A DNA stretch of 64,000 nt, taken from contig JAIXWG010000039.1 in assembly GCA_027482245.1 (NCBI GenBank), positions 124,001 through 188,000 on the forward strand, given 5' to 3'. The DNA is from Acetobacteraceae bacterium (GTDB lineage Bacteria; Pseudomonadota; Alphaproteobacteria; Acetobacterales; Acetobacteraceae). The position numbers were made by a program, and so were the translations under genes. A model generated the notes under the pieces. That model had not been told where the DNA came from, did no database searches, and saw only the letters and a program-made list of their open reading frames with translations. This document shows, piece after piece, positions 1-64,000 of the stretch (within the stretch, counting starts at the first letter, position 1; each line of letters opens with the position of its first letter).

Positions 1-511
1 CGTGCCGGGGCTCGGTTCCTCCCAGCATTTCGCCAGCGAATTGCTGGCGCAGGCGCTGGGCGGGCGGCCGGAGCATGTCTCCTACCGCGGCGGCGGGCCG
101 CTGCTGATCGACCTGCTGGCGGGCACCATCGATGGCGGGGTGGTGACGCTGGGTGCGGCGATCGACCAGGTGCGGGACGGAAGGCTGGTGGCGCTGGGCG
201 TGAGTGGTCCAAGCCGCGGTCCGGCGCTGCCCCAGGTGCCAACCTTCGCGGAGGCCGTGGCGCCGGGCTTCGAGGCCGAGACCTGGATGGGCGTGCTGGC
301 GCCGCGCGCCACGCCCGCGCCGGTGATCGCGGCCCTGCACGCCGCCAGCCTGGCGGCGCTGCGCGATCCTGGCGTGGCGCAGCGGCTCGCGGGCCGCGGC
401 TTCGACACGCCCGGCCATGGGCCGGACCGCTTCGGCGCGGTGCTGCACGACACCGCCGCGCGCTTCGCCGCCGTGGCGGGCGCGGTGGGCCTCCGCGCCG
501 GGGAGGCGTGA
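1..511 (+). CDS. Bug/TctC-family periplasmic receptor, C-terminal part
   Basis: The gene enters from the left edge, so the N-terminus and signal peptide are missing. About 169 residues remain, roughly the last half of a typical 320-residue tripartite tricarboxylate transporter receptor. The visible part has the family pattern: a YRGGGPLLIDLLAGTIDG segment (the Y-x-G-x-x-P/A-x-x-D-L-x-x-G-x-V/I-D region that follows the ligand pocket), then a 'LVALGVSGPSRGPALPQVPT' stretch and a helical C-terminus. The product would bind a carboxylate or related solute in the periplasm. No tctA or tctB permease is present downstream. The next gene, a PrpF-type isomerase, lies 53 bases away in the same direction and may share its transcript and substrate. 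Family assignment is firm, ligand unknown. Confidence 0.85.
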   Translation, partial: VPGLGSSQHFASELLAQALGGRPEHVSYRGGGPLLIDLLAGTIDGGVVTLGAAIDQVRDGRLVALGVSGPSRGPALPQVPTFAEAVAPGFEAETWMGVLAPRATPAPVIAALHAASLAALRDPGVAQRLAGRGFDTPGHGPDRFGAVLHDTAARFAAVAGAVGLRAGEA

Positions 512-564
512 CGGGCACCGCCCCGCGGCCCTAGAACCGCGCCTCGATCGGGGAGGGGCGGGTC

Positions 565-1722
565 ATGCCACAGCGGCGGTTCAGGGCGGTGTTCATGCGG
601 GGTGGGACCTCCCGCGCCATCGTCTTCCGGCGCCAGGACCTGCCCGTGGATCGCGCCGAATGGGACGCAATCTTCCTCGCCGCCATCGGATCGCCCGATC
701 CGGAGGCGCGGCAGCTGGATGGCATGGGTGGCGGCGTGTCGTCGCTCAGCAAAGTCTGCATCGTGGGGCCGCCGACGCGCCCGGATGCCGATATCGACTA
801 CACCTTCGGCCAGGTCGCGGTGAAGGAAGCGCTGGTCGATTACGGCGGCAGCTGCGGCAACATGTCCTCCGCCATCGGTCCCTTCGCGCTGGATGAGGGC
901 ATGCTGCCCGACGCGCCCCGCAACGGCCCCGTCGAGGTCCGCATCCACGACACCAATGCCGGCCGCATCATCCGTGCGCGGTTCGAGGCGCGGGACGGCG
1001 AGGCGGTGGTCGATGGCGACTTCGTGCTGGACGGCGTCGCCGGCAGCGGCGCGCCCGTGCGGCTCGATTTCCTGGACCCCGGCGGCGCGCGGACCGGCGC
1101 GTTGCTGCCGACCGGCCGCGTGCTGGACACCTTGGAAGTGCCTGGCGTGGGCCCGGTGGAGGCGACGCTGGTCGATGCCGCGAGCCCCTGCGTCTTCGTC
1201 TCCGCGGAGGCGATGGGCCGCGGCGCCGTGGACACCGCCCAGGCGCTGGATGGGGAGGGCGCGCTGCTGGAGCGGCTCGACGCCATCCGCCGCCAGGCCG
1301 CCGTCGCCATGGGCGTCGCGCGCGATGCGGAAGCCGCCCGCGCCCGGCCGAGCCTGCCGCGCGTGGCGATGCTTTGGGCGCCCTGCGAGGCGCGGCTGGC
1401 CAATGGGCGCGCGCTGGCCGCCACGGAGGTCGATCTCCACATCCGCATCATCTCCATGGGCCAGCCGCATCGCGCGGTGACGGCGACGGGCGCGCTCTGC
1501 TTGGCCGTCGCCGGCCGCATCCCGGGCAGCCTGCCGGCGCGGCTGCTGGGGGCAGCGGACCCGGGCGCGCCGATCCGGCTCGGCCATGCCTCCGGCATCG
1601 CGGTGGTGGATGCGGCCGTGCAGGCCGACGCGGCGGCGAAGGGCGGCTTCCATTGCGGCCACGCGACCCTGTTCCGCACCCAGCGACGCCTGTTCGAGGG
1701 CTCGGTGCTGGTGCGGGGGTGA
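565..1722 (+). CDS. PrpF-family isomerase/tautomerase
   Basis: A 385-residue protein whose first residues contain the family hallmark FMRGGTSRAIVF, followed by the GMGGGVSSLSKVCIVG segment; both are conserved in PrpF, 4-oxalomesaconate tautomerase and 3-methylitaconate isomerase. These enzymes have a diaminopimelate-epimerase-like two-domain fold and shift double bonds in unsaturated di- and tricarboxylates. Length is normal for the family. The start at the ATG is supported by the purine-rich GGGAGGGGCGGG just upstream. It follows a Bug-type carboxylate receptor, which fits uptake and isomerisation of an organic acid. The actual substrate cannot be read from sequence. Confidence 0.85.
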   Translation: MPQRRFRAVFMRGGTSRAIVFRRQDLPVDRAEWDAIFLAAIGSPDPEARQLDGMGGGVSSLSKVCIVGPPTRPDADIDYTFGQVAVKEALVDYGGSCGNMSSAIGPFALDEGMLPDAPRNGPVEVRIHDTNAGRIIRARFEARDGEAVVDGDFVLDGVAGSGAPVRLDFLDPGGARTGALLPTGRVLDTLEVPGVGPVEATLVDAASPCVFVSAEAMGRGAVDTAQALDGEGALLERLDAIRRQAAVAMGVARDAEAARARPSLPRVAMLWAPCEARLANGRALAATEVDLHIRIISMGQPHRAVTATGALCLAVAGRIPGSLPARLLGAADPGAPIRLGHASGIAVVDAAVQADAAAKGGFHCGHATLFRTQRRLFEGSVLVRG

Positions 1723-1781
1723 GGCTGTCGCGCCAGGGTTGTTGCTGATAGCGTCCTGTCGCGCAGGGGGGCGCCGGCGGC

Positions 1782-2981
1782 ATGGAAGGCTCAACCACGA
1801 CGAAGTCAGCGGCGGAGCCGCTGCCGCGGCTCTGGCGGGGCGACTTCGCGGGGGTGCTGGGGCTTGCCCTGCTGGGCTTCGCCAACCTCGCCGCCTTCTA
1901 CGGGCTGGAGCCCTGGCTGCGGGGCCGGGGGCTGGATGCCGCGCAGGCCGGCTTCACCATCGCGGCCTTCACGCTGGTGGCGCTGGTGCTGATGGCGCCG
2001 GTCGCGGCGCGGGTTTCCGTGGCCAGCGCGGGGTGGTGCACCGTGGCCGGCTTCGCGGTCACGCTGGCGGTGCTGCCGCTCTACCTGGTGGTCGATGGCT
2101 TCGCGGGCTTCGTGGCGCTGCGGCTGCTGCACGGGCTCGGCTTCGTCCTGACGCTGGTCGGCATCACGACGCGCTTCGTGGCGCTGGTGCCGCCCCAGCG
2201 CGCCGGGGAGGCCTACAGCCTCTTCTCGGTCGCGGACCTGCTGCCCTTCGCGCTGCTGCCGCCGCTGATGGAGCTGACGCTGCCGGCCTTCGGCGGCAAT
2301 GCGGCCAACCAGTATGCCGCCATGGCGCTGCTGCAGGCGCCGGCGCTGCTGCTGGCCGTGGTGCTGGCCCGCGGCAGCCTGCCCGCGCCCTCCGATGTCG
2401 GCGGCGGGCCGGGGGCCAAGGCGGGGCCGCGGAGCGGGCCGGTCTGGGCGCTGCTGCTGATCAACACCGCCGCCTTCGTGGCGCATGCCGTGCTGTTCAG
2501 CATGGCCAAGGGCCGCGCGCTGGAACTGCAGGGGGAGGCGGTGGTCGGCCTGTTCTTCGCGCTGCAGACCGGCACGATCATGCTGCTGCGCCTGTCGGCG
2601 GGGAAGCTGTTCGACCGGCTGGACCAGCGGCGCGTCTCGGCCTTCGGGGCCGCGGTGGTGACGCTGGCGCTGGTGCTGCTGGCGCTGCCGATCGGCGGCA
2701 CGGCGATGGGCGCCTGGGTGCTGGTCCCCGTGGCCCTGCTACTCGGCATCGGCTTCGGCGCCATGCTGCCGCTGCTGAACGCGCTGATGCACCACCATTC
2801 GCCGCCGGCGCAGCGGGGCGCCAACATCAACCTGATGATGCTGACCTTGCAGGTGGGTTACCTGTTCGGGCCGCTGCTGGGCGGGCTGGTGGTGAACTGG
2901 GCGGGCTATCCCGCGGCCTTCGTGCTGGCGGCGGTGCTGCTGGCGCCGGCCGCGCCGATGCTGCTGCGGCTGCCGCGGTAG
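1782..2981 (+). CDS. MFS transporter
   Basis: A 399-residue, highly hydrophobic protein with about 12 predicted membrane segments. The hydrophobic runs are separated by short charged loops, for example LRGRGLDAAQAG after the first helix pair and a larger loop around residues 205-220 between the two six-helix halves. This is the major facilitator layout. It lies 59 bases after the PrpF-type gene and 72 bases before the likely bioY start, all in the same direction. Substrate unknown; export or uptake cannot be decided. The ATG follows a GC-rich leader with only a weak ribosome site. Confidence 0.8.
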   Translation: MEGSTTTKSAAEPLPRLWRGDFAGVLGLALLGFANLAAFYGLEPWLRGRGLDAAQAGFTIAAFTLVALVLMAPVAARVSVASAGWCTVAGFAVTLAVLPLYLVVDGFAGFVALRLLHGLGFVLTLVGITTRFVALVPPQRAGEAYSLFSVADLLPFALLPPLMELTLPAFGGNAANQYAAMALLQAPALLLAVVLARGSLPAPSDVGGGPGAKAGPRSGPVWALLLINTAAFVAHAVLFSMAKGRALELQGEAVVGLFFALQTGTIMLLRLSAGKLFDRLDQRRVSAFGAAVVTLALVLLALPIGGTAMGAWVLVPVALLLGIGFGAMLPLLNALMHHHSPPAQRGANINLMMLTLQVGYLFGPLLGGLVVNWAGYPAAFVLAAVLLAPAAPMLLRLPR

Positions 2982-3053
2982 CGCTTGCGCAGGCCGCCCG
3001 CGATCGGCCAATCAGGGGCGACGTGCCTGCCAGTGAAGAAACGGGAAATCGCC

Positions 3054-3605
3054 ATGTCCATCCTCCACCCCGCCGCCGCCGCGTCGGTGCCGCAGCGCCT
3101 GCTGCACCAGGGCGCCGTCGTCCTGCTCGGCGTCGCGCTGATGACGCTTGCGGCCAAGACGCAGATTCCCTTCTGGCCCGTGCCGATGACGCTGCAGACC
3201 ATGGCGGTGCTGGGCTTCGCCGTACTGGCGGGGCCGCGCATGGCGACCGCCATCATAGCCGCCTACCTGATGGCCGGCGCCACGGGCCTGCCGGTCTTCG
3301 CCGGGTCGCCGGAGCGCGGCCTCGGCCTCGCCTACATGGCCGGGCCGACGGGCGGCTACCTCGCGGGCTTCCTGGTCGCCTCCTGGCTCACGGGAACGCT
3401 GGCGGCCGGGCGCGGGCTGCTCGGCCGCAGCCTGGCGCTGCTGGCGGGCGTCGTCGCGATCTATGGCTGCGGCATTGCCTGGCTTGCGGGCTTCGTGCCG
3501 GCGGACCGGCTGCTGGCCATCGGCGTGCTGCCCTTCCTGCTGGGCGAGGCGACGAAGGTCGCGCTGGTGATCGCCGCCTCTGCGCTGTTCCAGCGGCGCG
3601 GCTGA
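3054..3605 (+). CDS. bioY: BioY biotin transporter substrate-binding subunit
   Basis: A 183-residue membrane protein with the BioY signature: KTQIPFWPVPMTLQTMAVL near residues 35-53, then a GLPVFAG segment and the AYMAGPTGGYLAGF motif. BioY is the S-component of an ECF-type biotin importer with six membrane helices. The frame is open further upstream (from 2985), but the ATG at 3054 gives the usual N-terminal length and has GGGAAA ahead of it. No bioM (ATPase) or bioN (T-component) genes lie nearby; solo BioY proteins are known in alphaproteobacteria. No BirA operator is evident upstream. Confidence 0.92.
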   Translation: MSILHPAAAASVPQRLLHQGAVVLLGVALMTLAAKTQIPFWPVPMTLQTMAVLGFAVLAGPRMATAIIAAYLMAGATGLPVFAGSPERGLGLAYMAGPTGGYLAGFLVASWLTGTLAAGRGLLGRSLALLAGVVAIYGCGIAWLAGFVPADRLLAIGVLPFLLGEATKVALVIAASALFQRRG

Positions 3606-3737
3606 GCGGTCATACCAGCGGCACCATGGACCGACCTGCGGCCGGCGAAGCCGGCCGAGGCCGCGAATGCGGCCCGCCGCTAATGCGGCGTAGCCAAGCC
3701 CGCGGAGCGGGCGCCGGCGACTGAGGCCTGAAAAAGA
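3606..3737. repeat. Intergenic GC-rich repeat shared with the 6.6 kb gap
   Basis: This gap between convergent genes carries a GC-rich, stem-rich sequence. Its core CGGCCGAGGCCGCGA (3652-3666), followed by a one-base variant of TGCGGCCCGCCG, recurs at 6615-6638. A second shared block near 3711-3725 (GCGCCGGCGACTGAGG) matches 6658-6673 with a few changes. The two copies therefore look like members of one dispersed intergenic repeat family rather than coding sequence. An antisense frame runs through it but has no recognisable protein. Confidence 0.6.
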
Positions 3738-3771
3738 ATACCAACGAGTCGCTGCAAGCGGCCGTTGGTAT
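3731..3771 (-). terminator. Rho-independent terminator for the HisC-like gene
   Basis: Arms ATACCAACG (3738-3746) and CGTTGGTAT (3763-3771) are a perfect 9-bp inverted repeat, with an inner CGCT/AGCG stem in the loop. Read on the minus strand, the stem is followed directly by TATTCTTTTT. This is the form of an intrinsic terminator at the 3' end of the minus-strand aminotransferase gene, whose stop codon overlaps the stem. On the plus strand no T-run follows. Confidence 0.75.
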
Positions 3772-4883
3772 CAGCCCTCCGCCAGCACCGCCTCCAGCGC
3801 CTCCGCGAACGCGGCCATGGCGGGGGCGGGGCCGAGGCTCACGCGGAGCCAGCCGGGGTAGCGGAAGCTCGTCATGGCCCGCGCCATGACGCCGCGCCCC
3901 ATCAGGCGCCGATGCGCGACCGTGTCGCTCATCGGCAGCCTGAGCATGACGAAATTGCCGACATCGCCGATCATGGTGAGGCCAAGCCGCCGCGCCAGCG
4001 CGGCCACGCCCGCCCGGGCATCCCGCATATGGGCGCGCGTCGCCGCCACATGCGCCTCGTCCCACACCGTCGCGCGCGCGGCTTCCATCGCCAGGATGTT
4101 CACGCTGTAGCTGATGGAGGTCTTCTTGACCGTCGCGGCGACGTCCGGGCTCGCCGCCATCCAGCCGATGCGCAAGCCGGCCAGGCCCCACATCTTGGAG
4201 AAGGTGCGGAAGACGATGAGGTTGGGGTGGCGCTGCATCAGCGCGAAGCTGTCGGGGAAGGCCGGGTCCTCGGCGAACTCCGCATAGGCCTCGTCCGCCA
4301 CGACGATGGCGCGGCCATCGACCGCGTCCATGAAGCGGTCCAGCTCCTCATGCGTCCACCAGGTGCCGGTCGGGTTGTTCGGGTTGCAGACGAAGATGAC
4401 GCGGGTGCGGTCATCGATCGCGTCCAGCATCGCCTGCGCGTCGAAGGCATAGTCCCGCAGCGGGATCAGCCGCGGCTCCACGCCGGAGAAGCTGGCCAGC
4501 CATTCATAGACGGCGAAGGTGCGGTCGGCGGTGACGATGTTGTCGCCCGGCTCGCAGAAGGCCTTGATGACGAAGGCGATGACCTCGTTCGCGCCATTGC
4601 CGAGGATCACCTGCTCCGGGTCGATGTCGAAGGTCCGCGCGAGCGCGCGGCGGAGATGCCAGCCATCCCCCTGCGGGTAGAGCGCGGCGTATTCCGGCTT
4701 CCACGCGGCCATCAGGGCGCGGGCCGCTTCCGGCGGGCCGATCGGGTTCTCGTTGTTGTTGAGGCGATGGAGGTGGGGCACGCCGAAGCGCCGGCAGAGC
4801 ACGTCGTCCGGCGGGCTCGGCACATAGGCCTCGAAGGCCCGGACATGCGCCGGGACCAGCCGATCCAGCGCGAAGTCCGTCAT
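3771..4883 (-). CDS. HisC-like class I/II PLP aminotransferase
   Basis: A 370-residue fold-type I aminotransferase of the histidinol-phosphate aminotransferase group. Visible motifs: LNNNENPIGPP near the N-terminus, GNGANEVI, the cofactor-ring segment FVCNPNNPTGT, VADEAYAEF, the Schiff-base lysine in FRTFSKMWGLAGLRIGW, and a C-terminal R in WLRVSLG that binds the carboxylate. The start ATG overlaps the stop of the upstream gene (ATGA), which argues for coupling; the frame is open far upstream but nothing there resembles the family. No other histidine genes are nearby, so a role with another amino acid (for example aromatic) is possible. Confidence 0.85.
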   Translation of the reverse strand: MTDFALDRLVPAHVRAFEAYVPSPPDDVLCRRFGVPHLHRLNNNENPIGPPEAARALMAAWKPEYAALYPQGDGWHLRRALARTFDIDPEQVILGNGANEVIAFVIKAFCEPGDNIVTADRTFAVYEWLASFSGVEPRLIPLRDYAFDAQAMLDAIDDRTRVIFVCNPNNPTGTWWTHEELDRFMDAVDGRAIVVADEAYAEFAEDPAFPDSFALMQRHPNLIVFRTFSKMWGLAGLRIGWMAASPDVAATVKKTSISYSVNILAMEAARATVWDEAHVAATRAHMRDARAGVAALARRLGLTMIGDVGNFVMLRLPMSDTVAHRRLMGRGVMARAMTSFRYPGWLRVSLGPAPAMAAFAEALEAVLAEG

Positions 4884-6136
4884 TCGGCCGCAGCCAGCAT
4901 CAACAGGTCGCCGGCGGCGTCGGGGATCAGCGCGGCGGGAGCGAGGCCAGCCTTCACCAACCCCTCCGCGAAGGCCGCCTGGTCCGGCTTGCCGAGATCG
5001 AGGATCGCGCGGATTTCGGCGAATCCCTGGTCGCGGAACAGCGCGACATTGCCGGCGGCGACGGCGGCGGCATCGCCGGCCGCGATCAGGCTGCGCAGCG
5101 TCACGCGGCCGCGGGCGCGATCGGTCTCGGCGGCCATGGCGGCGCCGGTGGTGCGCTTCGGGCGGGCCGGGTCCTCGATGTCCCGGCCGAGCGCCAGACG
5201 CCGCGTCGCCGCCGTGACCCACTCCGCCAGCACCGGCGGTACCCAGCTGATGCCACCCGGGTCTTCCTCCAGCGCGCGGAACAGCACGGGCCAGGTGGTG
5301 CCATCGGCGCCGGGCAGGTGGCCCACCGTCTCGAAGCCATGGCGCGGCATATCGGGGGCGGGTTCCAGCACCACCAGGCCCTGGATCTTCTTCCGCACCA
5401 GGCCGGCCAGCGCCGCCTCCAGCAGCGCCTCCGCCACCGCGGCGCGGTCAGCACCCTCCGGCAGCAGAAGCGCGGGGCCGGCGAGTTCCATCAGGCGCCG
5501 GCCGAAGGGCTGCCAGAACAGCCCGCCCACGGGGCGCTTCCGCGCATCCAGCGCCACACGGGCGAAGAGGTCGCCCTGCGCCCGCTGGTCCAGCACGCGG
5601 GGCGCGAGGCGGAAGGCGGAACCGCCGAGCCCCGCCGCCTCCGCCCACTGCACCAGCAGCGCCAGCGTCGCGTCATCCGGGTCCACCGCCGTGCCGCTGA
5701 TCGGGCCGAGCCCTTCCGGCGCCGATGCCGGCGCCTGGGCGGGATAGGCGCGGCCGACATCGAAGCCGAGGCGGAGCCCCCCGCGGTCCAGCGGCTCCGT
5801 CATCAGCCGGTCGGCGAGTCGCGCGGCCAGGTACAGCCCGATTTCCTCCGCATCCTCCGCATTACCCCGCCGGGACTGGTCGAGGCCTGCGAGGTCCAGA
5901 TCGGCGGCGGTGAAATCGACGGAAAGCCGCATGGCGTGGCGGCGATCGGACAGCGTCAGGCCGACCAGCCCCGCATTGGCGGGGGCGGCGCCCAGCACCT
6001 CCTCCGCGATCAGGGCCAGGCGGTTGGCGAGGCGTTCCTCCGCGCCGCCAGCCAGCGCGCAGTCGCGCACGAAGCCGGCGCCGATGCCGGCATGGCGGGG
6101 GCCGGCGGGAAGCTGGGCGCGGGGGTCGAGGCTCAC
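4880..6136 (-). CDS. Putative GHKL-ATPase/acetyltransferase-like protein
   Basis: About 418 residues from a GTG at 6136; no good ribosome site, so the start is uncertain. The N-terminal 130 residues resemble an anti-sigma-factor kinase (HATPase_c_2) domain: a helix with FVRDCALAGG, an ALIAEEVL helix where the N-box glutamates sit, then EIGLYLAARLADRL and GGLRLGFDV like the terminal helix and strand. The rest looks like a degenerate acetyltransferase-type region ending in FAEGLVKAGLAPAALIPDAAGDLLML, as in ATP-binding/GNAT fusion proteins. This is remote-resemblance inference only. It overlaps the HisC-like gene by ATGA and is probably co-transcribed with it. Confidence 0.55.
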   Translation of the reverse strand: MSLDPRAQLPAGPRHAGIGAGFVRDCALAGGAEERLANRLALIAEEVLGAAPANAGLVGLTLSDRRHAMRLSVDFTAADLDLAGLDQSRRGNAEDAEEIGLYLAARLADRLMTEPLDRGGLRLGFDVGRAYPAQAPASAPEGLGPISGTAVDPDDATLALLVQWAEAAGLGGSAFRLAPRVLDQRAQGDLFARVALDARKRPVGGLFWQPFGRRLMELAGPALLLPEGADRAAVAEALLEAALAGLVRKKIQGLVVLEPAPDMPRHGFETVGHLPGADGTTWPVLFRALEEDPGGISWVPPVLAEWVTAATRRLALGRDIEDPARPKRTTGAAMAAETDRARGRVTLRSLIAAGDAAAVAAGNVALFRDQGFAEIRAILDLGKPDQAAFAEGLVKAGLAPAALIPDAAGDLLMLAAAE

Positions 6137-6340
6137 GGCTGGGCCGGTACGGTGATAGGGGCAGGGATCATGCGGGCGTTCCTCGCTTCGCCCCGAAGCT
6201 ACAACAAAATGCGCGGCGCGGCAGGCACCCGCGGGTTGTGGCGGTACAACCCGAAGTGGAGCAACCGCGCGTTGCAATTCTTGTGTTGCGGCGCAGCAGC
6301 AATGGGTCATACCTCTGGCCCAAGACCATAGGTACCCTCG
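6137..6340. promoter_or_regulatory. Divergent intergenic region with inverted repeats
   Basis: This 204-base gap separates a minus-strand operon from a plus-strand small gene. It contains a perfect 8-bp inverted repeat CGGGTTGT (6232-6239) / ACAACCCG (6246-6253) with a 6-base loop, and just after it GCAAC/GTTGC (6261-6275). The local sequence is less GC-rich than its surroundings (ACAACAAAATGC near 6200). Such placement suits an operator or divergent promoters, but no regulator gene is adjacent. Confidence 0.4.
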
Positions 6341-6589
6341 ATGCCCGATCTCCTCGTCGTCCAGACCCGTGAATACCGCCTCCATCGAATGGAGGTGTTC
6401 GACCGCGGCAAGGCCGGCTTCACCGTGCTGATCCACCCGCCGGCGAATCGCGGCCAGACGCGGGAGATGGTGCGCGAACATCCCGGGGAGACGCTGGGCG
6501 AGATGCTGAACCGCGCCAAGGCGGAGATCGACGCGGTGATGGGCCCGAAGCGCCCGCCGCCGCCCCGCGGCTACGCGCGGCGGGACTAG
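6341..6589 (+). CDS. Small conserved-type hypothetical protein
   Basis: An 82-residue protein that I do not recognise. It starts with a beta-rich segment (LLVVQTREYRLHRMEVFDR), has a central HPPANRGQTREMV stretch, an acidic helix, and a Pro/Arg-rich tail PPPPRGYARRD. No signal peptide or membrane helix. Coding character is supported by the regular third-position GC and by an own start in a divergent intergenic region. The following 170 bases contain a dispersed repeat before the HyuB gene. Confidence 0.55.
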   Translation: MPDLLVVQTREYRLHRMEVFDRGKAGFTVLIHPPANRGQTREMVREHPGETLGEMLNRAKAEIDAVMGPKRPPPPRGYARRD

Positions 6590-6600
6590 GACGCGCCAGG

Positions 6601-6673
6601 GCGGCCGCTGCAAGCGGCCGAGGCCGCGACTGCGGCCCGCCGGCCGTCCGGCGAAGCGCACCGGCGTTTGAGG
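6601..6673. repeat. Second copy of the intergenic GC-rich repeat
   Basis: CGGCCGAGGCCGCGA at 6615-6629 is identical to 3652-3666, with the following TGCGGCCCGCCG also shared. The 3' part GCACCGGCGTTTGAGG (6658-6673) matches the end of the first copy with three changes. It begins with its own stem GCGGCCGCTGCAAGCGGCCG. It lies in the gap between a small gene and HyuB and has no coding potential of its own. Confidence 0.55.
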
Positions 6674-6762
6674 TGCAAAGGACGATCACTCTGATGCCGA
6701 GGCTCGCGTTGCGCTCCCTCTAGGCCACCGCTAGCGTCCTCCTGACGCAGGCGGAGACGGTG

Positions 6763-8583
6763 ATGGACGGGTCGGTCGGGCTGACGGCACCGGATGCGGT
6801 CACGGTGGAGATCATTAAGGGCGCGCTCCGGTCCGCCCAGGCGGAATGCGAGGCGCTGCTCGAACGCACCGCCATGTCCCCGGTGATCCGGGAGAAGCAG
6901 GACTACTTCATCGGCTTCTACGCCGCCGATGGCAGGCTGGTGACGGGCACGAAGCTGCCGCTGTTCGGCGATGTGATGCGCCCGATCCTCGATCGCTTCC
7001 CGGCGGACGACATCAGGCCCGGCGACATCTTCTGGTACAATGACTGCTACATCTCGAAGGGCGGCGTCTCCCACACCTCGGACCAGGTCTTCGCGACGCC
7101 CGTCTTCGTGGGGGGCGAGCTGGTGGCCTTCGCGCAGAGCTGGGCGCATTTCCGCGACATCGGTGGCGCCTGGCCGGGATCGAACACGCCGGGTACGGAA
7201 AGCGTCTTCCAGGAAGGCATCATGGTGCCGCCGGTGCGCCTGTACCGCGAGGGCGTGCTGAACACCGACCTCTTCGAGGTCTTCGTCCGCAACTCCCGCT
7301 TCCCGCAGCACGCGCGGGGCGACACGCGCGCGCTGACCGCCGCCGTGCGCCTCGGCGAGAAGCGGCTGGCGGAGCTGTTCAACCGCTTCGGCACCAAGGT
7401 GCTGCTCGGCGCCATCGCGGCGATGCGGGAGCAGTCGGCGTGGCTGTTCCGCCGCCGCCTGGCAGAGGTCTTCCCCGCCGGCGGCAGCTGGAAATTTGCC
7501 GACCGCGTCGATGGCGACGGCAAGGGCGGCGGGCCCTTCACGGTGCGCTTCGAACTCACGGCGCGGGAGGATGGCTTCACGCTGGATACGCGCGAGTCCG
7601 ATGGCCAGGCGAAGGGGCCGATCAACTTCCTCATGAACCCGACCGTGCCGAACACGGTCTTCGGGCTGTACCTGCTGGCCAATGAGCCCGACGTCATGAT
7701 GAATGATGGGCTGCTGCGCACGATCGACGAGGTGCTGGTGAAGTCCGGCACCATCATCCAGCCCGCCTTCCCGGCGCCGCTCGGCCAGCGATCCAACACG
7801 CTGGCGCGCGTGATATCGGGCTGCCTCGGCCTGCTGGCGCAGGCGACAGAGGGCAACAGCCCCGCCGCCAGCTCGATCTACACCATCTACACGCTGACGG
7901 GGCGCCAGCCCTCCGACGGGTCGCTGTTCTACAAGTCCGGCGGCCACGGCACGGGGCAGGGGGCGCGGCCCTTCGCGGATGGGCTCGACGTCATCTACTA
8001 CGTCGCGCAGCAGAACTACCCGATCGAGTTCCTCGAGACCGACATGCCGGTGCGCATCCGCACCTACGCCATCCGTCCCGATAGCGGCGGGCCCGGGCGC
8101 TGGCGCGGCGGCTGCGGCATGATCCGGGAGATGGAGATCCTGGTCGATGGCGCGACGCTCAACACGCGCATGGACAATGTCGAGAACCCGCCCTGGGGCG
8201 TGAAGGGCGGCCAGAGCGGGCGGCCCGGCCGCTTCATCATCAATCCCGGCCGCGCCGATGAACGCGAAGTCGCGAGGCTGGCACAGGGGATTCCGGTGAA
8301 GCGCGGCGATGTGGTCCGCATGGAAAGCACGGGCGGCGGCGGCTGGGGCCATCCCTTCGACCGGGAGGCCTGGCGCGTGCGGCAGGACGTGCTCGGCGGC
8401 TTCGTGACGGCGGAGGCCGCGCGCGCCGATTACGGCGTGGTGCTGGCGGAGACGCCCGACCGCGAGGTGGATGAGGCAGCGACCGCCGCGCTCCGCGCCG
8501 ATCGCCCCGCCGCCGAGGGGATGTTCCACCGCCACGGCGAATACCGCGACGCCGGGGCCTGGTGGGACGCGATGGCGAGCTGA
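6763..8583 (+). CDS. hyuB: HyuB-type hydantoinase/oxoprolinase B subunit
   Basis: A 606-residue protein of the hydantoinase B/5-oxoprolinase family. Recognisable are SPVIREKQDYFIGFYAADG at the N-terminus, the GDIFWYNDCYI segment (family form GDvfxxNDPy), SHTSDQVFATPVF, and a C-terminal GGGWGHPFDREA where GGGGYGdP is usual. Together with HyuA these enzymes cleave cyclic amides (hydantoins, 5-oxoproline) or act as acetone/acetophenone carboxylase-like ATP-dependent enzymes. The ATG at 6763 has GGAG six bases ahead; a GTG three bases earlier is also possible. Unlike most family operons, the HyuA partner lies convergently, not in tandem. Confidence 0.9.
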   Translation: MDGSVGLTAPDAVTVEIIKGALRSAQAECEALLERTAMSPVIREKQDYFIGFYAADGRLVTGTKLPLFGDVMRPILDRFPADDIRPGDIFWYNDCYISKGGVSHTSDQVFATPVFVGGELVAFAQSWAHFRDIGGAWPGSNTPGTESVFQEGIMVPPVRLYREGVLNTDLFEVFVRNSRFPQHARGDTRALTAAVRLGEKRLAELFNRFGTKVLLGAIAAMREQSAWLFRRRLAEVFPAGGSWKFADRVDGDGKGGGPFTVRFELTAREDGFTLDTRESDGQAKGPINFLMNPTVPNTVFGLYLLANEPDVMMNDGLLRTIDEVLVKSGTIIQPAFPAPLGQRSNTLARVISGCLGLLAQATEGNSPAASSIYTIYTLTGRQPSDGSLFYKSGGHGTGQGARPFADGLDVIYYVAQQNYPIEFLETDMPVRIRTYAIRPDSGGPGRWRGGCGMIREMEILVDGATLNTRMDNVENPPWGVKGGQSGRPGRFIINPGRADEREVARLAQGIPVKRGDVVRMESTGGGGWGHPFDREAWRVRQDVLGGFVTAEAARADYGVVLAETPDREVDEAATAALRADRPAAEGMFHRHGEYRDAGAWWDAMAS

Positions 8584-8592
8584 ATCGCTTCT

Positions 8593-8618
8593 CCCTCCCC
8601 CGCGCTTGCGGGGGAGGG
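8593..8618. terminator. Palindromic terminator-like hairpin between hyuB and hyuA
   Basis: CCCTCCCCCGC (8593-8603) and GCGGGGGAGGG (8608-8618) form a perfect 11-bp stem with a 4-base loop (GCTT). It sits in the 48-base gap between the convergent hyuB and hyuA 3' ends and could end transcripts from both sides, though no T-run follows. The same palindrome occurs twice more, inside dnaE2 (48115-48140 and 48161-48182), and as a variant at 46185-46210. Confidence 0.65.
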
Positions 8619-8631
8619 GTCCAGGGCTACT

Positions 8632-10713
8632 TCAGGCCCCCGGCACCTCCACCACTAAATTCCCGAACGGGTCCATCACCGCGCTGTCGCCCGGATGCAG
8701 GTAGGTCGTCGCATCCATCTGCACGATGATCGCGGGGCCCAGCACGGTCGCGCCGGCGCCCAGCGCATCACGCCGCCAGACCGGCACGCGGGCGAGGCCC
8801 GTTTCCAGATGCACCGGCAGATGCGTGTAGGGCGCGCCTGGGCCCGCGCCGGGCGCCGTTTCGGGCGCCGGGCCGGGCAGGGTGCCGAGCGCTGCCACCT
8901 CCAGCGTCACGATCTCCACCGGCGTGTCGGGCTGCGCGAAGGTGTAGAGGCGCTCATGCTCCGCATGGAAGCGCGCGATCGCCTCGTTCAGGCCCGCATG
9001 GTCGGCGGCACGGCCGGGCCAGTCGACGTAGAGTTCGAAGCCCTGGTGCATGTAGCGCATGCCCGCGCGCCAGCGGATTTCCCGTGCGGCGGCCGGCACG
9101 GCTTCCGATTCCAGCCAGGCGACCGCTTCCGCATCCAGCGCACCGAAGGCCGCGGCGAGTGGCGCCGGATCCGCGATGGGCGCCCGCATCATCACGGTGC
9201 GGGAGAATTCGTTGCGGAGCGGCGCGGCGAGAAGCCCCTCGGCGGAGAGCACGCCGGGGCTGGAGGGCACCAGGATGCGCCGCATGCCGAGCAGCCGCGC
9301 GATGGCGCCGGCCTGCAGCGGCCCCGCGCCGCCGAAGGGGAGCAGCGCGAAATCGACGGGATCATGCCCGCGCTGCACCGACACCACGCGGATCGCGCCC
9401 GCCATGGCGTTGTCCGCCACGGCGATGATGCCGCGCGCGGCGGCGTGGAGGTCCATGCCCAGCGGCTTCGCGATCCGCGTCTCGATCGCGCGCGCGGCGG
9501 CGTCCACATCCAGCGTGATGGCGCCATCGAGCAGGGAGGGCGGCAGGCGGCCCAGCACCAGGTTCGCATCCGTCAGCGTCGGCTCCACGCCGCCGCGGCC
9601 ATAGGCGACGGGGCCGGGCATGGCGCCGGCGCTGGCGGGGCCGACCAGCAGCGCGCCTTCCGGCGAGACGCGGGCGATCGATCCGCCGCCGGCACCGATG
9701 GTGTGGATGTCGATCATCGGCAGGCTGAGCGGCCAGTCGCCGACCTTGCCCTCGCTGGTCAGGCGCGGATCGCCATCGATCAGGCTGATATCGGCGGAGG
9801 TGCCGCCGACATCGAGGGTGATGAGCTTCGGATGCCCCGCGCGCAGGCCGAGCGCGCGGGCGCCGACGACGCCGGCCGCGGGGCCGGACAGCGCGGTCTG
9901 CACGGGCTGCCGCGCCGCACCCTCGCCGCGGATCACGCCGCCCGAGGATTTCATCAGCAGCAGCGGCGCGGCGATGCCGCCCTGCTTCAGGCGATCCTCG
10001 ATCCGGCGGACATAGGTGGCCACCGCAGGCATGACATAGGCGTTGAGCGCCGTCGCCATGCTGCGCTCGTATTCGCGGAAGACGGGCAGCACCTCGGAGG
10101 ACAGCGTGATGGGGATGCCAGGGAGTTCCTCCGCCAGGATCGCACCGGCGCGCCGTTCATGCGTGGGGTCGGCATAGGCGTGCAGGAAGCAGACGGCGAC
10201 GACCTCCACGCCGAGGCGCCGGAACTCCGCCGCGGCATCGCGCACATCCTGCTCCACCAGCGGCTCCACCACGGCACCGCCGGCGGCGAGGCGTTCGCGG
10301 GCCTCCCGCACATGTTCCGGCGGGATGGGGCGGCGGGGCTTCTGCCAGGCATAGAGGTTCGCGTGGCGCGGGATGTCGTGGCGGCCGATCTCCAGCACAT
10401 GGCGCAGCCCGGCCGTCGTCAGCAGCCCGGCCTTGGCGCCCTTCTGCTCCAGGATCGCATTCGTCGCGACCGTCGTGCCGTGCAGCACATGCGTCACCTC
10501 AGCGGGCTTGCGCCCGGCGATGGACAGCACCTGCGCGATGCCCTCCGCGAAGGCGCGGGAGCGGTCATCGGGCGTGGAGGAAACCTTGGCCTGCCAGCGC
10601 TGCCCGCTGGCGCGATCGACCAGCACGATGTCGGTGAAGGTGCCGCCCGCATCGACCGCGACCGAGAGGGAGCCGCGATCGTCCATGCCATCCATCATCC
10701 GCATTCCATCCAT
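8632..10713 (-). CDS. hyuA: HyuA-type hydantoinase/oxoprolinase A subunit
   Basis: About 690 residues, the normal size for the hydantoinase A family. The N-terminus has the actin-like ATP phosphate loop VAVDAGGTFTDIVLVD, followed by HGTTVATNAILE, SGPAAGVVGA, TLDVGGTSADISLIDG and TIGAGGGSIA, all canonical. It works with HyuB in ATP-dependent opening or carboxylation of cyclic amides or ketones. The start is ambiguous: several in-frame ATGs cluster between 10686 and 10713, and the shortest version (MDDRGSLSVAVDAGG) fits the family best. Its 3' end faces hyuB across a strong palindrome, so the pair cannot form one operon. Confidence 0.9.
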   Translation of the reverse strand: MDGMRMMDGMDDRGSLSVAVDAGGTFTDIVLVDRASGQRWQAKVSSTPDDRSRAFAEGIAQVLSIAGRKPAEVTHVLHGTTVATNAILEQKGAKAGLLTTAGLRHVLEIGRHDIPRHANLYAWQKPRRPIPPEHVREARERLAAGGAVVEPLVEQDVRDAAAEFRRLGVEVVAVCFLHAYADPTHERRAGAILAEELPGIPITLSSEVLPVFREYERSMATALNAYVMPAVATYVRRIEDRLKQGGIAAPLLLMKSSGGVIRGEGAARQPVQTALSGPAAGVVGARALGLRAGHPKLITLDVGGTSADISLIDGDPRLTSEGKVGDWPLSLPMIDIHTIGAGGGSIARVSPEGALLVGPASAGAMPGPVAYGRGGVEPTLTDANLVLGRLPPSLLDGAITLDVDAAARAIETRIAKPLGMDLHAAARGIIAVADNAMAGAIRVVSVQRGHDPVDFALLPFGGAGPLQAGAIARLLGMRRILVPSSPGVLSAEGLLAAPLRNEFSRTVMMRAPIADPAPLAAAFGALDAEAVAWLESEAVPAAAREIRWRAGMRYMHQGFELYVDWPGRAADHAGLNEAIARFHAEHERLYTFAQPDTPVEIVTLEVAALGTLPGPAPETAPGAGPGAPYTHLPVHLETGLARVPVWRRDALGAGATVLGPAIIVQMDATTYLHPGDSAVMDPFGNLVVEVPGA

Positions 10714-10772
10714 GCCAGCACGGCAACACCCGCATTCCCGCCACCGATGCTAGTCACCGCTGCGACAAGGCG

Positions 10773-12356
10773 TCAAACGCGCCTGACGCCGGTGAAGGTG
10801 GAAAGACCGACCGGGATATCCACCAGGTTGCGCTGATGCGCGATGACGCGGAAATACTCGCCGAGCGGGAGGTAGGGGACGTCCCGCCAGAACTGCGCCT
10901 GGATCTCCCGCGCCTTGGCCTGCTGCGCGGTGGTGTCGGGCGCCGCCATCCATTCCTGCCGCAGCCGTTCCAGCGCGGGGCTGTCCGGCCAGCCGAACCA
11001 GGCGCCCGCGCCATTGGCGCGCAGCCCGAGATTGGCGACGGGGTCGAGCAGCCCGGCCGCGCTGAAGCCGGAGATGAAGACGTTCCAGCCCCCGCGTTCC
11101 GGCGGTTCCTTCGACCCGCGCCGCTGCACGATGCTGCCCCAGTCCGCCGCATAGGCTTCCGCATTCATCCCCGCGCGGCGGAACATGTCCACGGCGACCT
11201 CGCCCATCGCCTTGAGGAAGGCGAAGTCCATGGGCTGCAGCACGATGACCTTCTCCCCGCGATAGCCTGCGGCGGTCAGGTCTCGCTTCACCTTCTCCAT
11301 GTCGCGCGGGCCGCGCAGCAGGCCGATCCCTTCCTCATTCGCCATCGGCGTGTTGGGCAGGAACACGCCGACATCGGTGCGCCACAGGCTGCGATCGTCG
11401 CTGAAGGCCGCGGTCATGTAGGCAGACTGGTCCAGCGCGCCGAGCATGGCGCGGCGGATGGCGGGATTGTCGAAGGGCGGATGCAGGTGGTTGAAGCGCA
11501 GCACGCTGATGCTGCTGTCCTCCGTGATCTTCACCACCGCGTTGCGGCTGCGGCGCAGCACCGGCAGCAGGTCGTTCGGCGCGTATTCCAGCCAGTCCAC
11601 CTCACCCTGCTGCAGCGCCGCCGCGGCCGTCGCGGGGTCCGGCAGGATGTGCCACTCGATGCGGTCCATATGGGCGATCTTGGGGCCGGCGGAACGGCTG
11701 GCGGTGCCGGAGGCGCGCGGAACGTATCCGTCGAACCGCGAATAGACGACGCGGGCGCCGGAGACGCGTTCCCGCGCCTCGAACCTGAACGGCCCGCTGC
11801 CGATCATCTCCGCGACGGGGCGGGAGGGATCGGTGCTCGCCAGGCGTTCCGGCATGATGGCCGGCATCGCCGCCGTCACCTTGCCGAGTGCGCGCGGCAG
11901 CAGCGGGAAGGGGCGCTTGAGGCGGAAGCGGATGGTGCGGTCGGTCGGCGCCGTGAGTTCATCGGTGGCCGCGATCAGCTCCGTGCCGAACATGTCCCGC
12001 GCCGCCCAGCGGCGGATGCTGGCCACCACGTCGCGGCCGCGCACCGGTTCACCATCATGGAAGCGCAGGCCCTCCCGCAGCGTCAGCGTCCAGATTCGGC
12101 CCTCGTCTTCCGTGACGTGGCCTTCGACCATCTGGGGATGCAGGTTGTAGTCGGCGTCCAGCCCGTAGAGCGTGTCGAAGACCATGAAGCCGTGGGTCAG
12201 CGTCACGGTCGCGGTGTTGAAGACCGGGTCCACCACGGCGAGGTCCGCCTGCGGCACGAAGCGCAGCGTCCGGGATGCCGCGCCCTGCGCGCCGACGATG
12301 CGGGGCGCCGTCACCATGGCGCCGGCGGTGCCGAGGATCTGGCGTCGGGTGGGCAT
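10773..12356 (-). CDS. ABC transporter substrate-binding protein (peptide/DppA family)
   Basis: A 527-residue extracellular solute-binding protein, family 5. The N-terminus MPTRRQILGTAGAMVTA is a Tat-like signal. The mature part shows GLDADYNLHPQMVEGHV, LREGLRFHDGEPVRGRDVV (the family signature region near residue 90-110) and DRSLWRTDVGVFLPNTPMANEEG. An ideal GGAGGT ribosome site precedes the ATG. It should deliver peptides, amides or similar solutes to an ABC importer, but no permease or ATPase gene is present here. It runs in the same direction as hyuA, about 60 bases upstream of it, so shared expression is plausible. Confidence 0.88.
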   Translation of the reverse strand: MPTRRQILGTAGAMVTAPRIVGAQGAASRTLRFVPQADLAVVDPVFNTATVTLTHGFMVFDTLYGLDADYNLHPQMVEGHVTEDEGRIWTLTLREGLRFHDGEPVRGRDVVASIRRWAARDMFGTELIAATDELTAPTDRTIRFRLKRPFPLLPRALGKVTAAMPAIMPERLASTDPSRPVAEMIGSGPFRFEARERVSGARVVYSRFDGYVPRASGTASRSAGPKIAHMDRIEWHILPDPATAAAALQQGEVDWLEYAPNDLLPVLRRSRNAVVKITEDSSISVLRFNHLHPPFDNPAIRRAMLGALDQSAYMTAAFSDDRSLWRTDVGVFLPNTPMANEEGIGLLRGPRDMEKVKRDLTAAGYRGEKVIVLQPMDFAFLKAMGEVAVDMFRRAGMNAEAYAADWGSIVQRRGSKEPPERGGWNVFISGFSAAGLLDPVANLGLRANGAGAWFGWPDSPALERLRQEWMAAPDTTAQQAKAREIQAQFWRDVPYLPLGEYFRVIAHQRNLVDIPVGLSTFTGVRRV

Positions 12357-12483
12357 GGTCTGACCTCCATCCGGATGCGACGGCACCACGATGCAACAGG
12401 GATACGGGTCGGGGAACGGTGTTTCGTCACGACTTGGCGCGACGCGCCCCGCGTTCCATGCTGGCGCGACGGAGGGCGATGCC

Positions 12484-13938
12484 ATGACGCTGCGCTGCGA
12501 CCTGATCATCCGCGATGCCACGCTGGTCGATGGCACGGGCGGGCCTCGCCGGCGCGGCGATGTCGGCGTGAAGGGCGACCGGATCGTGGGCGTCGGCGAC
12601 CTCGGCGCCATGGCCGCGGATCGGGAGGTGATGGCGGAAGGGCGCATCCTCGCCCCGGGCTTCATCGACGCGCACACGCATGACGACCAGGCGGTGTTGT
12701 GCGGCCCGGCCTGCATGCTCTGCCGCGTCTCGCAGGGCGTCACCACCGTGGTCGTCGGCAATTGCGGCATCAGCCTGGCGCCGGAGCCGATGAAGGAAAG
12801 GCCGCCCGCGCCGCTGGACGGCGTCTGCGCGCCGGAATGGTGGATCTTCGACAGTTTCGGCGCCTATGCGGAGCATCTGGAGCGCAAGCCTTCATCGGTG
12901 AACACGCTGGCGCTGATCGGGCACATGTCGCTGCGCGTCGCGGCGATGGGCGGCGACACCACCCGCGCGGCGACCGACAGGGAAGCGGAGCGCATGCGCC
13001 GCAAGCTGGCGCAATCGCTGGCGGAGGGTGCGGCCGGCTTCTCGACCGGCCTCTTCTACCCGCCCAGCAAGCATGCGCCGACGGAGGAGGTGATCGCGGT
13101 GGCGGAGGCGCTGCGCGAGCATCGCGGCCTCTACGTCACCCACATGCGGGACGAGGCCGATGGCGTGCTGGACAGCATCGAGGAGACGCTGCGCATCGGC
13201 AAGGCGGTCGGCGCGCCCATCATCATCAGCCACCACAAATGCGCGCAGCCCGAGAATCATGGCCGCTCCGTCCAGACCCTGCCGCTGATCGAGCGCCATG
13301 CGGCAGACTACCCCGTGGCCTTCGACGTTTATCCCTACACCGCCTCCTCCACCTCGCTCAGCGCGCGCAAGCCGCGGCCCGACGTGCCCGTGCAGGTCAC
13401 GACGTCACTGCCGCATCCCGAGATGGCCGGCCGCGCACTGTCCGACATCGCGGCGGAATGGGGCGTGTCGCTGGAGGAGGCGGCGAAGCGCCTGACACCG
13501 GGCGGCGGCGTCTTCCACAACATGGCGGAGGAGGATGTGCGGCGGATCATGGCGCATCGCCTGTCCATGATCGGCAGCGATGGCGGGCCACTGGCGAAGC
13601 ACCCGCATCCCCGGTTGTGGGGCACCTTCCCGCGCGTGCTCGGCCGCTACTGCCGCGAACTCGGCCTCTTCGACCTGGAGACGGCGGTCCACAAGATGAC
13701 GGGCCGCACGGCCGCGATCTTCGGCATCCCCGATCGCGGCACGCTGCGGAAGGGTTCCTTCGCCGATCTGGTGCTGTTCGACGCGGAGACGGTGCTGGAC
13801 CGCGCGACCTTCGTGGAGCCGCGCCAGGTCGCCGATGGCATCATCGAGACCTGGGTGAACGGGCAATCCGTCTATACCCATGCCGCCGGCGCCAGCGACA
13901 CGCCGGCGGGGCGGCTGCTGCGGCGGGAGGTTCAGTAG
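12484..13938 (+). CDS. D-aminoacylase/N-acyl-D-amino-acid deacylase family amidohydrolase
   Basis: A 484-residue metal-dependent amidohydrolase. Features: an N-terminal beta-sandwich part LIIRDATLVDGTGG, the first metal-binding motif GFIDAHTHDDQ, QGVTTVVVGNCGIS (the cysteine is typical of D-aminoacylases), YVTHMRDEAD, IISHHKC and the late aspartate in MIGSDGGPLAKHPHPR. The enzyme removes acyl groups from N-acyl-D-amino acids or related amides. The start is fixed by GGAGG eight bases before the ATG, though the frame opens earlier. It is divergent from the peptide-binding protein gene. The 3' end overlaps the convergent Rid-family gene by 7 bases. Confidence 0.88.
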   Translation: MTLRCDLIIRDATLVDGTGGPRRRGDVGVKGDRIVGVGDLGAMAADREVMAEGRILAPGFIDAHTHDDQAVLCGPACMLCRVSQGVTTVVVGNCGISLAPEPMKERPPAPLDGVCAPEWWIFDSFGAYAEHLERKPSSVNTLALIGHMSLRVAAMGGDTTRAATDREAERMRRKLAQSLAEGAAGFSTGLFYPPSKHAPTEEVIAVAEALREHRGLYVTHMRDEADGVLDSIEETLRIGKAVGAPIIISHHKCAQPENHGRSVQTLPLIERHAADYPVAFDVYPYTASSTSLSARKPRPDVPVQVTTSLPHPEMAGRALSDIAAEWGVSLEEAAKRLTPGGGVFHNMAEEDVRRIMAHRLSMIGSDGGPLAKHPHPRLWGTFPRVLGRYCRELGLFDLETAVHKMTGRTAAIFGIPDRGTLRKGSFADLVLFDAETVLDRATFVEPRQVADGIIETWVNGQSVYTHAAGASDTPAGRLLRREVQ

Positions 13939-14315
13939 ACCGCGGCGATGCACTCGATCTCCAGCAGGAATTCCGGCACCGGCAGCGCCGCCACCACGCA
14001 GGTGGTGCGCGCGGGCAGGTGCTCCGCCGGGAAGGCCTCAGCATAGAGGCGGTTCATCACCGCCACATCCTCCGCCCGCGTCAGCAGGACGGTGGCCTTC
14101 AGGATGTTCTGCATGTCGCTGCCGGCCTCCTTCAGTGCGCGCTTCAGGTGCTGGATCACCAGGGCGAACTGCGCCTCGAACCCCTCCGGCACGCCATCGG
14201 GGCCGATGGGACCGATGCCGGAGACGTAGAGCGTCGGGCCGTGCCGCACCGACTGGGCGAAGGGCGGGTATTTCCGGCCACCCTGCGGCGGCATGAAGCG
14301 CGTGATTTCCGGCAT
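13932..14315 (-). CDS. Rid-family (RidA/YjgF-like) protein lacking the catalytic arginine
   Basis: A 127-residue protein with the Rid fold: SVRHGPTLYVSGIGP, FALVIQHLKRALKEAG, MQNILKATVLLT, FPAEHLPARTTCVV and EIECIA. In canonical RidA the segment corresponding to AALPVPEFLLEIECIA carries an arginine before LP (ARLPKD), needed for imine/enamine hydrolysis; here it is alanine. The protein therefore probably belongs to one of the other Rid subfamilies of unresolved activity. The neighbours, a D-aminoacylase and an M20 carbamoylase/amidohydrolase, make a role in amide or pyrimidine-like catabolism plausible. The ATG at 14315 is preceded by AAGGGGGA. Confidence 0.85.
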   Translation of the reverse strand: MPEITRFMPPQGGRKYPPFAQSVRHGPTLYVSGIGPIGPDGVPEGFEAQFALVIQHLKRALKEAGSDMQNILKATVLLTRAEDVAVMNRLYAEAFPAEHLPARTTCVVAALPVPEFLLEIECIAAVY

Positions 14316-14395
14316 CGGGCGTTCCCCCTTCTCTTGCGGAAGCATGGATGCCGGTTCCACCATGCGCGCGCAACAGCCACGGGTTCCCGCACGCC

Positions 14396-15595
14396 ATGCC
14401 GAAGGTCGATACCGCCCGCTTCCTCGCCGACCTGAACGAGTTGCGGAAGATCGGCGCCTACAAGACCGGCGTGCACCGGCCGACCTTCTCGCCGGAGGAC
14501 ATGGAAAGCCGCCGCTGGCTGATGGACCGGATGCGCGAATGCGGCCTGGAGCCGACCATGGACGGCATCGGCAACGTCATCGGCCGCCACCAGGGCCCGG
14601 GGCCGCATCTTCTGGTCGGCAGCCATATCGAGAGCCAGAACCAGGCGGGCTGGCTGGACGGCGCGCTTGGCGTCGTGGCGGGCGTCGCGCTGGCGCGGGC
14701 GGGGCTGCCCGTCGATGTCGCGGCCTGGGCTGACGAGGAAGGCCACTACGGCAGCTTCATCGGCAGCCGGTCCTTCATCGGCGAACTGCCGGAGGAGGAG
14801 ATCGACCGCCTCGCCAACCGCTACCATGGCAAGCCGCTGCGCCAGGCCCTGCAGGAAGCGGGGCTGGCGGGACTGCCGCGCATCGCGATGGAGCCCGGAC
14901 GGCACAAGGGTTTCCTCGAACTGCACATCGAGCAGGGGACGCAGCTGGAGGGTGCGGGCCAGCGCGTCGGCGTCGTCACCGGCATCGTCGCCATCTGGCA
15001 GTACCGCATCACCATCACCGGCATGCAGGACCATGCAGGCGGCACCACCATGGCGGAGCGGAAGGATGCCGGCCTGACCGCCGTGCGGCTGCTGGCGATG
15101 CTGGATGAGCGCATGCCCATGGCCTGCGGCCCGCGCAGCACCTGGACCTGCGGTCGCATCGCGCTCGATCCCGGCGCGGCCTCCATCATCCCCGGCAAGG
15201 CCGAAGTGCTGTTCCAGTTCCGGGACGTGGAGGAGGCGGTGCTGGCGCGGATGGCGCAGGTCCTCGAATCCTGCGTGCAGGAAAGCAACCGGCGCGAACG
15301 CTGCCATGCGGTGCTGGAGGCGGTGAGCCTCTCCAAGCCAGCCCTCTGCGACCCCGCGATGCAGGCGGCGCTGGCCGGCGCGGCGGAGGCGCTGGCACCG
15401 GGCGCCTGGCGGCACATGCCTTCCGGCGCCGGGCATGACGCGCAGTACCTGGCGAAGCGCATGCCGGCCGCGATGCTCTTCAGCCCCTCCATCGGCGGCA
15501 TCAGCCACCACTGGAGCGAGGATACGAAGGAGGAGGACCTGGTGCTCTGCGTCGAGGTCCTGGCGGAAGGCGCGGCGCGCTACCTGGCAGGCTGA
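14396..15595 (+). CDS. M20-family N-carbamoylase/allantoate amidohydrolase
   Basis: A 399-residue Zn-dependent hydrolase of the hydantoinase/carbamoylase group. Motifs: GSHIESQNQAGWLDGALG (first metal ligands; family usual form GSHxDt...fDG, so the usual HxD is HIE here), WADEEGHYGSFIGSRSF, the ELHIEQGTQLE signature, GMQDHAGGTTMAERKD in the dimer domain, and SGAGHDAQY with ISHHWSEDT near the C-terminus. It releases carbamoyl or ureido groups as CO2 and ammonia from N-carbamoyl amino acids or allantoate, a natural step after hydantoin opening. It runs divergently from the Rid-family gene. Confidence 0.88.
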   Translation: MPKVDTARFLADLNELRKIGAYKTGVHRPTFSPEDMESRRWLMDRMRECGLEPTMDGIGNVIGRHQGPGPHLLVGSHIESQNQAGWLDGALGVVAGVALARAGLPVDVAAWADEEGHYGSFIGSRSFIGELPEEEIDRLANRYHGKPLRQALQEAGLAGLPRIAMEPGRHKGFLELHIEQGTQLEGAGQRVGVVTGIVAIWQYRITITGMQDHAGGTTMAERKDAGLTAVRLLAMLDERMPMACGPRSTWTCGRIALDPGAASIIPGKAEVLFQFRDVEEAVLARMAQVLESCVQESNRRERCHAVLEAVSLSKPALCDPAMQAALAGAAEALAPGAWRHMPSGAGHDAQYLAKRMPAAMLFSPSIGGISHHWSEDTKEEDLVLCVEVLAEGAARYLAG

Positions 15596-15637
15596 CGGCG
15601 TGGGCCTATCTGAACCCGGAACGGAGGGGATGGGCCC

Positions 15638-15973
15638 ATGAATGCTCTCGGCATCGTCGCGCTGCTGGCGACGCTCGCACTCGGCGCCGTGGCCGGGTTT
15701 CACTACCTGACGCGGACGCGCAAGCGCTGGGTGGTGACGGCGCATCTGGTAGCGGCGATCGCGGCGCTGGCGGTGGTCGCCGCGCGTGTCGTCGCGGGGC
15801 CGCCGGGGACGATACCGGCGGTGGTGCCCCCGCTGATGGTCGCCCTCGCGCTGGCGGGTGGCTATGGCGCCTTCCGCTGGCTGCGGCGGGGCGGCGGGGC
15901 GGTGCTCGGCCTGCATGTCGCGGTCGGCGCGGCGAGTTTTCTCGTGTTCCTCGCCTATATCCGGGCGCCGTGA
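15638..15973 (+). CDS. Small four-helix membrane protein, unknown function
   Basis: A 111-residue protein with four hydrophobic segments, at about residues 3-24, 31-53, 60-80 and 89-107, joined by short basic loops (TRTRKR, RWLRRGG). I do not recognise a family; it resembles uncharacterised small inner-membrane proteins of alphaproteobacteria. A clear GGAGGGG site precedes the ATG. It lies 42 bases after the amidohydrolase and 47 bases before a secreted alpha/beta hydrolase, all in one direction. Confidence 0.6.
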   Translation: MNALGIVALLATLALGAVAGFHYLTRTRKRWVVTAHLVAAIAALAVVAARVVAGPPGTIPAVVPPLMVALALAGGYGAFRWLRRGGGAVLGLHVAVGAASFLVFLAYIRAP

Positions 15974-16020
15974 ATCTCCGTTAGGCTTCCGGCACAAGAA
16001 GCCTTCCGGAGGAACGACCC

Positions 16021-17082
16021 ATGGAAAGCCTGCGTTTCGCGCGGCGTGCCGCACTCATGATCGGATTGGCGATGGCGGCGGCCCCGACCCTGGCCGCGGA
16101 GTATCCGGCGCCTCGCGATGGCAGTTGGGTTGCGCGCGACTTCCGCTTCCACACCGGGGAGGTGCTGCCGGAACTCCGCATCGGCTACACCACCGTGGGC
16201 GATCCCTCCGGCATTCCCGTGTTGGTGCTGCACGGCACCGCGGGGTCCGCGCGCAGCATGCTGACGCCGGCCTTCGCGGGGGAATTGTTCGGGGAGGGCC
16301 AGCCGCTGGATGCCCGGCGGCACTTCATCATCATTCCCGACGCCATCGGCACCGGCCGCACCACCAAGCCGAGCGACGGGCTGCGTGGCAATTTCCCGCG
16401 CTACAACTACGACGACATGGTGCTGGCGCAGCATCGGCTGGTGACGGAGGGCCTCGGCATCCGGCGCCTGCGCCTCGTCATCGGCAATTCCATGGGCGGC
16501 ATGCATGCCTGGGTCTGGGGCACCAATTTCCCGGATGCGATGGACGCGATCGTCCCCATGGCGTCGCAACCCACGGAAATGTCCGCCCGCAACTGGATGA
16601 TGCGCCGCCTGCTGGTGGAGACGGTGCGGCGCGACCCCGGCTATGCCAACGGCTTCTACACGCAGCAGCCCGCCAGCCTCGGCCTGGCCAATGTCGTCTA
16701 CGCCACGGCGACCAATGGCGGCACGCTGAACCTGGCGTCGATCGCGCCGACGCGGGAAGCCGCGGACCGCATCATAGACCAGCGCCTGGCCGCGCCAGCG
16801 CCGGCGGATGCCAACGACTTCGTCTGGCAATGGGATTCGTCGCGGGACTACAACCCGGCGCCGAAGCTCGACCGCATCAGGGCGCGGGTGCTGGCGATCA
16901 ATGCGGCGGATGACGAACGCAACCCGCCCGAGACGGGGCTGATGCAGGCCGCGATGCGCCGCGTGGCGAACGGGCAACTGCTGCTGATTTCCGCGAGTGC
17001 GGAGACCTTCGGCCATGGCACCACGGGCAATGCCCGCTTCTGGGCGGAGGATCTGCGCCGCTTCATGGCGACGTTGCCGTAG
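16021..17082 (+). CDS. Secreted alpha/beta hydrolase, homoserine O-acetyltransferase-like
   Basis: A 353-residue alpha/beta-hydrolase with an N-terminal signal peptide (cleavage likely after APTLAAE near residue 26). The sequence pattern is that of the MetX-like group: LRIGYTTVGDPSGIPVLVLHGTAGSA, IIIPDAIGTGRTTKPSDG, and the nucleophile elbow GNSMGGMHAW. Candidate acid and histidine are in NAADDERNPPE and ETFGHGTTGNA. Because it is exported and stands alone, acyl transfer to homoserine is unlikely; an esterase role is more probable (inference). GGAGGAA precedes the ATG. Its 3' end overlaps the convergent DUF2243 gene by 20 bases. Confidence 0.82.
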   Translation: MESLRFARRAALMIGLAMAAAPTLAAEYPAPRDGSWVARDFRFHTGEVLPELRIGYTTVGDPSGIPVLVLHGTAGSARSMLTPAFAGELFGEGQPLDARRHFIIIPDAIGTGRTTKPSDGLRGNFPRYNYDDMVLAQHRLVTEGLGIRRLRLVIGNSMGGMHAWVWGTNFPDAMDAIVPMASQPTEMSARNWMMRRLLVETVRRDPGYANGFYTQQPASLGLANVVYATATNGGTLNLASIAPTREAADRIIDQRLAAPAPADANDFVWQWDSSRDYNPAPKLDRIRARVLAINAADDERNPPETGLMQAAMRRVANGQLLLISASAETFGHGTTGNARFWAEDLRRFMATLP

Positions 17083-17677
17083 GCGCGATCACGGCCCAGG
17101 TCGCGCAGGATCCGGGCAGCACGCCGCCGCCGAGCAGCGCGACCACGGCCGGGTCCGGCGTGCCGCTGGCGGCGATGGGGGCGGCCACGACCAGCGCCGC
17201 GGCGAGCGCGGGCGCCACCGCCCGCCCATGGCCGCCGCCGGGCCGGCGCAGCAGCCAGGCGCCGGCCGCGGCGGTGACGGCGCCGAGGGCGAAGAAGACG
17301 AGGTCCCACACCAGCGGATCGGTCGAATCCTGGCGGATGCGATGCAGGCCGATGGCCCAGTGGTTCACCACCGCGTCCAGCAGGTGCCAGGCGCCGAAGC
17401 CCAGCAGCGCCGCGCCCAGCATCACCCGGCCCGCCCCCGGCGCGGCGCCGCGCCGCAGCCCGAACAGCACCAGCGCGGCCACCGCCAGCGCGTAGTGCAG
17501 CGCGTGGAAGGCGCCATCCCAGAGCATCTGGAAGCGAAGATCGGCGGGATCGGTCACGCCGCTCAGCAGATGGTGCCACTGCAGGATCTGGTGCAGCAGG
17601 ATGCCGTCGAGAAAGCCGCCGAGCGCGAAGCCGGCGAGCCAGGCGGGCAGCATCAGGCGGCGGGGGGCGGGGTCCAT
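17063..17677 (-). CDS. DUF2243 family membrane protein
   Basis: A 204-residue integral membrane protein. The N-terminal part LAGFALGGFLDGILLHQILQ followed by WHHLLS is diagnostic of the DUF2243 family, as are the AFHALHYALAV and DAVVNHWAIGLHRIR segments with their histidines. About five to six membrane helices are visible. The histidine-rich membrane layout suggests metal or haem association, but function is not established for the family. The C-terminal 20 bases lie inside the 3' end of the opposite hydrolase gene. It runs in the same direction as the upstream hydrolase/dehydrogenase/P-type ATPase group, 30 bases after it. Confidence 0.82.
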   Translation of the reverse strand: MDPAPRRLMLPAWLAGFALGGFLDGILLHQILQWHHLLSGVTDPADLRFQMLWDGAFHALHYALAVAALVLFGLRRGAAPGAGRVMLGAALLGFGAWHLLDAVVNHWAIGLHRIRQDSTDPLVWDLVFFALGAVTAAAGAWLLRRPGGGHGRAVAPALAAALVVAAPIAASGTPDPAVVALLGGGVLPGSCATWAVIAPTATSP

Positions 17678-17707
17678 CGCGGACCAACGCGCCCCCGCAC
17701 GCCCCGT

Positions 17708-18538
17708 TCAGTCCAGCAGGGCGGCGGCAATCCGCACCAGGCTGCCGCCCGGCACGCGCAGCGCCTCCAGCACCCGGAAATGGTCCGCGCCCGGGATCGG
17801 CACGAGCGGGCCGGGTGCCTGCGCCTCGCTGCGCATCGCGTGAAAATCGCGGCTGTGGCGCACCAGCTCCGGCAGCTCCTTCGCGCCATAGGCGATGGCG
17901 AGCGGCTTCATCACCACGGGCCGCCGCGCGGGCGAGAGGTTCTGCACCTCGTCGTCAGAGAGCTTCAGCGCGGCATCGAGGTAGGTGTGCCGGATCGCCT
18001 CCAGGTCGAAGACGCCGGAGATGGCGAGTCCCGCGCTGACCGCCGGATGCTCCAGCGCCATCGCCGTCAGGTGCCCGCCCGCCGACCAGCCGGAGGCGAT
18101 GATCGGCCCCGCGATGCCGTGTTCCGCGCCATGGGCGGAAAGCCAGTCCAGCGCCGCATTCACCTGCCAGCAGATGGTGGTCAGGCTGGCCTCCGGCGCC
18201 AGGGTGTAGCCGCAGAAGGCGGCGGACCAGCCCATCGCCAGCACGCCCTCCGCCAGGTGGCAGAAATCCTGGCGGCGGTTGCGCTGCCAGTAGCCGCCAT
18301 GGATGAAGACCAGGCAGGGCGCGCCCGGGTCGCGACCGGGGAAGAGGTCCCAGGCCTCCCGCTCCCGCGTCCCAAAGGGCAGGTCGAGGTGGCCGGGATG
18401 GGCCGCGCGGAAGGCGGCCGCCGCCTCGTCCCGCACCGCGATCAAAGCGGGGCTGTCCGCCACCGCCTCGGCGTTGTTGTAGGCGGCATCGCGCTCGGCC
18501 TGGCTGGCGCCGGCCCAGAAATCCGGCAGGGCCTTCAT
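17708..18538 (-). CDS. Alpha/beta hydrolase, kynurenine formamidase-like
   Basis: A 276-residue alpha/beta hydrolase. The HGGYWQRNRRQDF segment is the HGGxW oxyanion motif typical of arylformamidase/BNA7-like enzymes, the nucleophile elbow is SGWSAGGHLTAM, and PGADHFRVLE near the C-terminus supplies the histidine. An N-terminal AERDAAYNN stretch is also common in these formamidase-like proteins. Cytosolic, no signal peptide. The start ATG overlaps the stop of the 2-hydroxyacid dehydrogenase gene (4 bases). No kynurenine pathway genes are adjacent, so the natural substrate is open. Confidence 0.82.
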   Translation of the reverse strand: MKALPDFWAGASQAERDAAYNNAEAVADSPALIAVRDEAAAAFRAAHPGHLDLPFGTREREAWDLFPGRDPGAPCLVFIHGGYWQRNRRQDFCHLAEGVLAMGWSAAFCGYTLAPEASLTTICWQVNAALDWLSAHGAEHGIAGPIIASGWSAGGHLTAMALEHPAVSAGLAISGVFDLEAIRHTYLDAALKLSDDEVQNLSPARRPVVMKPLAIAYGAKELPELVRHSRDFHAMRSEAQAPGPLVPIPGADHFRVLEALRVPGGSLVRIAAALLD

Positions 18539-19493
18539 GGCGCCAGCTTCCGGATCGGGCTGCCGGCCAGGAAGGCCTCGATCACCTCCACCGCGCCCTT
18601 GAAGTAGGCGCCGTAGTTCTGCTGGCTGACGTAGCCGAGATGCGGCAGCAGCAGCGCGTTCGGCGCCGAGAGCAGCGGATGCGTGGCCGGGATCGGTTCC
18701 TGGTCGAAGACGTCGAGCCCCGCGCCCGCGATGCGGCCTTCCTTCAGCGCCGCGATCAGCGCGTCCTGGTCGATCAGCGGGCCGCGGCTGGTGTTCACGA
18801 TATAGGCGCTGCGCTTCATGGCGGCGAGCTCCGCGGCGCCGACGATGCCGCGGCTGCGGTCCGACAGGATCATGTGCAGCGACACGACGTCCGACTGCGC
18901 GAAGAGCGCCTGCTTCTCCACGCGCGTCACGCCGACCGCGGCGGCAGCCTCGCTGGTCAGGTTGGTGGACCAGGCGATCACCTTCATGCCGAAGGCCTGG
19001 CCCACGCGCGCCACGCGGGTGCCGAGCTTGCCGAGGCCGAGGATGCCGAGCGTCTGGCCCTCCACCGCCGTGCCGACGCCCTGCTGCCAGGTGCCGGCGC
19101 GCAGGCTGGCGGCTTCCTGCGGCAGCTGGCGCATCAGGTTCAGGATCAGGCCCCAGGTGATGTCCACCGTCGGCGCGCCGCTGCTCGACGTGCCGCAGAC
19201 CGTGACGCCCTGCGCCTCGGCGGCGGCGACATCGATGGCGCGGTTGCGCTCCCCGGTCGTCATCAGCAGCTTGAGGTTCGGCAGGCGCTTTATCAGCGCG
19301 GCGGGGAAGGGCGTGCGTTCGCGCATCGCGAGGATGCCGTCGAAGGGCGCGAGGCGCGCGACCAGCGCGTCTTGGTCCTTCAGCGTGTCGCGGAAGACCG
19401 TCACCTGAAGGCCCGAAGGCAGCCGGTCCCAGGGCCCCATGGACAGGGCGACGCCCTGGTAGTCGTCGAGGATCGCGATCTTCGTCAGCGCGG

Positions 19494-19497
<4 letters not shown>
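18535..19497 (-). CDS. D-2-hydroxyacid dehydrogenase family protein
   Basis: A 320-residue NAD(P)-dependent dehydrogenase. The Rossmann motif GILGLGKLGTRVARVGQAFG lies mid-protein, followed by VVSLHMILSDRSRGIVG, the catalytic arginine segment VNTSRGPLIDQDAL, the glutamate in LDVFDQEP and the histidine in LLPHLGYVS. The catalytic set is complete. The N-terminus (IAILDDYQ) matches a subgroup widespread in proteobacteria whose substrate is unassigned. It overlaps both neighbours by four bases (ATGA), so P-type ATPase, dehydrogenase and formamidase-like hydrolase form a coupled unit. Confidence 0.87.
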
Positions 19498-21320
<1,823 letters not shown>

Positions 21321-21360
21321 CCGTCTTGCGTGACGCCTGCGGCGGGTGGAGTCCAGCCCC

Positions 21361-22176
21361 TCAGCGCAGAACGAGGTCCCATCGCACAGTGCGGCCCGGC
21401 CGCAGCGGAAGTGCGCCGGGCGGCGCCGCGGCGGGCACGCCATCGGGCGACAGGGCGACGACGCCGCGACGGTCGAAGGCGCTGTGCGGGCTGTCCGGGT
21501 CCAGCTGGTCCAGGTCCGCCGGCAGGGCGCCGAGCCAGTCCACCGCCAGGGCGGCGGCCAGGCGCGGGGCGGGGGTATGGACCGCCAGGGTGCAGGTGGC
21601 GGGGGGCGTGCCGGCATCGCTGTCCGGCAGCAGCAGGGCGAAGCCGCCGGCCTCGTCCGTCCAGGTGACGACGCGCATCAACCCGGCATCGCTGGTGGCG
21701 GCCAGCCGGCCGAGCGCGATGCCGCGCCCATCGCCGTCCCGCAGCGTGCCGATCACCGCCGTCACCCCCGCGGGAATGGCGCGGCCGGGCGCCGGGCGCA
21801 GCAGCACGGTGCGGCGCACGGGGTGGGACGGCACGGGGATGGCGGGACCGCCCGCGGTGGGGCGCGTCGGGTAGCGGTCCGGCACCTCCACCATCACGGC
21901 GGCGGGCAGGAAGCGGCGTTCGGGATCGGTGACGATGATGCGGCGCGGGCCGGGCGGCAGGTCGGCAAAGCGCATCTGGCCGGAGGCCGCGTCCCAGGCC
22001 GGGCGGGCGCCGATAATGCCGATCGCCTTCATCACCAGCCCCGCCACCGGCGGCAGGGCGCCGGGCTGGCCTTCAGCCCGGTAGGGCAGGGCGCGGATGC
22101 CGAGGATGGGCTCGCCCGGCGGCATGGCCGTGCCGCTGCCCAGGCGCCAGGGCGATTGCGTCCCGATGATGCTCAT
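21361..22176 (-). CDS. Hypothetical protein with carboxypeptidase-regulatory-like repeats
   Basis: A 271-residue soluble protein I cannot name. Two segments look like small beta-sandwich (carboxypeptidase-regulatory-like) units: MRFADLPPGPRRIIVTDPER and WTDEAGGFALLLPDSD, where 'F-x-F/L-x-x-L-P-x-G' and 'D-E-x-G-x-F' patterns are typical. No signal peptide. No convincing ribosome site; the 5' side holds a hairpin CGTCGT/ACGACG (22183-22197), and a further CTCGCCT/AGGCGAG repeat (22205-22230) lies nearer the thioesterase stop. It faces the same way as the P-type ATPase, 40 bases before it. Coding status is likely from composition, not certain. Confidence 0.5.
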   Translation of the reverse strand: MSIIGTQSPWRLGSGTAMPPGEPILGIRALPYRAEGQPGALPPVAGLVMKAIGIIGARPAWDAASGQMRFADLPPGPRRIIVTDPERRFLPAAVMVEVPDRYPTRPTAGGPAIPVPSHPVRRTVLLRPAPGRAIPAGVTAVIGTLRDGDGRGIALGRLAATSDAGLMRVVTWTDEAGGFALLLPDSDAGTPPATCTLAVHTPAPRLAAALAVDWLGALPADLDQLDPDSPHSAFDRRGVVALSPDGVPAAAPPGALPLRPGRTVRWDLVLR

Positions 22177-22248
22177 GCCGGTCGTCGTGCCACGACGCGC
22201 TCTCCTCGCCTCGGCGCGAGCCTAGGCGAGGTGGCGGGGGTGCTGCAA

Positions 22249-22707
22249 CTATCGGTTGGTATCAACTGTCCCAGTAACGAGAATTCCCGACGCTGCCTGA
22301 CGCAGCCGGTCCGGCAGCGGCGTCGGCCGGCGCTGCGTGGCGCGGTCCACATAGACGTGCACGAAATGGCCCTCCGCGCTCACCGTCTCCTCCGCGCCCC
22401 TGAAGATGCCGATGCCGTAGCGGATGGAGGTGTTGCCCACGCGCTCCACGCGCAGCCCGGCCGTCACCTCCTCCGGGAAGGCGATCGGGGCGTGGAAGCG
22501 GCATTGCGTTTCCACCACCACGCCGATGACGGGGCTGTCCACCAGGTTGATGGCGCCCTCGCCCAGCAGGAAGCGCGCCACCACCGTGTCGAAGTAGCTG
22601 TAGTAGGTGACGTTGTTGACGTGGCCGTAGATGTCGTTGTCCATCCAGCGCGTCGGGATGGGCAGGAAGAAGCGGTAATCCGCGCGGCCCGGCAGCGCCC
22701 TGGTCAT
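22249..22707 (-). CDS. Acyl-CoA thioesterase, 4HBT hotdog family
   Basis: A 152-residue hotdog-fold thioesterase. The active-site segment TRWMDNDIYGHVNNVTYYSY matches the 4-hydroxybenzoyl-CoA thioesterase/YbgC type (D-x-x-G-H-V-N-N-x-x-Y). The remainder shows FHAPIAFPEEV and RYGIGIFRG as in this family. It would hydrolyse an acyl-CoA in the cytosol; chain specificity unknown. Its ATG overlaps the stop of the upstream binding-protein gene by four bases, so the two are coupled even though one product is periplasmic. Confidence 0.85.
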   Translation of the reverse strand: MTRALPGRADYRFFLPIPTRWMDNDIYGHVNNVTYYSYFDTVVARFLLGEGAINLVDSPVIGVVVETQCRFHAPIAFPEEVTAGLRVERVGNTSIRYGIGIFRGAEETVSAEGHFVHVYVDRATQRRPTPLPDRLRQAASGILVTGTVDTNR

Positions 22708-23606
22708 CCCAGCGCCTCCTGCACCACGGTGTTGTCGATGCAGGCTTCATAGCCCGGCGCCACAGGGATCGCGCCGGCCCGGAGCATGGAGGCTTCGAGC
22801 GATTCATACGCATCGCGCGGGAAGAAGGGCGTCGGCGCCCAGAGGCCGAGCTTGCGGTAGCGCGCGATGCCGCCTTCCAGCGTGGCGCGGTCCATGCCCG
22901 CGAAAAAGGGCGCGACGGTCGCGGCGATGGTGGCGGCGTCGCTGCCGTGCAGCCAGCGCTGCATGGAGGCCAGGCCCCGGATCATGCCGAGGATCGCCGG
23001 GCGGCGTTCGGCCAGGATGGCGCGGGTCGCGTAGAAGGCGGTGTAGCTGGTCGGGCCCCGGCTGGCCTGCGCGTGCCAGGCGGTGCAGCCCTTCGCCTCC
23101 GCCATCGTCGCGAAGGGCTCGAAGACCTGCGCGACGCCGAGCGTGCCGGCGGCCACCGCCTCCATGTTCTCCGCCATCGTCCGGCCCTGTACCGTCTCCA
23201 GCCCCGCGGGATCGATGCCGGCCTCCAGCAGGTCCCGCTGCAGGCACCACCAGGGGGTGGGCACCTCGCTCACCACGCCCAGCGAATGGGCCCGGAGGTC
23301 GCGCAGCGTGAAGCCCGGCTTCGCGCCCCGGCCGACCAGGAGGAAGGGGTCCTTCATCACCACCGCGCCGAAGCTGACCAGCGGGCTGTCGTTCCGCGCC
23401 GCATGGTCGCGGATGACGCGCATCGGGCCCGACCAGGCCATGTGCGCCGCGCCCGACAGCAGGTTCGCCACGGCGCGATCGGGCTCCCCCACCGTGATGA
23501 GCGTGACGTCCACACCCGCCGCCGCGAAGTCGCCCCGCGCGATCGCGGCGTAGAAGGGCGTGTAGAACAGGGCGCGGAAGGGCTCCTGCAGCGTGATGGC
23601 GTTCAT
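22704..23606 (-). CDS. NMT1/THI5-like ABC substrate-binding protein
   Basis: A 300-residue binding protein related to the NMT1/THI5, SsuA and TauA group: FRALFYTPFYAAIARGDF at the N-terminus, then VDVTLITVGEPDRAVANLLSG, DPFLLVGR, and LRAHSLGVVSEVPTPWWCLQ. No obvious signal peptide precedes the fold (MNAITLQEPFRALF), which is unusual for a periplasmic protein; either the start is misjudged or the protein is cytoplasmic, as in some THI5-like enzymes. No permease genes nearby. Coupled to the thioesterase; divergent from a Bug receptor. Confidence 0.75.
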   Translation of the reverse strand: MNAITLQEPFRALFYTPFYAAIARGDFAAAGVDVTLITVGEPDRAVANLLSGAAHMAWSGPMRVIRDHAARNDSPLVSFGAVVMKDPFLLVGRGAKPGFTLRDLRAHSLGVVSEVPTPWWCLQRDLLEAGIDPAGLETVQGRTMAENMEAVAAGTLGVAQVFEPFATMAEAKGCTAWHAQASRGPTSYTAFYATRAILAERRPAILGMIRGLASMQRWLHGSDAATIAATVAPFFAGMDRATLEGGIARYRKLGLWAPTPFFPRDAYESLEASMLRAGAIPVAPGYEACIDNTVVQEALG

Positions 23607-23636
23607 GGGCCCGGCTCCGGCTGTAAGGTGTCGCGC

Positions 23637-23647
23637 GATGTGACATC
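23637..23647. promoter_or_regulatory. Small palindrome in divergent promoter region
   Basis: GATGT-G-ACATC is an odd-centred perfect inverted repeat in the 73-base gap between the divergent NMT1-like and Bug-receptor genes. The position suits an operator for both, but the arms are short and no regulator gene is adjacent. Confidence 0.25.
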
Positions 23648-23679
23648 ATTGCGGACTGCCGGAGAAGAGGGGCCCCCTG

Positions 23680-24645
23680 ATGACGTTGTCGCGCCGACTG
23701 GTTCTGGGATCACTGGCGATGCCGATGTTCGGCCGCGCGGCGTCGGCGCAGGCGCCGCGGCCGCTGCGCGTCGTCGTCGCCTTCGCGGTCGGCGGCCTGA
23801 CCGATGTCGTCGCGCGCATCCTGGCGGAGCACATGACGATCACGCTCGGCCGGCCGCTGGTGATCGACAACCAGGGCGGCGCGGGCAGCACCATCGGCGC
23901 CACCACCGTGGCGCGCGCCGCGCCGGACGGGAACACCATCCTGTTCGGCAGCGTCGGGCATGCCGCGATGGCGGCGCTCTACGCCAACTTCCCCTTCGAC
24001 CCCATCGCGAGCTTCGCCCCCGTCGCGCTGGTGACGCGCCAGCCCTTCGTGGTCGCGGTGCATCCGGGCGTGCCGGCGCAGGACGTGCCCTCCTTCCTCG
24101 CCTGGCTCCGGTCCCGCAACGGGGAGGCGAACTTCGGCACGGCCGGCATCGGCGCCTCCTCCCACCTCGCGGCGGAGCTGCTGCGCAAGCTGACGGGGGC
24201 GAACTTCACCGTGGTGCCCTATCGCGGCACGCCGCAAGCGGTGGCGGACCTGACGGCCGGGCGCGTGGACTTCATGATCGACAGCCAGACGCTGCTCGGC
24301 CCGCTGATGGCGGATGGGCGGGTGCGCGGCCTGGCGGTGACCAGCGCGGAGCGTTCGACCCTTCTGCCGCAACTGCCGACGCTGGCGGAGGCCGGGGTGG
24401 CTGGCTACGACGCCTCCGCCTGGCAGGCGATCTACGCGCCGGCCAACACGCCCGATGCGGTGCTGCGCCCCATCGCCGATGCCGCTGCCCGCGCGCTGCG
24501 CGACCCCGGCGTGATGGCGAAGCTCAGCGCGGCGGGGCTGGACGCCTATGCCGATCCCTCGCCGGAGGCGGCGCGGGCGCATCTGGCGATCGAGGTCGCG
24601 AAATGGGGCGAGCTGGTGCGGGAACTCGGCATCCGGGGCGGCTGA
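23680..24645 (+). CDS. Bug/TctC-family periplasmic receptor
   Basis: A full-length 321-residue receptor. A signal peptide (LVLGSLAMPMFGRAASAQA, cleavage near residue 23) is followed by LRVVVAFAVGGLTDVVARIL, the GGAGSTIGATTVARAAPDG loop, NFGTAGIGASSHLAAELL, and VPYRGTPQAVADLTAGRVD, all hallmarks of the tripartite tricarboxylate receptor family. AGAGG stands ahead of the ATG. No TctA/TctB permease genes are present in the window, as is common for the many orphan Bug proteins of this lineage. Ligand unknown. Confidence 0.92.
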   Translation: MTLSRRLVLGSLAMPMFGRAASAQAPRPLRVVVAFAVGGLTDVVARILAEHMTITLGRPLVIDNQGGAGSTIGATTVARAAPDGNTILFGSVGHAAMAALYANFPFDPIASFAPVALVTRQPFVVAVHPGVPAQDVPSFLAWLRSRNGEANFGTAGIGASSHLAAELLRKLTGANFTVVPYRGTPQAVADLTAGRVDFMIDSQTLLGPLMADGRVRGLAVTSAERSTLLPQLPTLAEAGVAGYDASAWQAIYAPANTPDAVLRPIADAAARALRDPGVMAKLSAAGLDAYADPSPEAARAHLAIEVAKWGELVRELGIRGG

Positions 24646-24830
24646 GGCCCGATTCGCGCTTCAAGCGGGATCGCAATTCCGGCGGCCAGCCGTCTCTATT
24701 CCGTCATGGCTTCGCGACAAGGCTTCGCTCCGCAGGGCGGCGCGGCTATAGGGTGGGGATGGCCGCGCGGCACCCCCCTGCCGCGCGGCCCAATCTGCCT
24801 GACGGATCACCCGAGGAACCCCCCGCCGCG

Positions 24831-25607
24831 ATGTCCTTCGCGCCCAGCCCTTCCGCACCGCGCCTCGAGCCCTTCCGGCTGCGCGGGGCCAACTTCAACC
24901 TGCTGGTGATGCGGCTGCTCGACCATCGCGTGGAGGCGGTGGTGCCGGCGCTTGGCGACCAGTTCCGCCGCGCGCCCGGCTTCCTGCGCTTCGCGCCCAT
25001 CGTGGTCGGGCTGGACGACATCCAGGCGCGGCCGCACGAGGTCGATTTCGCGGGCCTGGTCCAGCAGCTGCGCGCGATCGAGATCGTGCCCATCGGCACC
25101 GTCGGCGGCACGCCGGAAATGCGCGTCGCCGCCCAGGGCGCCGGCCTGCCGCCGCTGCGCATGGCGGGTGGGCGGGAGGAGGAGGTGCCGCTGCCGCCGC
25201 CTTCCGCCGCGCCCCCGCCCGTCTACCAGGCGCCCCCGCCCGCGCCGGCACCCGAACCGCAGCCCCAGGGCATCGCCCAGGCCGCCATGGTGATCGACCA
25301 GCCCGTCCGCGCCGGCCAGCGCATCTGGGCGCAGGGCACGGACCTGATCATCGTCGGCACCGTCAACCGCGGCGCGGAAGTGATCGCGGATGGCAACATC
25401 CACGTCTATGGCCGCCTGCTGGGCCGTGCCATCGCCGGCGGGCAGGACAATGCCGATGCGCGCGTCTTCGCGATGAATTTCGACCCCGAGCTCGTCTCCA
25501 TCGCCGGCTACTACGCGGTGCGGGAAGGCCTCGGGGAGGCACCGATCGGCAAGGCCGTCATGGCCCGGCTGGTCGGCGAACACATGCGGTTCGACCCGCT
25601 CGGCTGA
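24831..25607 (+). CDS. minC: MinC septum-site inhibitor
   Basis: A 258-residue MinC. The N-terminal domain opens with FRLRGANFNLLVMRLLDH and contains LRFAPIVVGLDD. A proline/alanine-rich linker (about residues 110-145) separates it from the C-terminal beta-helix domain with VRAGQRIWAQGTDLIIVG, VIADGNIHVYGRLLGRAIAG and ARVFAMNFDPELVSIAGYY. MinC blocks FtsZ assembly away from midcell and is recruited to the membrane by MinD. The start is ambiguous: an in-frame ATG at 24759 would add 24 residues without homology; 24831 fits the family. First gene of minCDE, 64 bases before minD. Confidence 0.92.
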   Translation: MSFAPSPSAPRLEPFRLRGANFNLLVMRLLDHRVEAVVPALGDQFRRAPGFLRFAPIVVGLDDIQARPHEVDFAGLVQQLRAIEIVPIGTVGGTPEMRVAAQGAGLPPLRMAGGREEEVPLPPPSAAPPPVYQAPPPAPAPEPQPQGIAQAAMVIDQPVRAGQRIWAQGTDLIIVGTVNRGAEVIADGNIHVYGRLLGRAIAGGQDNADARVFAMNFDPELVSIAGYYAVREGLGEAPIGKAVMARLVGEHMRFDPLG

Positions 25608-25671
25608 GCGGGTTTTCTTCAATAGGGCAGCGCCTGACGGCGCGCCGGGGCGAGAAGGGCAGGGGGTCAGC

Positions 25672-26490
25672 ATGGCGGAAGTCATCGTCGTCACGTCGGG
25701 CAAGGGGGGGGTGGGCAAGACCACGTCATCCGCCGCCTTCGCCACGGGCCTCGCGCAGCGGGGCAAGCGGACGGTGGTCATCGACTTCGACGTGGGTCTG
25801 CGCAACCTCGACCTCATCATGGGGGTCGAGCGCCGCGTGGTGTTCGACATCGTCAACGTCATCAGCGGGGAGGCGCGGCTGAACCAGGCGCTGATCCGCG
25901 ACAAGCGCGTGGACTGCCTGCAGATCCTCCCGGCCTCCCAGACCCGGGACAAGGACGCGCTGACCAAGGAAGGTGTGGGCAAGATCATCGAGGAACTGTC
26001 GAAGGACAACGACTACATCCTCTGCGACAGCCCCGCCGGCATCGAGAAGGGCGCGCTGATGGCGCTCTACTTCGCGGACCAGGCGGTGGTGGTGACGAAC
26101 CCGGAGGTTTCCTCCGTCCGCGACAGCGACCGCATCCTCGGCGTGCTGCAGTCCAAGTCCCGCCGGGCGGAGGAGAAGCGCGACCCGGTGAAGGAACACC
26201 TCCTTGTCACGCGCTACGACCCCGCGCGCGTCGAGAAGGGGGAGATGCTGAAGCTCGACGACATCCGGGAGATCCTGGCGATCCCGCTGCTCGGCGTGAT
26301 CCCGGAAAGCGAGAGCGTGCTGAAGGCGTCCAACACGGGCAACCCCGTGATCATGGACCAGGAAAGCGTCGCCGGTCAGGCCTACAAGGACGCGGTCAGC
26401 CGCTTCCTGGGCGAGAAGGTGGAGCACCGGTTCCTGGAACCCGCGAAGAAGGGCATCTTCTCGCGCCTGTTCGGGGGGAGGGCGGCATGA
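25672..26490 (+). CDS. minD: MinD septum-site determining ATPase
   Basis: A 272-residue deviant Walker-A ATPase. The P-loop SGKGGVGKTTSS is at residues 9-20, followed by VVIDFDVGLRNLDLIMG and the DSPAGIEKGA Walker B region. The C-terminus KKGIFSRLFGG is the amphipathic membrane-targeting helix. MinD binds ATP, dimerises on the membrane and recruits MinC; MinE releases it. The length and every key motif are normal. The stop codon overlaps the minE start. Confidence 0.97.
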   Translation: MAEVIVVTSGKGGVGKTTSSAAFATGLAQRGKRTVVIDFDVGLRNLDLIMGVERRVVFDIVNVISGEARLNQALIRDKRVDCLQILPASQTRDKDALTKEGVGKIIEELSKDNDYILCDSPAGIEKGALMALYFADQAVVVTNPEVSSVRDSDRILGVLQSKSRRAEEKRDPVKEHLLVTRYDPARVEKGEMLKLDDIREILAIPLLGVIPESESVLKASNTGNPVIMDQESVAGQAYKDAVSRFLGEKVEHRFLEPAKKGIFSRLFGGRAA

Positions 26491-26777
26491 GCTGGCTCGC
26501 GGATATCTTCCGCAGCCGCAAGCCGGAGCCGGCGACGGCGAACCAGGCGAAGGAGCGGCTGCAGATCGTCCTGGCGCATGAGCGCATCGGCCGCACGCGG
26601 GAGGATTTCCTGCCGAAGCTGCAGCAGGAAATCGTGGCGGTGGTGGCGCGCTACGTCTCGATCGACCCGGGGCGGGTGAACGTCTCCCTCGACCGGGGCG
26701 GGGACATGTCCACGCTCGCGATCGAGATCGACCTGCCCGGCCCGGCCGCGCAGGCGGGGCGGCGGGCGAGCGCCTGA
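26487..26777 (+). CDS. minE: MinE topological specificity factor
   Basis: A 96-residue MinE. The N-terminal SWLADIFRSRK is the membrane-targeting segment, ANQAKERLQIVLAHER the MinD-contact region, and FLPKLQQEIVAVVARYVSID the start of the dimerisation domain. MinE stimulates MinD ATP hydrolysis and drives pole-to-pole oscillation. The ATG overlaps the minD stop (ATGA), so translation is coupled. Confidence 0.96.
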   Translation: MSWLADIFRSRKPEPATANQAKERLQIVLAHERIGRTREDFLPKLQQEIVAVVARYVSIDPGRVNVSLDRGGDMSTLAIEIDLPGPAAQAGRRASA

Positions 26778-26790
26778 GGCGCCGCGCCCC

Positions 26791-27213
26791 CTACGCGTTC
26801 CGCCGGAACAGGATGAAGGCGGCCGCCAGCCAGGCCAGGCTGGCGGTCACCGCGGCGTAGAGCGCCGCGTAGGGGACGATGAAGGCAGCGTAGTACAGCG
26901 CCAGCACCGCGCCCCCCGGCCCCGCTTCCTGCCATCCCCCGGCGGCGAAGGCGATGACGATGCCGAAGACGCCGGGGATGATCCCGGCCACCAGGAAGCG
27001 CTTCAGCAGGCCGAGCCTGGTGACCGGCGGGCCGCGACTGGCATGCCACAGCGCGGCGGCGGCGCAGGCCGTCATCACCGCCGAGGCGCCGATCATGACG
27101 ACGCCGGAGGCGCCGAGCATCAGCAGCGGCAGCAGGAACAGCCCCACCAGGAACAAGGCGACGTAGCGGCCGGCGGGCTGCCGCCAGGCGAGGGGTGCGG
27201 TCATCGCGGACAT
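26791..27213 (-). CDS. Small integral membrane protein overlapping the TNT lipoprotein gene
   Basis: A 140-residue protein with about four membrane segments (around residues 16-38, 42-58, 72-90 and 98-134) and little else. I do not recognise a family. Its start lies 13 bases inside the 3' end of the upstream TNT-domain gene, so it is the downstream, translationally coupled partner in the same transcript. That position is typical of immunity genes, which would make it a candidate protector or membrane partner; the known immunity factor for mycobacterial TNT is soluble, so this remains inference. The 3' end faces minE with a 13-base gap. Confidence 0.65.
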   Translation of the reverse strand: MSAMTAPLAWRQPAGRYVALFLVGLFLLPLLMLGASGVVMIGASAVMTACAAAALWHASRGPPVTRLGLLKRFLVAGIIPGVFGIVIAFAAGGWQEAGPGGAVLALYYAAFIVPYAALYAAVTASLAWLAAAFILFRRNA

Positions 27214-27659
27214 GGGGCATCCCTCGCCGGCACCGCGACCAGCGTGCCATCCGCGACCAGCTGCGCGGCGGAGGCATCGGTCAGCAATTGGGTCGCGCCG
27301 CCTGGCTCCCCGAACCAGGGCAGGGCGTAGCCGACCCGGGCCAGCAGCGGCGCCTGCACGCGATAGACGTTGTAGGGCAGGGTGGCGCAGTCGCTCGGCA
27401 GGGCGCGGGCGCCGAAGGCGGCGCCCCTCGGGCTGAAGAAGCGGCCATTATCCTCGCCGAAGCGGTCCAGCAGCATCCCGGGCGGCAGCACCAGGTAGGT
27501 GGCACGTTCGCCGAAGCCGTTGTCGGGCGGCCAGCGATAGCCTTGCGGCGTCACCCATTCCGAAGCGAGGCCCGGCCGCGCCCCCTCCGGCAATGGCGGC
27601 GGCGGCCCGGCGCAGGCCGACATGGCCAGCAGCAGCAGGCACGGCAAGGCACGCCGCAT
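27201..27659 (-). CDS. Lipoprotein with TNT (NAD-glycohydrolase toxin) domain
   Basis: A 152-residue protein. The N-terminus MRRALPCLLLLAMSACAGP is a lipoprotein signal with lipobox MSAC (Cys16). The rest is almost entirely one TNT domain, the fold of the mycobacterial NAD-degrading toxin: WPPDNGFG, LPPGMLLDRFGEDNGRFFSP, GAAFGARALP, YNVYRVQAPL, and ALPWFGEPGGATQLL, with the glutamine of the last motif in the place expected for the family's functional Gln. A GGGAGA site precedes the ATG, two bases after the SDR stop. Placed alone on a lipid anchor, without a larger delivery module, it is an unusual TNT form. Domain assignment strong; activity inferred. Confidence 0.82.
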   Translation of the reverse strand: MRRALPCLLLLAMSACAGPPPPLPEGARPGLASEWVTPQGYRWPPDNGFGERATYLVLPPGMLLDRFGEDNGRFFSPRGAAFGARALPSDCATLPYNVYRVQAPLLARVGYALPWFGEPGGATQLLTDASAAQLVADGTLVAVPARDAPCPR

Positions 27660-27661
27660 GG

Positions 27662-28411
27662 TCAGATCTCCCACTGGAACCCATCGATGACGATGTGCTG
27701 GCCGGTGATGAAGTTGGGCTGCTCCGCCGCCAGGAAGGCGACGACGCGCGCCACGTCCTGCGGCTTGCCGACGCGCCCCAGCGCGATCTTCTTTGCCAGC
27801 TCCGCGCCGCGGGACCGCGTGAGGGTGTTGCCGATCTCGGTCTCGATCACGCCGGGGCAGACGGCGTTCACCGCGATCTCGGGGCCGAGTTCCTTGGCCA
27901 GCGCCCGCGTCATGCCGAGGATGCCGGCCTTGGCGCTGGCATAGGCGAACTTGCTGACGGCGCTGGTGACGCCGCCGGTATGGGCGTTGAGGCTGGACAT
28001 GGAGACGATGCGCCCGCCGCCCACCTTCCGCATCAGTGGCACGAAGGCCTGGATGTAGTTGAAGCAGGATTTCAGGTTGATCGCGATGGTGCGGTCGAAC
28101 TCCTCCTCCGGGCATTCCATGATGGTGCGCGGGTTGGACTTGCCGGCGTTGTTCACCAGCACGTCGCAATGACCCCATTCGGCCTCCACCGCCGCGGCGA
28201 TCTCCTTCGCGCGGGCATGGTCGGCGACATCGGCCTCGAAGGTCAGGCAGGCGCGGCCCATGCCTTCCAGCTCGCCCTTGGTGCGCGCCATCTCCGGCGC
28301 CAGCAGATCGACCAGCACCAGGTCGAAGCCCCGCTCCGCCAGCGCATGGGCGCAGCCGCGGCCGATCCCGCGCGCGCCACCCGTCACCACCGCCACCTTG
28401 CGATCCGCCAT
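27662..28411 (-). CDS. SDR-family oxidoreductase
   Basis: A 249-residue classical short-chain dehydrogenase/reductase. Cofactor loop VVTGGARGIGRG (TGxxxGxG), VLVNNAGKSN, catalytic serine in SMSSLNAH and the Y-x-x-x-K motif YASAKAG, then NAVCPGVIETEIG. The substrate is not evident; the group includes 3-oxoacyl reductases and sugar or alcohol dehydrogenases. GGGGGGA precedes the ATG. The stop codon lies two bases before the TNT lipoprotein start, so SDR, TNT protein and membrane protein form one tight unit. Confidence 0.9.
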   Translation of the reverse strand: MADRKVAVVTGGARGIGRGCAHALAERGFDLVLVDLLAPEMARTKGELEGMGRACLTFEADVADHARAKEIAAAVEAEWGHCDVLVNNAGKSNPRTIMECPEEEFDRTIAINLKSCFNYIQAFVPLMRKVGGGRIVSMSSLNAHTGGVTSAVSKFAYASAKAGILGMTRALAKELGPEIAVNAVCPGVIETEIGNTLTRSRGAELAKKIALGRVGKPQDVARVVAFLAAEQPNFITGQHIVIDGFQWEI

Positions 28412-28520
28412 GCCAGTCCCCCCTTGCGAAGCCGTGTCCCGCACGCAGCTTCCGCCGTAACAGCGGGGCGCGGAAGGGGGCATGACGCGGCGCGCCGGAT
28501 GGGGCATCATGCCGCTAATC

Positions 28521-28535
28521 GTTATTCATCATAAC
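28521..28535. promoter_or_regulatory. Candidate operator upstream of pobA
   Basis: GTTAT-TCATC-ATAAC is a perfect 5-bp inverted repeat in an AT-rich patch 31 bases ahead of the pobA start. Hydroxybenzoate monooxygenase genes are commonly controlled by IclR- or AraC-type PobR activators; no such gene lies adjacent. The site is a guess from position and symmetry. Confidence 0.35.
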
Positions 28536-28565
28536 AGTCCCATCAGGACATTCAGGGAGCCCGTC

Positions 28566-29744
28566 ATGCGCACCCAGGTCGGCATCATCGGCGCAGGTCC
28601 CGCGGGGCTGCTGCTTTCCCATCTGCTGCACCTCCAGGGCATCGACAGCGTCGTGCTGGAGGCACGGAGCCGTTCCTATGTCGAGGAACGCGTCCGCGCG
28701 GGCCTGCTGGAGCAGGGCAGCGTCGACACGCTGACCGAGGCCGGCGTCGCCGATCGGCTGCACCGGGAGGGCCTGGCCCACCACGGGATCGAGCTGCGCT
28801 ATGACGGCATCGGCCACCGCATCCCGTTGACGGACCTCACGGGCCGGGTCGTGACGATCTATGGGCAGCAGGAGGTGGTGAAGGACCTCATCGCCGCGCG
28901 GCTCGCGGCCGGCACCCATTCCGGCAATCCGGCGATCCTCTTCGAGGTGGAGGAGGCGGCGGTGCATGACGTCACCTCCGACAATCCCCGCATCACCTTC
29001 CGGCACAACGGCCAGGACCATGTGCTGGACTGCGCCTTCATCGGCGGCTGCGACGGCTTCCACGGCATCTGCCGCCCGGCCATTCCCGACCTGAAGATCT
29101 TCGAGCGCGTCTACCCCTTCGCCTGGCTCGGCATCCTGTCGCGGTCGCGGCCGGTGTCGGAGGAGCTGATCTACGCCCGACACCAGGACGGCTTCGCGCT
29201 GGCCACCATGCGGTCCAACGCCGTCTCCCGCCTCTACCTGCAATGCACGCCGGATGAGGACATCAACGAGTGGCCCGATGCGCGGATCTGGGAGGAACTG
29301 CACCAGCGGCTCGGCGTGGGCTCCGAGCTGGAGGAGGGCGAGATCTTCCAGAAGGGCGTGACGCCGATGCGCAGCTTCGTCTGCGAGACGATGCGCCATG
29401 GCCGCCTCTTCCTGGCCGGCGACAGCGCCCACATCGTGCCGCCGACCGGCGCCAAGGGCATGAACCTGGCCATCGCCGACATCCGCGTGCTGGCGCGCGG
29501 GCTGGAGCGGTTCTTCGCGAAGGGGGAGACGGACCTTCTCGACCGCTACTCGGACATCTGCCTGCGCCGGATATGGAAGGGGCAGCGCTTCTCCTGGTGG
29601 ATGACGTCGATGCTGCATCGCTTCGACGGCAACGACCCCTTCGAGCACCGCGTGCAGGTGGCGGAGCTGGAGTACGTCTCCACCAGCAAGGCCGCGATGA
29701 CCACGCTGGCGGAGAACTATGTCGGCCTGCCCTACGAGGTGTGA
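28566..29744 (+). CDS. pobA: 4-hydroxybenzoate 3-monooxygenase
   Basis: A 392-residue FAD-dependent aromatic hydroxylase, the exact PobA length. FAD-binding VGIIGAGPAGLLLSHLLH at the N-terminus, the ERVRAGLLEQG segment that helps form the substrate site, the DG motif CDGFHGICR, and the second FAD motif LAGDSAHIVPPTGAKGMNLA. It converts 4-hydroxybenzoate to protocatechuate with NAD(P)H and O2. AGGGAG precedes the ATG. The downstream MaoC-type gene starts two bases after its stop, an unusual partner; no protocatechuate ring-cleavage genes are in the window. Confidence 0.96.
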   Translation: MRTQVGIIGAGPAGLLLSHLLHLQGIDSVVLEARSRSYVEERVRAGLLEQGSVDTLTEAGVADRLHREGLAHHGIELRYDGIGHRIPLTDLTGRVVTIYGQQEVVKDLIAARLAAGTHSGNPAILFEVEEAAVHDVTSDNPRITFRHNGQDHVLDCAFIGGCDGFHGICRPAIPDLKIFERVYPFAWLGILSRSRPVSEELIYARHQDGFALATMRSNAVSRLYLQCTPDEDINEWPDARIWEELHQRLGVGSELEEGEIFQKGVTPMRSFVCETMRHGRLFLAGDSAHIVPPTGAKGMNLAIADIRVLARGLERFFAKGETDLLDRYSDICLRRIWKGQRFSWWMTSMLHRFDGNDPFEHRVQVAELEYVSTSKAAMTTLAENYVGLPYEV

Positions 29745-29746
29745 GC

Positions 29747-30232
29747 ATGACCGGGTTCGACCCGCGCGCGCACCGCATGGTGGCGGCGCAGCGGTGGTTC
29801 GAGGATTTCACGCTGGGTGAGCGCTTCCCGCTGCCCAGCCGCACCATGACCAGCGGGCTGTTCGCCGCCTTCCAGGCCGCGAGCGGCGACAACCACCCGA
29901 TCCATTACGACAGGGACTACTGCCAGGCGCGCGGCCTGCCGGGGATGCTGGCGCATGGCTACCAGGTGGCGATCCAGACCGCGGCGGGGGCGGGGCTCTT
30001 CCCGCACCTGGTCGAGGAGTCGCTGAAGGCCTTCCTGGAACAGTCCAGCCGCTTCCTGGCCCCGGTCTTCGAGGGCGATACCCTCTACCCCTGCCTGGAG
30101 GTGGATGAACTGTCGCCCAACCGCACCACCGGCGTCGTGGGCCTGCGCAGCACCGTGCACAACCAGCGCGGCCTGCAGGTGCTGGAGGGGCGGCACCGCT
30201 ACCTGCTGCGGAAGCGCCCTACGGCAGGCTGA
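29747..30232 (+). CDS. MaoC-family dehydratase
   Basis: A 161-residue hotdog-fold protein of the MaoC/R-hydratase type. The hydratase motif region ASGDNHPIHYDRDYCQARG (family pattern sGDxNPiHxD..A...G) is intact, with the GMLAHGYQVA helix after it and the HNQRG segment near the end. It would hydrate an enoyl-CoA or similar. Start two bases after the pobA stop, so the two are co-transcribed. The 3' end overlaps the convergent gene by 14 bases. Confidence 0.87.
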   Translation: MTGFDPRAHRMVAAQRWFEDFTLGERFPLPSRTMTSGLFAAFQAASGDNHPIHYDRDYCQARGLPGMLAHGYQVAIQTAAGAGLFPHLVEESLKAFLEQSSRFLAPVFEGDTLYPCLEVDELSPNRTTGVVGLRSTVHNQRGLQVLEGRHRYLLRKRPTAG

Positions 30233-30695
30233 GGTCGCTCAGCGCGCAGGTGTCCACGCGCCGGCGCTCGATCGCCTGGCCATTGGCGAAGACGACGCGG
30301 ACATCGTTCACGCATTGCCCGGCCGGCAGCCGCACCACCAGGCGCTGGCCCGGCTGGAGCACCTGGCTGCCGAGGCGGTCCGGGCCCCAGCCCTGGTCGT
30401 TGGCCGAGGAGACATAGACCTCCCGCATCGTGATCCCGGCGGCATTGCCGAGGCGGAAGCTGGGGTCGCCCATGGCGGAGACGGGCGGCACGTAGCTGCC
30501 GCCGGCCGCGCGCTGCCGTTCCCATTGCCGCTGCTGCATGTGGCGCTGGAGCATGTGTTCGTTGATCGTGCCCGTCAGCGATCCCTGCGGGTTGTTCCAG
30601 GTCGTGCCGCCCGGGCCGTTCGGCAGCCAGTATTGCTGCGCCTCCGCGGCGGGGGCGAGGGTGAGGGCAAGCAGGGCTATAAGGGCGGGGCGCAT
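30219..30695 (-). CDS. Secreted hypothetical protein
   Basis: A 158-residue exported protein. Signal peptide MRPALIALLALTLAPAAEAQ (cleavage near residue 19-20). The mature part is rich in Gln, Asn, Arg and Gly at first (QQYWLPNGPGGTTWNNPQG, RHMQQRQWERQRA), followed by a compact domain with one cysteine pair (AGQCVNDVRVVF and VDTCALSDL) that may form a disulfide and a TMREVYVSSANDQGWGPDRL segment. That second part resembles small Tat-exported alphaproteobacterial proteins of unknown function. No family name assigned. Confidence 0.65.
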   Translation of the reverse strand: MRPALIALLALTLAPAAEAQQYWLPNGPGGTTWNNPQGSLTGTINEHMLQRHMQQRQWERQRAAGGSYVPPVSAMGDPSFRLGNAAGITMREVYVSSANDQGWGPDRLGSQVLQPGQRLVVRLPAGQCVNDVRVVFANGQAIERRRVDTCALSDLSLP

Positions 30696-30788
30696 GGTCT
30701 TTCCGTCGTGAAGGACAGGCGCCGCTATAGGCCCCTTCGCAACTTCCTTGATGTCGTACCGTGTTTCGCTGTTTCGTTCACGCCGGCG

Positions 30789-31436
30789 TCAGCCGCCGCT
30801 GCACTGATGAAAACCGCCGCCGGGCAGGGGCGCCAGTTCCAGGATGCCGAGCACGCGCGGGTCGCTGGCGCGGGGATCGATGACCAGCGCGGAACCCTCC
30901 GGGAAGGCGCGGCCGGCGACGGGGTCGCCCAGGACCATGATGGCGGGCGTGCGGTGGGCGACCAGGACGCGGTTGGTGCCGGGGGGCGGAGCCTCCCCGA
31001 ACAGCCGCCGGTGCTCCGCCACGACCCAGGCCAGGCGGTCCCCGGCGTAATCGTCGGCCAGCAGGCTGTCCGTGACCTCCACGGTGCCGAAGGCGTGCTC
31101 CGCCGTGTCCCGCGCGCGGTAGACGGGGCCGGCCAGGATGGGGCGCGCGAGAGGGATGCCCAGCTCCCGCAGCCTCTCCCCGATCCGCACGGATTGCGCG
31201 CGGCCACTGGCGGAAATGTTGCGCTGGCCGGCGCGGTCGCCGATGCGGAAGCTGCGGTCGCAATTCTCGCCGCGCGTATCGGCGTGGCGGAAGAACAGCA
31301 CCAGGCCGCCCAAGCGCAGTCGCGCGACCAGGGCGGCGCCCTCCGGCGTCTCCGCCGTGGTCGGCACCAGGCGGGGCTGGGCCGCGGCCGGCGATGCCGC
31401 CAGCAGGGCCAGGAAGGCGCGACGGCTAGGCCGCAA
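30789..31436 (-). CDS. Exported histidine phosphatase family protein
   Basis: A 215-residue protein with a Tat-like signal (RPSRRAFLALLAASPAAAQ) and a histidine-phosphatase core: GLVLFFRHADTRG carries the phosphorylated histidine (RHAD instead of RHG), LAGPVYRARDTAEHAFG the second arginine, and VLVAHRTPAIM the second histidine. The start appears to be TTG at 31436, overlapping the TAG of the preceding oxidoreductase gene; no in-frame ATG exists near, and the signal peptide needs this start. Substrate unknown. Confidence 0.75.
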   Translation of the reverse strand: MRPSRRAFLALLAASPAAAQPRLVPTTAETPEGAALVARLRLGGLVLFFRHADTRGENCDRSFRIGDRAGQRNISASGRAQSVRIGERLRELGIPLARPILAGPVYRARDTAEHAFGTVEVTDSLLADDYAGDRLAWVVAEHRRLFGEAPPPGTNRVLVAHRTPAIMVLGDPVAGRAFPEGSALVIDPRASDPRVLGILELAPLPGGGFHQCSGG

Positions 31437-32385
31437 GGATCGCCTCGACGATCTCCTGCACCTCCAGCGCCTCCCGCAGCGTCGCCAGGTCTACGCGCTC
31501 GCCTTGCGTCAGCCGCGCGAGCTTGGAGAGCTGGCCGCGCAGGACCATGGGGCGCATCTCGGCATTGGGGATCGCGTCCGGCGCCGGGCGGAAGGTGCCG
31601 TCGCCCTCCCGCTTCTCGGCGAAGGACCAGTCGCGCAGGCGGATGCTGCCGCCCTCGCAGGACAGGCGCCATTCATTCGCCTCGTCCGCCGAGATGGTGC
31701 CGACCCCGCCGCGCACCGCGACCGGGGTCTCCCCGGCCATCAGGGTGGCCCGCACCGCCGTCTCCGCGCCATCGCCCTCGGCGAAGGTGGCGTCGCAGTC
31801 GAGCAGGCTGAGCGGGCCGAGCTGCCGGCGCGTCAGGAACAGGAAGTGGGACAGCACTTCCCGCGTGAAGCCGCCATCCGCGCGTTTCGCGAGCCAGGAG
31901 GCCGCGCCCATCTGCCAGGCGCGCGGCCAATGCGCGAAGTCGGCGCTGATCGACAGGGTGCGCGGGTTGCCGATCGCGCCGCGCCAGGCCGACAGCTGCG
32001 CCACGGCCGGGGAACTGGCCATGGGGTAGTTGACCGCGGCGCGCGCGCCGGCGGCCTCGGCCGCGGCGACGAAGCGGCGGGCATCGGCCAGGTCGCTCGC
32101 CAGCGGCTTCTCCAGGAAGACCGCGCGGCCGGCCGCGAAGGCGGCTTCCGCATGCGCGATGTGGGAGGAGGGCGGGGAGGCGACGTAGAGCGCGTCGCAG
32201 GCCGCGATCACGGCGCTGGCGCTGTCCAGCATCGGCAGCCCCGGCGCGACCTCCGCCAGCCGCGTGGCGGCGCTGGGGGAGGGGTCCCAGGCGGCGACGG
32301 GGCGGACCTCGTCATGCTCGAGCGCCGCGCGCAGCAGGCGTTCCCCCATGATGCCGAAGCCGACGATGCCGAGCGTGACTGCCAC
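31426..32385 (-). CDS. Gfo/Idh/MocA-family oxidoreductase
   Basis: A 319-residue NAD(P)-dependent oxidoreductase. Rossmann motif VTLGIVGFGIMGERLL at the N-terminus, LYVASPPSSHIAHAEAAFAA, and the family signature VFLEKPLASDLADARR with the EKP lysine. The start is a GTG at 32385 backed by GGGAGAG; an ATG nine codons earlier is the alternative. Typical substrates are sugars, inositols or their derivatives, none specified here. It lies 31 bases downstream of an MFS gene in the same direction, which may carry its substrate. Confidence 0.85.
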   Translation of the reverse strand: MAVTLGIVGFGIMGERLLRAALEHDEVRPVAAWDPSPSAATRLAEVAPGLPMLDSASAVIAACDALYVASPPSSHIAHAEAAFAAGRAVFLEKPLASDLADARRFVAAAEAAGARAAVNYPMASSPAVAQLSAWRGAIGNPRTLSISADFAHWPRAWQMGAASWLAKRADGGFTREVLSHFLFLTRRQLGPLSLLDCDATFAEGDGAETAVRATLMAGETPVAVRGGVGTISADEANEWRLSCEGGSIRLRDWSFAEKREGDGTFRPAPDAIPNAEMRPMVLRGQLSKLARLTQGERVDLATLREALEVQEIVEAILAA

Positions 32386-32416
32386 TGCGCTCTCCCGAAC
32401 AAACCCTCCCATGGCT

Positions 32417-33625
32417 TTAACGTGTGGGCGCGTCGCGTCCAGCCCGCAGCGTGAAGACGATGCAGGAAACCACGGCCAGCACGGCACAGGCCGTGAGGAA
32501 GGGAAGCCGCCAGCTGCCCGTCGCGCCGACCGCCCAGGCGAAGGCGGTGGGGGCCGTGAGGTAGCCGAGGAAGCACAGCAGGATGGCGCCTGATGATGCC
32601 TCCGCCACCCGGTCGGGCGGGGACACCCTCGCGACCTCCGCCAGGAAGATCCCGTTCCAGCTCGCCGCCGTGAAGCCCGACAGGATCGCGAGCGGGAAGG
32701 CCACCAGGGCGTGGCTGCCCGCGCCGACCGTGATCCAGAGCGCGGAGAGACCCGCCGCCAGCAGCCCGTGCAGCGCCAGGCTGCGCGTGGCATCGCCGAG
32801 ACGGTCCGCCGCCCAGCCCAGCACCAGGCGGCCCGTCACGCCGGCCAACTGCATGGCGGCGAAGATGCTGCCGGCAGCGGCCAGGCCCAGGCCGTGCTCC
32901 TCCACCAGCCAGGTGACGGTGAAGCTGAACAGGCTGCCCTGCAGCCCCGCGAAGGCGAAGGCCTGCAGCGTCAAAGGCGGCAGCACGGGATGCATGCGCA
33001 GCGCCACGATGGGCACCAGCAGGCGGCGGAGCGTCAGGCTTTCCCGCCAGCTCCGCGTCTCGTCTCGTTCGGCATCGAGCGCCGGGCGCAGCGGCTGGAT
33101 CAGGCAGGCGCAGGTGAGCGCGATGGCGATGGCGACCAGCATGGCGTTCTGCCAGCCGAAGGCGGCGGCGATGGGCGCGGCCAGGAAGCCCGCCAGCGCG
33201 CCACCCGCGGGGGCGCCCGCCTGCTTGATGGAGAAGATCAGCACCCGGTGCCGCTTCGGCGCGTGCTGCTGCAGGATGCGGCTGCCGGCGGGGCCCGTCG
33301 GCCCGTAGCCGATGCCCATCATCAGCGCCGCCAGCACCATCAGCCAGGCATTGCCGAGGGAGGCGATCACCAGCGCCAGGCTGCCGATCGCGGCCCCCGC
33401 CTGGATCATGCGCAGCGGCCCGTGCCGTGCCACCAGCGGCGTGCCGAACAGCAGGAAGGCGATGGCGCCCAGCGTATTGAGCGAGGAGAAGTTGCCCACG
33501 GTCTGCGGCGGCAGGCCGAGGTCGCTCATCATCAGGGGCGCGACCACGGGGATGACCTGGTTCAGGAAGCTGCCGACCGTCTGCATCAGCAGCGTGGCCG
33601 ACAGCGCCGCGACCCAGGGTCTCAC
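32417..33625 (-). CDS. MFS transporter with an out-of-frame upstream ATG
   Basis: A 402-residue major facilitator with about 12 helices; loops such as LVARHGPLRM between helices 2 and 3 and GWAADRLGDATRSLAL in the second half are typical. The usable in-frame start is GTG at 33625 without a ribosome site. An ATG at 33639-33637 sits one base after the upstream stop codon but is out of frame because of a run of seven C (plus-strand G 33627-33633). One extra C would give a start MKPPPVRPWVAALS in frame with the protein. See findings. Confidence 0.82.
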   Translation of the reverse strand: MRPWVAALSATLLMQTVGSFLNQVIPVVAPLMMSDLGLPPQTVGNFSSLNTLGAIAFLLFGTPLVARHGPLRMIQAGAAIGSLALVIASLGNAWLMVLAALMMGIGYGPTGPAGSRILQQHAPKRHRVLIFSIKQAGAPAGGALAGFLAAPIAAAFGWQNAMLVAIAIALTCACLIQPLRPALDAERDETRSWRESLTLRRLLVPIVALRMHPVLPPLTLQAFAFAGLQGSLFSFTVTWLVEEHGLGLAAAGSIFAAMQLAGVTGRLVLGWAADRLGDATRSLALHGLLAAGLSALWITVGAGSHALVAFPLAILSGFTAASWNGIFLAEVARVSPPDRVAEASSGAILLCFLGYLTAPTAFAWAVGATGSWRLPFLTACAVLAVVSCIVFTLRAGRDAPTR

Positions 33626-33639
33626 CGGGGGGGTTTCAT

Positions 33640-34359
33640 TCAGCGGCGGAGCCGGATGTCCAGGCCCTGGCGGATCCAGCGGCCCTCGATCATGTCGAGG
33701 TCCGTGATGCCCGATGGCCTGGCCTTGGAGGGCTGTTCGCGGAGGTAGGGCGCGCGGTCGCGCTTCCAGATGTCGTAGAGCCGCCGCAACTCCACCAGCG
33801 GCAGCGGGTGGTCGTCGACGCGGATGTTGAGGTCCGGGAAATCCTCCGTCGTCGTCAGCACCAGCGCGGCGGATTGCCGGCCGCGCCGGTCGCCCCCCGC
33901 GGCTTCCCCGGCATCGAGCGCCGCCAGCAGGCGTTCCGCCAGCTTCAGGTCATGGTTGGCGGCGAAGGCCGCGTAGGTGTCGGCCAGCACGGCGGGGCCG
34001 GCCAGCATGTTGCCGGCGAAGGAGACATGGGCGGAGGTCACGTCCCCGCACCACTCCACGCAGTTCTTGCCCGTATAGGCCGCGCTGCGGCCGTGCCGGT
34101 CCACGGCATGGATCTGCCGCAGGCCCCGGCCCTCATCGGCGGCCAGCGCGCTCTCGATCGCGGCGGCGGGGGACAGGCCGCGCGCCATGCCGTCCAGCAC
34201 GGCGGGGCCCAGGTAGCGGTTGGTCATGGACTGGGTGGAAACGGCGCCCACGCCCGACCGGACGAAGGGGCAGGAGGCACCGACGGCGAAGGCGCAGGTG
34301 GTGACGGCGACGGCGAAGGCGCCTGTCTCCGGATCATGGGCGACGACCGACCAGGTCAT
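33640..34359 (-). CDS. DUF1028 family putative Ntn-hydrolase
   Basis: A 239-residue protein of the DUF1028 family: MTWSVVAHDPETGAFAVAVT at the N-terminus, CPFVRSGVGAVSTQSMTN, and GRSAAYTGKNC are hallmark segments. The family is predicted to have an N-terminal nucleophile-type fold and often lies with peptidase or amidase genes; biochemical function unsettled. Contains several cysteines (TTCAFAV, CVEWCGD). Followed closely by the MFS gene, so co-transcription is likely. Divergent from a Bug receptor gene. Confidence 0.82.
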   Translation of the reverse strand: MTWSVVAHDPETGAFAVAVTTCAFAVGASCPFVRSGVGAVSTQSMTNRYLGPAVLDGMARGLSPAAAIESALAADEGRGLRQIHAVDRHGRSAAYTGKNCVEWCGDVTSAHVSFAGNMLAGPAVLADTYAAFAANHDLKLAERLLAALDAGEAAGGDRRGRQSAALVLTTTEDFPDLNIRVDDHPLPLVELRRLYDIWKRDRAPYLREQPSKARPSGITDLDMIEGRWIRQGLDIRLRR

Positions 34360-34471
34360 GGCGAGGTTCCGACTCTAGAAGAAGGCCCCGACTACAGGCC
34401 GAAGTGCCGTTGCGCGCCAGGGGGTCTCCCGCCATTTTGCGGCGAAGTTCACTCACGGGAGGACATCGTCC

Positions 34472-35467
34472 ATGCGCCAGCCGACATCGCGCCGCAGCAT
34501 TCTTGCGGCCCTGCCAGTCCTTGCCGCGCCAGCGCTGATGCCCCGCATGGCCTTCGGGCAGGGCAACTGGCCCGACCGGCCGATCCGGCTGATCGTGCCC
34601 TTCGGCGCCGGCGGCGCGATCGACACGCTGTCCCGCACCGTCGCGGCCAAGTTCCCGGAAGTGACCGGCGGCCAGACGCTGGTGGTGGAGAACCGCCCGG
34701 GCGCCGGCGGCACCATCGCCGGCGCCGCCGTCACCCGCGAACGGCCGGACGGCCTGACGCTGATGATGGCCGATATCGGCGCCAACGCGATCGGCAAGGA
34801 GCTGATCCCGACGCTGAGCTACGACCCGCCCACGGCCTTCACCCCCATCATCCACCTGGTGAACCTGCCCGCGGTGCTGATGGCGCATACCTCCGTCACC
34901 GCCACCACCGTCCAGCAGGTGATCGACCAGGCGAAGGCGCGGCCGGACGGCTTCACCTATTCCTCCGCCGGCAACGGCAATGGCAGCCACCTCTTCATGG
35001 CGCTGTTCCTGAAGGAGGCCGGCATCAAGATGGTGCACGTCCCCTACCGCTCGGGCGCGGAGATGGTGACGGCGCTGATCCGCGGCGACGCGCAGTTCGG
35101 CTTCCCGACCGTCTCCTCCGGCATCGGGCAGATCCGGCAGGGCAATGCGAAGGCGATCGCGGTGGGCAATGCGTCCGGCACGCCGCTGCTGCCGGGCATC
35201 CCTGCCGTCTCCACCGTGCTGCCGGGCTTCGAGGTCGCGGTCTGGCACGGCATCGTGGCGCCGCCCGGCATGGACCCGGGCCTCGCGATGAGGATCAACG
35301 AGGTCTTCGGCCGCATCGCCGCGATGGAGGACGTGAAGCAGCGCATCTTCGACGGCCAGGCGGGCGCCGTCGTCGGCGGCACGCCGGAGGATTTCGCCAA
35401 CCACATCCGGCGCGAGGTCACGCGCTGGACGCCGGTGATCCGGGAAGGCGGGATCCGGGTGGAATGA
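34472..35467 (+). CDS. Bug/TctC-family periplasmic receptor
   Basis: A full-length 331-residue receptor. A Tat-like signal (RQPTSRRSILAALPVLAAPA) precedes the mature start WPDRPIRLIVPFGAGGAIDT. Further family segments: NRPGAGGTIAGAAVTRERPD, FTYSSAGNGNGSHLFMALFL, VPYRSGAEMVTALIRGDAQF. A strong GGGAGGA site precedes the ATG. It is the third Bug protein in the window and, as the others, has no permease partner. The next gene, a VOC protein, overlaps its stop by four bases, which suggests that receptor and enzyme act on related compounds. Confidence 0.92.
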   Translation: MRQPTSRRSILAALPVLAAPALMPRMAFGQGNWPDRPIRLIVPFGAGGAIDTLSRTVAAKFPEVTGGQTLVVENRPGAGGTIAGAAVTRERPDGLTLMMADIGANAIGKELIPTLSYDPPTAFTPIIHLVNLPAVLMAHTSVTATTVQQVIDQAKARPDGFTYSSAGNGNGSHLFMALFLKEAGIKMVHVPYRSGAEMVTALIRGDAQFGFPTVSSGIGQIRQGNAKAIAVGNASGTPLLPGIPAVSTVLPGFEVAVWHGIVAPPGMDPGLAMRINEVFGRIAAMEDVKQRIFDGQAGAVVGGTPEDFANHIRREVTRWTPVIREGGIRVE

Positions 35468-35832
35468 GCACCCCGCCCGCGCTTCGCCGCCTGACCGCCG
35501 TGCTGGTGGTCACCGACGTCGCGCGGGCGATCGACTTCTACGTGCAGCACCTCGGCTGCATCGAATGCTTCCGCGTCGGCGATCCGCCGAGCTACGCGGC
35601 GGTGGAGCGTGGCGCGCTGGTGCTGAACCTGATGCCGGCGTCGCGCTCGCCCGCCTCGCTCGGCCAGGCGCATCTGCACGTGTTGGTCACGGGCGTCGAT
35701 GCGCTGCATGCGGAGATCGCGGGGCGCGGCGTGGCGATCGAGGTGCCGCCGACCGATTTCGACTACGGCCTGCGCGAATTCTCGCTGCGCGACCCCGACG
35801 GCAACCGGATCACCTTCGGGGAGGAGGTGTGA
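35464..35832 (+). CDS. VOC/glyoxalase superfamily protein
   Basis: A 122-residue protein with the vicinal-oxygen-chelate fold: LTAVLVVTDVARAIDFYVQH starts the first beta-alpha-beta-beta-beta unit, and FSLRDPDGNRITFGEEV ends the second, carrying the usual glutamate/aspartate ligand region. Members include glyoxalases, dioxygenases and resistance proteins. Start overlaps the Bug receptor stop (ATGA). The enzyme's reaction is not predictable from sequence. Confidence 0.82.
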   Translation: MSTPPALRRLTAVLVVTDVARAIDFYVQHLGCIECFRVGDPPSYAAVERGALVLNLMPASRSPASLGQAHLHVLVTGVDALHAEIAGRGVAIEVPPTDFDYGLREFSLRDPDGNRITFGEEV

Positions 35833-35989
35833 CTCTGAAGTCGCTGGACGCCCTAACCCGACTAACCCGGTTTAGCGCCTTTAGCACCATTCTCGCGGGC
35901 CGGATGGCGACTTCCAGACGCGGGATGGGCGGTGGCGACCATGAACATAGCCGGAACGCAACGGCGGTACTAGCGCTTTCGCGCGCCCC

Positions 35990-37285
35990 TCAGCCCTTCC
36001 GCGCCAGCAGCGCGAAGGCCAGCGCATAGTCCGGCCCGGCGCGGCGGCCGAGGATGCGGGCGGCCTCCACGAATTCCGGATCCTCCTCCAGCGGCGCCAG
36101 CGCGGCGGAGGCGCCGGGCAGCGCCCAGCCCGGGGAGAGGAACAGCCCGTCGCTTCGCGTCACCGTCAGCCCCACGGCGCGCAGCATCCCGGTGACGTCA
36201 TGGACGGAGAAGCTGCGCCCGGGCACGGGCAGGTCCAGCCGGCGGAGTGCGCGCAGCGGCAGGCTGTCCCGGTTCATGGCGGTCACCATCAGCCGCCCGC
36301 CGCGGGCCAGCACCCGCGCGGCCTCCGCCAGCGCGGCTTCGGGGTCGGCCAGGGCCTCGATCGTGTCGATCATCAGGGCGGCGTCGAAGCTGGCCTCCGC
36401 GAAGCCGAGCGCCGCGGCATCCATGCGGGCGAAGGCGAAGGGGGCGGGGCCACCCTGGGCCAGGGCGCGGCCGATCGCCGCTTCCGCGATGTCGATGCCC
36501 GCGACCAGCGCGGCATCCGGCAGCAGCCCGCGGAGCCGCCCGGCGCCGCAGCCGATGTCGAGCCGTGCGAGGCCGGTGGCAGGGGCCAGGTAGTCCGCGA
36601 TCAGCCGGTCCAGCTCATCCTGGAAGGCGCGTTCCCGCGCCACGCCCGGCACGCCGCCGGGGGCGAGCCAGGGGCGGGGCGGGGCGTCCGGCCGCGCCAG
36701 GCCGCGCGCGGGACGGAGCGGCGGCAGCGCGGGCGTTGCGCGCGGTGCGGCTGGCGGGGCGGCGGCGGGCTTCGGCGCTTCCGGCGGCAGCTGGTCTCGG
36801 TTGACCTCGAAGGCGCGGACATGGGGCGTCTCGCCGAGGTCCTGGTCCTGCTGCTGCGGCGCCGTGGCGAAGACGACGAAGACCTCATTGGCGAAGACCG
36901 GCCGCGCGGCGGCGGAGAGCGCCATCAGCAGGGCGCGCGGCACCTCCGCCAACTGGCCCTTGTGGACGACGATCCAGGCGAAGGAAGCGGGGCCCAGCCC
37001 CTCCGCATCGCCGAAGCGCTCGGCGCGGGGGATGACGAAGCGGAAGGCGTCGGGTGCCAGCACGCGGTCGGGCGGGGCCAGGCGGGTGCGGAGGAACTCC
37101 GCCGTCGCGGCCCAGATCCGGTCGTCATGGGGGAAGGAGGTGGCCGGCGCGGGCGGGGCCGCCTCGACCGTGGGCGCGGCCGGGGGCGGCGGGGCGGCGG
37201 GCGGCGGCGCGGGCGCGGGTTCCGGCGCGGCGCGCCCGGCACCGAACTTCCGGCGCAGGGAGCCGGGGATCAGGCTCACGGGCAC
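35990..37285 (-). CDS. SAM-dependent methyltransferase with Pro-rich N-terminus
   Basis: A 431-residue protein. Residues 20-50 are a Pro/Ala-rich tract (PEPAPAPPPAAPPPPAAPT), then an unassigned region, a second Pro-rich linker (about 175-205), and a class I methyltransferase domain from about residue 240: LDIGCGAGRLRGLLPDAALV (SAM motif I), AGIDIAEAAI, FDAALMIDTIEALADPEAAL and ARVLARGGRLMVTAMNRDS. The last resembles UbiE/methyltransferase-11 types. Start GTG at 37285 overlaps the HAD gene by ten bases. Target unknown. Confidence 0.75.
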   Translation of the reverse strand: MPVSLIPGSLRRKFGAGRAAPEPAPAPPPAAPPPPAAPTVEAAPPAPATSFPHDDRIWAATAEFLRTRLAPPDRVLAPDAFRFVIPRAERFGDAEGLGPASFAWIVVHKGQLAEVPRALLMALSAAARPVFANEVFVVFATAPQQQDQDLGETPHVRAFEVNRDQLPPEAPKPAAAPPAAPRATPALPPLRPARGLARPDAPPRPWLAPGGVPGVARERAFQDELDRLIADYLAPATGLARLDIGCGAGRLRGLLPDAALVAGIDIAEAAIGRALAQGGPAPFAFARMDAAALGFAEASFDAALMIDTIEALADPEAALAEAARVLARGGRLMVTAMNRDSLPLRALRRLDLPVPGRSFSVHDVTGMLRAVGLTVTRSDGLFLSPGWALPGASAALAPLEEDPEFVEAARILGRRAGPDYALAFALLARKG

Positions 37286-37995
37286 CCCATGGCGCTGGCC
37301 AGCGCGCCGAAATCGGCGGCCACCACGTCCCAGTCCTGCGCCGGCGCCAGATCCTTCGTCTGGCCGGGCCCGTGTTCCATCGGCCGGGGGATGAAGCCCG
37401 TGCGGAAGCCGGTGGCGCGCGCCGCCGCCAGATCCCCGTTATGCGCGGCGCAGAGCATCACCTGCTCCGGCCTCAGGCCCAGCACCGCGGCGGTGTTGAG
37501 GTAGGCGGCGGGGGAGGGCTTGTAGGCCTGCGCGACCTCCGCCCCCAGGATCGCGTCCCAGGGCAGGCCGGCGCGCTTCGCCATGTTCAGCAGCAGCGCG
37601 ACATTGCCGTTGGACAGCGGCGCGATGATGTAGCGGGTCTTGAGGCGCGCGAGCCCCGCGACGCTGTCCGGCCAGGGGTCCAGGCGGTGCCACGCGCGAT
37701 TCAGGTGGTCCAGTTCGTCTTCCGGGACCGAGGCCGGGTCGAGGCCGTGGTCGCGCAGCACGATGTCCAGATTCTCCCGGTGCAGCACGTCGAGCCGCGT
37801 GAAGGGGCGGGCGCCGCTGCGCACCGCCTCCATCGCGGGCTGGTAGCGCCGGCGCCAGGCATCGGCGAAGGCGGCGGGATCCACCGCGATTCCGTGCCTG
37901 GCGAGGAAGGGCGCGGCTTCCCGCGCGACGCCGCTCCGCCAATCGACGACGGTGCCGAAGACGTCGAAGACCAGCGCGCGGACGTCCATGGTCAT
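37276..37995 (-). CDS. Haloacid dehalogenase type II (HAD)
   Basis: A 239-residue HAD hydrolase of the 2-haloacid dehalogenase subtype. Nucleophile aspartate in ALVFDVFGTVVDWR, arginine-rich cap, motif II in IIAPLSNGNV, lysine in QAYKPSPAAY, and motif III region CAAHNGDLAAARATGFRTGFI (usual vAaHxxDL.aA...G). The complete motif set supports activity on 2-haloacids or, as often, another small phosphorylated or halogenated acid. ATG overlaps the stop of the PEP-mutase family gene (ATGA). Part of a four-gene minus-strand operon. Confidence 0.88.
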   Translation of the reverse strand: MTMDVRALVFDVFGTVVDWRSGVAREAAPFLARHGIAVDPAAFADAWRRRYQPAMEAVRSGARPFTRLDVLHRENLDIVLRDHGLDPASVPEDELDHLNRAWHRLDPWPDSVAGLARLKTRYIIAPLSNGNVALLLNMAKRAGLPWDAILGAEVAQAYKPSPAAYLNTAAVLGLRPEQVMLCAAHNGDLAAARATGFRTGFIPRPMEHGPGQTKDLAPAQDWDVVAADFGALASAMGCP

Positions 37996-38891
37996 TCCGC
38001 CGCCTTGGCCGGGGGCAGGTTGCCGGCGGCTTCGGCCCACTTCCGGTCGAACTCCCACACATCCGGGAAGCCCATCAGCTCGCACATCCTGGCGAAGCTG
38101 TAGTCGGCATTGACCGTCATGTTGTTGGAGTGGCCATCGGCCTTGAGCTTGCCATAGGCACGCTCCAGCGCGCCGGCGACGGTCAGGAAGCCGACCGCGG
38201 GATAGATCGCGATGCGGTAGCCCATGGCGTGCAGCTTCTCCGCCGGCACGATCGGCGTGCGGCCGCCTTCCACCATGTTGGCGAAGAGCGGCTTCTTGAT
38301 GTGGCGGCCGACCTCCGCCATCTCGGCCTCGCTTTCCGGGCTCTCGATGAAGATCACGTCGGCGCCGGCTTCCGCATACATCAGGCCGCGGCGGATCGCC
38401 TCGTCCAGCCCATGCGCGGTGCGGGCATCGGTGCGGGCGATGATCAGGAAATCCTCGCTCTGGCGCGCTTCCGCGGCGACGCGGATCTTGAGCGCCATCT
38501 CCTCGGCCGGGATCACCTTGCGGCCCGGCGTGTGGCCGCACTTCTTGGGGACTTCCTGGTCCTCCAGCTGGATGGCGGTGACGCCCGCATCCTCATAGCC
38601 GCGGACGGTGTGGCGCACGTTCAGCAGGCCGCCATAGCCGGTATCGGCGTCGGAGATGACGGGGGTCTTGCAGCCCTTGGCGATGGTGCCCATGCGGCTG
38701 ACCATGTCGGTGTAGGTCGCGATGCCCGCATCCGCGAGGCCGAGATGGGAGGCCGTGACGCCGAAGCCTGTGGCGTAGAGCGCCTTGAACCCCATGCCGT
38801 CCGCGACCTTGGCGGAGATCATGTCGAAGACGCCGGGGGCGAGGATGAACTCGTCGTTCTTCAGGGCCTGGCGCAGGCTGGGATGGGGCAT
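37992..38891 (-). CDS. Isocitrate lyase/PEP mutase family protein
   Basis: A 299-residue TIM-barrel enzyme of the ICL/PEP mutase superfamily. VISDADTGYGGLLNVRHTVR holds the metal aspartates, IQLEDQEVPKKCGHTPG the KKCGH catalytic loop seen in isocitrate and 2-methylisocitrate lyases, and ARTDARTAHGLDEAI follows. Such proteins cleave C-C bonds of methylisocitrate, malate derivatives, oxaloacetate or similar acids. AAGGAGAG precedes the ATG. It lies directly downstream of an Ldh2-type 2-hydroxyacid dehydrogenase, pointing to a shared hydroxy-dicarboxylate pathway. Confidence 0.88.
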   Translation of the reverse strand: MPHPSLRQALKNDEFILAPGVFDMISAKVADGMGFKALYATGFGVTASHLGLADAGIATYTDMVSRMGTIAKGCKTPVISDADTGYGGLLNVRHTVRGYEDAGVTAIQLEDQEVPKKCGHTPGRKVIPAEEMALKIRVAAEARQSEDFLIIARTDARTAHGLDEAIRRGLMYAEAGADVIFIESPESEAEMAEVGRHIKKPLFANMVEGGRTPIVPAEKLHAMGYRIAIYPAVGFLTVAGALERAYGKLKADGHSNNMTVNADYSFARMCELMGFPDVWEFDRKWAEAAGNLPPAKAAE

Positions 38892-38904
38892 GGGAGACTC
38901 TCCT

Positions 38905-39993
38905 TCAGGCGTGTTCGAGCAGGTAGCCGACATTGGCGCGCAGCGCGATGTCGCGGATCTGGCGATCGAGCGCGGGCGGGATCGGGATGCCATCGGCCAG
39001 CCGCGCCTCCCGCTCCGCGCTTTCGGGATCGCCGGGGATCAGCACGGGCAGAGCGGGGTCGGCGGGCGGGGTGGCGCGCAGCACCTCCACCATCTCGTCC
39101 AGATCGTGTTCGAAGGCGCCGTCCGGGCGGAAGGCCGTGGGGTCCATCGCCAGCATGAAGTGGCCGATATTGTCCGGATCCTCCGGCCGCTGGGTGCGGT
39201 TGCGGATGGGGGAGAAGGAGGCGCCGGACAGCGTCGCGCCCAGGATATGCGCCATCATGCCGAGGCCGTAGCCCTTGTGGCTCGCCATCTCCGGCGTGCC
39301 GCCGATGGGGGAGAGGCCGCCTTCGGGCTTGTGGAACACCTGCGCGACGGCGGCCTCGCCGTCGGTGACGGGCCTGCCCTCGCCATCCATCACCCAGCCC
39401 TCGGGGATCGGCTTGCCGCGGAGCGCCTTGGCGCGGACCTTGTTGGCGGCCGCCGTGGTGGTCGCCATGTCGAGCACCACCGGGGGCTGGCGGCGGCCGG
39501 GGGCGGCGAAGGCGATGGGGTTGGTGCCGAGCACCGGCACCGCGCCCCGCGTCGGCACCATGGCGAGCGTCTTGGTGCCGCTGGTGACCAGCGCCACGCA
39601 GCCCTCCGCCGCCGCCAGGCGGACATACCAGCCGGCCGCGCCGAAATGGTGGGAGTTGACGACGGCGACGGCGCCGACGCCGCATTCCTTGGCCTTCTTC
39701 ACGGCCAGGCGCATGGCGAAGGCGGCGACGGGGTGGCCGAGGCCGGCGCCGCCATCGACCAGCGCGGTCGGGCCATTGTCCCGCAGCACGCGGGGGCGGG
39801 CATCCAGCTGCACCTGGCCGCCATGGCGCATGCGTTCATAGGCCGCGAGCATGCCGATGCCGTGGCTGTCCACGCCCATCAGGTCCGTGTCCAGCATGAC
39901 CGTGGCCGTTTCCTCCGCCAGGTCGCGCGGCATGCCCCAGGCGCCCAGGATGACGAGGATCTGCCTCCTCACGCTGTCTGCCGTTGCGCGCAT
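38905..39993 (-). CDS. Ldh2/malate dehydrogenase-family oxidoreductase
   Basis: A 362-residue NAD(P)-dependent dehydrogenase of the non-Rossmann Ldh2/MDH2 family. Segments DLMGVDSHGIGMLAAYERM (SHG signature), AVVNSHHFGAAGWYV, GTNPIAFAAPG, DMATTTAAANKV and SHKGYGLGMM are diagnostic. It oxidises 2-hydroxyacids such as malate, lactate, ureidoglycolate or sulfolactate; which one is not decidable. GGAGGA precedes the ATG. First gene of the operon that continues with a PEP-mutase family enzyme, HAD dehalogenase and methyltransferase. Confidence 0.88.
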   Translation of the reverse strand: MRATADSVRRQILVILGAWGMPRDLAEETATVMLDTDLMGVDSHGIGMLAAYERMRHGGQVQLDARPRVLRDNGPTALVDGGAGLGHPVAAFAMRLAVKKAKECGVGAVAVVNSHHFGAAGWYVRLAAAEGCVALVTSGTKTLAMVPTRGAVPVLGTNPIAFAAPGRRQPPVVLDMATTTAAANKVRAKALRGKPIPEGWVMDGEGRPVTDGEAAVAQVFHKPEGGLSPIGGTPEMASHKGYGLGMMAHILGATLSGASFSPIRNRTQRPEDPDNIGHFMLAMDPTAFRPDGAFEHDLDEMVEVLRATPPADPALPVLIPGDPESAEREARLADGIPIPPALDRQIRDIALRANVGYLLEHA

Positions 39994-40166
39994 GGCCGCG
40001 TTCCTCCGCCGGGGGCGAAAGGGGTGGACCGGCCCGGGCGGCGCGTCAACGGGTGGCGCGGCGGGGGTGCGGAAGCCGGATCGACTTGTCTTTAAAACGA
40101 TACGATTGCATCGATGTGAGTGCGCGGATAAGTATTGGACGCCGATCTGGACAGGTCCCCCCACCC
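39994..40166. promoter_or_regulatory. AT-rich divergent promoter region
   Basis: A 173-base gap between divergent genes contains the window's clear AT-rich patch at about 40085-40135 (CTTGTCTTTAAAACGATACG, then GATAAGTATTGG). CGAT-N8-ATCG at 40098-40113 is a loose inverted repeat. The patch probably holds promoters for the Ldh2 operon and/or the small tail-anchored protein genes. No specific regulator site can be named. Confidence 0.35.
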
Positions 40167-40406
40167 ATGGCTGACCAGCGCACCGAATTGCCGCCGACGA
40201 CCGAGGCGCCCGCCGCGCTCGCCACGCAGCGCCGTGGGCGTGCCGACCCCTTCGCGCATGGCGCGCTGCCCATGCGGCCGAACTACCTGCCGGAGGAGGA
40301 TGAGGGCGGGGGCAACCGGTCCGAGCTGTGGAGCGTGGCCAAGGCCCTGCTGATTGCCGCCGGGGTGATCCTGGTGATGGGATGGCTGCTGGCGCGATCG
40401 GCCTGA
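40167..40406 (+). CDS. Small tail-anchored membrane protein (tandem paralog 1)
   Basis: A 79-residue protein: a polar, proline- and acid-rich N-terminal two-thirds (TELPPTTEAPAALATQRRGR, RADPFAHGALPMRPNYLPEE) and one C-terminal membrane helix (ALLIAAGVILVMGWLLARS). The layout and the shared pattern DPFA-x-MRPN-x-PEE-x-W-x-x-A-K with the next gene show that the two are paralogs. No signal peptide; an N-in tail anchor is likely. Family not recognised. 42 bases separate it from its paralog. Confidence 0.65.
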   Translation: MADQRTELPPTTEAPAALATQRRGRADPFAHGALPMRPNYLPEEDEGGGNRSELWSVAKALLIAAGVILVMGWLLARSA

Positions 40407-40448
40407 GGGCGTAATCTCCCCGGTTCCTGCCGGAGGAGAACCGACGCC

Positions 40449-40700
40449 ATGCCGAGCGACAGCCCGCCCCCGCATGCGCCGCGGCCCGAACACGGGCCGG
40501 ACCACCACGTGCTTCCCCACGCCACGGAGCCCCGCCCCGACCCCTTCGCGGTGCAGGGGGACCACAAGACCATGCGGCCCAATTCCCACCCCGAGGAAAG
40601 CGGCACGGGCGGCGATGGCTGGACCGCGGCCAAGGGCGCGCTGCTGTTCATCCTGGGCGCCGCCGTGGTGGCCTGGCTGCTCTACAGCCTGCTGGCCTGA
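40449..40700 (+). CDS. Small tail-anchored membrane protein (tandem paralog 2)
   Basis: An 83-residue paralog of the preceding protein. A His/Pro-rich N-terminus (HAPRPEHGPDHHVLPHATEP) replaces the other's, then DPFAVQGDHKTMRPNSHPEE, a Gly-rich stretch, GWTAAKG and the final helix ALLFILGAAVVAWLLYSLLA. GGAGGA precedes the ATG. The five-histidine cluster could bind metal but this is speculation. An SDR gene begins two bases after the stop, so it is probably in the same transcript. Confidence 0.65.
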   Translation: MPSDSPPPHAPRPEHGPDHHVLPHATEPRPDPFAVQGDHKTMRPNSHPEESGTGGDGWTAAKGALLFILGAAVVAWLLYSLLA

Positions 40701-40702
40701 GC

Positions 40703-41446
40703 ATGAGCCGGCCCGTGATGCTGGTGACCGGCGCCAGCCGGGGCATCGGCGCCGCCGTGGCCCGCCTGGCGGCGGCGCGCGGCCATGACCTGGTGCTGAC
40801 CTGGCGCGGCGGCGGCACCGCAATGGCCGCCACCATCGCCGCCTGCGAGGAAGCGGGCGCGGCGGTGGAGGCGGTGGTGGCGGATGCCGGCAGCGCGGCC
40901 GACACGGCCCGCGCCTTCGCCGCCTGCGATGCGCGCTTCGGGCGGCTCGACGCCTTCGTCGGCAATGCGGGGATCACCGGCGCGGCCTCCGACTTCCTGA
41001 CCTCCTCCGACGAGACCTGGGAGGCGGTGTTTCGCGTGAACGTGCTGGGCCTGGCGAGTGCCTGCCGGCAGGCGGCGATGCGCATGGCGACGTCGCGCGG
41101 CGGGCGGGGCGGGGGCATCGCCATCGTCTCCTCCCGCGCCGCGGCCATCGGGTCCGCCTTCGAATGGGTGCACTACGCCGCCAGCAAGGGCGCGGTGGAC
41201 ACGCTGGTGCTGGGCCTGGCGCGGGAACTGGCCGGGGAGGGGGTGCGCGTGAACGCGGTGGCCCCCGGGATGATCGACACCGACATCCATGCGGAGATCC
41301 CGGGCCGGGTGGACCGCATCCTGCCGGGGGTGCCGATGCGGCGCCTGGGCACGGCGGAGGAGGTGGCGGAGGCGCTGCTGTTCCTGCTCTCCCCGGCCGC
41401 GGGCTACGTCACGGGGGCGGTGCTGCCGGTGGGTGGCGGACGCTAA
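40703..41446 (+). CDS. SDR-family oxidoreductase (FabG-like)
   Basis: A 247-residue classical SDR. TGASRGIGAAVA cofactor loop, AFVGNAGITG in place of the usual NNAG, serine in IVSSRAAAIGS, YAASKGA catalytic Y/K, and NAVAPGMIDTDIH. The C-terminal LSPAAGYVTGAVLPVGGGR matches 3-oxoacyl reductase-like members. Substrate unresolved. Starts two bases after the small paralog gene. Confidence 0.9.
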   Translation: MSRPVMLVTGASRGIGAAVARLAAARGHDLVLTWRGGGTAMAATIAACEEAGAAVEAVVADAGSAADTARAFAACDARFGRLDAFVGNAGITGAASDFLTSSDETWEAVFRVNVLGLASACRQAAMRMATSRGGRGGGIAIVSSRAAAIGSAFEWVHYAASKGAVDTLVLGLARELAGEGVRVNAVAPGMIDTDIHAEIPGRVDRILPGVPMRRLGTAEEVAEALLFLLSPAAGYVTGAVLPVGGGR

Positions 41447-41494
41447 CCAATCGTAAGGTTTGCAACGGCTTCGGTGCTTCGGTATTTCTGCCGC

Positions 41495-43000
41495 ATGAAC
41501 ACGGCCCGTCGTCCCCTGCTTGCCGCCGCCCTGTCCCTGGCCGGGGCGCCGTTCGCGCCGCGCGGCGCCGGGGCGCAGCCGCTGGCCGCCGATGGCACCG
41601 GCGCCACGCTGCGCCTGGTGGAACGGCTGCTGCGGCTGGACGAGGACGGGCTCGACCCCCGCCACTACGCCATCCCCGACACTGCCCTGGCCGCGGCGGA
41701 TGCGGCGGCCTGGCGCCTGGCGCTGCACCGATCGGCCTCGCTGGCGCTGATGGACCTGCTGGGCGGGCGGGTGCGGGAATTGCCGAACCGGCCGGATCTG
41801 CGGCGGGACGTGGCGGCGGTCGGCATGGATCGCTGGCTGGCCGGACTGGCCGCGAGCCCCGACCCCGCCGGCGTGATCGACCGCGCCGCGCTGCTGCCGC
41901 CTCACGCCGCGGCGCTGAAGGCGGAGCTGCTGGCGCAGAAGCAGATCGCGCGGCGCGGCCAGGGCGCGACCATCCCGGGCGATGCGACGATCGAGCCCGG
42001 CAGCGTGGACGCGGCGCGCATCCCCGCGCTGCGGGCGCGCCTTTCGGTGGAGGACCCGGTGCTGGCGGCGGCACCCGATGCCGGCGCGCGCTACGACAGC
42101 GTGCTGGAAGCCGCCGTGCGCCGCTGGCAGGCGCATCAGGGGCTGGATGTGGATGGCCGCGTCGGCCGCATCTCCATCGCGCTGCTGAACCGGCCGCTCT
42201 CGGCCCGGGTGGACCAGGTGCGGGTGGCGATGGACATGGCCCGCGCCCGGATGCCGGAAGGCGCGGAGCGGCGCATCGACGTGAACGTGCCGGACTACAG
42301 CCTGCAGGTGCTGGAAGATGGGCGGGAACTGCTCGGCATGGCCGTGATCGTCGGCAGGCGCGACCGCGCCACGCCGATGCTGCGCGTGCGCATGACCTCG
42401 CTGCAGTTCAACCCGCCCTGGGGCGTGCCCGAACGCAATGCGCGGGAGGATTTGCTGCCGCGCTTCCGCCGCGACCCGCAGGCGATGATCGACAAGGGTT
42501 TTCGCGTCTTTGGCATGGTGGATGGGGTGCGGCAGGAGATCGATCCCCGCACCATCGACTGGAGCGCCGTGAACCCTCAGCGCATCCCCTACTTCATCCG
42601 GCAGGATGCGGGCGATTTCTCGGCGCTCGGGCGCATCAAGTTCATCATGCCGAACAACGACGACATCTACCTGCACGACACGCCGGACCGGCATTTGTTC
42701 CGCCGGCCGGACCGCGCCTTCTCCTCCGGCTGCATCCGGCTGGAACGGCCGAACGATTTGATGGCGCTGCTGCTGGACGGCATGCCGGGCTGGGACCTGC
42801 CGCGGGCGCTGCGGGCGATCGAGGCGCGGACCACCAGCGGCGTGCAGCTGCGCCGGCAACTTCCGGTCCTGCTGCGCTATGACACCGTCATGGTGGAAGC
42901 AGGGGGTCGCGTGCGGATCAGGCCGGATATCTACGAACTCGACGCGGCCTATGCCCGCGCCATGGCGGCCGCTCGGCCCCTGCAGGTCGCGGCACGGTGA
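41495..43000 (+). CDS. L,D-transpeptidase, YcbB-like
   Basis: A 501-residue exported enzyme. Signal peptide at the N-terminus (LLAAALSLAGAPFAPRGAGA), an alpha-helical scaffold, a peptidoglycan-binding-1-like part (VLEAAVRRWQAHQGLDVDGR), and a C-terminal YkuD catalytic domain: VNVPDYSLQVLEDGRELLGM, SLQFNPPWGVPERNAREDLL, and the active-site HDTPDRHLF...FSSGCIRLERP with the catalytic cysteine. It forms 3-3 peptidoglycan cross-links or attaches proteins. The ATG at 41495 gives a clean signal peptide; an upstream GTG is less likely. Its stop overlaps the start of the DUF882 gene (GTGA). Confidence 0.9.
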   Translation: MNTARRPLLAAALSLAGAPFAPRGAGAQPLAADGTGATLRLVERLLRLDEDGLDPRHYAIPDTALAAADAAAWRLALHRSASLALMDLLGGRVRELPNRPDLRRDVAAVGMDRWLAGLAASPDPAGVIDRAALLPPHAAALKAELLAQKQIARRGQGATIPGDATIEPGSVDAARIPALRARLSVEDPVLAAAPDAGARYDSVLEAAVRRWQAHQGLDVDGRVGRISIALLNRPLSARVDQVRVAMDMARARMPEGAERRIDVNVPDYSLQVLEDGRELLGMAVIVGRRDRATPMLRVRMTSLQFNPPWGVPERNAREDLLPRFRRDPQAMIDKGFRVFGMVDGVRQEIDPRTIDWSAVNPQRIPYFIRQDAGDFSALGRIKFIMPNNDDIYLHDTPDRHLFRRPDRAFSSGCIRLERPNDLMALLLDGMPGWDLPRALRAIEARTTSGVQLRRQLPVLLRYDTVMVEAGGRVRIRPDIYELDAAYARAMAAARPLQVAAR

Positions 43001-43569
43001 CCCGCCTGTTCGGTGGCGGCTGCCCCTGCTGCGAGGGGCAGGGCGTCTCGCGGCGTGGCTTCCTTGCCGCGGCGGTGGGCGTGGCGGCGGCGGTGGTCGC
43101 CCCTCCGGCGCTGGCGCAGAATGGGGAGCCCCGCGTGCTGCGCGTCAGGCGGCAGGTGGTGGGGGACAGCTTCTCCGGCGTCTATTGGCGCGACGGGCGC
43201 TATGACCGCGACGCGCTGCGGCAGCTGGACACGGTGTTCCGCGACCTCTCCGCCGCGGAGCTCACGCCGATGGACCCTCGGCTGTTCGACGTGATGTCCA
43301 CGGTGGCCCGCACGCTCGACAGCGACGAGACCTATGAGGTCGTCAGCGGCTACCGCACGCCGGAGACGAATGCGCGCAATGCCGGGCGCAGCCGGCGCGT
43401 CTCCACCGTGTCGCTGCACATGTCGGGCATGGCGGCGGATTGCCGGCTGCCCGGGCGGCAGGGGCTCGGCCTGGCGCGGGTGGCGTCGGAACTGCAGCTC
43501 GGCGGCGTCGGGCTCTACACGCGGGACGGCTTTGTCCACCTGGATTGCGGGCCGGTCCGGCGCTGGTGA
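42997..43569 (+). CDS. DUF882/YcbK-type murein endopeptidase-like protein
   Basis: A 190-residue exported protein with a Tat signal (SRRGFLAAAVGVAAAVVAPP) after an extended N-terminus that has a CPCCEG cluster. The catalytic domain shows VSGYRTPETNARN, STVSLHMSGMAADCRLPG (H and D zinc ligands) and GFVHLDCGPVRRW (final H), the pattern of peptidase M15A/DUF882 proteins such as E. coli MepK, which trims 3-3 cross-links. GTG start, overlapping the L,D-transpeptidase stop, so maker and cutter of the same cross-link type appear coupled. Confidence 0.88.
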   Translation: MTRLFGGGCPCCEGQGVSRRGFLAAAVGVAAAVVAPPALAQNGEPRVLRVRRQVVGDSFSGVYWRDGRYDRDALRQLDTVFRDLSAAELTPMDPRLFDVMSTVARTLDSDETYEVVSGYRTPETNARNAGRSRRVSTVSLHMSGMAADCRLPGRQGLGLARVASELQLGGVGLYTRDGFVHLDCGPVRRW

Positions 43570-43572
43570 GCC

Positions 43573-44712
43573 CTACCGCCTGAAGGCGCGCAGGCCGAGC
43601 ACCGCGCCGGCCACGGCCAGCATGGCGCCGGCCGCGCCCGTCCAGGGCAGGCCGGCGGCGCCGATGACGATGCCGCCATACGCCGCGCCGGCACCCTGGC
43701 CCGCGAAGGTCGTGGCGCCGTTCAGCGCGATGGCGACGGCGCGGTCCTGCGGCGCCAGGTGCATCAGCCGCGTCTGCACCAGCGGCGCCAGCGCGAAGAG
43801 CGCGAGCGAGCCCGCGAAGACGCAGAGCGCCAGCGGTGCCGCGTGCCAGAAGGCCTGCGGCGTCAGCATCAGCGCCGTGTAGCCGACCAGCGCCGCGGCC
43901 AGCAGCAGGAAGAGCATCACCGGGACCCTCGCCCCGGGCAGGCCCGCGACGCGGCTGCCGAGCGCGATGCCGCCCAGGCTGCCGATGCCGATGAAGACCT
44001 GGATGGCGCCGATGCCGCTGCCCGTGATGCCGGTGGTCGCCGTCACGATCGGGCCAAGATAGGCGGCGATGCAGAACAGCCCCGCGAAGGCCAGCAGCGT
44101 GGTGCCGAGCATGCTGGCGATGGCGGGCTTGAGGATGATGCCGAGCGAGGCCGCGCCGCCGCGATCCGTGCTCGGCAGGCGCGGCAGGCCGAACTGCACG
44201 CCGAGCGCCGCGATGGCCGAGAGCGTGCCCGAGAAGATGAAGCAGCCCCGCCACCCCACCACGCCGCCGATCGCGGTGCCGAGCGGGATGCCGAGCGAGA
44301 AGGCCAGCGTCAGCCCCGACAGCACGATGGCGATGGCGCGGCCGCGCTGCTCGGGCGGCACGAGCATCGACGCCGCGACCCCCGGCATCACCAGCGTCAC
44401 CGCCAGCCCCGCCGCGACGCGCAGCAGCAGCGCGGTGGTGAAATCCGTCGCGAAGGCCGTCGCGATGTTGAGCGCCGCGACCAGGCCGAGGCCCCAGACC
44501 AGCATGGCGCGGCGATCCAGCCGCGCGGTCAGCGCCGCGACGGGCGCCCCCGCAATCGCGTAGGTCAGCGCATAGGCCGCCGCCAGCTGCCCGGCGGTGG
44601 CGAGCGAGACGCCGAGATCCTCGGCCAGCCGCGCCAGCAACCCGGTGAAGGCATAGGCCCCGGTGGCGGAGGCGAATTGCGCCGCGGTGAGCAGCCAGAT
44701 GCGGCGATCCAT
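43573..44712 (-). CDS. MFS efflux-type transporter
   Basis: A 379-residue major facilitator with 12 helices and short termini. LDRRAMLVWGLGLVAALN is the loop 2-3 motif, GLTLAFSLGIPLGTAIGGVVG in helix 5 matches the drug-exporter motif C (gxxxGPxxGg-like), consistent with the DHA1 group (sugar or drug efflux). It lies 8 bases after the MarR-type gene in the same transcript, so it is probably induced when MarR is released. Substrate unknown. Confidence 0.87.
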   Translation of the reverse strand: MDRRIWLLTAAQFASATGAYAFTGLLARLAEDLGVSLATAGQLAAAYALTYAIAGAPVAALTARLDRRAMLVWGLGLVAALNIATAFATDFTTALLLRVAAGLAVTLVMPGVAASMLVPPEQRGRAIAIVLSGLTLAFSLGIPLGTAIGGVVGWRGCFIFSGTLSAIAALGVQFGLPRLPSTDRGGAASLGIILKPAIASMLGTTLLAFAGLFCIAAYLGPIVTATTGITGSGIGAIQVFIGIGSLGGIALGSRVAGLPGARVPVMLFLLLAAALVGYTALMLTPQAFWHAAPLALCVFAGSLALFALAPLVQTRLMHLAPQDRAVAIALNGATTFAGQGAGAAYGGIVIGAAGLPWTGAAGAMLAVAGAVLGLRAFRR

Positions 44713-44720
44713 GATGGTCC

Positions 44721-45140
44721 TTACGCCCGTGCGGGACGGCCGAGCCGTTCGCCCAGCTGTTCGAGGATGGTGATGGCGCCTTGCTGGGCCCCGAGTTCGG
44801 CCGCGACGACATCCTGCGCCGCCTGCCACAGCGGCAGGGCCGCGGCGAAGCGGGTCTGGCCGGCCGGCGTCAGCGCCTGGCCGGCATCGAGCAGCCCGGC
44901 GGCCTCCAGCGTGGCAAGCGCGCGGAGCAGGCTGGTGCGTTCCAGCCCGAGCAGTTCGGCCAGATGCGTGAGGTCCCGGTGCCGCCCCATCCGCAGCGCG
45001 GCCAGCACGCTGAACTGCGTGGGCTTGAGGCCCGCAGGGGCCAGGTGGCGTTCGTAATGCCGCGTCAGGGCCCGCATGGCGCGGCGGGTGCGGAAGCCGA
45101 AACAGGCGTGGAGGGCGGGCTCGGGCGTCACATGGTGCAT
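44721..45140 (-). CDS. MarR-family transcriptional regulator
   Basis: A 139-residue winged-helix regulator. HLAPAGLKPTQFSVLAALRM starts the DNA-binding domain, LTHLAELLGLERTSLLRALATLEAAGLL is the recognition part and ALTPAGQTRF the wing. MarR proteins bind palindromes and are released by small ligands. The ATG at 45140 lies within a perfect 16-bp palindrome (45133-45148), which suggests autoregulation of this marR-MFS operon. A GTG two codons earlier is also possible. Confidence 0.87.
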   Translation of the reverse strand: MHHVTPEPALHACFGFRTRRAMRALTRHYERHLAPAGLKPTQFSVLAALRMGRHRDLTHLAELLGLERTSLLRALATLEAAGLLDAGQALTPAGQTRFAAALPLWQAAQDVVAAELGAQQGAITILEQLGERLGRPARA

Positions 45141-45148
45141 ATGCACCA
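45133..45148. promoter_or_regulatory. Perfect 16-bp palindrome over the marR start (candidate operator)
   Basis: TGGTGCATATGCACCA is self-complementary over its full length and includes the marR start codon. MarR-family dimers commonly bind 16-20 bp palindromes overlapping their own promoter or start. Position and symmetry make this the best operator candidate in the window; binding is inferred. Confidence 0.6.
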
Positions 45149-45178
45149 GGGGTAGCGCCGCGTCACATTATGCTTTCG

Positions 45179-45628
45179 TCACGGCGTGGCATCCCACGGA
45201 TCGGCGAAGCGCAGCCCCGCGCGGCGGAAGGCGCAGCCCATCTCGATGGCGGCGGCGGTGGCGGCATAGGCGTCCCAGGGCGGCAGGCGGCGGAGCAGGC
45301 AGGCGAGCGCCTCGCGCCTCGGCCCGCGCTGGGCGCAGGCCAGCGCCAGGAGCAGGGCCGGTTCCTCGCCGACCAGGCGGGGGCAGAGGGGGCACCCGAC
45401 GGTCAGGGGGGATTGGGCGAGGGCGCGGAGCAGGCGGTCCAGCGGTTCCGCCGCCTCTCCCGCATCCTCGGTCGCCAGCAGGCGGCGAAGGGCGGGCAAG
45501 GCGGGCTCCCCGGTGCGGGCGGCGCGGGCCCAGGCGCGGGCGGCATCGATGGCCAGGCGCTCGGGCGCCGGCAGCGCCTCGGCCTCGGCATTGGTCCAGG
45601 GCCAGTGGGGGAGGCCGGTTGTCGCCAT
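45179..45628 (-). CDS. Hypothetical helical protein behind a Fur-like box
   Basis: A 149-residue, Ala/Leu/Arg-rich, mainly alpha-helical soluble protein. No family recognised. Visible marks: an N-terminal LPHWPWTNAEAEALPAPERL, a CPLC motif at residues 78-81 (VGCPLCPRLVGEEP), and a third cysteine region LACAQRG. A GAGGAG ribosome site stands before the ATG. An imperfect inverted repeat resembling a Fur box lies 43-63 bases upstream, so iron control is possible. The CPLC pair could hold a metal or disulfide, but this is inference. Confidence 0.6.
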   Translation of the reverse strand: MATTGLPHWPWTNAEAEALPAPERLAIDAARAWARAARTGEPALPALRRLLATEDAGEAAEPLDRLLRALAQSPLTVGCPLCPRLVGEEPALLLALACAQRGPRREALACLLRRLPPWDAYAATAAAIEMGCAFRRAGLRFADPWDATP

Positions 45629-45670
45629 GGGGAATCGCTCCTCGTGCCTGTCGGGTCCCAGGCTTATCGC

Positions 45671-45691
45671 AATTGAGAAGCGTTCGCAATT
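45671..45691 (-). promoter_or_regulatory. Fur-like box
   Basis: Arms AATTGAGAA (45671-45679) and TTCGCAATT (45683-45691) flank GCG and pair at eight of nine positions. The core TGAGAAGCGTTCGCA resembles the 7-1-7 Fur consensus in its TGAGAAT-x-ATTCTCA form. It lies in an AT-richer gap just upstream of the unknown CPLC gene. Many alphaproteobacteria use other iron regulators, so the assignment is tentative. Confidence 0.4.
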
Positions 45692-45710
45692 ACGGCCGGG
45701 CTACCACCCG

Positions 45711-46133
45711 TCACGGGGCGGCGAGCAGAGCGAGGGTCTGGGGGTCCGGCTGGCCGGCGCAATGCAGCGCCAGGGCCTCGGCGAAGATGGCCTCGCCCGG
45801 ATCGGCGGCGGCGAAGAGGGTCATGCAGGATCGGAATTTCAGCGCGTCGATGTCGCCCAGGATGTCGTGCAGGGGCTTCGGTGCGGCGGCGTTGACGAGG
45901 GCGGTGCAGTCCCGCAGCCGGGGGCCGAGCACGGGATGGGCGAGCCAGTCCCGCGCATCCTGCAGCGAATGCAGCGCGTAGAAGCGCGCCGTCTCGCTGC
46001 GGGCCAGGCCATCCAACTGGGGGAAGACGAACCACATCCAGTGCGTGCGCTTGCGCCCGGCGGTGAGTTCGGAGCGCACCTGGAAGAAGACCGGGTCCTG
46101 CGCGGCGAGGAAGCGGGTGGGATCGAGGGGCAT
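45711..46133 (-). CDS. DUF1810 family protein
   Basis: A 140-residue protein of the DUF1810 family: FLAAQDPVFFQVRSELTAGR, the highly conserved THWMWFVFPQLDGLARSETA, and VLGPRLRDCTALV followed by LKFRSCMTLF. The family is widespread, cytosolic and related by context to macro/ADP-ribose proteins; no activity is firmly established. Stand-alone gene here, with a Fur-like box beyond its stop that belongs to the next gene. Confidence 0.88.
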   Translation of the reverse strand: MPLDPTRFLAAQDPVFFQVRSELTAGRKRTHWMWFVFPQLDGLARSETARFYALHSLQDARDWLAHPVLGPRLRDCTALVNAAAPKPLHDILGDIDALKFRSCMTLFAAADPGEAIFAEALALHCAGQPDPQTLALLAAP

Positions 46134-46169
46134 GCGTCCAGCCTATCGCGTCTCCGGCGCTTCGCGCGC

Positions 46170-46210
46170 CCCCCCTCACCCCGACCCTCTCCCCCCGTCG
46201 GGGGAGAGGG
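46170..46210 (-). terminator. Palindromic terminator-like repeat after manganese catalase
   Basis: CCCTCTCCCCC (46185-46195) and GGGGGAGAGGG (46200-46210) form a perfect 11-bp stem with loop CGTC, preceded by CACCCCGA. It lies just past the manganese catalase stop on the minus strand. It belongs to the same palindrome family as 8593-8618 and the copies in dnaE2 (shared CCCCGACCCTC start). Confidence 0.6.
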
Positions 46211-46230
46211 AGACGTGGGGCAAGGGCTTG

Positions 46231-47136
46231 TTACGAAGACTTCCAGAGCTTCTGGGCGATCTCGAAGATTTCCTCCGGCGCGTAGTCCGGCGTGAAGGCG
46301 GAGGAGGCGCCGGCGAGGTCGGGGATCTTGCCGGATTCCGGCGGGCCGTTCATCACGACCAGCGGGCCGGTGCCGTCATAGGTGGTCTCGTCCTCCGACC
46401 AGATGCCGGCGATCGCCTTGTAGTCCTCCGGGCTGTTCGTATAGAGGCGCCGGTGGATGCCCTCCGCCTCGTACTTTGCGGATTCCTTGATGTTGGCGAG
46501 CGGGATGTTGGGCACGGGCAGCATCTTCTCGATCGACACGCCGGTGATCTTCTTCAGCGCCAGCGCATAGGCCTGGGCATGCACGCTGCCGCGCACCAGC
46601 AGGTAGCCGCAGACCTCCCGCGCCGTCTCGTCCGACACGCTCTCATAGACCCGCAGCTTGTGCATGCGCGCGCCGCATTCGAGGAAGAAGTTGTGCAGCA
46701 GGTCCAGCACCAGATTGCCGGTGTGGAAGACGAAGGTGCCGTTCCAGGGGCGGCCGCTGCTGTCGAAGGGCAGGCCCGCGCCGCCGCCGGTGAAGAAGCC
46801 GCCGGGGTCGCGCACATCCTTCATCATGCCGAAGGGCGTATCGCCAGGCTCGCCCTTGGGCGCGTCGCCGGGCGGGCCATTGGCGAGCAGCGCGCAGCCA
46901 TTGGTCACGAGTTCCACATGGCCGAGTTCCTCCGCGGTGATGGAGGCGACGAGGTCGTAGAAGGGCCGCAGCTTCGACTTCGAGCGGAAGTTGAAGGACT
47001 GGAACATGTAGTTGTTGAGGGTCGACATCTCCCCAAACTTGCCGCCGAGCAGTTCCTGGAGGGCGGAGGCGGCATTGGGGTCGGCGCGCTTCGGCTCCGG
47101 CAGGTCGATCAGCAGCTTGTCCATGCGCATGAACAT
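46231..47136 (-). CDS. Manganese catalase
   Basis: A 301-residue non-haem (dimanganese) catalase. The four-helix core carries the ligands in LLGGKFGEMSTLNNYMFQ, ASITAEELGHVELVTNGC and LECGARMHKLRVYE / LLVRGSVHAQAYALAL. It dismutates hydrogen peroxide in the cytosol. The start MFMRMDKLL at 47136 with GGAGACG upstream fits the family; the open frame continues 20 codons further without homology. Stand-alone, downstream of the imuB-dnaE2 operon in the same direction, 117 bases after dnaE2. Confidence 0.93.
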   Translation of the reverse strand: MFMRMDKLLIDLPEPKRADPNAASALQELLGGKFGEMSTLNNYMFQSFNFRSKSKLRPFYDLVASITAEELGHVELVTNGCALLANGPPGDAPKGEPGDTPFGMMKDVRDPGGFFTGGGAGLPFDSSGRPWNGTFVFHTGNLVLDLLHNFFLECGARMHKLRVYESVSDETAREVCGYLLVRGSVHAQAYALALKKITGVSIEKMLPVPNIPLANIKESAKYEAEGIHRRLYTNSPEDYKAIAGIWSEDETTYDGTGPLVVMNGPPESGKIPDLAGASSAFTPDYAPEEIFEIAQKLWKSS

Positions 47137-47253
47137 CGGGGACGTCTCCGTTGTGGTCTTCGGAGGCGTCAACGCGGCGTTGCCGCAACGGCCCATGGAT
47201 GTTCCGCGTGGCAGGTGCAGATGGCAGTCCGCGATGGGGGAGTGCTTGTTGCG

Positions 47254-50200
47254 CTATCGGAAATCGCGCGATGGCGGCATGGCGCTGGCGTTCCGTTTCG
47301 CGTCGCGGATGGCGGGGTCGCGCGGGTCGTGCAGGTTCGGGCGCTCCACCTCATCGGCGCGGGCCAGGGTTCGCTTCCAGCTGGGGTCGTCATCCTCCAG
47401 CCGATGCAGCCCGTCCAGCATCGCCGACCAGTCATGCAGCCGCTTCACCAGCAAATGGATGATGGGCACGGCGGATTGCTCATGCCGCTCCACGCGGCCT
47501 TCCGCCATGACCAGGCGCGCGCCGACGACCGCGGCGCGGTCGCGCGTGACGACATCGGGGTAGAGGACGAGGTTCGCGGTGCCGAACTCATCCTCCACCG
47601 TGAAGAACACCACGCCCTTGGCGCTGCCGGGGCGCTGCCGCACCAGCACCAGGCCGGCGAGCTTCAGCCAGCGTGATTGCCGCGCGGCGGTGAGGGCGCG
47701 CGTATCGACGGCGCCACGGTCCCGGATGGCGGCGCGCAGCAGCGCCATGGGATGGCGGCGGAGCGAGAGGCCCGTCGCGGCGTAGTCCAGCACGGTTTCC
47801 TCACCCGCCGTCTCCGGCGGCAGCAGCGGCAGTTGTGCGTCGCGGGCGTGGGAGAGGGGGAGGGGCGCCTCGATCCCCGCCGCTTCCCACAGCGCGCCGC
47901 GGCGGCCCTGCGACAGCGGCCCGAAGGCATCGGCGCGGGCGAGGGCCTGCATGGCGCCACGATCGAGCCGCGCGCGGCGGGCAAGGTCGGGGATGTCGGC
48001 GAAGGGGGCTTCCTTTCGCGCAGCCATGAGCGAGTCCGCGTGATGCTGGTGCAGGCCGGCGATGAGGCGGAGGCCGAGGCGGAGGCGGGTGTGTGGCGCC
48101 GACCCCCACCCCGACCCTCCCCCGCAAGCGCGGGGGAGGGGGCAGAGGCGCTCCCGGACTCCCTCCCCCGCGCTTGCGGGGGGTTGCGGCATTGCCGCGA
48201 CGCCAAGGGCTGGTTGGGGTGGGGGTATCTCCAGCGTGCAGTCCCAATCCGACCGCGTCACATCCGCGGGCAGCACCTCGACATGGTGCTCCCGCGCATC
48301 CCGCACGATCTGCGCCGGCGCGTAGAAGCCCATGGGCTGGCTGTTCAGCAGGGCGGCGGCGAAGGCGGCGGGGTGGTGGCGCTTGATCCAGGCGGAGATG
48401 TAGACGAGCTGCGCGAAGCTGGCCGCGTGGCTTTCGGGAAAGCCATAGGTGCCGAAGCCCTCGATCTGCTTGAAGCAGCGCTCGGCGAATTCCTCCGCAT
48501 AGCCGCGCGCGACCATGCCCCCGATGAAATCCTGGCGGAATTTCCAGATCTCGCCGGTGTTGCGGAAGGTCGCCATGGCGCGGCGCAGCTGGTCGGCGCG
48601 GGAGGGGGAGAAGCCCGCGCCGACGATCGCGATCTGCATCGCCTGTTCCTGGAACAGCGGCACGCCGAGCGTCTTCTCCAGCACGCCGCGCAGCTCCTCC
48701 GACGGGTAGGTCGCCTTCTCCTCGTTGTTCCGGCGGCGGAGATAGGGATGCACCATGTCGCCCTGGATCGGCCCCGGCCGCACGATCGCGACCTGCACGA
48801 CCAGGTCGTAGAATTTCGCGGGGCGCAGCCGCGGCAGCATGTTCATCTGTGCGCGGCTTTCCACCTGGAAGACGCCGACGGAATCCGCGCGCTGCAGCAT
48901 GCGGTAGGTCTCGCGGTCATCCTGCGGGACGGAGGCCAGCGTCCACTTCCTGCCGGTGGCGCCCTCGATCAGGTCGAAGGCGCGGCGGATGCAGGTGAGC
49001 ATGCCGAGGCCGAGCACATCGACCTTCAGGATGCGCAGCGCCTCGATGTCGTCCTTGTCCCATTCGATGGTGGTGCGGCCTTCCATCGCGGCCTTCACGA
49101 CGACGGTGTGTTCGATCAGCGGACCCTTGGTGATGACGAAGCCGCCGACATGGGTCGCGAGGTGGCGGGGGAAGTCCTGCACCTCCTCCGCGATCTCCAT
49201 CGCCAGGCGCAGCTTCGGATCGCCTTCGGGCGCATAGCCATTGTCCTCCGCCAACTCGTTCAGCGACTTGTCGCCGGACCCCCAGACGGATTTCGCGAGG
49301 CGCGCGGTCACGTCCTCCGTCAGTCCCATCGCCTTGCCCACTTCGCGGATCGCGCTGCGCTCGCGGTAGCGGATCAGCGTCGCGGTCAGCGCGGCACGAT
49401 CGCGGCCGTATCGGGCGAAGATGTGCTGGATGACCTCCTCGCGCCGCTCATGCTCGAAATCGACGTCGATGTCGGGCGGCTCGTCGCGGGCAGCGCTGAT
49501 GAAGCGCTCGAACAGCATGTCGTGCTTGTCGGGCGGCACGGCGGTGATGCCGAGGACGTAGCAGATGGCGGAATTGGCGGCCGATCCGCGCCCCTGGCAG
49601 AGGATCTCCTTCGATCGCGCGAAGCGCACGATCTCATGCACCGTCAGGAAATAGGCGGCGTAGTCGAGCTGCGCGATCAGCGCGAGTTCATGCGCGATCT
49701 GGCGCGCCACCTTGGGCGGCGTGCCGAGGGGGTAGTGTTCCAGGCAGGCGGCCTCCACGCGCTGCGCCAGCGTCTGCTGCGCGGTCAGGCCGGGGTCCAG
49801 GATCTCCTCCGGGTATTCGTAGGAGAGGTCGCGGAGCGAGAAGCGGCAGGCGCGGATGACGCGGAGCGTCGCCTCCAGCGCCTCCGGATGCCGGGGCAGG
49901 CGGCGGGCGACTTCCGTGGGCGCCAGCAGCTGCGCTTCCGCGTTGGCCTCGGCGGCGAAGCCCAGCTGCTCCACCGTGACGCCGAGGCGGATGGCGGTCA
50001 GCACATCCGCCACGCGCCGCCGCTCCGCCGCGTGGTAGCGCACGCCGCCGGCCGCGATCAGGCCGAGCCCCGCGCTGCCCGCGGCTTCCGCCAGGCGATC
50101 GAGCCGCGCCTGGTCGTCGCCGCGGCAGCGATGATCGACGGCCAGCATGAGGGGCAGCGCCAGGCGTTTCCCGAAGGCGTTGGCATCGGCGCGGAGGCGG

Positions 50201-50586
50201 GCCCCGAGGCCGGGGTCGGCGTTCTTCGGGATGCGGGCCAGGACCTGGCCCTCCGCCGCCGCGGCCAGGGCGTCCCGCGTCAGCCGCGTCTCGCCCTCCA
50301 TGCGCGCTTCGGAGAGCAGGCGGCAGAGGCGGCCCCAGGCGGGGCGGTCGGATGGCCAGGCCAGGTATTCGGCGCCGTCATCGAGGCATAGCCGGATGCC
50401 CGGGACGTAGCGGATGCCGACCTGCTCCGCCGCCACCATGCCACGCACCAGCCCGGCGACCGAGTTGCGGTCCGCGATGCCGATGGCGGGCATGCCGAGC
50501 ACCTTGGCGGCGGCGACGAGTTCGCGGGGGTGGGAGGCGCCCTCGAGGAAGGTGAAGTTCGAGAGGGCGGCGAGCTCGGCGAACAT
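47254..50586 (-). CDS. dnaE2: Error-prone DNA polymerase DnaE2 with an in-frame repeat insertion
   Basis: A 1110-residue DnaE2. PHP-type N-terminus (FAELAALSNFTFLEGASHP), palm motifs EILCQGRGSAANSAICYVLG and DEPPDIDVDFEHERREEV with catalytic aspartates, the SVGVFQVESRAQM segment, DLVVQVAIVRPGPIQGDMVHP, then the FGTYGFPESHAASFAQLVYI region and a C-terminal OB-fold. It does SOS translesion synthesis with ImuB. Between SDWDCTLE and LRLGLR, residues about 787-833 are foreign: Pro/Gly/Arg-rich sequence encoded by two copies of an intergenic palindrome (48100-48225). Without it the length (about 1065) is normal. Follows imuB by nine bases. Confidence 0.95.
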   Translation of the reverse strand: MFAELAALSNFTFLEGASHPRELVAAAKVLGMPAIGIADRNSVAGLVRGMVAAEQVGIRYVPGIRLCLDDGAEYLAWPSDRPAWGRLCRLLSEARMEGETRLTRDALAAAAEGQVLARIPKNADPGLGARLRADANAFGKRLALPLMLAVDHRCRGDDQARLDRLAEAAGSAGLGLIAAGGVRYHAAERRRVADVLTAIRLGVTVEQLGFAAEANAEAQLLAPTEVARRLPRHPEALEATLRVIRACRFSLRDLSYEYPEEILDPGLTAQQTLAQRVEAACLEHYPLGTPPKVARQIAHELALIAQLDYAAYFLTVHEIVRFARSKEILCQGRGSAANSAICYVLGITAVPPDKHDMLFERFISAARDEPPDIDVDFEHERREEVIQHIFARYGRDRAALTATLIRYRERSAIREVGKAMGLTEDVTARLAKSVWGSGDKSLNELAEDNGYAPEGDPKLRLAMEIAEEVQDFPRHLATHVGGFVITKGPLIEHTVVVKAAMEGRTTIEWDKDDIEALRILKVDVLGLGMLTCIRRAFDLIEGATGRKWTLASVPQDDRETYRMLQRADSVGVFQVESRAQMNMLPRLRPAKFYDLVVQVAIVRPGPIQGDMVHPYLRRRNNEEKATYPSEELRGVLEKTLGVPLFQEQAMQIAIVGAGFSPSRADQLRRAMATFRNTGEIWKFRQDFIGGMVARGYAEEFAERCFKQIEGFGTYGFPESHAASFAQLVYISAWIKRHHPAAFAAALLNSQPMGFYAPAQIVRDAREHHVEVLPADVTRSDWDCTLEIPPPQPALGVAAMPQPPASAGEGVRERLCPLPRACGGGSGWGSAPHTRLRLGLRLIAGLHQHHADSLMAARKEAPFADIPDLARRARLDRGAMQALARADAFGPLSQGRRGALWEAAGIEAPLPLSHARDAQLPLLPPETAGEETVLDYAATGLSLRRHPMALLRAAIRDRGAVDTRALTAARQSRWLKLAGLVLVRQRPGSAKGVVFFTVEDEFGTANLVLYPDVVTRDRAAVVGARLVMAEGRVERHEQSAVPIIHLLVKRLHDWSAMLDGLHRLEDDDPSWKRTLARADEVERPNLHDPRDPAIRDAKRNASAMPPSRDFR
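48100..48227. repeat. Palindromic intergenic-type repeat inserted in dnaE2
   Basis: Two copies of the CCCTCCCCCGC/GCGGGGGAGGG palindrome lie inside the dnaE2 frame: 48115-48140 is complete (loop AAGC), 48161-48182 has a 7-bp stem with a damaged outer arm. Flanks CCCCCACCCCGACC (48103-48116) and GGTTGGGGTGGGGG (48212-48225) are themselves nearly inverted to each other. The same palindrome lies between hyuB and hyuA, which shows it is a mobile or dispersed intergenic element rather than dnaE2 sequence. Confidence 0.75.
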
Positions 50587-50595
50587 CGGGCGCCG

Positions 50596-52122
50596 TCACA
50601 GATGCCCATGGATGAACCACCGCGCTTCCGCCCCGAAGCCGATGCGGCAGACCCAGAGGCGCGCGCCGGTGACCAGTTCCAGCCGATAGTAGTCCCGCGG
50701 CTGGCGGTCGGGCGGGTCGCGCCACCATTCCGGCTCCAGCCGTTCCGGCCCCTCCGCCGCCACGACGCGCAGCGCCTGGTTGCCGATGCGGAGCAGGGAG
50801 GGCGGCGCATCCGGCAGCAGGGCCATGGCGGTGATTTCCCGCGGCCGGCGCAGCAGGCGGACGGGGCGCAGCGCGAGCGGCCAGTCCTCCGGCACCTCCA
50901 CGACAGTGGTGGGCGGGACGCGCATCACCTCCCGCTCCGGCCAGTGGGAGGGCTGGGGGGCGAGGCGCCAGACCTGGGCGCGGCCGGACAGGCGGTCGAA
51001 GAGGCGGCCCATCTCCTCCTCCCGCGCCGCGTCGCCGGCGCCGGCGAAGCCGGATTGCAGGCCGATGAGGGGCTCCGTCTCCGTCGCCGCCAGGGCCATG
51101 CGTTCGAAGCCGTGGCCGGGTTCCAGCGCATCCAGCCGGTCGCGGAACAGGCGGGCGAAGTGGCCGGCGTCCCGGCTGGGCAGGCTGGTGCCGATGGCGA
51201 TCTCCTGCACCCCGCCATCGACGCGATGGGCCCGCAGCACCAGGCGGCGCGCGCCCTGGGACTGCATGGTCAGGTGGGCGCAGAGCGAGTCCAGCAGTAG
51301 CGGCATCACCGCATCGATGCCGGTGCGCGTCGCGACGGGTTCCAGGAACTCGCGCGACACCTCGAAGACCGGGGGCGGGCGGAGCGGCGTGATGGGAGTG
51401 GCGAGCAGGCCGGAGGCCTCGTCCAGCGCGCGCAGCAGCGCCCCCCCGAAGCGGCGGGAGAGCGGGCCGCGGGGCTGGCGGTGCAAGTCCGCGACCCGCC
51501 GCAGGCCGAGGCGGGAGAGGGTGGCGACGACATCGGGATCGATCGGCAGGGCGGAGAGGGGCAGGGCCGCCACCGCGTCCCGGTCGCCCCCCGGCGGCAC
51601 CACCAGCCCGCCGCGGCCGCCCCGCGCCAGGGCCAGCGCCGCCGCGGCATGGTCCGCGATCACGCCGGTGGCGCGCAGGCCGAGGCGGGCGAGGCCGCCG
51701 ACGGCGCGGTCCAGCAGCGCGGCCTCTCCCCCCACCAGATGGGCGGCGCCGGCGATGTCGAGCAGCAGCGCATCCGCGCCCCTGGTCGCCACCAGCGGCG
51801 TGAAGCGCAGGCACCACAGGCCGAGGTCGCGCAGGAACAGCGCATCGGCGGCGGGATCGGCTTCCAGCGCCTGGGCTTCGGGCGCCACGGCGCGGGCATC
51901 GCCCAGCGCCTGGCCGGGGCGGATGCCGGCCACGCCGTCGCAGGCCACCACCGCGCGGCGGGGCCCGATGCCCTGCCAGAGCAGCACGGGGCCCTCCAGC
52001 CCCAGGCGACGCAGCCGGTCCACCGGCAGGTGGGGCAGCAGCAGCGCCAGGTGGCGGCGTGCGATGCCAGGGGAGGGTTCGAGGGACGAGTCGGGCGCCG
52101 CGGTGCTGCTTCCGGCGTTCAT
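50596..52122 (-). CDS. imuB: ImuB, catalytically inactive Y-family polymerase-like protein
   Basis: A 508-residue DNA polymerase Y-family-like protein. LALLLPHLPVDRLRRLGLEG replaces the catalytic palm start (the usual DxDaFfa acidic motif is absent), followed by GIRPGQALGDARAVAPEAQ, a helix-hairpin-helix part LSALPIDPDVVATLSRLGLR, and the ImuB C-terminal segments GPERLEPEWWRDPPDRQPRD and YYRLELVTGARLWVCRIG. ImuB links the sliding clamp, DnaE2 and ImuA. Here dnaE2 follows but no imuA precedes. A LexA-like site lies 43-57 bases upstream of the ATG. Confidence 0.92.
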   Translation of the reverse strand: MNAGSSTAAPDSSLEPSPGIARRHLALLLPHLPVDRLRRLGLEGPVLLWQGIGPRRAVVACDGVAGIRPGQALGDARAVAPEAQALEADPAADALFLRDLGLWCLRFTPLVATRGADALLLDIAGAAHLVGGEAALLDRAVGGLARLGLRATGVIADHAAAALALARGGRGGLVVPPGGDRDAVAALPLSALPIDPDVVATLSRLGLRRVADLHRQPRGPLSRRFGGALLRALDEASGLLATPITPLRPPPVFEVSREFLEPVATRTGIDAVMPLLLDSLCAHLTMQSQGARRLVLRAHRVDGGVQEIAIGTSLPSRDAGHFARLFRDRLDALEPGHGFERMALAATETEPLIGLQSGFAGAGDAAREEEMGRLFDRLSGRAQVWRLAPQPSHWPEREVMRVPPTTVVEVPEDWPLALRPVRLLRRPREITAMALLPDAPPSLLRIGNQALRVVAAEGPERLEPEWWRDPPDRQPRDYYRLELVTGARLWVCRIGFGAEARWFIHGHL

Positions 52123-52164
52123 GGCGCTGTCATTCTCGGCTGCCGCGATGGTCGATGGGTATCA

Positions 52165-52179
52165 GTTCATGTTTTGTAC
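52165..52179 (-). promoter_or_regulatory. LexA-like SOS box of imuB-dnaE2
   Basis: GTTC-ATGTTTT-GTAC matches the alphaproteobacterial LexA consensus GTTC-N7-GTTC at seven of eight positions, with the T-rich spacer often seen in such sites. It is in a locally AT-rich patch 43 bases upstream of the imuB start. Known imuB/dnaE2 operons are under LexA, so the site is credible; the divergent polysaccharide gene starts 160 bases away. Confidence 0.6.
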
Positions 52180-52338
52180 TCATCAAGGCGGTGCCGATCA
52201 AGCACAAACGCCTCCCCTTGAAGGAGGAAAGAAGAGGGGATAATCACCCCAGGGTTGCATATTCCTGCCGGCCTCCTTCATCATCACGGATGCGTGATGT
52301 GACCGGGCGGCCACCGGGCCCGGCGAAGACGAGGCAGG

Positions 52339-53703
52339 ATGCCCGATACCAATGCGGCGCCAGGACCGATCCCGCTGGCCGCGGCCGACCTCCTGGCCCG
52401 GATCGAAGCGCGGGATGCCATCGCGGGGGTGATCGGCCTCGGCTATGTGGGCCTGCCGCTGGCGCTCGCGGTGGCGCGGGCGGGCCATCGGGTGATCGGC
52501 TTCGACATCGATGCGCCGAAGGTCGCCGCGCTGAACCAGGGGCGGTCGCCGCTGCGCCACATCGGCGATGCGGCGGTGGGGGAGGCGGTCGGGGGCGGGG
52601 CCTTCGCGGCGACGGCCGATTTCGACCGGCTGGCGGAGCCCGACCTCCTCATCATCTGCGTGCCGACGCCGCTCGACCGGCACCGGGAGCCCGACCTCTC
52701 CTTCGTCGAGGCGACGACGCGGGCGATCGCGCGGCGGCTGCGGCGGGGGCAGCTGGTGGTGCTGGAATCGACCACCTGGCCGGGCACCACGCTGGAACTG
52801 GTGAAGCCGATCCTGGAGGAGACGGGCCTGGCCAGCGGCCGCGACTTCTTCCTGGCCTATTCGCCGGAGCGGGAGGACCCGGGCAACGCGGTCTTCACCA
52901 CCGCGGCGATCCCGAAAGTGGTGGGGGCGGAGGGGCGCGCGGCGCTCGACCTGGCCTGCCGCTTCTACGCCGGCGTCGTGGCCCGCGTCGTGCCCGTCTC
53001 CTCCGCCGCGACGGCGGAGGCGGTGAAGCTGACGGAGAACATCTTCCGCGCCGTGAACATCGCCCTCGTGAACGAGCTGAAGACCATCTACGACGCGATG
53101 GGCATCGATGTGTGGGAGGTGATCGAGGCGGCCTCCACCAAGCCCTTCGGCTACATGCCCTTCCAGCCGGGCCCGGGGCTGGGCGGCCACTGCATCCCGA
53201 TCGATCCCTTCTACCTGACCTGGAAGGCGCGGGAATACGGCATCAACACCCGCTTCATCGAACTGGCGGGGGAGGTGAACACGCTGATGCCGCGCCTGGT
53301 GGTGGAGAAGCTGGCCCAGGCGCTGGACCGGCAGGCGGGCAGGGGGCTGAACGGCGCGCGCATCCTGCTGCTGGGCATGGCCTACAAGCGCAACGTCGAT
53401 GACCTGCGCGAAAGCCCGTCGCTGGTGCTGACGCGGCTGCTGGAAGCCCGCGGCGCGGTGGTGGACTACCACGACCCGCATGTGCCGGAAGTGCCGCGCA
53501 CGCGCGAACACCCGGAACTCGCGGGGCGGCGTTCGGTGCCGGCGGATGCGGCCCGCGTCGCACGCTACGACGCGGTGCTGGTGGCGACGGACCATGACGC
53601 GGTGGACCACGCCGCCATCGCGCGCGCGGCGCGGCTGGTCGTGGATACGCGCAACGCCTGCGCGCGGGCCGGCGTGCACGGCCCGCACATCGTCAAGGCG
53701 TGA
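52339..53703 (+). CDS. Nucleotide-sugar 6-dehydrogenase, UDP-GlcNAc (WbpA) type
   Basis: A 454-residue UDP-sugar dehydrogenase. NAD motif GVIGLGYVGLPLALAVARAG, LLIICVPTPLDRHREPDLSF, VKLTENIFRAVNIALVNELK, the catalytic cysteine in PGPGLGGHCIPIDPFYLTWK, and LLLGMAYKRNVDDLRESPS. The GLGGHCIPIDPFYLTWKAR form is typical of WbpA-like UDP-N-acetylglucosamine dehydrogenases. With the coupled 2-epimerase it would supply an N-acetyl-hexosaminuronic acid (for example ManNAcA) for surface polysaccharide. The stop overlaps the wecB start. Product class firm, exact sugar inferred. Confidence 0.88.
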   Translation: MPDTNAAPGPIPLAAADLLARIEARDAIAGVIGLGYVGLPLALAVARAGHRVIGFDIDAPKVAALNQGRSPLRHIGDAAVGEAVGGGAFAATADFDRLAEPDLLIICVPTPLDRHREPDLSFVEATTRAIARRLRRGQLVVLESTTWPGTTLELVKPILEETGLASGRDFFLAYSPEREDPGNAVFTTAAIPKVVGAEGRAALDLACRFYAGVVARVVPVSSAATAEAVKLTENIFRAVNIALVNELKTIYDAMGIDVWEVIEAASTKPFGYMPFQPGPGLGGHCIPIDPFYLTWKAREYGINTRFIELAGEVNTLMPRLVVEKLAQALDRQAGRGLNGARILLLGMAYKRNVDDLRESPSLVLTRLLEARGAVVDYHDPHVPEVPRTREHPELAGRRSVPADAARVARYDAVLVATDHDAVDHAAIARAARLVVDTRNACARAGVHGPHIVKA

Positions 53704-54776
53704 CGCTCCTCCACCTGGTCGCGGCGGCGCGGCCGAACCTGCCGAAGATCGCGGCGCTGTGGCGTGCGCTGGCGGGGCCGGGCGGGTTCTGCACGCCGCG
53801 CATCCTGCATACCGGGCAGCACCATGACGACGCGCTGTTCGGCCAGCACCTGGACGACCTCGGCCTGCCGGCGCCGCACCTGGCACTCGGCGTGGCCGGC
53901 GGCAGCCATGCGGAGCTGACGGGCCGCACCATGATGGCCTGCGAGGCCGCCTGGCGGGCGGAACGGCCGGCGCTGGTCATCGTGGTCGGCGATGTGGACG
54001 GCACGCTGGCGGCGGCGCTGGCGGCGCGGAAGATGGGCATCCCCGTGGCCCATCTGGAAGCCGGGCTGCGCGGCGGCGACTGGAACATGGCGGAGGAGAT
54101 CAACCGCCGCGCCGTCGATGCCATCAGCGACATCCTGTGGACGACGAACGAGGCCGATGCCGCCGCGCTGGTGGCGGCGGGGCACCATCCGCTGCGGGTG
54201 AGGGCGGTGGGCAACACCATGGCGGACACGCTGCTCCACAGCCTGGACCGCGCCCGCGCGCGCGCCCTGCCGGCGGGGCTGCTGCGCGGCGGCTACGGGG
54301 TGGTGACGCTGCACCGGGCGGAGAATGTGGACAGCGCGGCGCGGCTCGGCGACTGGCTGGATGCGATCGGGGAGGTGGCGGGCCACCTGCCGCTGGCCTG
54401 GCCGATGCACCCCCGCGCGCGGCTGCGGATGCAATCCTTCGGGCTGAAGCCACCGCCCGGCATCCGCGTGCTGTCGCCACTCGGCTACCTGGATTTCGTC
54501 GCCCTGCTGGACGCCGCCGCCTTCGCCGCCAGCGACAGCGGCGGGGTGCAGGAGGAGGCGATGCTGCTCGACACCCCCTGCCTGACGCTGCGCGACAGCA
54601 CGGAACGGCCGCTCACCCTCTCCAGCGGCCGCCTCGTCTCCCCCGCCACGCTGGTACCGGCGGTGGCGGAGGTGCTGGCCGGCGCCTGGCCGCGCGCCCT
54701 GCCGGTGCCGCTCTGGGACCGGCAGGTGGGGGCGCGCATCAGGGCGCATCTGGCGGAGCTGCTGGCGGGCGGCTGA
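53700..54776 (+). CDS. wecB: UDP-N-acetylglucosamine 2-epimerase (non-hydrolysing)
   Basis: A 358-residue GT-B-fold epimerase. AAARPNLPKIAALWRAL, ILHTGQHHDDALFG, VVGDVDGTLAAALAARKMGI, HLEAGLRGGDWNMAEEINRR, VVTLHRAENVD, and the UDP-binding AASDSGGVQEEAMLLDTP. It interconverts UDP-GlcNAc and UDP-ManNAc. GTG start overlapping the dehydrogenase stop (GTGA), so the two act in one pathway. Conserved catalytic residues appear present. The C-terminus ends with the usual helix. Confidence 0.92.
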   Translation: MTLLHLVAAARPNLPKIAALWRALAGPGGFCTPRILHTGQHHDDALFGQHLDDLGLPAPHLALGVAGGSHAELTGRTMMACEAAWRAERPALVIVVGDVDGTLAAALAARKMGIPVAHLEAGLRGGDWNMAEEINRRAVDAISDILWTTNEADAAALVAAGHHPLRVRAVGNTMADTLLHSLDRARARALPAGLLRGGYGVVTLHRAENVDSAARLGDWLDAIGEVAGHLPLAWPMHPRARLRMQSFGLKPPPGIRVLSPLGYLDFVALLDAAAFAASDSGGVQEEAMLLDTPCLTLRDSTERPLTLSSGRLVSPATLVPAVAEVLAGAWPRALPVPLWDRQVGARIRAHLAELLAGG

Positions 54777-54838
54777 GAGGCCCCCACCAAGACGTGCGCG
54801 CCCCGCCCGGGCTGCGCCGCCGCCTGCTGGAGCACGCC

Positions 54839-54854
54839 GCGTTCACCTGAACGC
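54839..54854. promoter_or_regulatory. GCGTTCA/TGAACGC inverted repeat
   Basis: GCGTTCACCTGAACGC is a near-continuous 7-bp inverted repeat with a 2-base centre. Its half-sites TGAACGCA (54848-54855) recur at 54914-54921 in the next element. It lies in the 165-base gap upstream of the acyltransferase gene and may bind the same regulator. Confidence 0.4.
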
Positions 54855-54892
54855 AGCTCGTGCTGTAGAAGTATTTGAATCCAGAGCAGGAA

Positions 54893-54928
54893 ATGCGTTC
54901 GGATGATTCCATCTGAACGCATATGGCT
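54893..54928 (+). promoter_or_regulatory. Polysaccharide promoter element A (inverted repeat + GCATATGGCT)
   Basis: ATGCGTTC (54893-54900) and GAACGCAT (54915-54922) form a perfect 8-bp inverted repeat with a 14-base centre. GATG/CATC inside the centre extends the stem. ATGGCT follows directly. The same arrangement with other arm bases (ATGCAACC/GGTTGCAT, ATGGCT) is found at 63263-63299. TATGGCT may be a -10 box; the acyltransferase ATG is only 13 bases beyond, implying a very short leader. Confidence 0.5.
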
Positions 54929-54941
54929 CTAGGGTCGCGCC

Positions 54942-55736
54942 ATGCACGACATGGCGGGCGGCCCGGATGCACTGCAGGCGGACGGGTTGATTGGGGAGGA
55001 TCGCGCCGGACTGCCATCGACCGCGGGGATGGAGGCGTTCGACCTCTCGCCCGCCGGCATCGCGGCGCTTGGCCAGCGCGGCGTGACGGTGGCGGGGACG
55101 CCGGGGGAGGGCAACCGCGTCTGGCTGCCGCGGGAGGGCAGCGTGGGAACGCTGGCTCTGACCGTCACGCGGGGCGGGGACTACAACACCATCATCATCG
55201 GCCCGCGGAACCCGCGCAGCCGCGCCCGGATCGCGACCGGCGCGCATCGGGGCATCGTGGTGCTGGGCGGCACGACGGGCACCGTGACGCTGACGCTGGC
55301 CATGGCCGGGGAGCGGACGCTGTTCGTCCAGGGGGCGGAGGGTTCCGCCAATGCGCTGAGCTGCAAGCTGGAGGGCGATGGAAGGCGGCTGCTGATCGGG
55401 GCGGGCTGCATGATCTCCACGGGCGTGGAGGTGCGCACCTCCGACAGCCACGCCATCCTCGACATCGCGGGCGGGTGCCAGGTGAACCTGCCGGAGGATG
55501 TGGTGGTGGGCCCGCATGTCTGGCTGGGGCGGGAGGTGCTGGTGATGAAGGGCGTCACCATCGGGCGCGGGTCGGTGATCGGCGCGCGCAGCGTGGTGAC
55601 GGCGGATGTGCCGGACTACGCGCTGGCCGTGGGCGTGCCGGCGCGCATGCTGCGGGCAGGCGTGACCTGGAGCCGTCCGTCGCTGCCGGATGCGGCGCGC
55701 ATCGCCGCCCGGATCGCGGAGGTGGCGCCGCGGTGA
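54942..55736 (+). CDS. Hexapeptide-repeat acyltransferase
   Basis: A 264-residue protein. The N-terminal 60 residues are unassigned. From about residue 70, a left-handed beta-helix: IIIGPRNPRSRARIATGA, IVVLGGTTG, LLIGAGCMISTGVEVRTSD, VVVGPHVWLGREVLVMKGVT, IGRGSVIGARSVVTADVP and the end YALAVGVPARMLR, all typical of LbH O-acetyltransferases. DSH in RTSDSHAILD is the usual catalytic histidine site. It should acetylate a sugar of the local polysaccharide. No Shine-Dalgarno; short leader after promoter element A. Confidence 0.87.
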   Translation: MHDMAGGPDALQADGLIGEDRAGLPSTAGMEAFDLSPAGIAALGQRGVTVAGTPGEGNRVWLPREGSVGTLALTVTRGGDYNTIIIGPRNPRSRARIATGAHRGIVVLGGTTGTVTLTLAMAGERTLFVQGAEGSANALSCKLEGDGRRLLIGAGCMISTGVEVRTSDSHAILDIAGGCQVNLPEDVVVGPHVWLGREVLVMKGVTIGRGSVIGARSVVTADVPDYALAVGVPARMLRAGVTWSRPSLPDAARIAARIAEVAPR

Positions 55737-55767
55737 CGCGGCGCGCCCGGGCCTCGTCCCGCCGCGG

Positions 55768-57105
55768 TCAGGCCGACGGCGCGTTCACCTGGCCGAGCTT
55801 CGGCATGGCGCCGACCCGGATGTATTCGAAGCCGGCGCGATCGACCTCCTCCTCCCGGTACACGTTGCGGAGGTCGACGATGACGGCGCCCTTCATCAGC
55901 TGCCGCAAGCGCTTCAGGTCCAGCGCGCGATAGGCGTCCCATTCCGTGACCAGCACCAGCACGTCGGCGCCGGTGGCGCAGTCATAGGCGCTGTCGGTGT
56001 AGGTGACGTTGTGCAGCACGGCCTTCGCCTGCTCCATCCCCACCGGGTCATGCGCGCGGATCTTCGCCCCCGCGCGCTGCAGCGCATCGATGATGTTGAT
56101 GGCGGGCGCATCGCGCATGTCGTCGGTGTTGGGCTTGAAGGTCAGGCCGAGGATGGCGACCGTCTTGCCCTGCACGGAACCGCCGCAGGCCCGCACCACC
56201 TTGCGCGCCATCGCCGTCTTGCGCGCATCGTTCACCGCCACGACGCTTTCGACGACGCGGAGCGAGACGCCGTAGTCCTGCGCGCTGCGGATCAGCGCCA
56301 GCGTGTCCTTCGGGAAGCAGGACCCGCCATAGCCCGGGCCGGCGTTCAGGAACTTGGAGCCGATCCGCTTGTCCATGCCGATGCCGCGCGCCACCAGCTG
56401 CACGTCGGCGCCGACTTCCTCGCAGAGGTCCGCGATCTCGTTGATGAAGGTGATCTTGGTCGCGAGGAAGGCGTTGGCGGCGTACTTGGTCAGCTCCGCC
56501 GTGCGGCGGTCCGTGAACAGGATGGGCGCGGCGTTCAGCGACAGCGGGCGATACAGCTCCGCCATCACGCCCTTGGCGCGTTCGTCATTGGCGCCGATCA
56601 CCACGCGGTCCGGGCGCTTGAAATCCTCGATCGCCGCGCCTTCGCGCAGGAATTCGGGGTTGGAGACGACGGAGAACTCGGCATCGGGCCGCGTCTCCCG
56701 GATGATGCGCTCCACCACGTCGCCGGTGCCGACGGGGACGGTCGATTTCGTCACCACCACCGTGTAGCCGCTGATGGCCTGCGCGATCTCCTTCGCCGCG
56801 GCGCGGACATAGCTGAGGTCGGCGTGGCCATCGCCGCGGCGGGACGGCGTGCCGACGGCGATGAAGACGGCATCGGCTTCCGCCACCGCGCTGGCCAGGT
56901 CGGTGGTGAAGGCGATGCGCCCCGCGGCGGCGTTGCTGGCCACCAGGGCATCGAGGCCCGGCTCGTAGATCGGGATGCGGCCCTGCTTCAGGTCATCGAC
57001 CTTCTGCTGGTTCACGTCCACGCAGATGACCTCATGCCCGAAATCCGCGAAGCAGGCCCCGGAGACCAGGCCGACGTAGCCCGAACCGATCATCGTCACG
57101 CGCAT
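55768..57105 (-). CDS. ugd: UDP-glucose 6-dehydrogenase
   Basis: A 445-residue UDP-glucose/GDP-mannose dehydrogenase family enzyme, UDP-glucose type. VTMIGSGYVGLVSGACFADF at the N-terminus, VAVGTPSRRGDGHADLSYV, VVTKSTVPVGTGD, LTKYAANAFLATKITFINE, the catalytic cysteine in PGYGGSCFPKDTLAL, and LGLTFKPNTDDMRDAPA. It makes UDP-glucuronate, a precursor for acidic exopolysaccharide. GGAG precedes the ATG. Downstream in the same direction as the giant glycosyltransferase, 116 bases after it. The two dehydrogenases of this region give two different uronic acids. Confidence 0.94.
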   Translation of the reverse strand: MRVTMIGSGYVGLVSGACFADFGHEVICVDVNQQKVDDLKQGRIPIYEPGLDALVASNAAAGRIAFTTDLASAVAEADAVFIAVGTPSRRGDGHADLSYVRAAAKEIAQAISGYTVVVTKSTVPVGTGDVVERIIRETRPDAEFSVVSNPEFLREGAAIEDFKRPDRVVIGANDERAKGVMAELYRPLSLNAAPILFTDRRTAELTKYAANAFLATKITFINEIADLCEEVGADVQLVARGIGMDKRIGSKFLNAGPGYGGSCFPKDTLALIRSAQDYGVSLRVVESVVAVNDARKTAMARKVVRACGGSVQGKTVAILGLTFKPNTDDMRDAPAINIIDALQRAGAKIRAHDPVGMEQAKAVLHNVTYTDSAYDCATGADVLVLVTEWDAYRALDLKRLRQLMKGAVIVDLRNVYREEEVDRAGFEYIRVGAMPKLGQVNAPSA

Positions 57106-57221
57106 GGGACTACTCCATCATTCAAGGCAGGCACGCCCGCTGTCTGGCGGGGGAGGGGGGAGCACCCTGTCGGATGCCCCCCGGCATCATGGCATGGCGC
57201 GGTTAACGCCGAACCCGGTGC

Positions 57222-60200
57222 CTATTGCCACACCACGCCGAGGGTGTGCACCAGGACGCCGAGCTTGCGTTCGTCGCTGCCCTCCCCGGCCTCGGCCGGG
57301 GAGACGGCGCCGGCGCGGCGCAGGCTGACCGGGACCTCCGTGCCGCCGCGGCTGAGGCGGGCGCAGTCGATCTCGATCTTCTGGTGGGCGAAGTCGTCAT
57401 TCTCGAACCGCAGGCTGGTGGCCAGCACGCCATCGACGCGGACCTCCACCATCGCCGGGCCGCTGACCTGCGTGCCGAAGACGCGGCCGAACAGCTCCAT
57501 GCTGAGCGTCTGGCCGGCTTCCGGCGGCCGGGGCAGCCGGATTTCCGCGGATTCGGCGTGGGACCAGCGGCCATCGGGCTCCGCGTCGAACCAGCCGCTG
57601 AGGGTCACGCCCTCCATCTGCCCGTCGACCGAGAAGTCCAGCATGCTGCTGAGCTTCGGCACCACCGGCGGGGGCGCGGTCTCCCCGGCTTCCGCGGCCG
57701 CCTGCTCGGCGACGGAGGGCGTGGCCTCCGGCACCGGTTCCGGCGCGGGTTCGGGTGCCGGGGGCGGCGGGGGCGGCGGCGGCGGGGGCTCGGGCTCCGG
57801 CGGACGCTCCACTTCCTGCAGCAGCCGGTGGCGGCCGAGGCCCGCGGAGGCCAGGCGGTCGCGCACCTTGCGTTCATTGGTGCCCGGGCCGACCAGCAGC
57901 GCCGCGGTCAGCTGCATGCCGAGCAGGCGGCCGTCGCTGTTGATGCCGGCATCCTTGGGCGAGACGGCGCCGAGGCGGCGGAAGTACAGGGTGGCGACCG
58001 GGGTGTCGCCCAGCCGTTCCGCCAGGCCACGGACCTCCGCCAGCACGGTGCGGTCGCCGGTGAATTCCCAGCGGTCCAGCAGCGTGCCGTTCAGCTCCAC
58101 CTCCACCACCGCCGGGGCGGCGGGGCTGCCGGCGATGGTGCGGCACAGCACGAACAGGCGCCAGTTCTGGTCATCCCCCACCACCGGGGCGATCGCCAGG
58201 CCGCCGCCATCGCCGCGGCTCCAGCAGCCCGATCCCTCGGCCGGGTACCAGTTGCCGCGCAGGGTGATCGCGGCTTCCTCCTCCTGCGCCTTGGTGGCGG
58301 GGTCGGCGCCGAACTTCAGGATGCGGTTGCTGCGCAGGATGGGCAGCGCGCGGCGGCTGATGCGGGCCAGCCGGATGCCGAGCGGGCGTTCATCGGTGGA
58401 ACCCTTGGCGACGAAGGGCGACAGCGCGGCATCGACCGCCAGCACCAGGTCCACCGTGCCATCCGCTTCGAGCGCGTGCGGCGGCAGCGGCACGTCGATG
58501 GCGCCCATCCGCCCGGCTTCCACGGCGTAGCGGCCCAGGACGCGGCCCCCGGCGGAGGCCACGACATTCACCGCCTCCGCCCCCGGGGCGGGCAGGAAGC
58601 CCTCGACATCCAGAGTCAGCAGGGCGCCGTCGCGGGCCGCTTCCTCCCCCAGCATCAGGGGCAGGGTGGCGGTGGGGCCGAAGCTCCAGGTCGCGGCGCG
58701 TTCCGGCGCGTGCCAGTCAAGGCCGAGCGCGGCGCGCAGCGTTGCCATTTCCGTCGCCTGCTGGCTGGAGGCGATGGTGAGCGTGCCGCCGGTGGCCAGC
58801 GCCAGGCGGCCGCGGCGCGGCGCGGTGCCGGCCAGACGGGCCTCGAAGCCGATCAGGCCGAAGCCATAGGCTTCCTCCGCCGCGCCGAGTTCCAGCGCCT
58901 TGGGCGCACGGGCATCCGCCGCGACCAGGTCGATGGTCATGGGCTCCGACCGCGCGCGCAGCGCGGCGGGCAGACGCAGCGTGACGGTGGTGGGGACGTC
59001 GCTGGTGAAGGTCCAGGCGCCGACCTCCTCCCCATTCGCGAGCGCCAGCACCAGCAGCGGCGCCGCCGCCGTCGCCACCGGGCGGAGCCGGAGGTCGATG
59101 TCGAGGTCGCGGCCCGGCATCTCGGTGATCGACAGCTCGAGCCGCGGGCGGAGGTCGGTGCTGACCATGCCCCAGCCCGACCGCGTGCCCCAGGCGCCGG
59201 CCAGGAAGGGCTGCACCGGGGTCTCGCCGCCGATGCCATAGACCTGGCCCAGGCTGGCGCGGTGCGGCACGCGGGGGGTGGTGCCGAAATAGAGGCTGGC
59301 ATCCTTCACGCCCGACAGCTGCGCGAGCGCGACCTTGGCGATGCCGAGGCCGACCAGGCGCGCGTCGTCGGATTTGCTGACCTGGCGCACCGGCGTCAGG
59401 CTGCCGCTCTCGAACTCGATCCGCACCAGCTTGCCGCGCGCCGCGAGTGCGGCGGGGATCACGGCGTGCAGGACCTGCAGGTCGCCGCCGCGCAGCTTCC
59501 AGCGCGCCACCGGCGTGCCATTGGCCAGGACCCGGACCTCGAACGGCGTGTTCGGGAAGGACAGGGCCCGTGCCTCGGCGATCAGCACCAGCGGTTCGGC
59601 GGGGGGCACGCCGGGTTCGAAGAGGAGTTCGCTCCGCACGTGGTTGGCCCAGCAGCCCCAGCGTTCCAGCGGGTGCCAGCCGCCGCCGCGGATGCGCGAT
59701 GCCGCGACGCGGTCGGCGAAGTTGACGATGGCGCCGAGCGTGTAGGGCCGCGGCGGGCGGCTGCGGTCCTGGCTGTCCGCCAGCAGGTCCAGCAGGTGCT
59801 CGGCCGATTCGTTCCAGCCGAAGGGCCGGTAGCCGTCGCGGATCTTCGCCTCCGCCGCCGCGCGGGCGGTGCGGCTGCCGGCGTAGAACTGCAGCTTGGT
59901 CGCCCAGGCCGCGACATCCAGCGGGTCCAGCAGCTCCACCAGCCCCGGCGCGATCTCGGGCACCGAGGAGGTGTCGGCGGCGATGCAAAGCTTGCCGTGG
60001 CGCAGGCTCTCCCCCACCGGCAGGCCCCAGCCCTCGTACAGCGAGGGATAGACCGTCATCAGGCAGTTCTCGTAGAGCCAGTCCAGCACCAGGTCATCGA
60101 CGCCGTCGAGGATGGTGACATGGTCGCGCAGCCGCGCGTCGCCGCGCAGCGCGCGGGCCACGTCATGGCCGTTCCAGGCGACGCCGCCCACGATGACGAG

Positions 60201-63008
60201 GTGCGGGCAGCGCGATCCCATGCGCTCCGCCAGCTTCAGCCAGACGTCGTAGAGCAGCTTGTGGTTCTTGCGCTGGTGGATGGCGCCGACGGTCAGCACG
60301 AAGGGCTTCCTGCCGAACTGCTTCTCGATCGCCGCGGTGGCCTTCGGATCCTCGGCGTGGAGGATCTGCTGGATCTCGTCGCCTTCGCGCAGGACCATCA
60401 CCTCGGGGATGAAGAGGCCCTGGATGCGCGCGCCGTATTCCTCCACGTCCCGGCGCGTGGCCTGGGAGATGGCGACGACCTGGTCCGCGCCGTCCAGCAG
60501 CATGGTCAGGTTCTGTTCGAAGACCGGCGCATAGCCTTCGTTGAACCAGAAGGGGAACTTGGTCGGGATGATGTCGTGGATGATCGGCGTCAGCCGCAGC
60601 TTGTGCAGCCGCGCGAGCGCCACGACATTCTCGGCATAGAGCGCGTTCTGCATCCAGCCGCTGCCCGGCACGATGTAGTGCGCGCCGGCGGGAAGCGACA
60701 GCAGCGGCGGGGGGTTGTCGTCGTAATGCGTCAGCAGGCGGGACAGCTTGCCGGCGCGGATGCCCTCGAACGGCATCTCCACGAATTGTCGCGCCTTGTT
60801 GTTCCAGGCGATGAAGCGGATGTCGGCGCGGGGATCGGCGCGCAGCGCCAGCGCCAGCGCCGCCTCGACCCGCGCGATGCCGGTCCAGCGGCCGCTGTGG
60901 TTGGCGCTGGTGGTGACGTCATAGACGATGGTGACGGGCTTGTAGTCGCCGGAGGAGGCGACGTCCTGGCTGCCGGATGCCGCCAGCGCGCGGGGCAGGA
61001 TGGGCGCCCGCTCCGGCGTGACGGAAGCGCGGGCCCGGGCGCTGGTGATCGCCTTGGCATAGACCGCTTCCGTGCCTTCGCGGTGGCGGTCCCAGCTGTA
61101 GGTTTCCGCGATGAAGTCCTTCTGCGCCTGGATCTGCGCGGCGTCGCGCGGCGCCTCATAGGCTTCCAGGATGGCGCGGCGGATGGAGGCGGGGTCGCCC
61201 GGGTCGCAGTAGCGGGCGCGGTCGCCGAAATACTCGCTCTCCCCGCTCTCGTCGCTCAGCACCAGGTTGGCGCCGGAGGCGGCGGCTTCGAGGGCCGCGA
61301 GCGGCGCGCCTTCCGCCCAGCTGGCCAGCACGGCGACGCGCGCCGCGGCGAAGGCGGAGGCGAGGAGGGGGGAGTTGGGCGGCAGGCGATCGATCACCGT
61401 CACGTTGGGGGTGCGGTGCTTCTCCAGGATGTCGCGATAGGGCTGGTTGGCGGTGTGGCCGATCAGCACGATCGGCAGTTCCGTGTCCCGCAGCGCATGG
61501 ACCAGCATGACCTGGTTCTTCCGCGCCTCGATCCGCGCGACGCAGAGCACGAAGTCCTTGATGCCGTATTCCTGCTCGAACAGCGTGGGATCGGCATCCG
61601 CGAAGAGCTTCGCATCGACGGGGTTCTGCACCACCGTGCCGTGTTCCACCGGCGCGCCGATGCGGGCCAGGCGGGCGCGTTCCCGCTCGCTCAGGAACAC
61701 CATGTGGTCGGCCAGCGTCGCCATTTCCCGCACCGCGGCGTGGAAGCCGGGCACGGCTTCCGACCCGGGCTCGTCGCTCATCCGCCGGGCGCGGAGTTCG
61801 GCCATGAAGGGGGCGAGGGCGGCGTCGGTGGCGGCGCCGGGCTCGGCTTCCGCCAGCAGCTTCGGCAGCTTCTCCTGCCACAGGTCGCGGCGCGTCAGGT
61901 CGAGGAAGATGGGGGAGAAGACCAGCGGCCGGCCGGCCTGGCGGGCGCGGCGCAGCAGGTCGAGCGACGACCAGGGGGACCAGGTGTTGAAGCCATGCAC
62001 CAGGTCGAGGTCGCCGAAGCCCTTGGCGGAGGGGTGGATGCGGAGTTCCGTCTCGATCCCGGCCAGCGTCAGTTCCCGCGCCAGGCGCGGCACGCGGACG
62101 GTGGGGCCGCCTTGCGACTTGTTCTCATTCCCATGAAGGAAAAGGCCGACCTTGCGCGGGCGGTCGGCACGCCGGACCTTCGTCTCCGGCGCGCTCAGCG
62201 TGATGCCGTGCTGCTTCGCCAGGCCCTGGAAGACGCGGTCATGCCCTTCCGCCCAGGCGTCCCAGGTGCGGTCCATGACGGAGGCGCGGAGTGCCCGCTT
62301 CTTCTCCACCAGTTCCAGCAGCACGCGGCGCAGGTCCGCGACGTCACCGACCTGGTATTCGACATGCGGGAATTCCGGCACCCAGCCGATGGCGGGGGCG
62401 ATGATCTCCGTCCCCGCGGCCAGGGCTTCCACCACACACATCGGGCCGCCTTCGTACAGCGCCGGGACCAGCACGTAGTCCAGGCTGCGGTAGTAGTCCG
62501 GCAGGTCGGCGCCGGGCAGTTCCAGCGCCGGGCCGGGCCAGCCGGTGCCGGTGAAGGACCATTCGATCTCCGGGATGTCCTGCACCGCGGCGACCAGGTG
62601 CTCCCCCTTCCGGCCGGTGTGGTAGGTGCGGCCGACGACGCCGATGCGCAGCTTCGGCTTGAACGTTTCCGTGTCCACGCCGGGGGAGATGGTGGTGACG
62701 TGCTCGATGCCGGCGTCGCGCAGCACGCCTTCGTAGAGGCGCGCATGGCAGACGCAGTGCTCCACCTCCCGCGCCACCTGGAAGAACTGCTCGTAGGCGG
62801 GGCCCTCGGGCTCCAGATGCGCGAAATAGGCGACCTCGATGGGCGACAGGCGCGGGCCGCGGCAGGAATAGGTGACGTAGTACTGGATGGCGGCCTTGGG
62901 GTCGCGGCCGTCGCCGAAGGTCACGTAGGGCAGGCGGTCGGCAACTTCGGATGCCAGCTTTTCAAGGATCCAGCCGCGGTCGGACGTAACGATATTCACC
63001 GTTGTCAT
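57222..63008 (-). CDS. Giant triple glycosyltransferase with C-terminal beta-sandwich repeats
   Basis: A 1928-residue protein. Three glycosyltransferase parts follow one another: about 1-270 (ends LVPALYEGGPMCVVEALAAG), about 285-660 (VLCVARIEARKNQ; SWAEGAPLAALEAAASG) and about 690-1080 (GAIHQRKNHKLL; YPSLYEGWGLPVGESLRHG), each with the E-x7-E motif of GT4 enzymes. Then come about five weakly similar beta-sandwich repeats of 120-130 residues (near 1105-1230, 1265-1395, 1435-1555, 1585-1705, 1800-1925); the later ones share A-V-S-P-x-x-A-G-x-x-S-D-x-R-x-L-G. A proline tract (1737-1760) separates the last two. It probably builds surface polysaccharide; linkages unknown. Confidence 0.85.
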   Translation of the reverse strand: MTTVNIVTSDRGWILEKLASEVADRLPYVTFGDGRDPKAAIQYYVTYSCRGPRLSPIEVAYFAHLEPEGPAYEQFFQVAREVEHCVCHARLYEGVLRDAGIEHVTTISPGVDTETFKPKLRIGVVGRTYHTGRKGEHLVAAVQDIPEIEWSFTGTGWPGPALELPGADLPDYYRSLDYVLVPALYEGGPMCVVEALAAGTEIIAPAIGWVPEFPHVEYQVGDVADLRRVLLELVEKKRALRASVMDRTWDAWAEGHDRVFQGLAKQHGITLSAPETKVRRADRPRKVGLFLHGNENKSQGGPTVRVPRLARELTLAGIETELRIHPSAKGFGDLDLVHGFNTWSPWSSLDLLRRARQAGRPLVFSPIFLDLTRRDLWQEKLPKLLAEAEPGAATDAALAPFMAELRARRMSDEPGSEAVPGFHAAVREMATLADHMVFLSERERARLARIGAPVEHGTVVQNPVDAKLFADADPTLFEQEYGIKDFVLCVARIEARKNQVMLVHALRDTELPIVLIGHTANQPYRDILEKHRTPNVTVIDRLPPNSPLLASAFAAARVAVLASWAEGAPLAALEAAASGANLVLSDESGESEYFGDRARYCDPGDPASIRRAILEAYEAPRDAAQIQAQKDFIAETYSWDRHREGTEAVYAKAITSARARASVTPERAPILPRALAASGSQDVASSGDYKPVTIVYDVTTSANHSGRWTGIARVEAALALALRADPRADIRFIAWNNKARQFVEMPFEGIRAGKLSRLLTHYDDNPPPLLSLPAGAHYIVPGSGWMQNALYAENVVALARLHKLRLTPIIHDIIPTKFPFWFNEGYAPVFEQNLTMLLDGADQVVAISQATRRDVEEYGARIQGLFIPEVMVLREGDEIQQILHAEDPKATAAIEKQFGRKPFVLTVGAIHQRKNHKLLYDVWLKLAERMGSRCPHLVIVGGVAWNGHDVARALRGDARLRDHVTILDGVDDLVLDWLYENCLMTVYPSLYEGWGLPVGESLRHGKLCIAADTSSVPEIAPGLVELLDPLDVAAWATKLQFYAGSRTARAAAEAKIRDGYRPFGWNESAEHLLDLLADSQDRSRPPRPYTLGAIVNFADRVAASRIRGGGWHPLERWGCWANHVRSELLFEPGVPPAEPLVLIAEARALSFPNTPFEVRVLANGTPVARWKLRGGDLQVLHAVIPAALAARGKLVRIEFESGSLTPVRQVSKSDDARLVGLGIAKVALAQLSGVKDASLYFGTTPRVPHRASLGQVYGIGGETPVQPFLAGAWGTRSGWGMVSTDLRPRLELSITEMPGRDLDIDLRLRPVATAAAPLLVLALANGEEVGAWTFTSDVPTTVTLRLPAALRARSEPMTIDLVAADARAPKALELGAAEEAYGFGLIGFEARLAGTAPRRGRLALATGGTLTIASSQQATEMATLRAALGLDWHAPERAATWSFGPTATLPLMLGEEAARDGALLTLDVEGFLPAPGAEAVNVVASAGGRVLGRYAVEAGRMGAIDVPLPPHALEADGTVDLVLAVDAALSPFVAKGSTDERPLGIRLARISRRALPILRSNRILKFGADPATKAQEEEAAITLRGNWYPAEGSGCWSRGDGGGLAIAPVVGDDQNWRLFVLCRTIAGSPAAPAVVEVELNGTLLDRWEFTGDRTVLAEVRGLAERLGDTPVATLYFRRLGAVSPKDAGINSDGRLLGMQLTAALLVGPGTNERKVRDRLASAGLGRHRLLQEVERPPEPEPPPPPPPPPPAPEPAPEPVPEATPSVAEQAAAEAGETAPPPVVPKLSSMLDFSVDGQMEGVTLSGWFDAEPDGRWSHAESAEIRLPRPPEAGQTLSMELFGRVFGTQVSGPAMVEVRVDGVLATSLRFENDDFAHQKIEIDCARLSRGGTEVPVSLRRAGAVSPAEAGEGSDERKLGVLVHTLGVVWQ

Positions 63009-63586
63009 GCGTCGGTTCGTCCCAAGATATCGCGAAGGCGGAGGTTGCCCGGGCTGGCCGGGAGGAGGCGGATGGCGGTGGACCGGCAGGCCGGCCGATG
63101 CCGGGTCACGGTCCGGGTCGCGTGTGCCGCGATGCGGCTGCCGGGCCGCGCGGAGGCCCCGGTACCGCCTGTCCTGAGGTCACGAAACACGAGTACCCTC
63201 TCAACGTGCGGCGTATCTAGCCCGTACCTCACGCGGCATTCCAGCCCCGCCAGACACTCTTAATGCAACCGCCACGAGTTCTTCTGGTTGCATATGGCTA
63301 TTTTTCATGCAACCCGCCCCAGCACCTTGCACGGGTCGCGGGCGTGCCGCCCGGGACGGCCGTGGCACCGCCTCCTCCGGCCGCGCATCTGGCGGGGAGG
63401 CGCCGTGGCCGGTATAGCTCTGGCCGAGGCGTGCCCACCCACGCCGACGCCACCCACGCCGATACCGTCCAACCGGGCCACGCAGCGTCGTCCTCGCCCG
63501 GCGGATCGCGGATCCGAAGGAAGTCGCCGATGTGCCTGTCATCCCGCCTCCCATCCAACGCCCCCACGGCCACGGCGGGCTGAGGC
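63009..63586. other. 578-base intergenic region in the polysaccharide locus
   Basis: No convincing gene. The left 200 bases must hold the minus-strand promoter of the giant glycosyltransferase. Around 63251-63310 is the window's clearest AT-enriched stretch, with promoter element B and a third ATGCAACC copy (63306-63313). The right 250 bases are GC-rich with repeated CCCACGCCGA-type words (63436-63465), read toward the epimerase gene as a long leader. Frames on both strands here lack protein-like features. Confidence 0.6.
63263..63299 (+). promoter_or_regulatory. Polysaccharide promoter element B (inverted repeat + GCATATGGCT)
   Basis: ATGCAACC (63263-63270) and GGTTGCAT (63286-63293) form a perfect 8-bp inverted repeat with a 15-base centre, directly followed by ATGGCT, as in element A. 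A further ATGCAACC stands at 63306-63313. The arms differ in sequence from element A while the outer ATGC/GCAT, spacing and ATGGCT are kept. It precedes the nucleotide-sugar epimerase gene by about 290 bases. Confidence 0.5.
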
Positions 63587-64000
63587 GTGGGCAAGGTCGT
63601 CGTCACGGGTGCCGCGGGCTTCATCGGCGCGCATGTCTGCCAGTCCCTGCTGGCGCGGGGGGAGGCGGTGGTCGGCATCGACAACCTCAACCCCTACTAC
63701 GACCCCGCGCTGAAGCGGGCGCGGCTGGCGGCGCTGACCGGCGGGCATGAGGGCGGGGCCTTCGCCTTCCATGCCATCGACCTGTCGGACCAGGACGCGG
63801 TGCTGGCGCTGTTCAAGGCCGATCCCGCCATCGACCGCGTCGTTCACCTGGGCGCGCAGGCCGGGGTGCGCTGGTCGCTGGAAGCGCCCTTCGCCTACAC
63901 CGCCGCCAACGTCACCGGCCACCTGGCGATCCTGGAGGCGGTGCGGCGGAGCGAGGGGCGGATCGGCCACACCGTCTATGCCTCCACCAGCTCCGTCTAC
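63587..64000 (+). CDS. NAD-dependent epimerase (UDP-glucuronate 4-epimerase-like), N-terminal part
   Basis: The first 138 residues of an extended SDR; the gene leaves the window at the right edge. VVVTGAAGFIGAHVCQSLLA is the cofactor loop (TGxxGFIG), VVGIDNLNPYYDPALKRARL is the N-N-Y-Y-D-x-x-L-K signature of UDP-glucuronate epimerases, and VVHLGAQAGVRWSLEAPFAY with VYASTSSVY contains the catalytic serine region. It would act on the UDP-glucuronate supplied by Ugd, giving UDP-galacturonate. GTG start with GAGG close ahead; no better start visible. Confidence 0.87.
   Translation, partial: MGKVVVTGAAGFIGAHVCQSLLARGEAVVGIDNLNPYYDPALKRARLAALTGGHEGGAFAFHAIDLSDQDAVLALFKADPAIDRVVHLGAQAGVRWSLEAPFAYTAANVTGHLAILEAVRRSEGRIGHTVYASTSSVY

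Follow-up and report, generated by a model that had tools for sequence, protein, structure and literature searches.

An in-frame palindromic repeat in the dnaE2 gene of a Falsiroseomonas genome, and palindromic inserts in the same loop of DnaE2 across Alphaproteobacteria

How does a palindromic repeat of the kind usually found between genes come to lie inside the coding sequence of a conserved DNA polymerase, and has this happened once or repeatedly? This question is raised by the dnaE2 gene found in the window, i.e. the whole analysed stretch of 64,000 nucleotides (contig JAIXWG010000039.1 of assembly GCA_027482245.1, positions 124,001 to 188,000). The first-pass annotation had described a foreign stretch of about 47 residues in the encoded protein, and such a stretch is indeed present, with a length of 48 residues and containing a 125-nt repeat element (Table 1).

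Table 1 Palindromic repeats, the dnaE2 gene and the parts of its insert in the window.
Feature	Position	Strand	Remarks
Single repeat unit with identical palindrome arms, between convergent genes	8593..8618	.	
Related palindrome, TCTCCCC variant (CCCTCTCCCCCCGTCGGGGGAGAGGG), just beyond the end of the Mn-catalase gene	46185..46210	.	
dnaE2 (imuC), error-prone DNA polymerase, 1110 aa	47254..50586	-	ORF unbroken through the insert; NCBIfam NF004225; Pfam DNA_pol3_alpha, finger, HHH_6
Expanded loop, residues 787-834 (48 residues, 144 nt), flanked by SDWDCTLE / LRLGLR	48085..48228	-	Empty (5 residues) in F. stagni/G013 and G007
Dimeric palindromic element, 125 nt	48102..48226	-	Ends agree to within 1-2 nt with those of four almost complete relatives at other genomic places
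Unit 1, outer C-rich tag ACCCCCACCCCGA	48102..48114	.	Conserved as an edge of the 46-unit consensus
Unit 1, hairpin CCCTCCCCCGC-AAGC-GCGGGGGAGGG	48115..48140	.	Perfect; 11-bp arms, 4-nt loop
Unit 2, hairpin, inverted copy with incomplete outer arm	48161..48182	.	22/22 nt complementary to 48119-48140
Unit 2, variant arm with small inner palindrome	48183..48211	.	Similar variant in copies L161, L162 and L163
Unit 2, outer tag	48212..48226	.	Largely complementary to the unit 1 tag

The host gene gave a score of 1299.8 bits against the NCBIfam model of the error-prone polymerase family (NF004225, cut-off 939). The insert splits the HHH_6 domain (residues 769-896, Pfam), and in an alignment with E. 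coli Pol III alpha, whose end was read by eye, the loop corresponds to the residues NDDGE (about 826-830), ahead of GIGAIKGVGEG. This position suggests a flexible hairpin turn, and the insertion site would be the turn just ahead of the first helix-hairpin-helix (HhH) of HHH_6. Compared with the empty loop of the related genome G007, the window gene is longer here by a net 129 nt (43 codons), and the reading frame has been kept, as had been stated previously. In comparisons with G001, G007 and G013, dN/dS amounted to 0.12-0.13 upstream and 0.07-0.08 downstream of the insert, values that draw largely on divergence older than the insertion and that, at the level of sequence comparison, indicate purifying selection on both flanks.

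The two hairpins of the element are inverted relative to each other and complementary over 22 of 22 nt, and the whole is therefore a dimer, built from a repeat unit of approximately 41 nt and bordered by terminal inverted repeats (48102-48121 versus 48207-48226, 85% complementary). Two copies of one palindrome had been reported within the insert; the first is perfect, whereas the second turned out to be a mirror copy with a partial outer arm, directly adjoined by a variant arm. The predicted fold of the element has an energy of -103.9 kcal/mol (z -6.8), and none of 200 shuffled sequences was equally stable. All six reading frames are free of stop codons, compared with 5.0 in shuffled sequences. 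Across ten dimers of the family, the mean was 5.4 open frames of six against 5.0 in shuffles, a difference so small that base composition accounts for the open frames, and stop avoidance as an adaptation to coding was rejected. A known structured RNA was also rejected: a search of region 46100-48300 against Rfam gave nine matches, all under the gathering score, and those located on the element were mostly to microRNA-precursor models.

The element is a member of a family dispersed throughout the genome. Its palindrome pattern was matched 82 times in the 6.39 Mb, versus no match for the reversed control pattern. Sequences matching nearly the full length of the insert occur at four other places of the same genome (83-84% identity) and at another four in G001 (83-86%). 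An alignment of 46 units revealed sharp edges, with ACCCCCACCCC[G/A]A followed by the hairpin and then by AG. Both the identical palindrome and the variant that the first-pass annotation had placed elsewhere in the window were recovered (Table 1). Among the matches listed, 44 distinct sites (comprising about 53 of the 82 palindromes) were assigned by the codon usage of their flanks, using a rough, home-made classifier, as lying between convergent (25) or unidirectional (18) genes, between divergent genes (none) or inside a gene (one, dnaE2). Inverted pairs of exact palindromes occur at nine of these 44 sites, and pairs with a degenerate partner are present in addition to that count. Seven further sites lacking an exact palindrome were convergent (five), unidirectional (one) and divergent (one), with none in a gene. 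Combined, the 50 sites outside dnaE2 include 30 convergent, 19 unidirectional and a single divergent one, and in only one of the 51 classified sites, namely dnaE2, does a coding frame pass through the element. The repeat is thus abundant outside genes, and its concentration at gene 3' ends agrees with the earlier description as 'terminator-type' and fits some 3' role; the element itself, however, was absent from the list of stem-loops with a T run obtained in a terminator scan of region 46000-52300. The RAYT profile PF01797 gave no hit in any of the 15 genomes of the genus (the repeat's own included), with 5 of 14 control genomes positive, and a RAYT was consequently rejected as the mobiliser.

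Filled and empty loops are found side by side within Falsiroseomonas. The genus sample comprised 15 genomes (the window genome included), in which 14 loops were measured; the loop of G003 was left out because the gene is frameshifted there. Loops of 40 or more residues (range 46-76) are present in 7 of the 14 measured DnaE2 proteins. The closest insert-free relatives, i.e. F. stagni with G013 (at a tree distance of 0, with the same DnaE2) as well as G007, possess a loop of 5 residues and nothing of comparable length, and because of these empty sites a recent insertion, which had been one of the suggestions made from the window alone, is supported. G001, equally close to the window gene, carries a different insert. 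The empty loops are too divergent from the filled one to be compared for a target-site duplication. In G003 (locus L105, G003:C27), the frameshift falls exactly at the loop, which is 29 nt long, and a natural break, the leftover of a lost element and an assembly error would look alike.

The inserts of G000 and G002 belong to the same subtype (84% identity over 132 nt) and are read in different frames, and the close pairs G000/G001 and G002/G009 bear different elements. With the same subtype in different frames and different elements in so close a pair as G000/G001, at least some of the insertions look independent. A single ancestral insertion in the genus, later recombined with other copies of the repeat and lost from some species, would accommodate the subtype common to G000 and G002, but it would not predict the change of frame between them, the empty loops of G007 and G013/F. 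stagni nest among the carriers (in a tree in which one key node has a support of only 0.53), and the inserts in further alphaproteobacterial lineages would be left without explanation. We therefore regard such a history as unlikely.

The recurrence of inserts beyond the genus had no part in the first-pass annotation and came to light in the follow-up. The class Alphaproteobacteria was searched using only the 63 residues ahead of the loop as the query, which gave matches in 145 of 289 genomes; all 150 matches listed were taken and 145 loops were measured. Five loops with a weak right flank (L259, L261, L272, L328 and L336) were dropped, and all of these except L261, which reaches a contig end, look no longer than 30 residues. 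The median length was 9 residues; 139 loops had at most 32 residues, none had 33-47, and six, including that of the window, had 48-95. Among named loci (79 measured of 80, the best 80 of 594), five have loops of 40 or more residues, with the insert of L017 being that of G006. In other members of the family, none of the 28 measured loops reaches 40 residues (30 loci listed of 149 matching genomes, with the window genome and G003 excluded).

Every loop of at least 40 residues in these sets (17 loops with 16 distinct inserts, one of them, L036, from a genome labelled only Proteobacteria) is palindromic at the DNA level, with z-values of -2.7 to -11.5 relative to shuffled sequences. The 22 loops of 22-32 residues gave z-values of -2.8 to +1.9, and the three below -2 (L229, L247 and L271) may hold small palindromes; control stretches of the same genes, available for all but L257 and L263, ranged from -3.3 to +2.5. 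Eighteen inserts (the 16, together with L247 and L070) fell into eight sequence groups at a blastn E-value of 1e-4, with L029 and L247 linked only via a host tail and the C-rich group linked loosely. Insert peptide types such as VIPRLDRGIQ are ones that we take to be familiar. In eight hosts (G265, G227, G325, G336, G447, G449, G450 and the window genome), the insert belongs to a multicopy family of the host's own. Five groups are multicopy at home in this sense: (i) the C-rich group (window genome, G265, G325 and G447), (ii) L257 in G227, (iii) L296 in G336, (iv) L036 in G449 and (v) L054 in G450. Among the matches listed, the inserts of G411, G182, G448 and G451 were not seen in multiple copies at home; that of G411 (L298) has many copies in G336, a genome of the same family. 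Since the window loop contains one palindromic repeat and the same loop of other alphaproteobacteria contains others, this loop seems to be a place where non-coding DNA has landed time and again and turned into protein.

The loop also stands out from the rest of the gene. A count of perfect hairpins in 116 DnaE2 genes gave, for arms of at least 12 nt, 12 (in 9 genes) within 4,851 nt of loop sequence versus 9 in the remaining 372,990 nt; for arms of at least 11 nt, it gave 13 and 35. Other inserts of at least 12 residues were located, in an alignment of 40 rows, at residues 56, 125, 906, 915 and 1093. The only one at these five positions that looks repeat-like is a second insert, rich in Gly and Glu, that follows window residue 915 in L029, a Rhizobium-labelled MAG. 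Other genes are seldom affected: of the 92 sites examined in three genomes besides dnaE2, a single one was found inside a gene (0 of 50 in the window genome, 1 of 21 in G450 and 0 of 21 in G325), these genomes having been picked for their hit dnaE2, which was not the case for the class sample. That sole site (L399:1027-2379) is in an Erythrobacter genome, where a gene for an HI0933-like flavoprotein holds an in-frame copy of the repeat present in the DnaE2 of the same genome. Ten other frames spanning an element, a set that excludes three on the opposite strand, were compared with Pfam; eight had no match, and in two the sole match was to a domain lying beyond the element. By a rough estimate, hits on the dnaE2 loop would exceed those on an average gene by one to two orders of magnitude.

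Outside Alphaproteobacteria, 40 loops were obtained from 44 listed matches in 'same phylum' genomes; in three of them (L350, L378 and L382) the left edge was set a few residues too early. Long loops that are not palindromic occur here, i.e. L356 (66 aa, z +0.3), L383 (63 aa, z -0.6) and L349 (37 aa, z -0.5), and the proposition that long DnaE2 loops are without exception palindromic repeats therefore fails outside the class. A small hairpin is visible in L346 (22 aa), with a z-value of only -1.0. The palindrome-free long loops imply that the position is generally permissive, and tolerance is thus favoured over a special attraction for repeats.

Taking these data together, we think it probable that mobile repeats are tolerated in a permissive loop of DnaE2. 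A REP-like, C/G-rich dimer, dispersed mainly outside genes of the Falsiroseomonas genome, would have been copied into dnaE2 at the turn just before the first HhH of HHH_6. With six frames stop-free by composition and a net gain that keeps the frame, the polymerase gene would then encode a Pro/Gly/Arg-rich loop. This loop would tolerate the element, so that the insertion would persist as nearly neutral, and the same loop has repeatedly taken up whichever palindromic repeat family its host carries. The element, its family in the genome, the empty sites, the kept frame and the recurrence are observed; we infer the translation of the loop, its near-neutrality and the copying mechanism, for which no RAYT was found. 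Permissiveness alone does not explain the excess at this loop, because only 1 of the 92 sites outside dnaE2 lies in a gene.

One way to account for that excess is selection for a long flexible loop by the HhH motif that lowers or tunes the activity of DnaE2, and thus SOS mutagenesis, with palindromes serving as the handiest source of loops. The hits on one loop in several lineages, above the in-gene rate elsewhere, and the different elements in the two close pairs named above are in line with it, as is the speculation, in the accessible part of PMC3733652, that repair genes carrying REPs are changed in function. Still, 139 of the 145 class loops remain at 32 residues or fewer, and the length, the sequence and, between G000 and G002, even the frame of the same element vary, which makes a selected loop improbable. 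We are similarly doubtful of the bolder idea of a conserved evolutionary docking site, the turn before the HhH, at which selfish palindromic repeats settle throughout Alphaproteobacteria and are retained since long loops retune the SOS mutasome. Even less credible is the loop DNA as a preferred target of the copying machinery (through a sequence or ssDNA preference), with frequent and mostly neutral hits: the strong excess at one site and the similar flanking DNA of many members (CTGGAG ... CTCCGCCTCGGCC) would suit it, yet eight insert sequence groups share the site, the insertion points vary by several to about 20 nt, and no mobilising enzyme is known, PF01797 having been found in none of the genus genomes. 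That the insert turned dnaE2 into a pseudogene is very unlikely, since the window gene has an open frame, a family score over the cut-off and low dN/dS on both sides, the frameshift of G003 at the same loop being the one observation in its favour.

Comparable in-frame repeats are on record. Rickettsia palindromic elements (RPEs), as described in the available text of PMC2229807, are palindromic repeats of 105-146 nt that lie between genes and also in frame in conserved protein genes, where they form a new segment; according to this review, a gmk gene that carries an RPE is translated into an active product whose affinity for the substrate is changed. The likeness to RPEs drawn in the first-pass annotation is supported for the mode of action, as the window repeat is multicopy, palindromic and mainly intergenic (82 palindromes, 50 of 51 sites non-coding), with a copy in a conserved gene that keeps the frame and has homologues without the insert. 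In contrast to RPEs, judged by their description, the window element is C/G-rich and of a make-up that is unrelated as far as seen, lies in a gene at only 1 of 51 sites, and involves one gene loop hit again in many lineages.

REPs and BIMEs (GTAG and CGTC superfamilies) are, in the sections of PMC3733652 at hand, short stem-loops often arranged as head-to-head dimers at gene 3' ends. The same sections report REPs inside genes, many of them for DNA repair and DnaE2 among them, with a speculation on mutators, and state that Acetobacteraceae lack CGTC repeats and that, except for recB, REPs found within one category of genes occupy different sites. The window element resembles these, as far as that account goes, in being part of a family of short stem-loops at gene 3' ends, with one copy, itself a dimer, in a DnaE2 gene. 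It differs in its family edges (ACCCCCACCCC[G/A]A and AG in the 46-unit consensus, with no GTAG or CGTC tag), in its stem of 11 bp and in the lack of a RAYT in 15 genomes. A CGTC stretch was seen by eye at a hairpin edge of the L257 insert, one of those in the census. MITEs with coding potential (ERIC, Correia) are described in the available part of PMC2229807 as non-autonomous repeats whose open frames are fused into genes. The window element likewise is non-autonomous, has its open frame fused into a gene and ends in terminal inverted repeats; unlike MITEs, it is without a demonstrable target-site duplication or transposase.

With in-frame RPEs and REPs in DnaE2 genes already on record in these partly accessible sources, the kind of phenomenon is known. 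What seems new, within the searchable literature, is that the inserts converge on one loop and that the family has neither a GTAG/CGTC tag nor a RAYT; no mention of a single shared DnaE2 loop was seen in the literature searched or in the accessible text of PMC3733652. At a single spot of one enzyme, and in several lineages, different non-coding repeats have convergently given rise to protein sequence; this is a natural replicated experiment on repeats becoming protein, in which the published speculation on repair-gene repeats and mutability becomes testable. If the docking-site idea were true, selfish DNA would adjust the mutation rate of its host.

Two further hairpins were noted in the window. 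A perfect 11-bp hairpin at 48592-48624, within the coding sequence of dnaE2, is shared with F. stagni (L016) and is probably a coding coincidence. The short hairpin CTCCCCGGCCTCGGCCGGGGAG at 57282-57303 may be another degenerate copy of the repeat.
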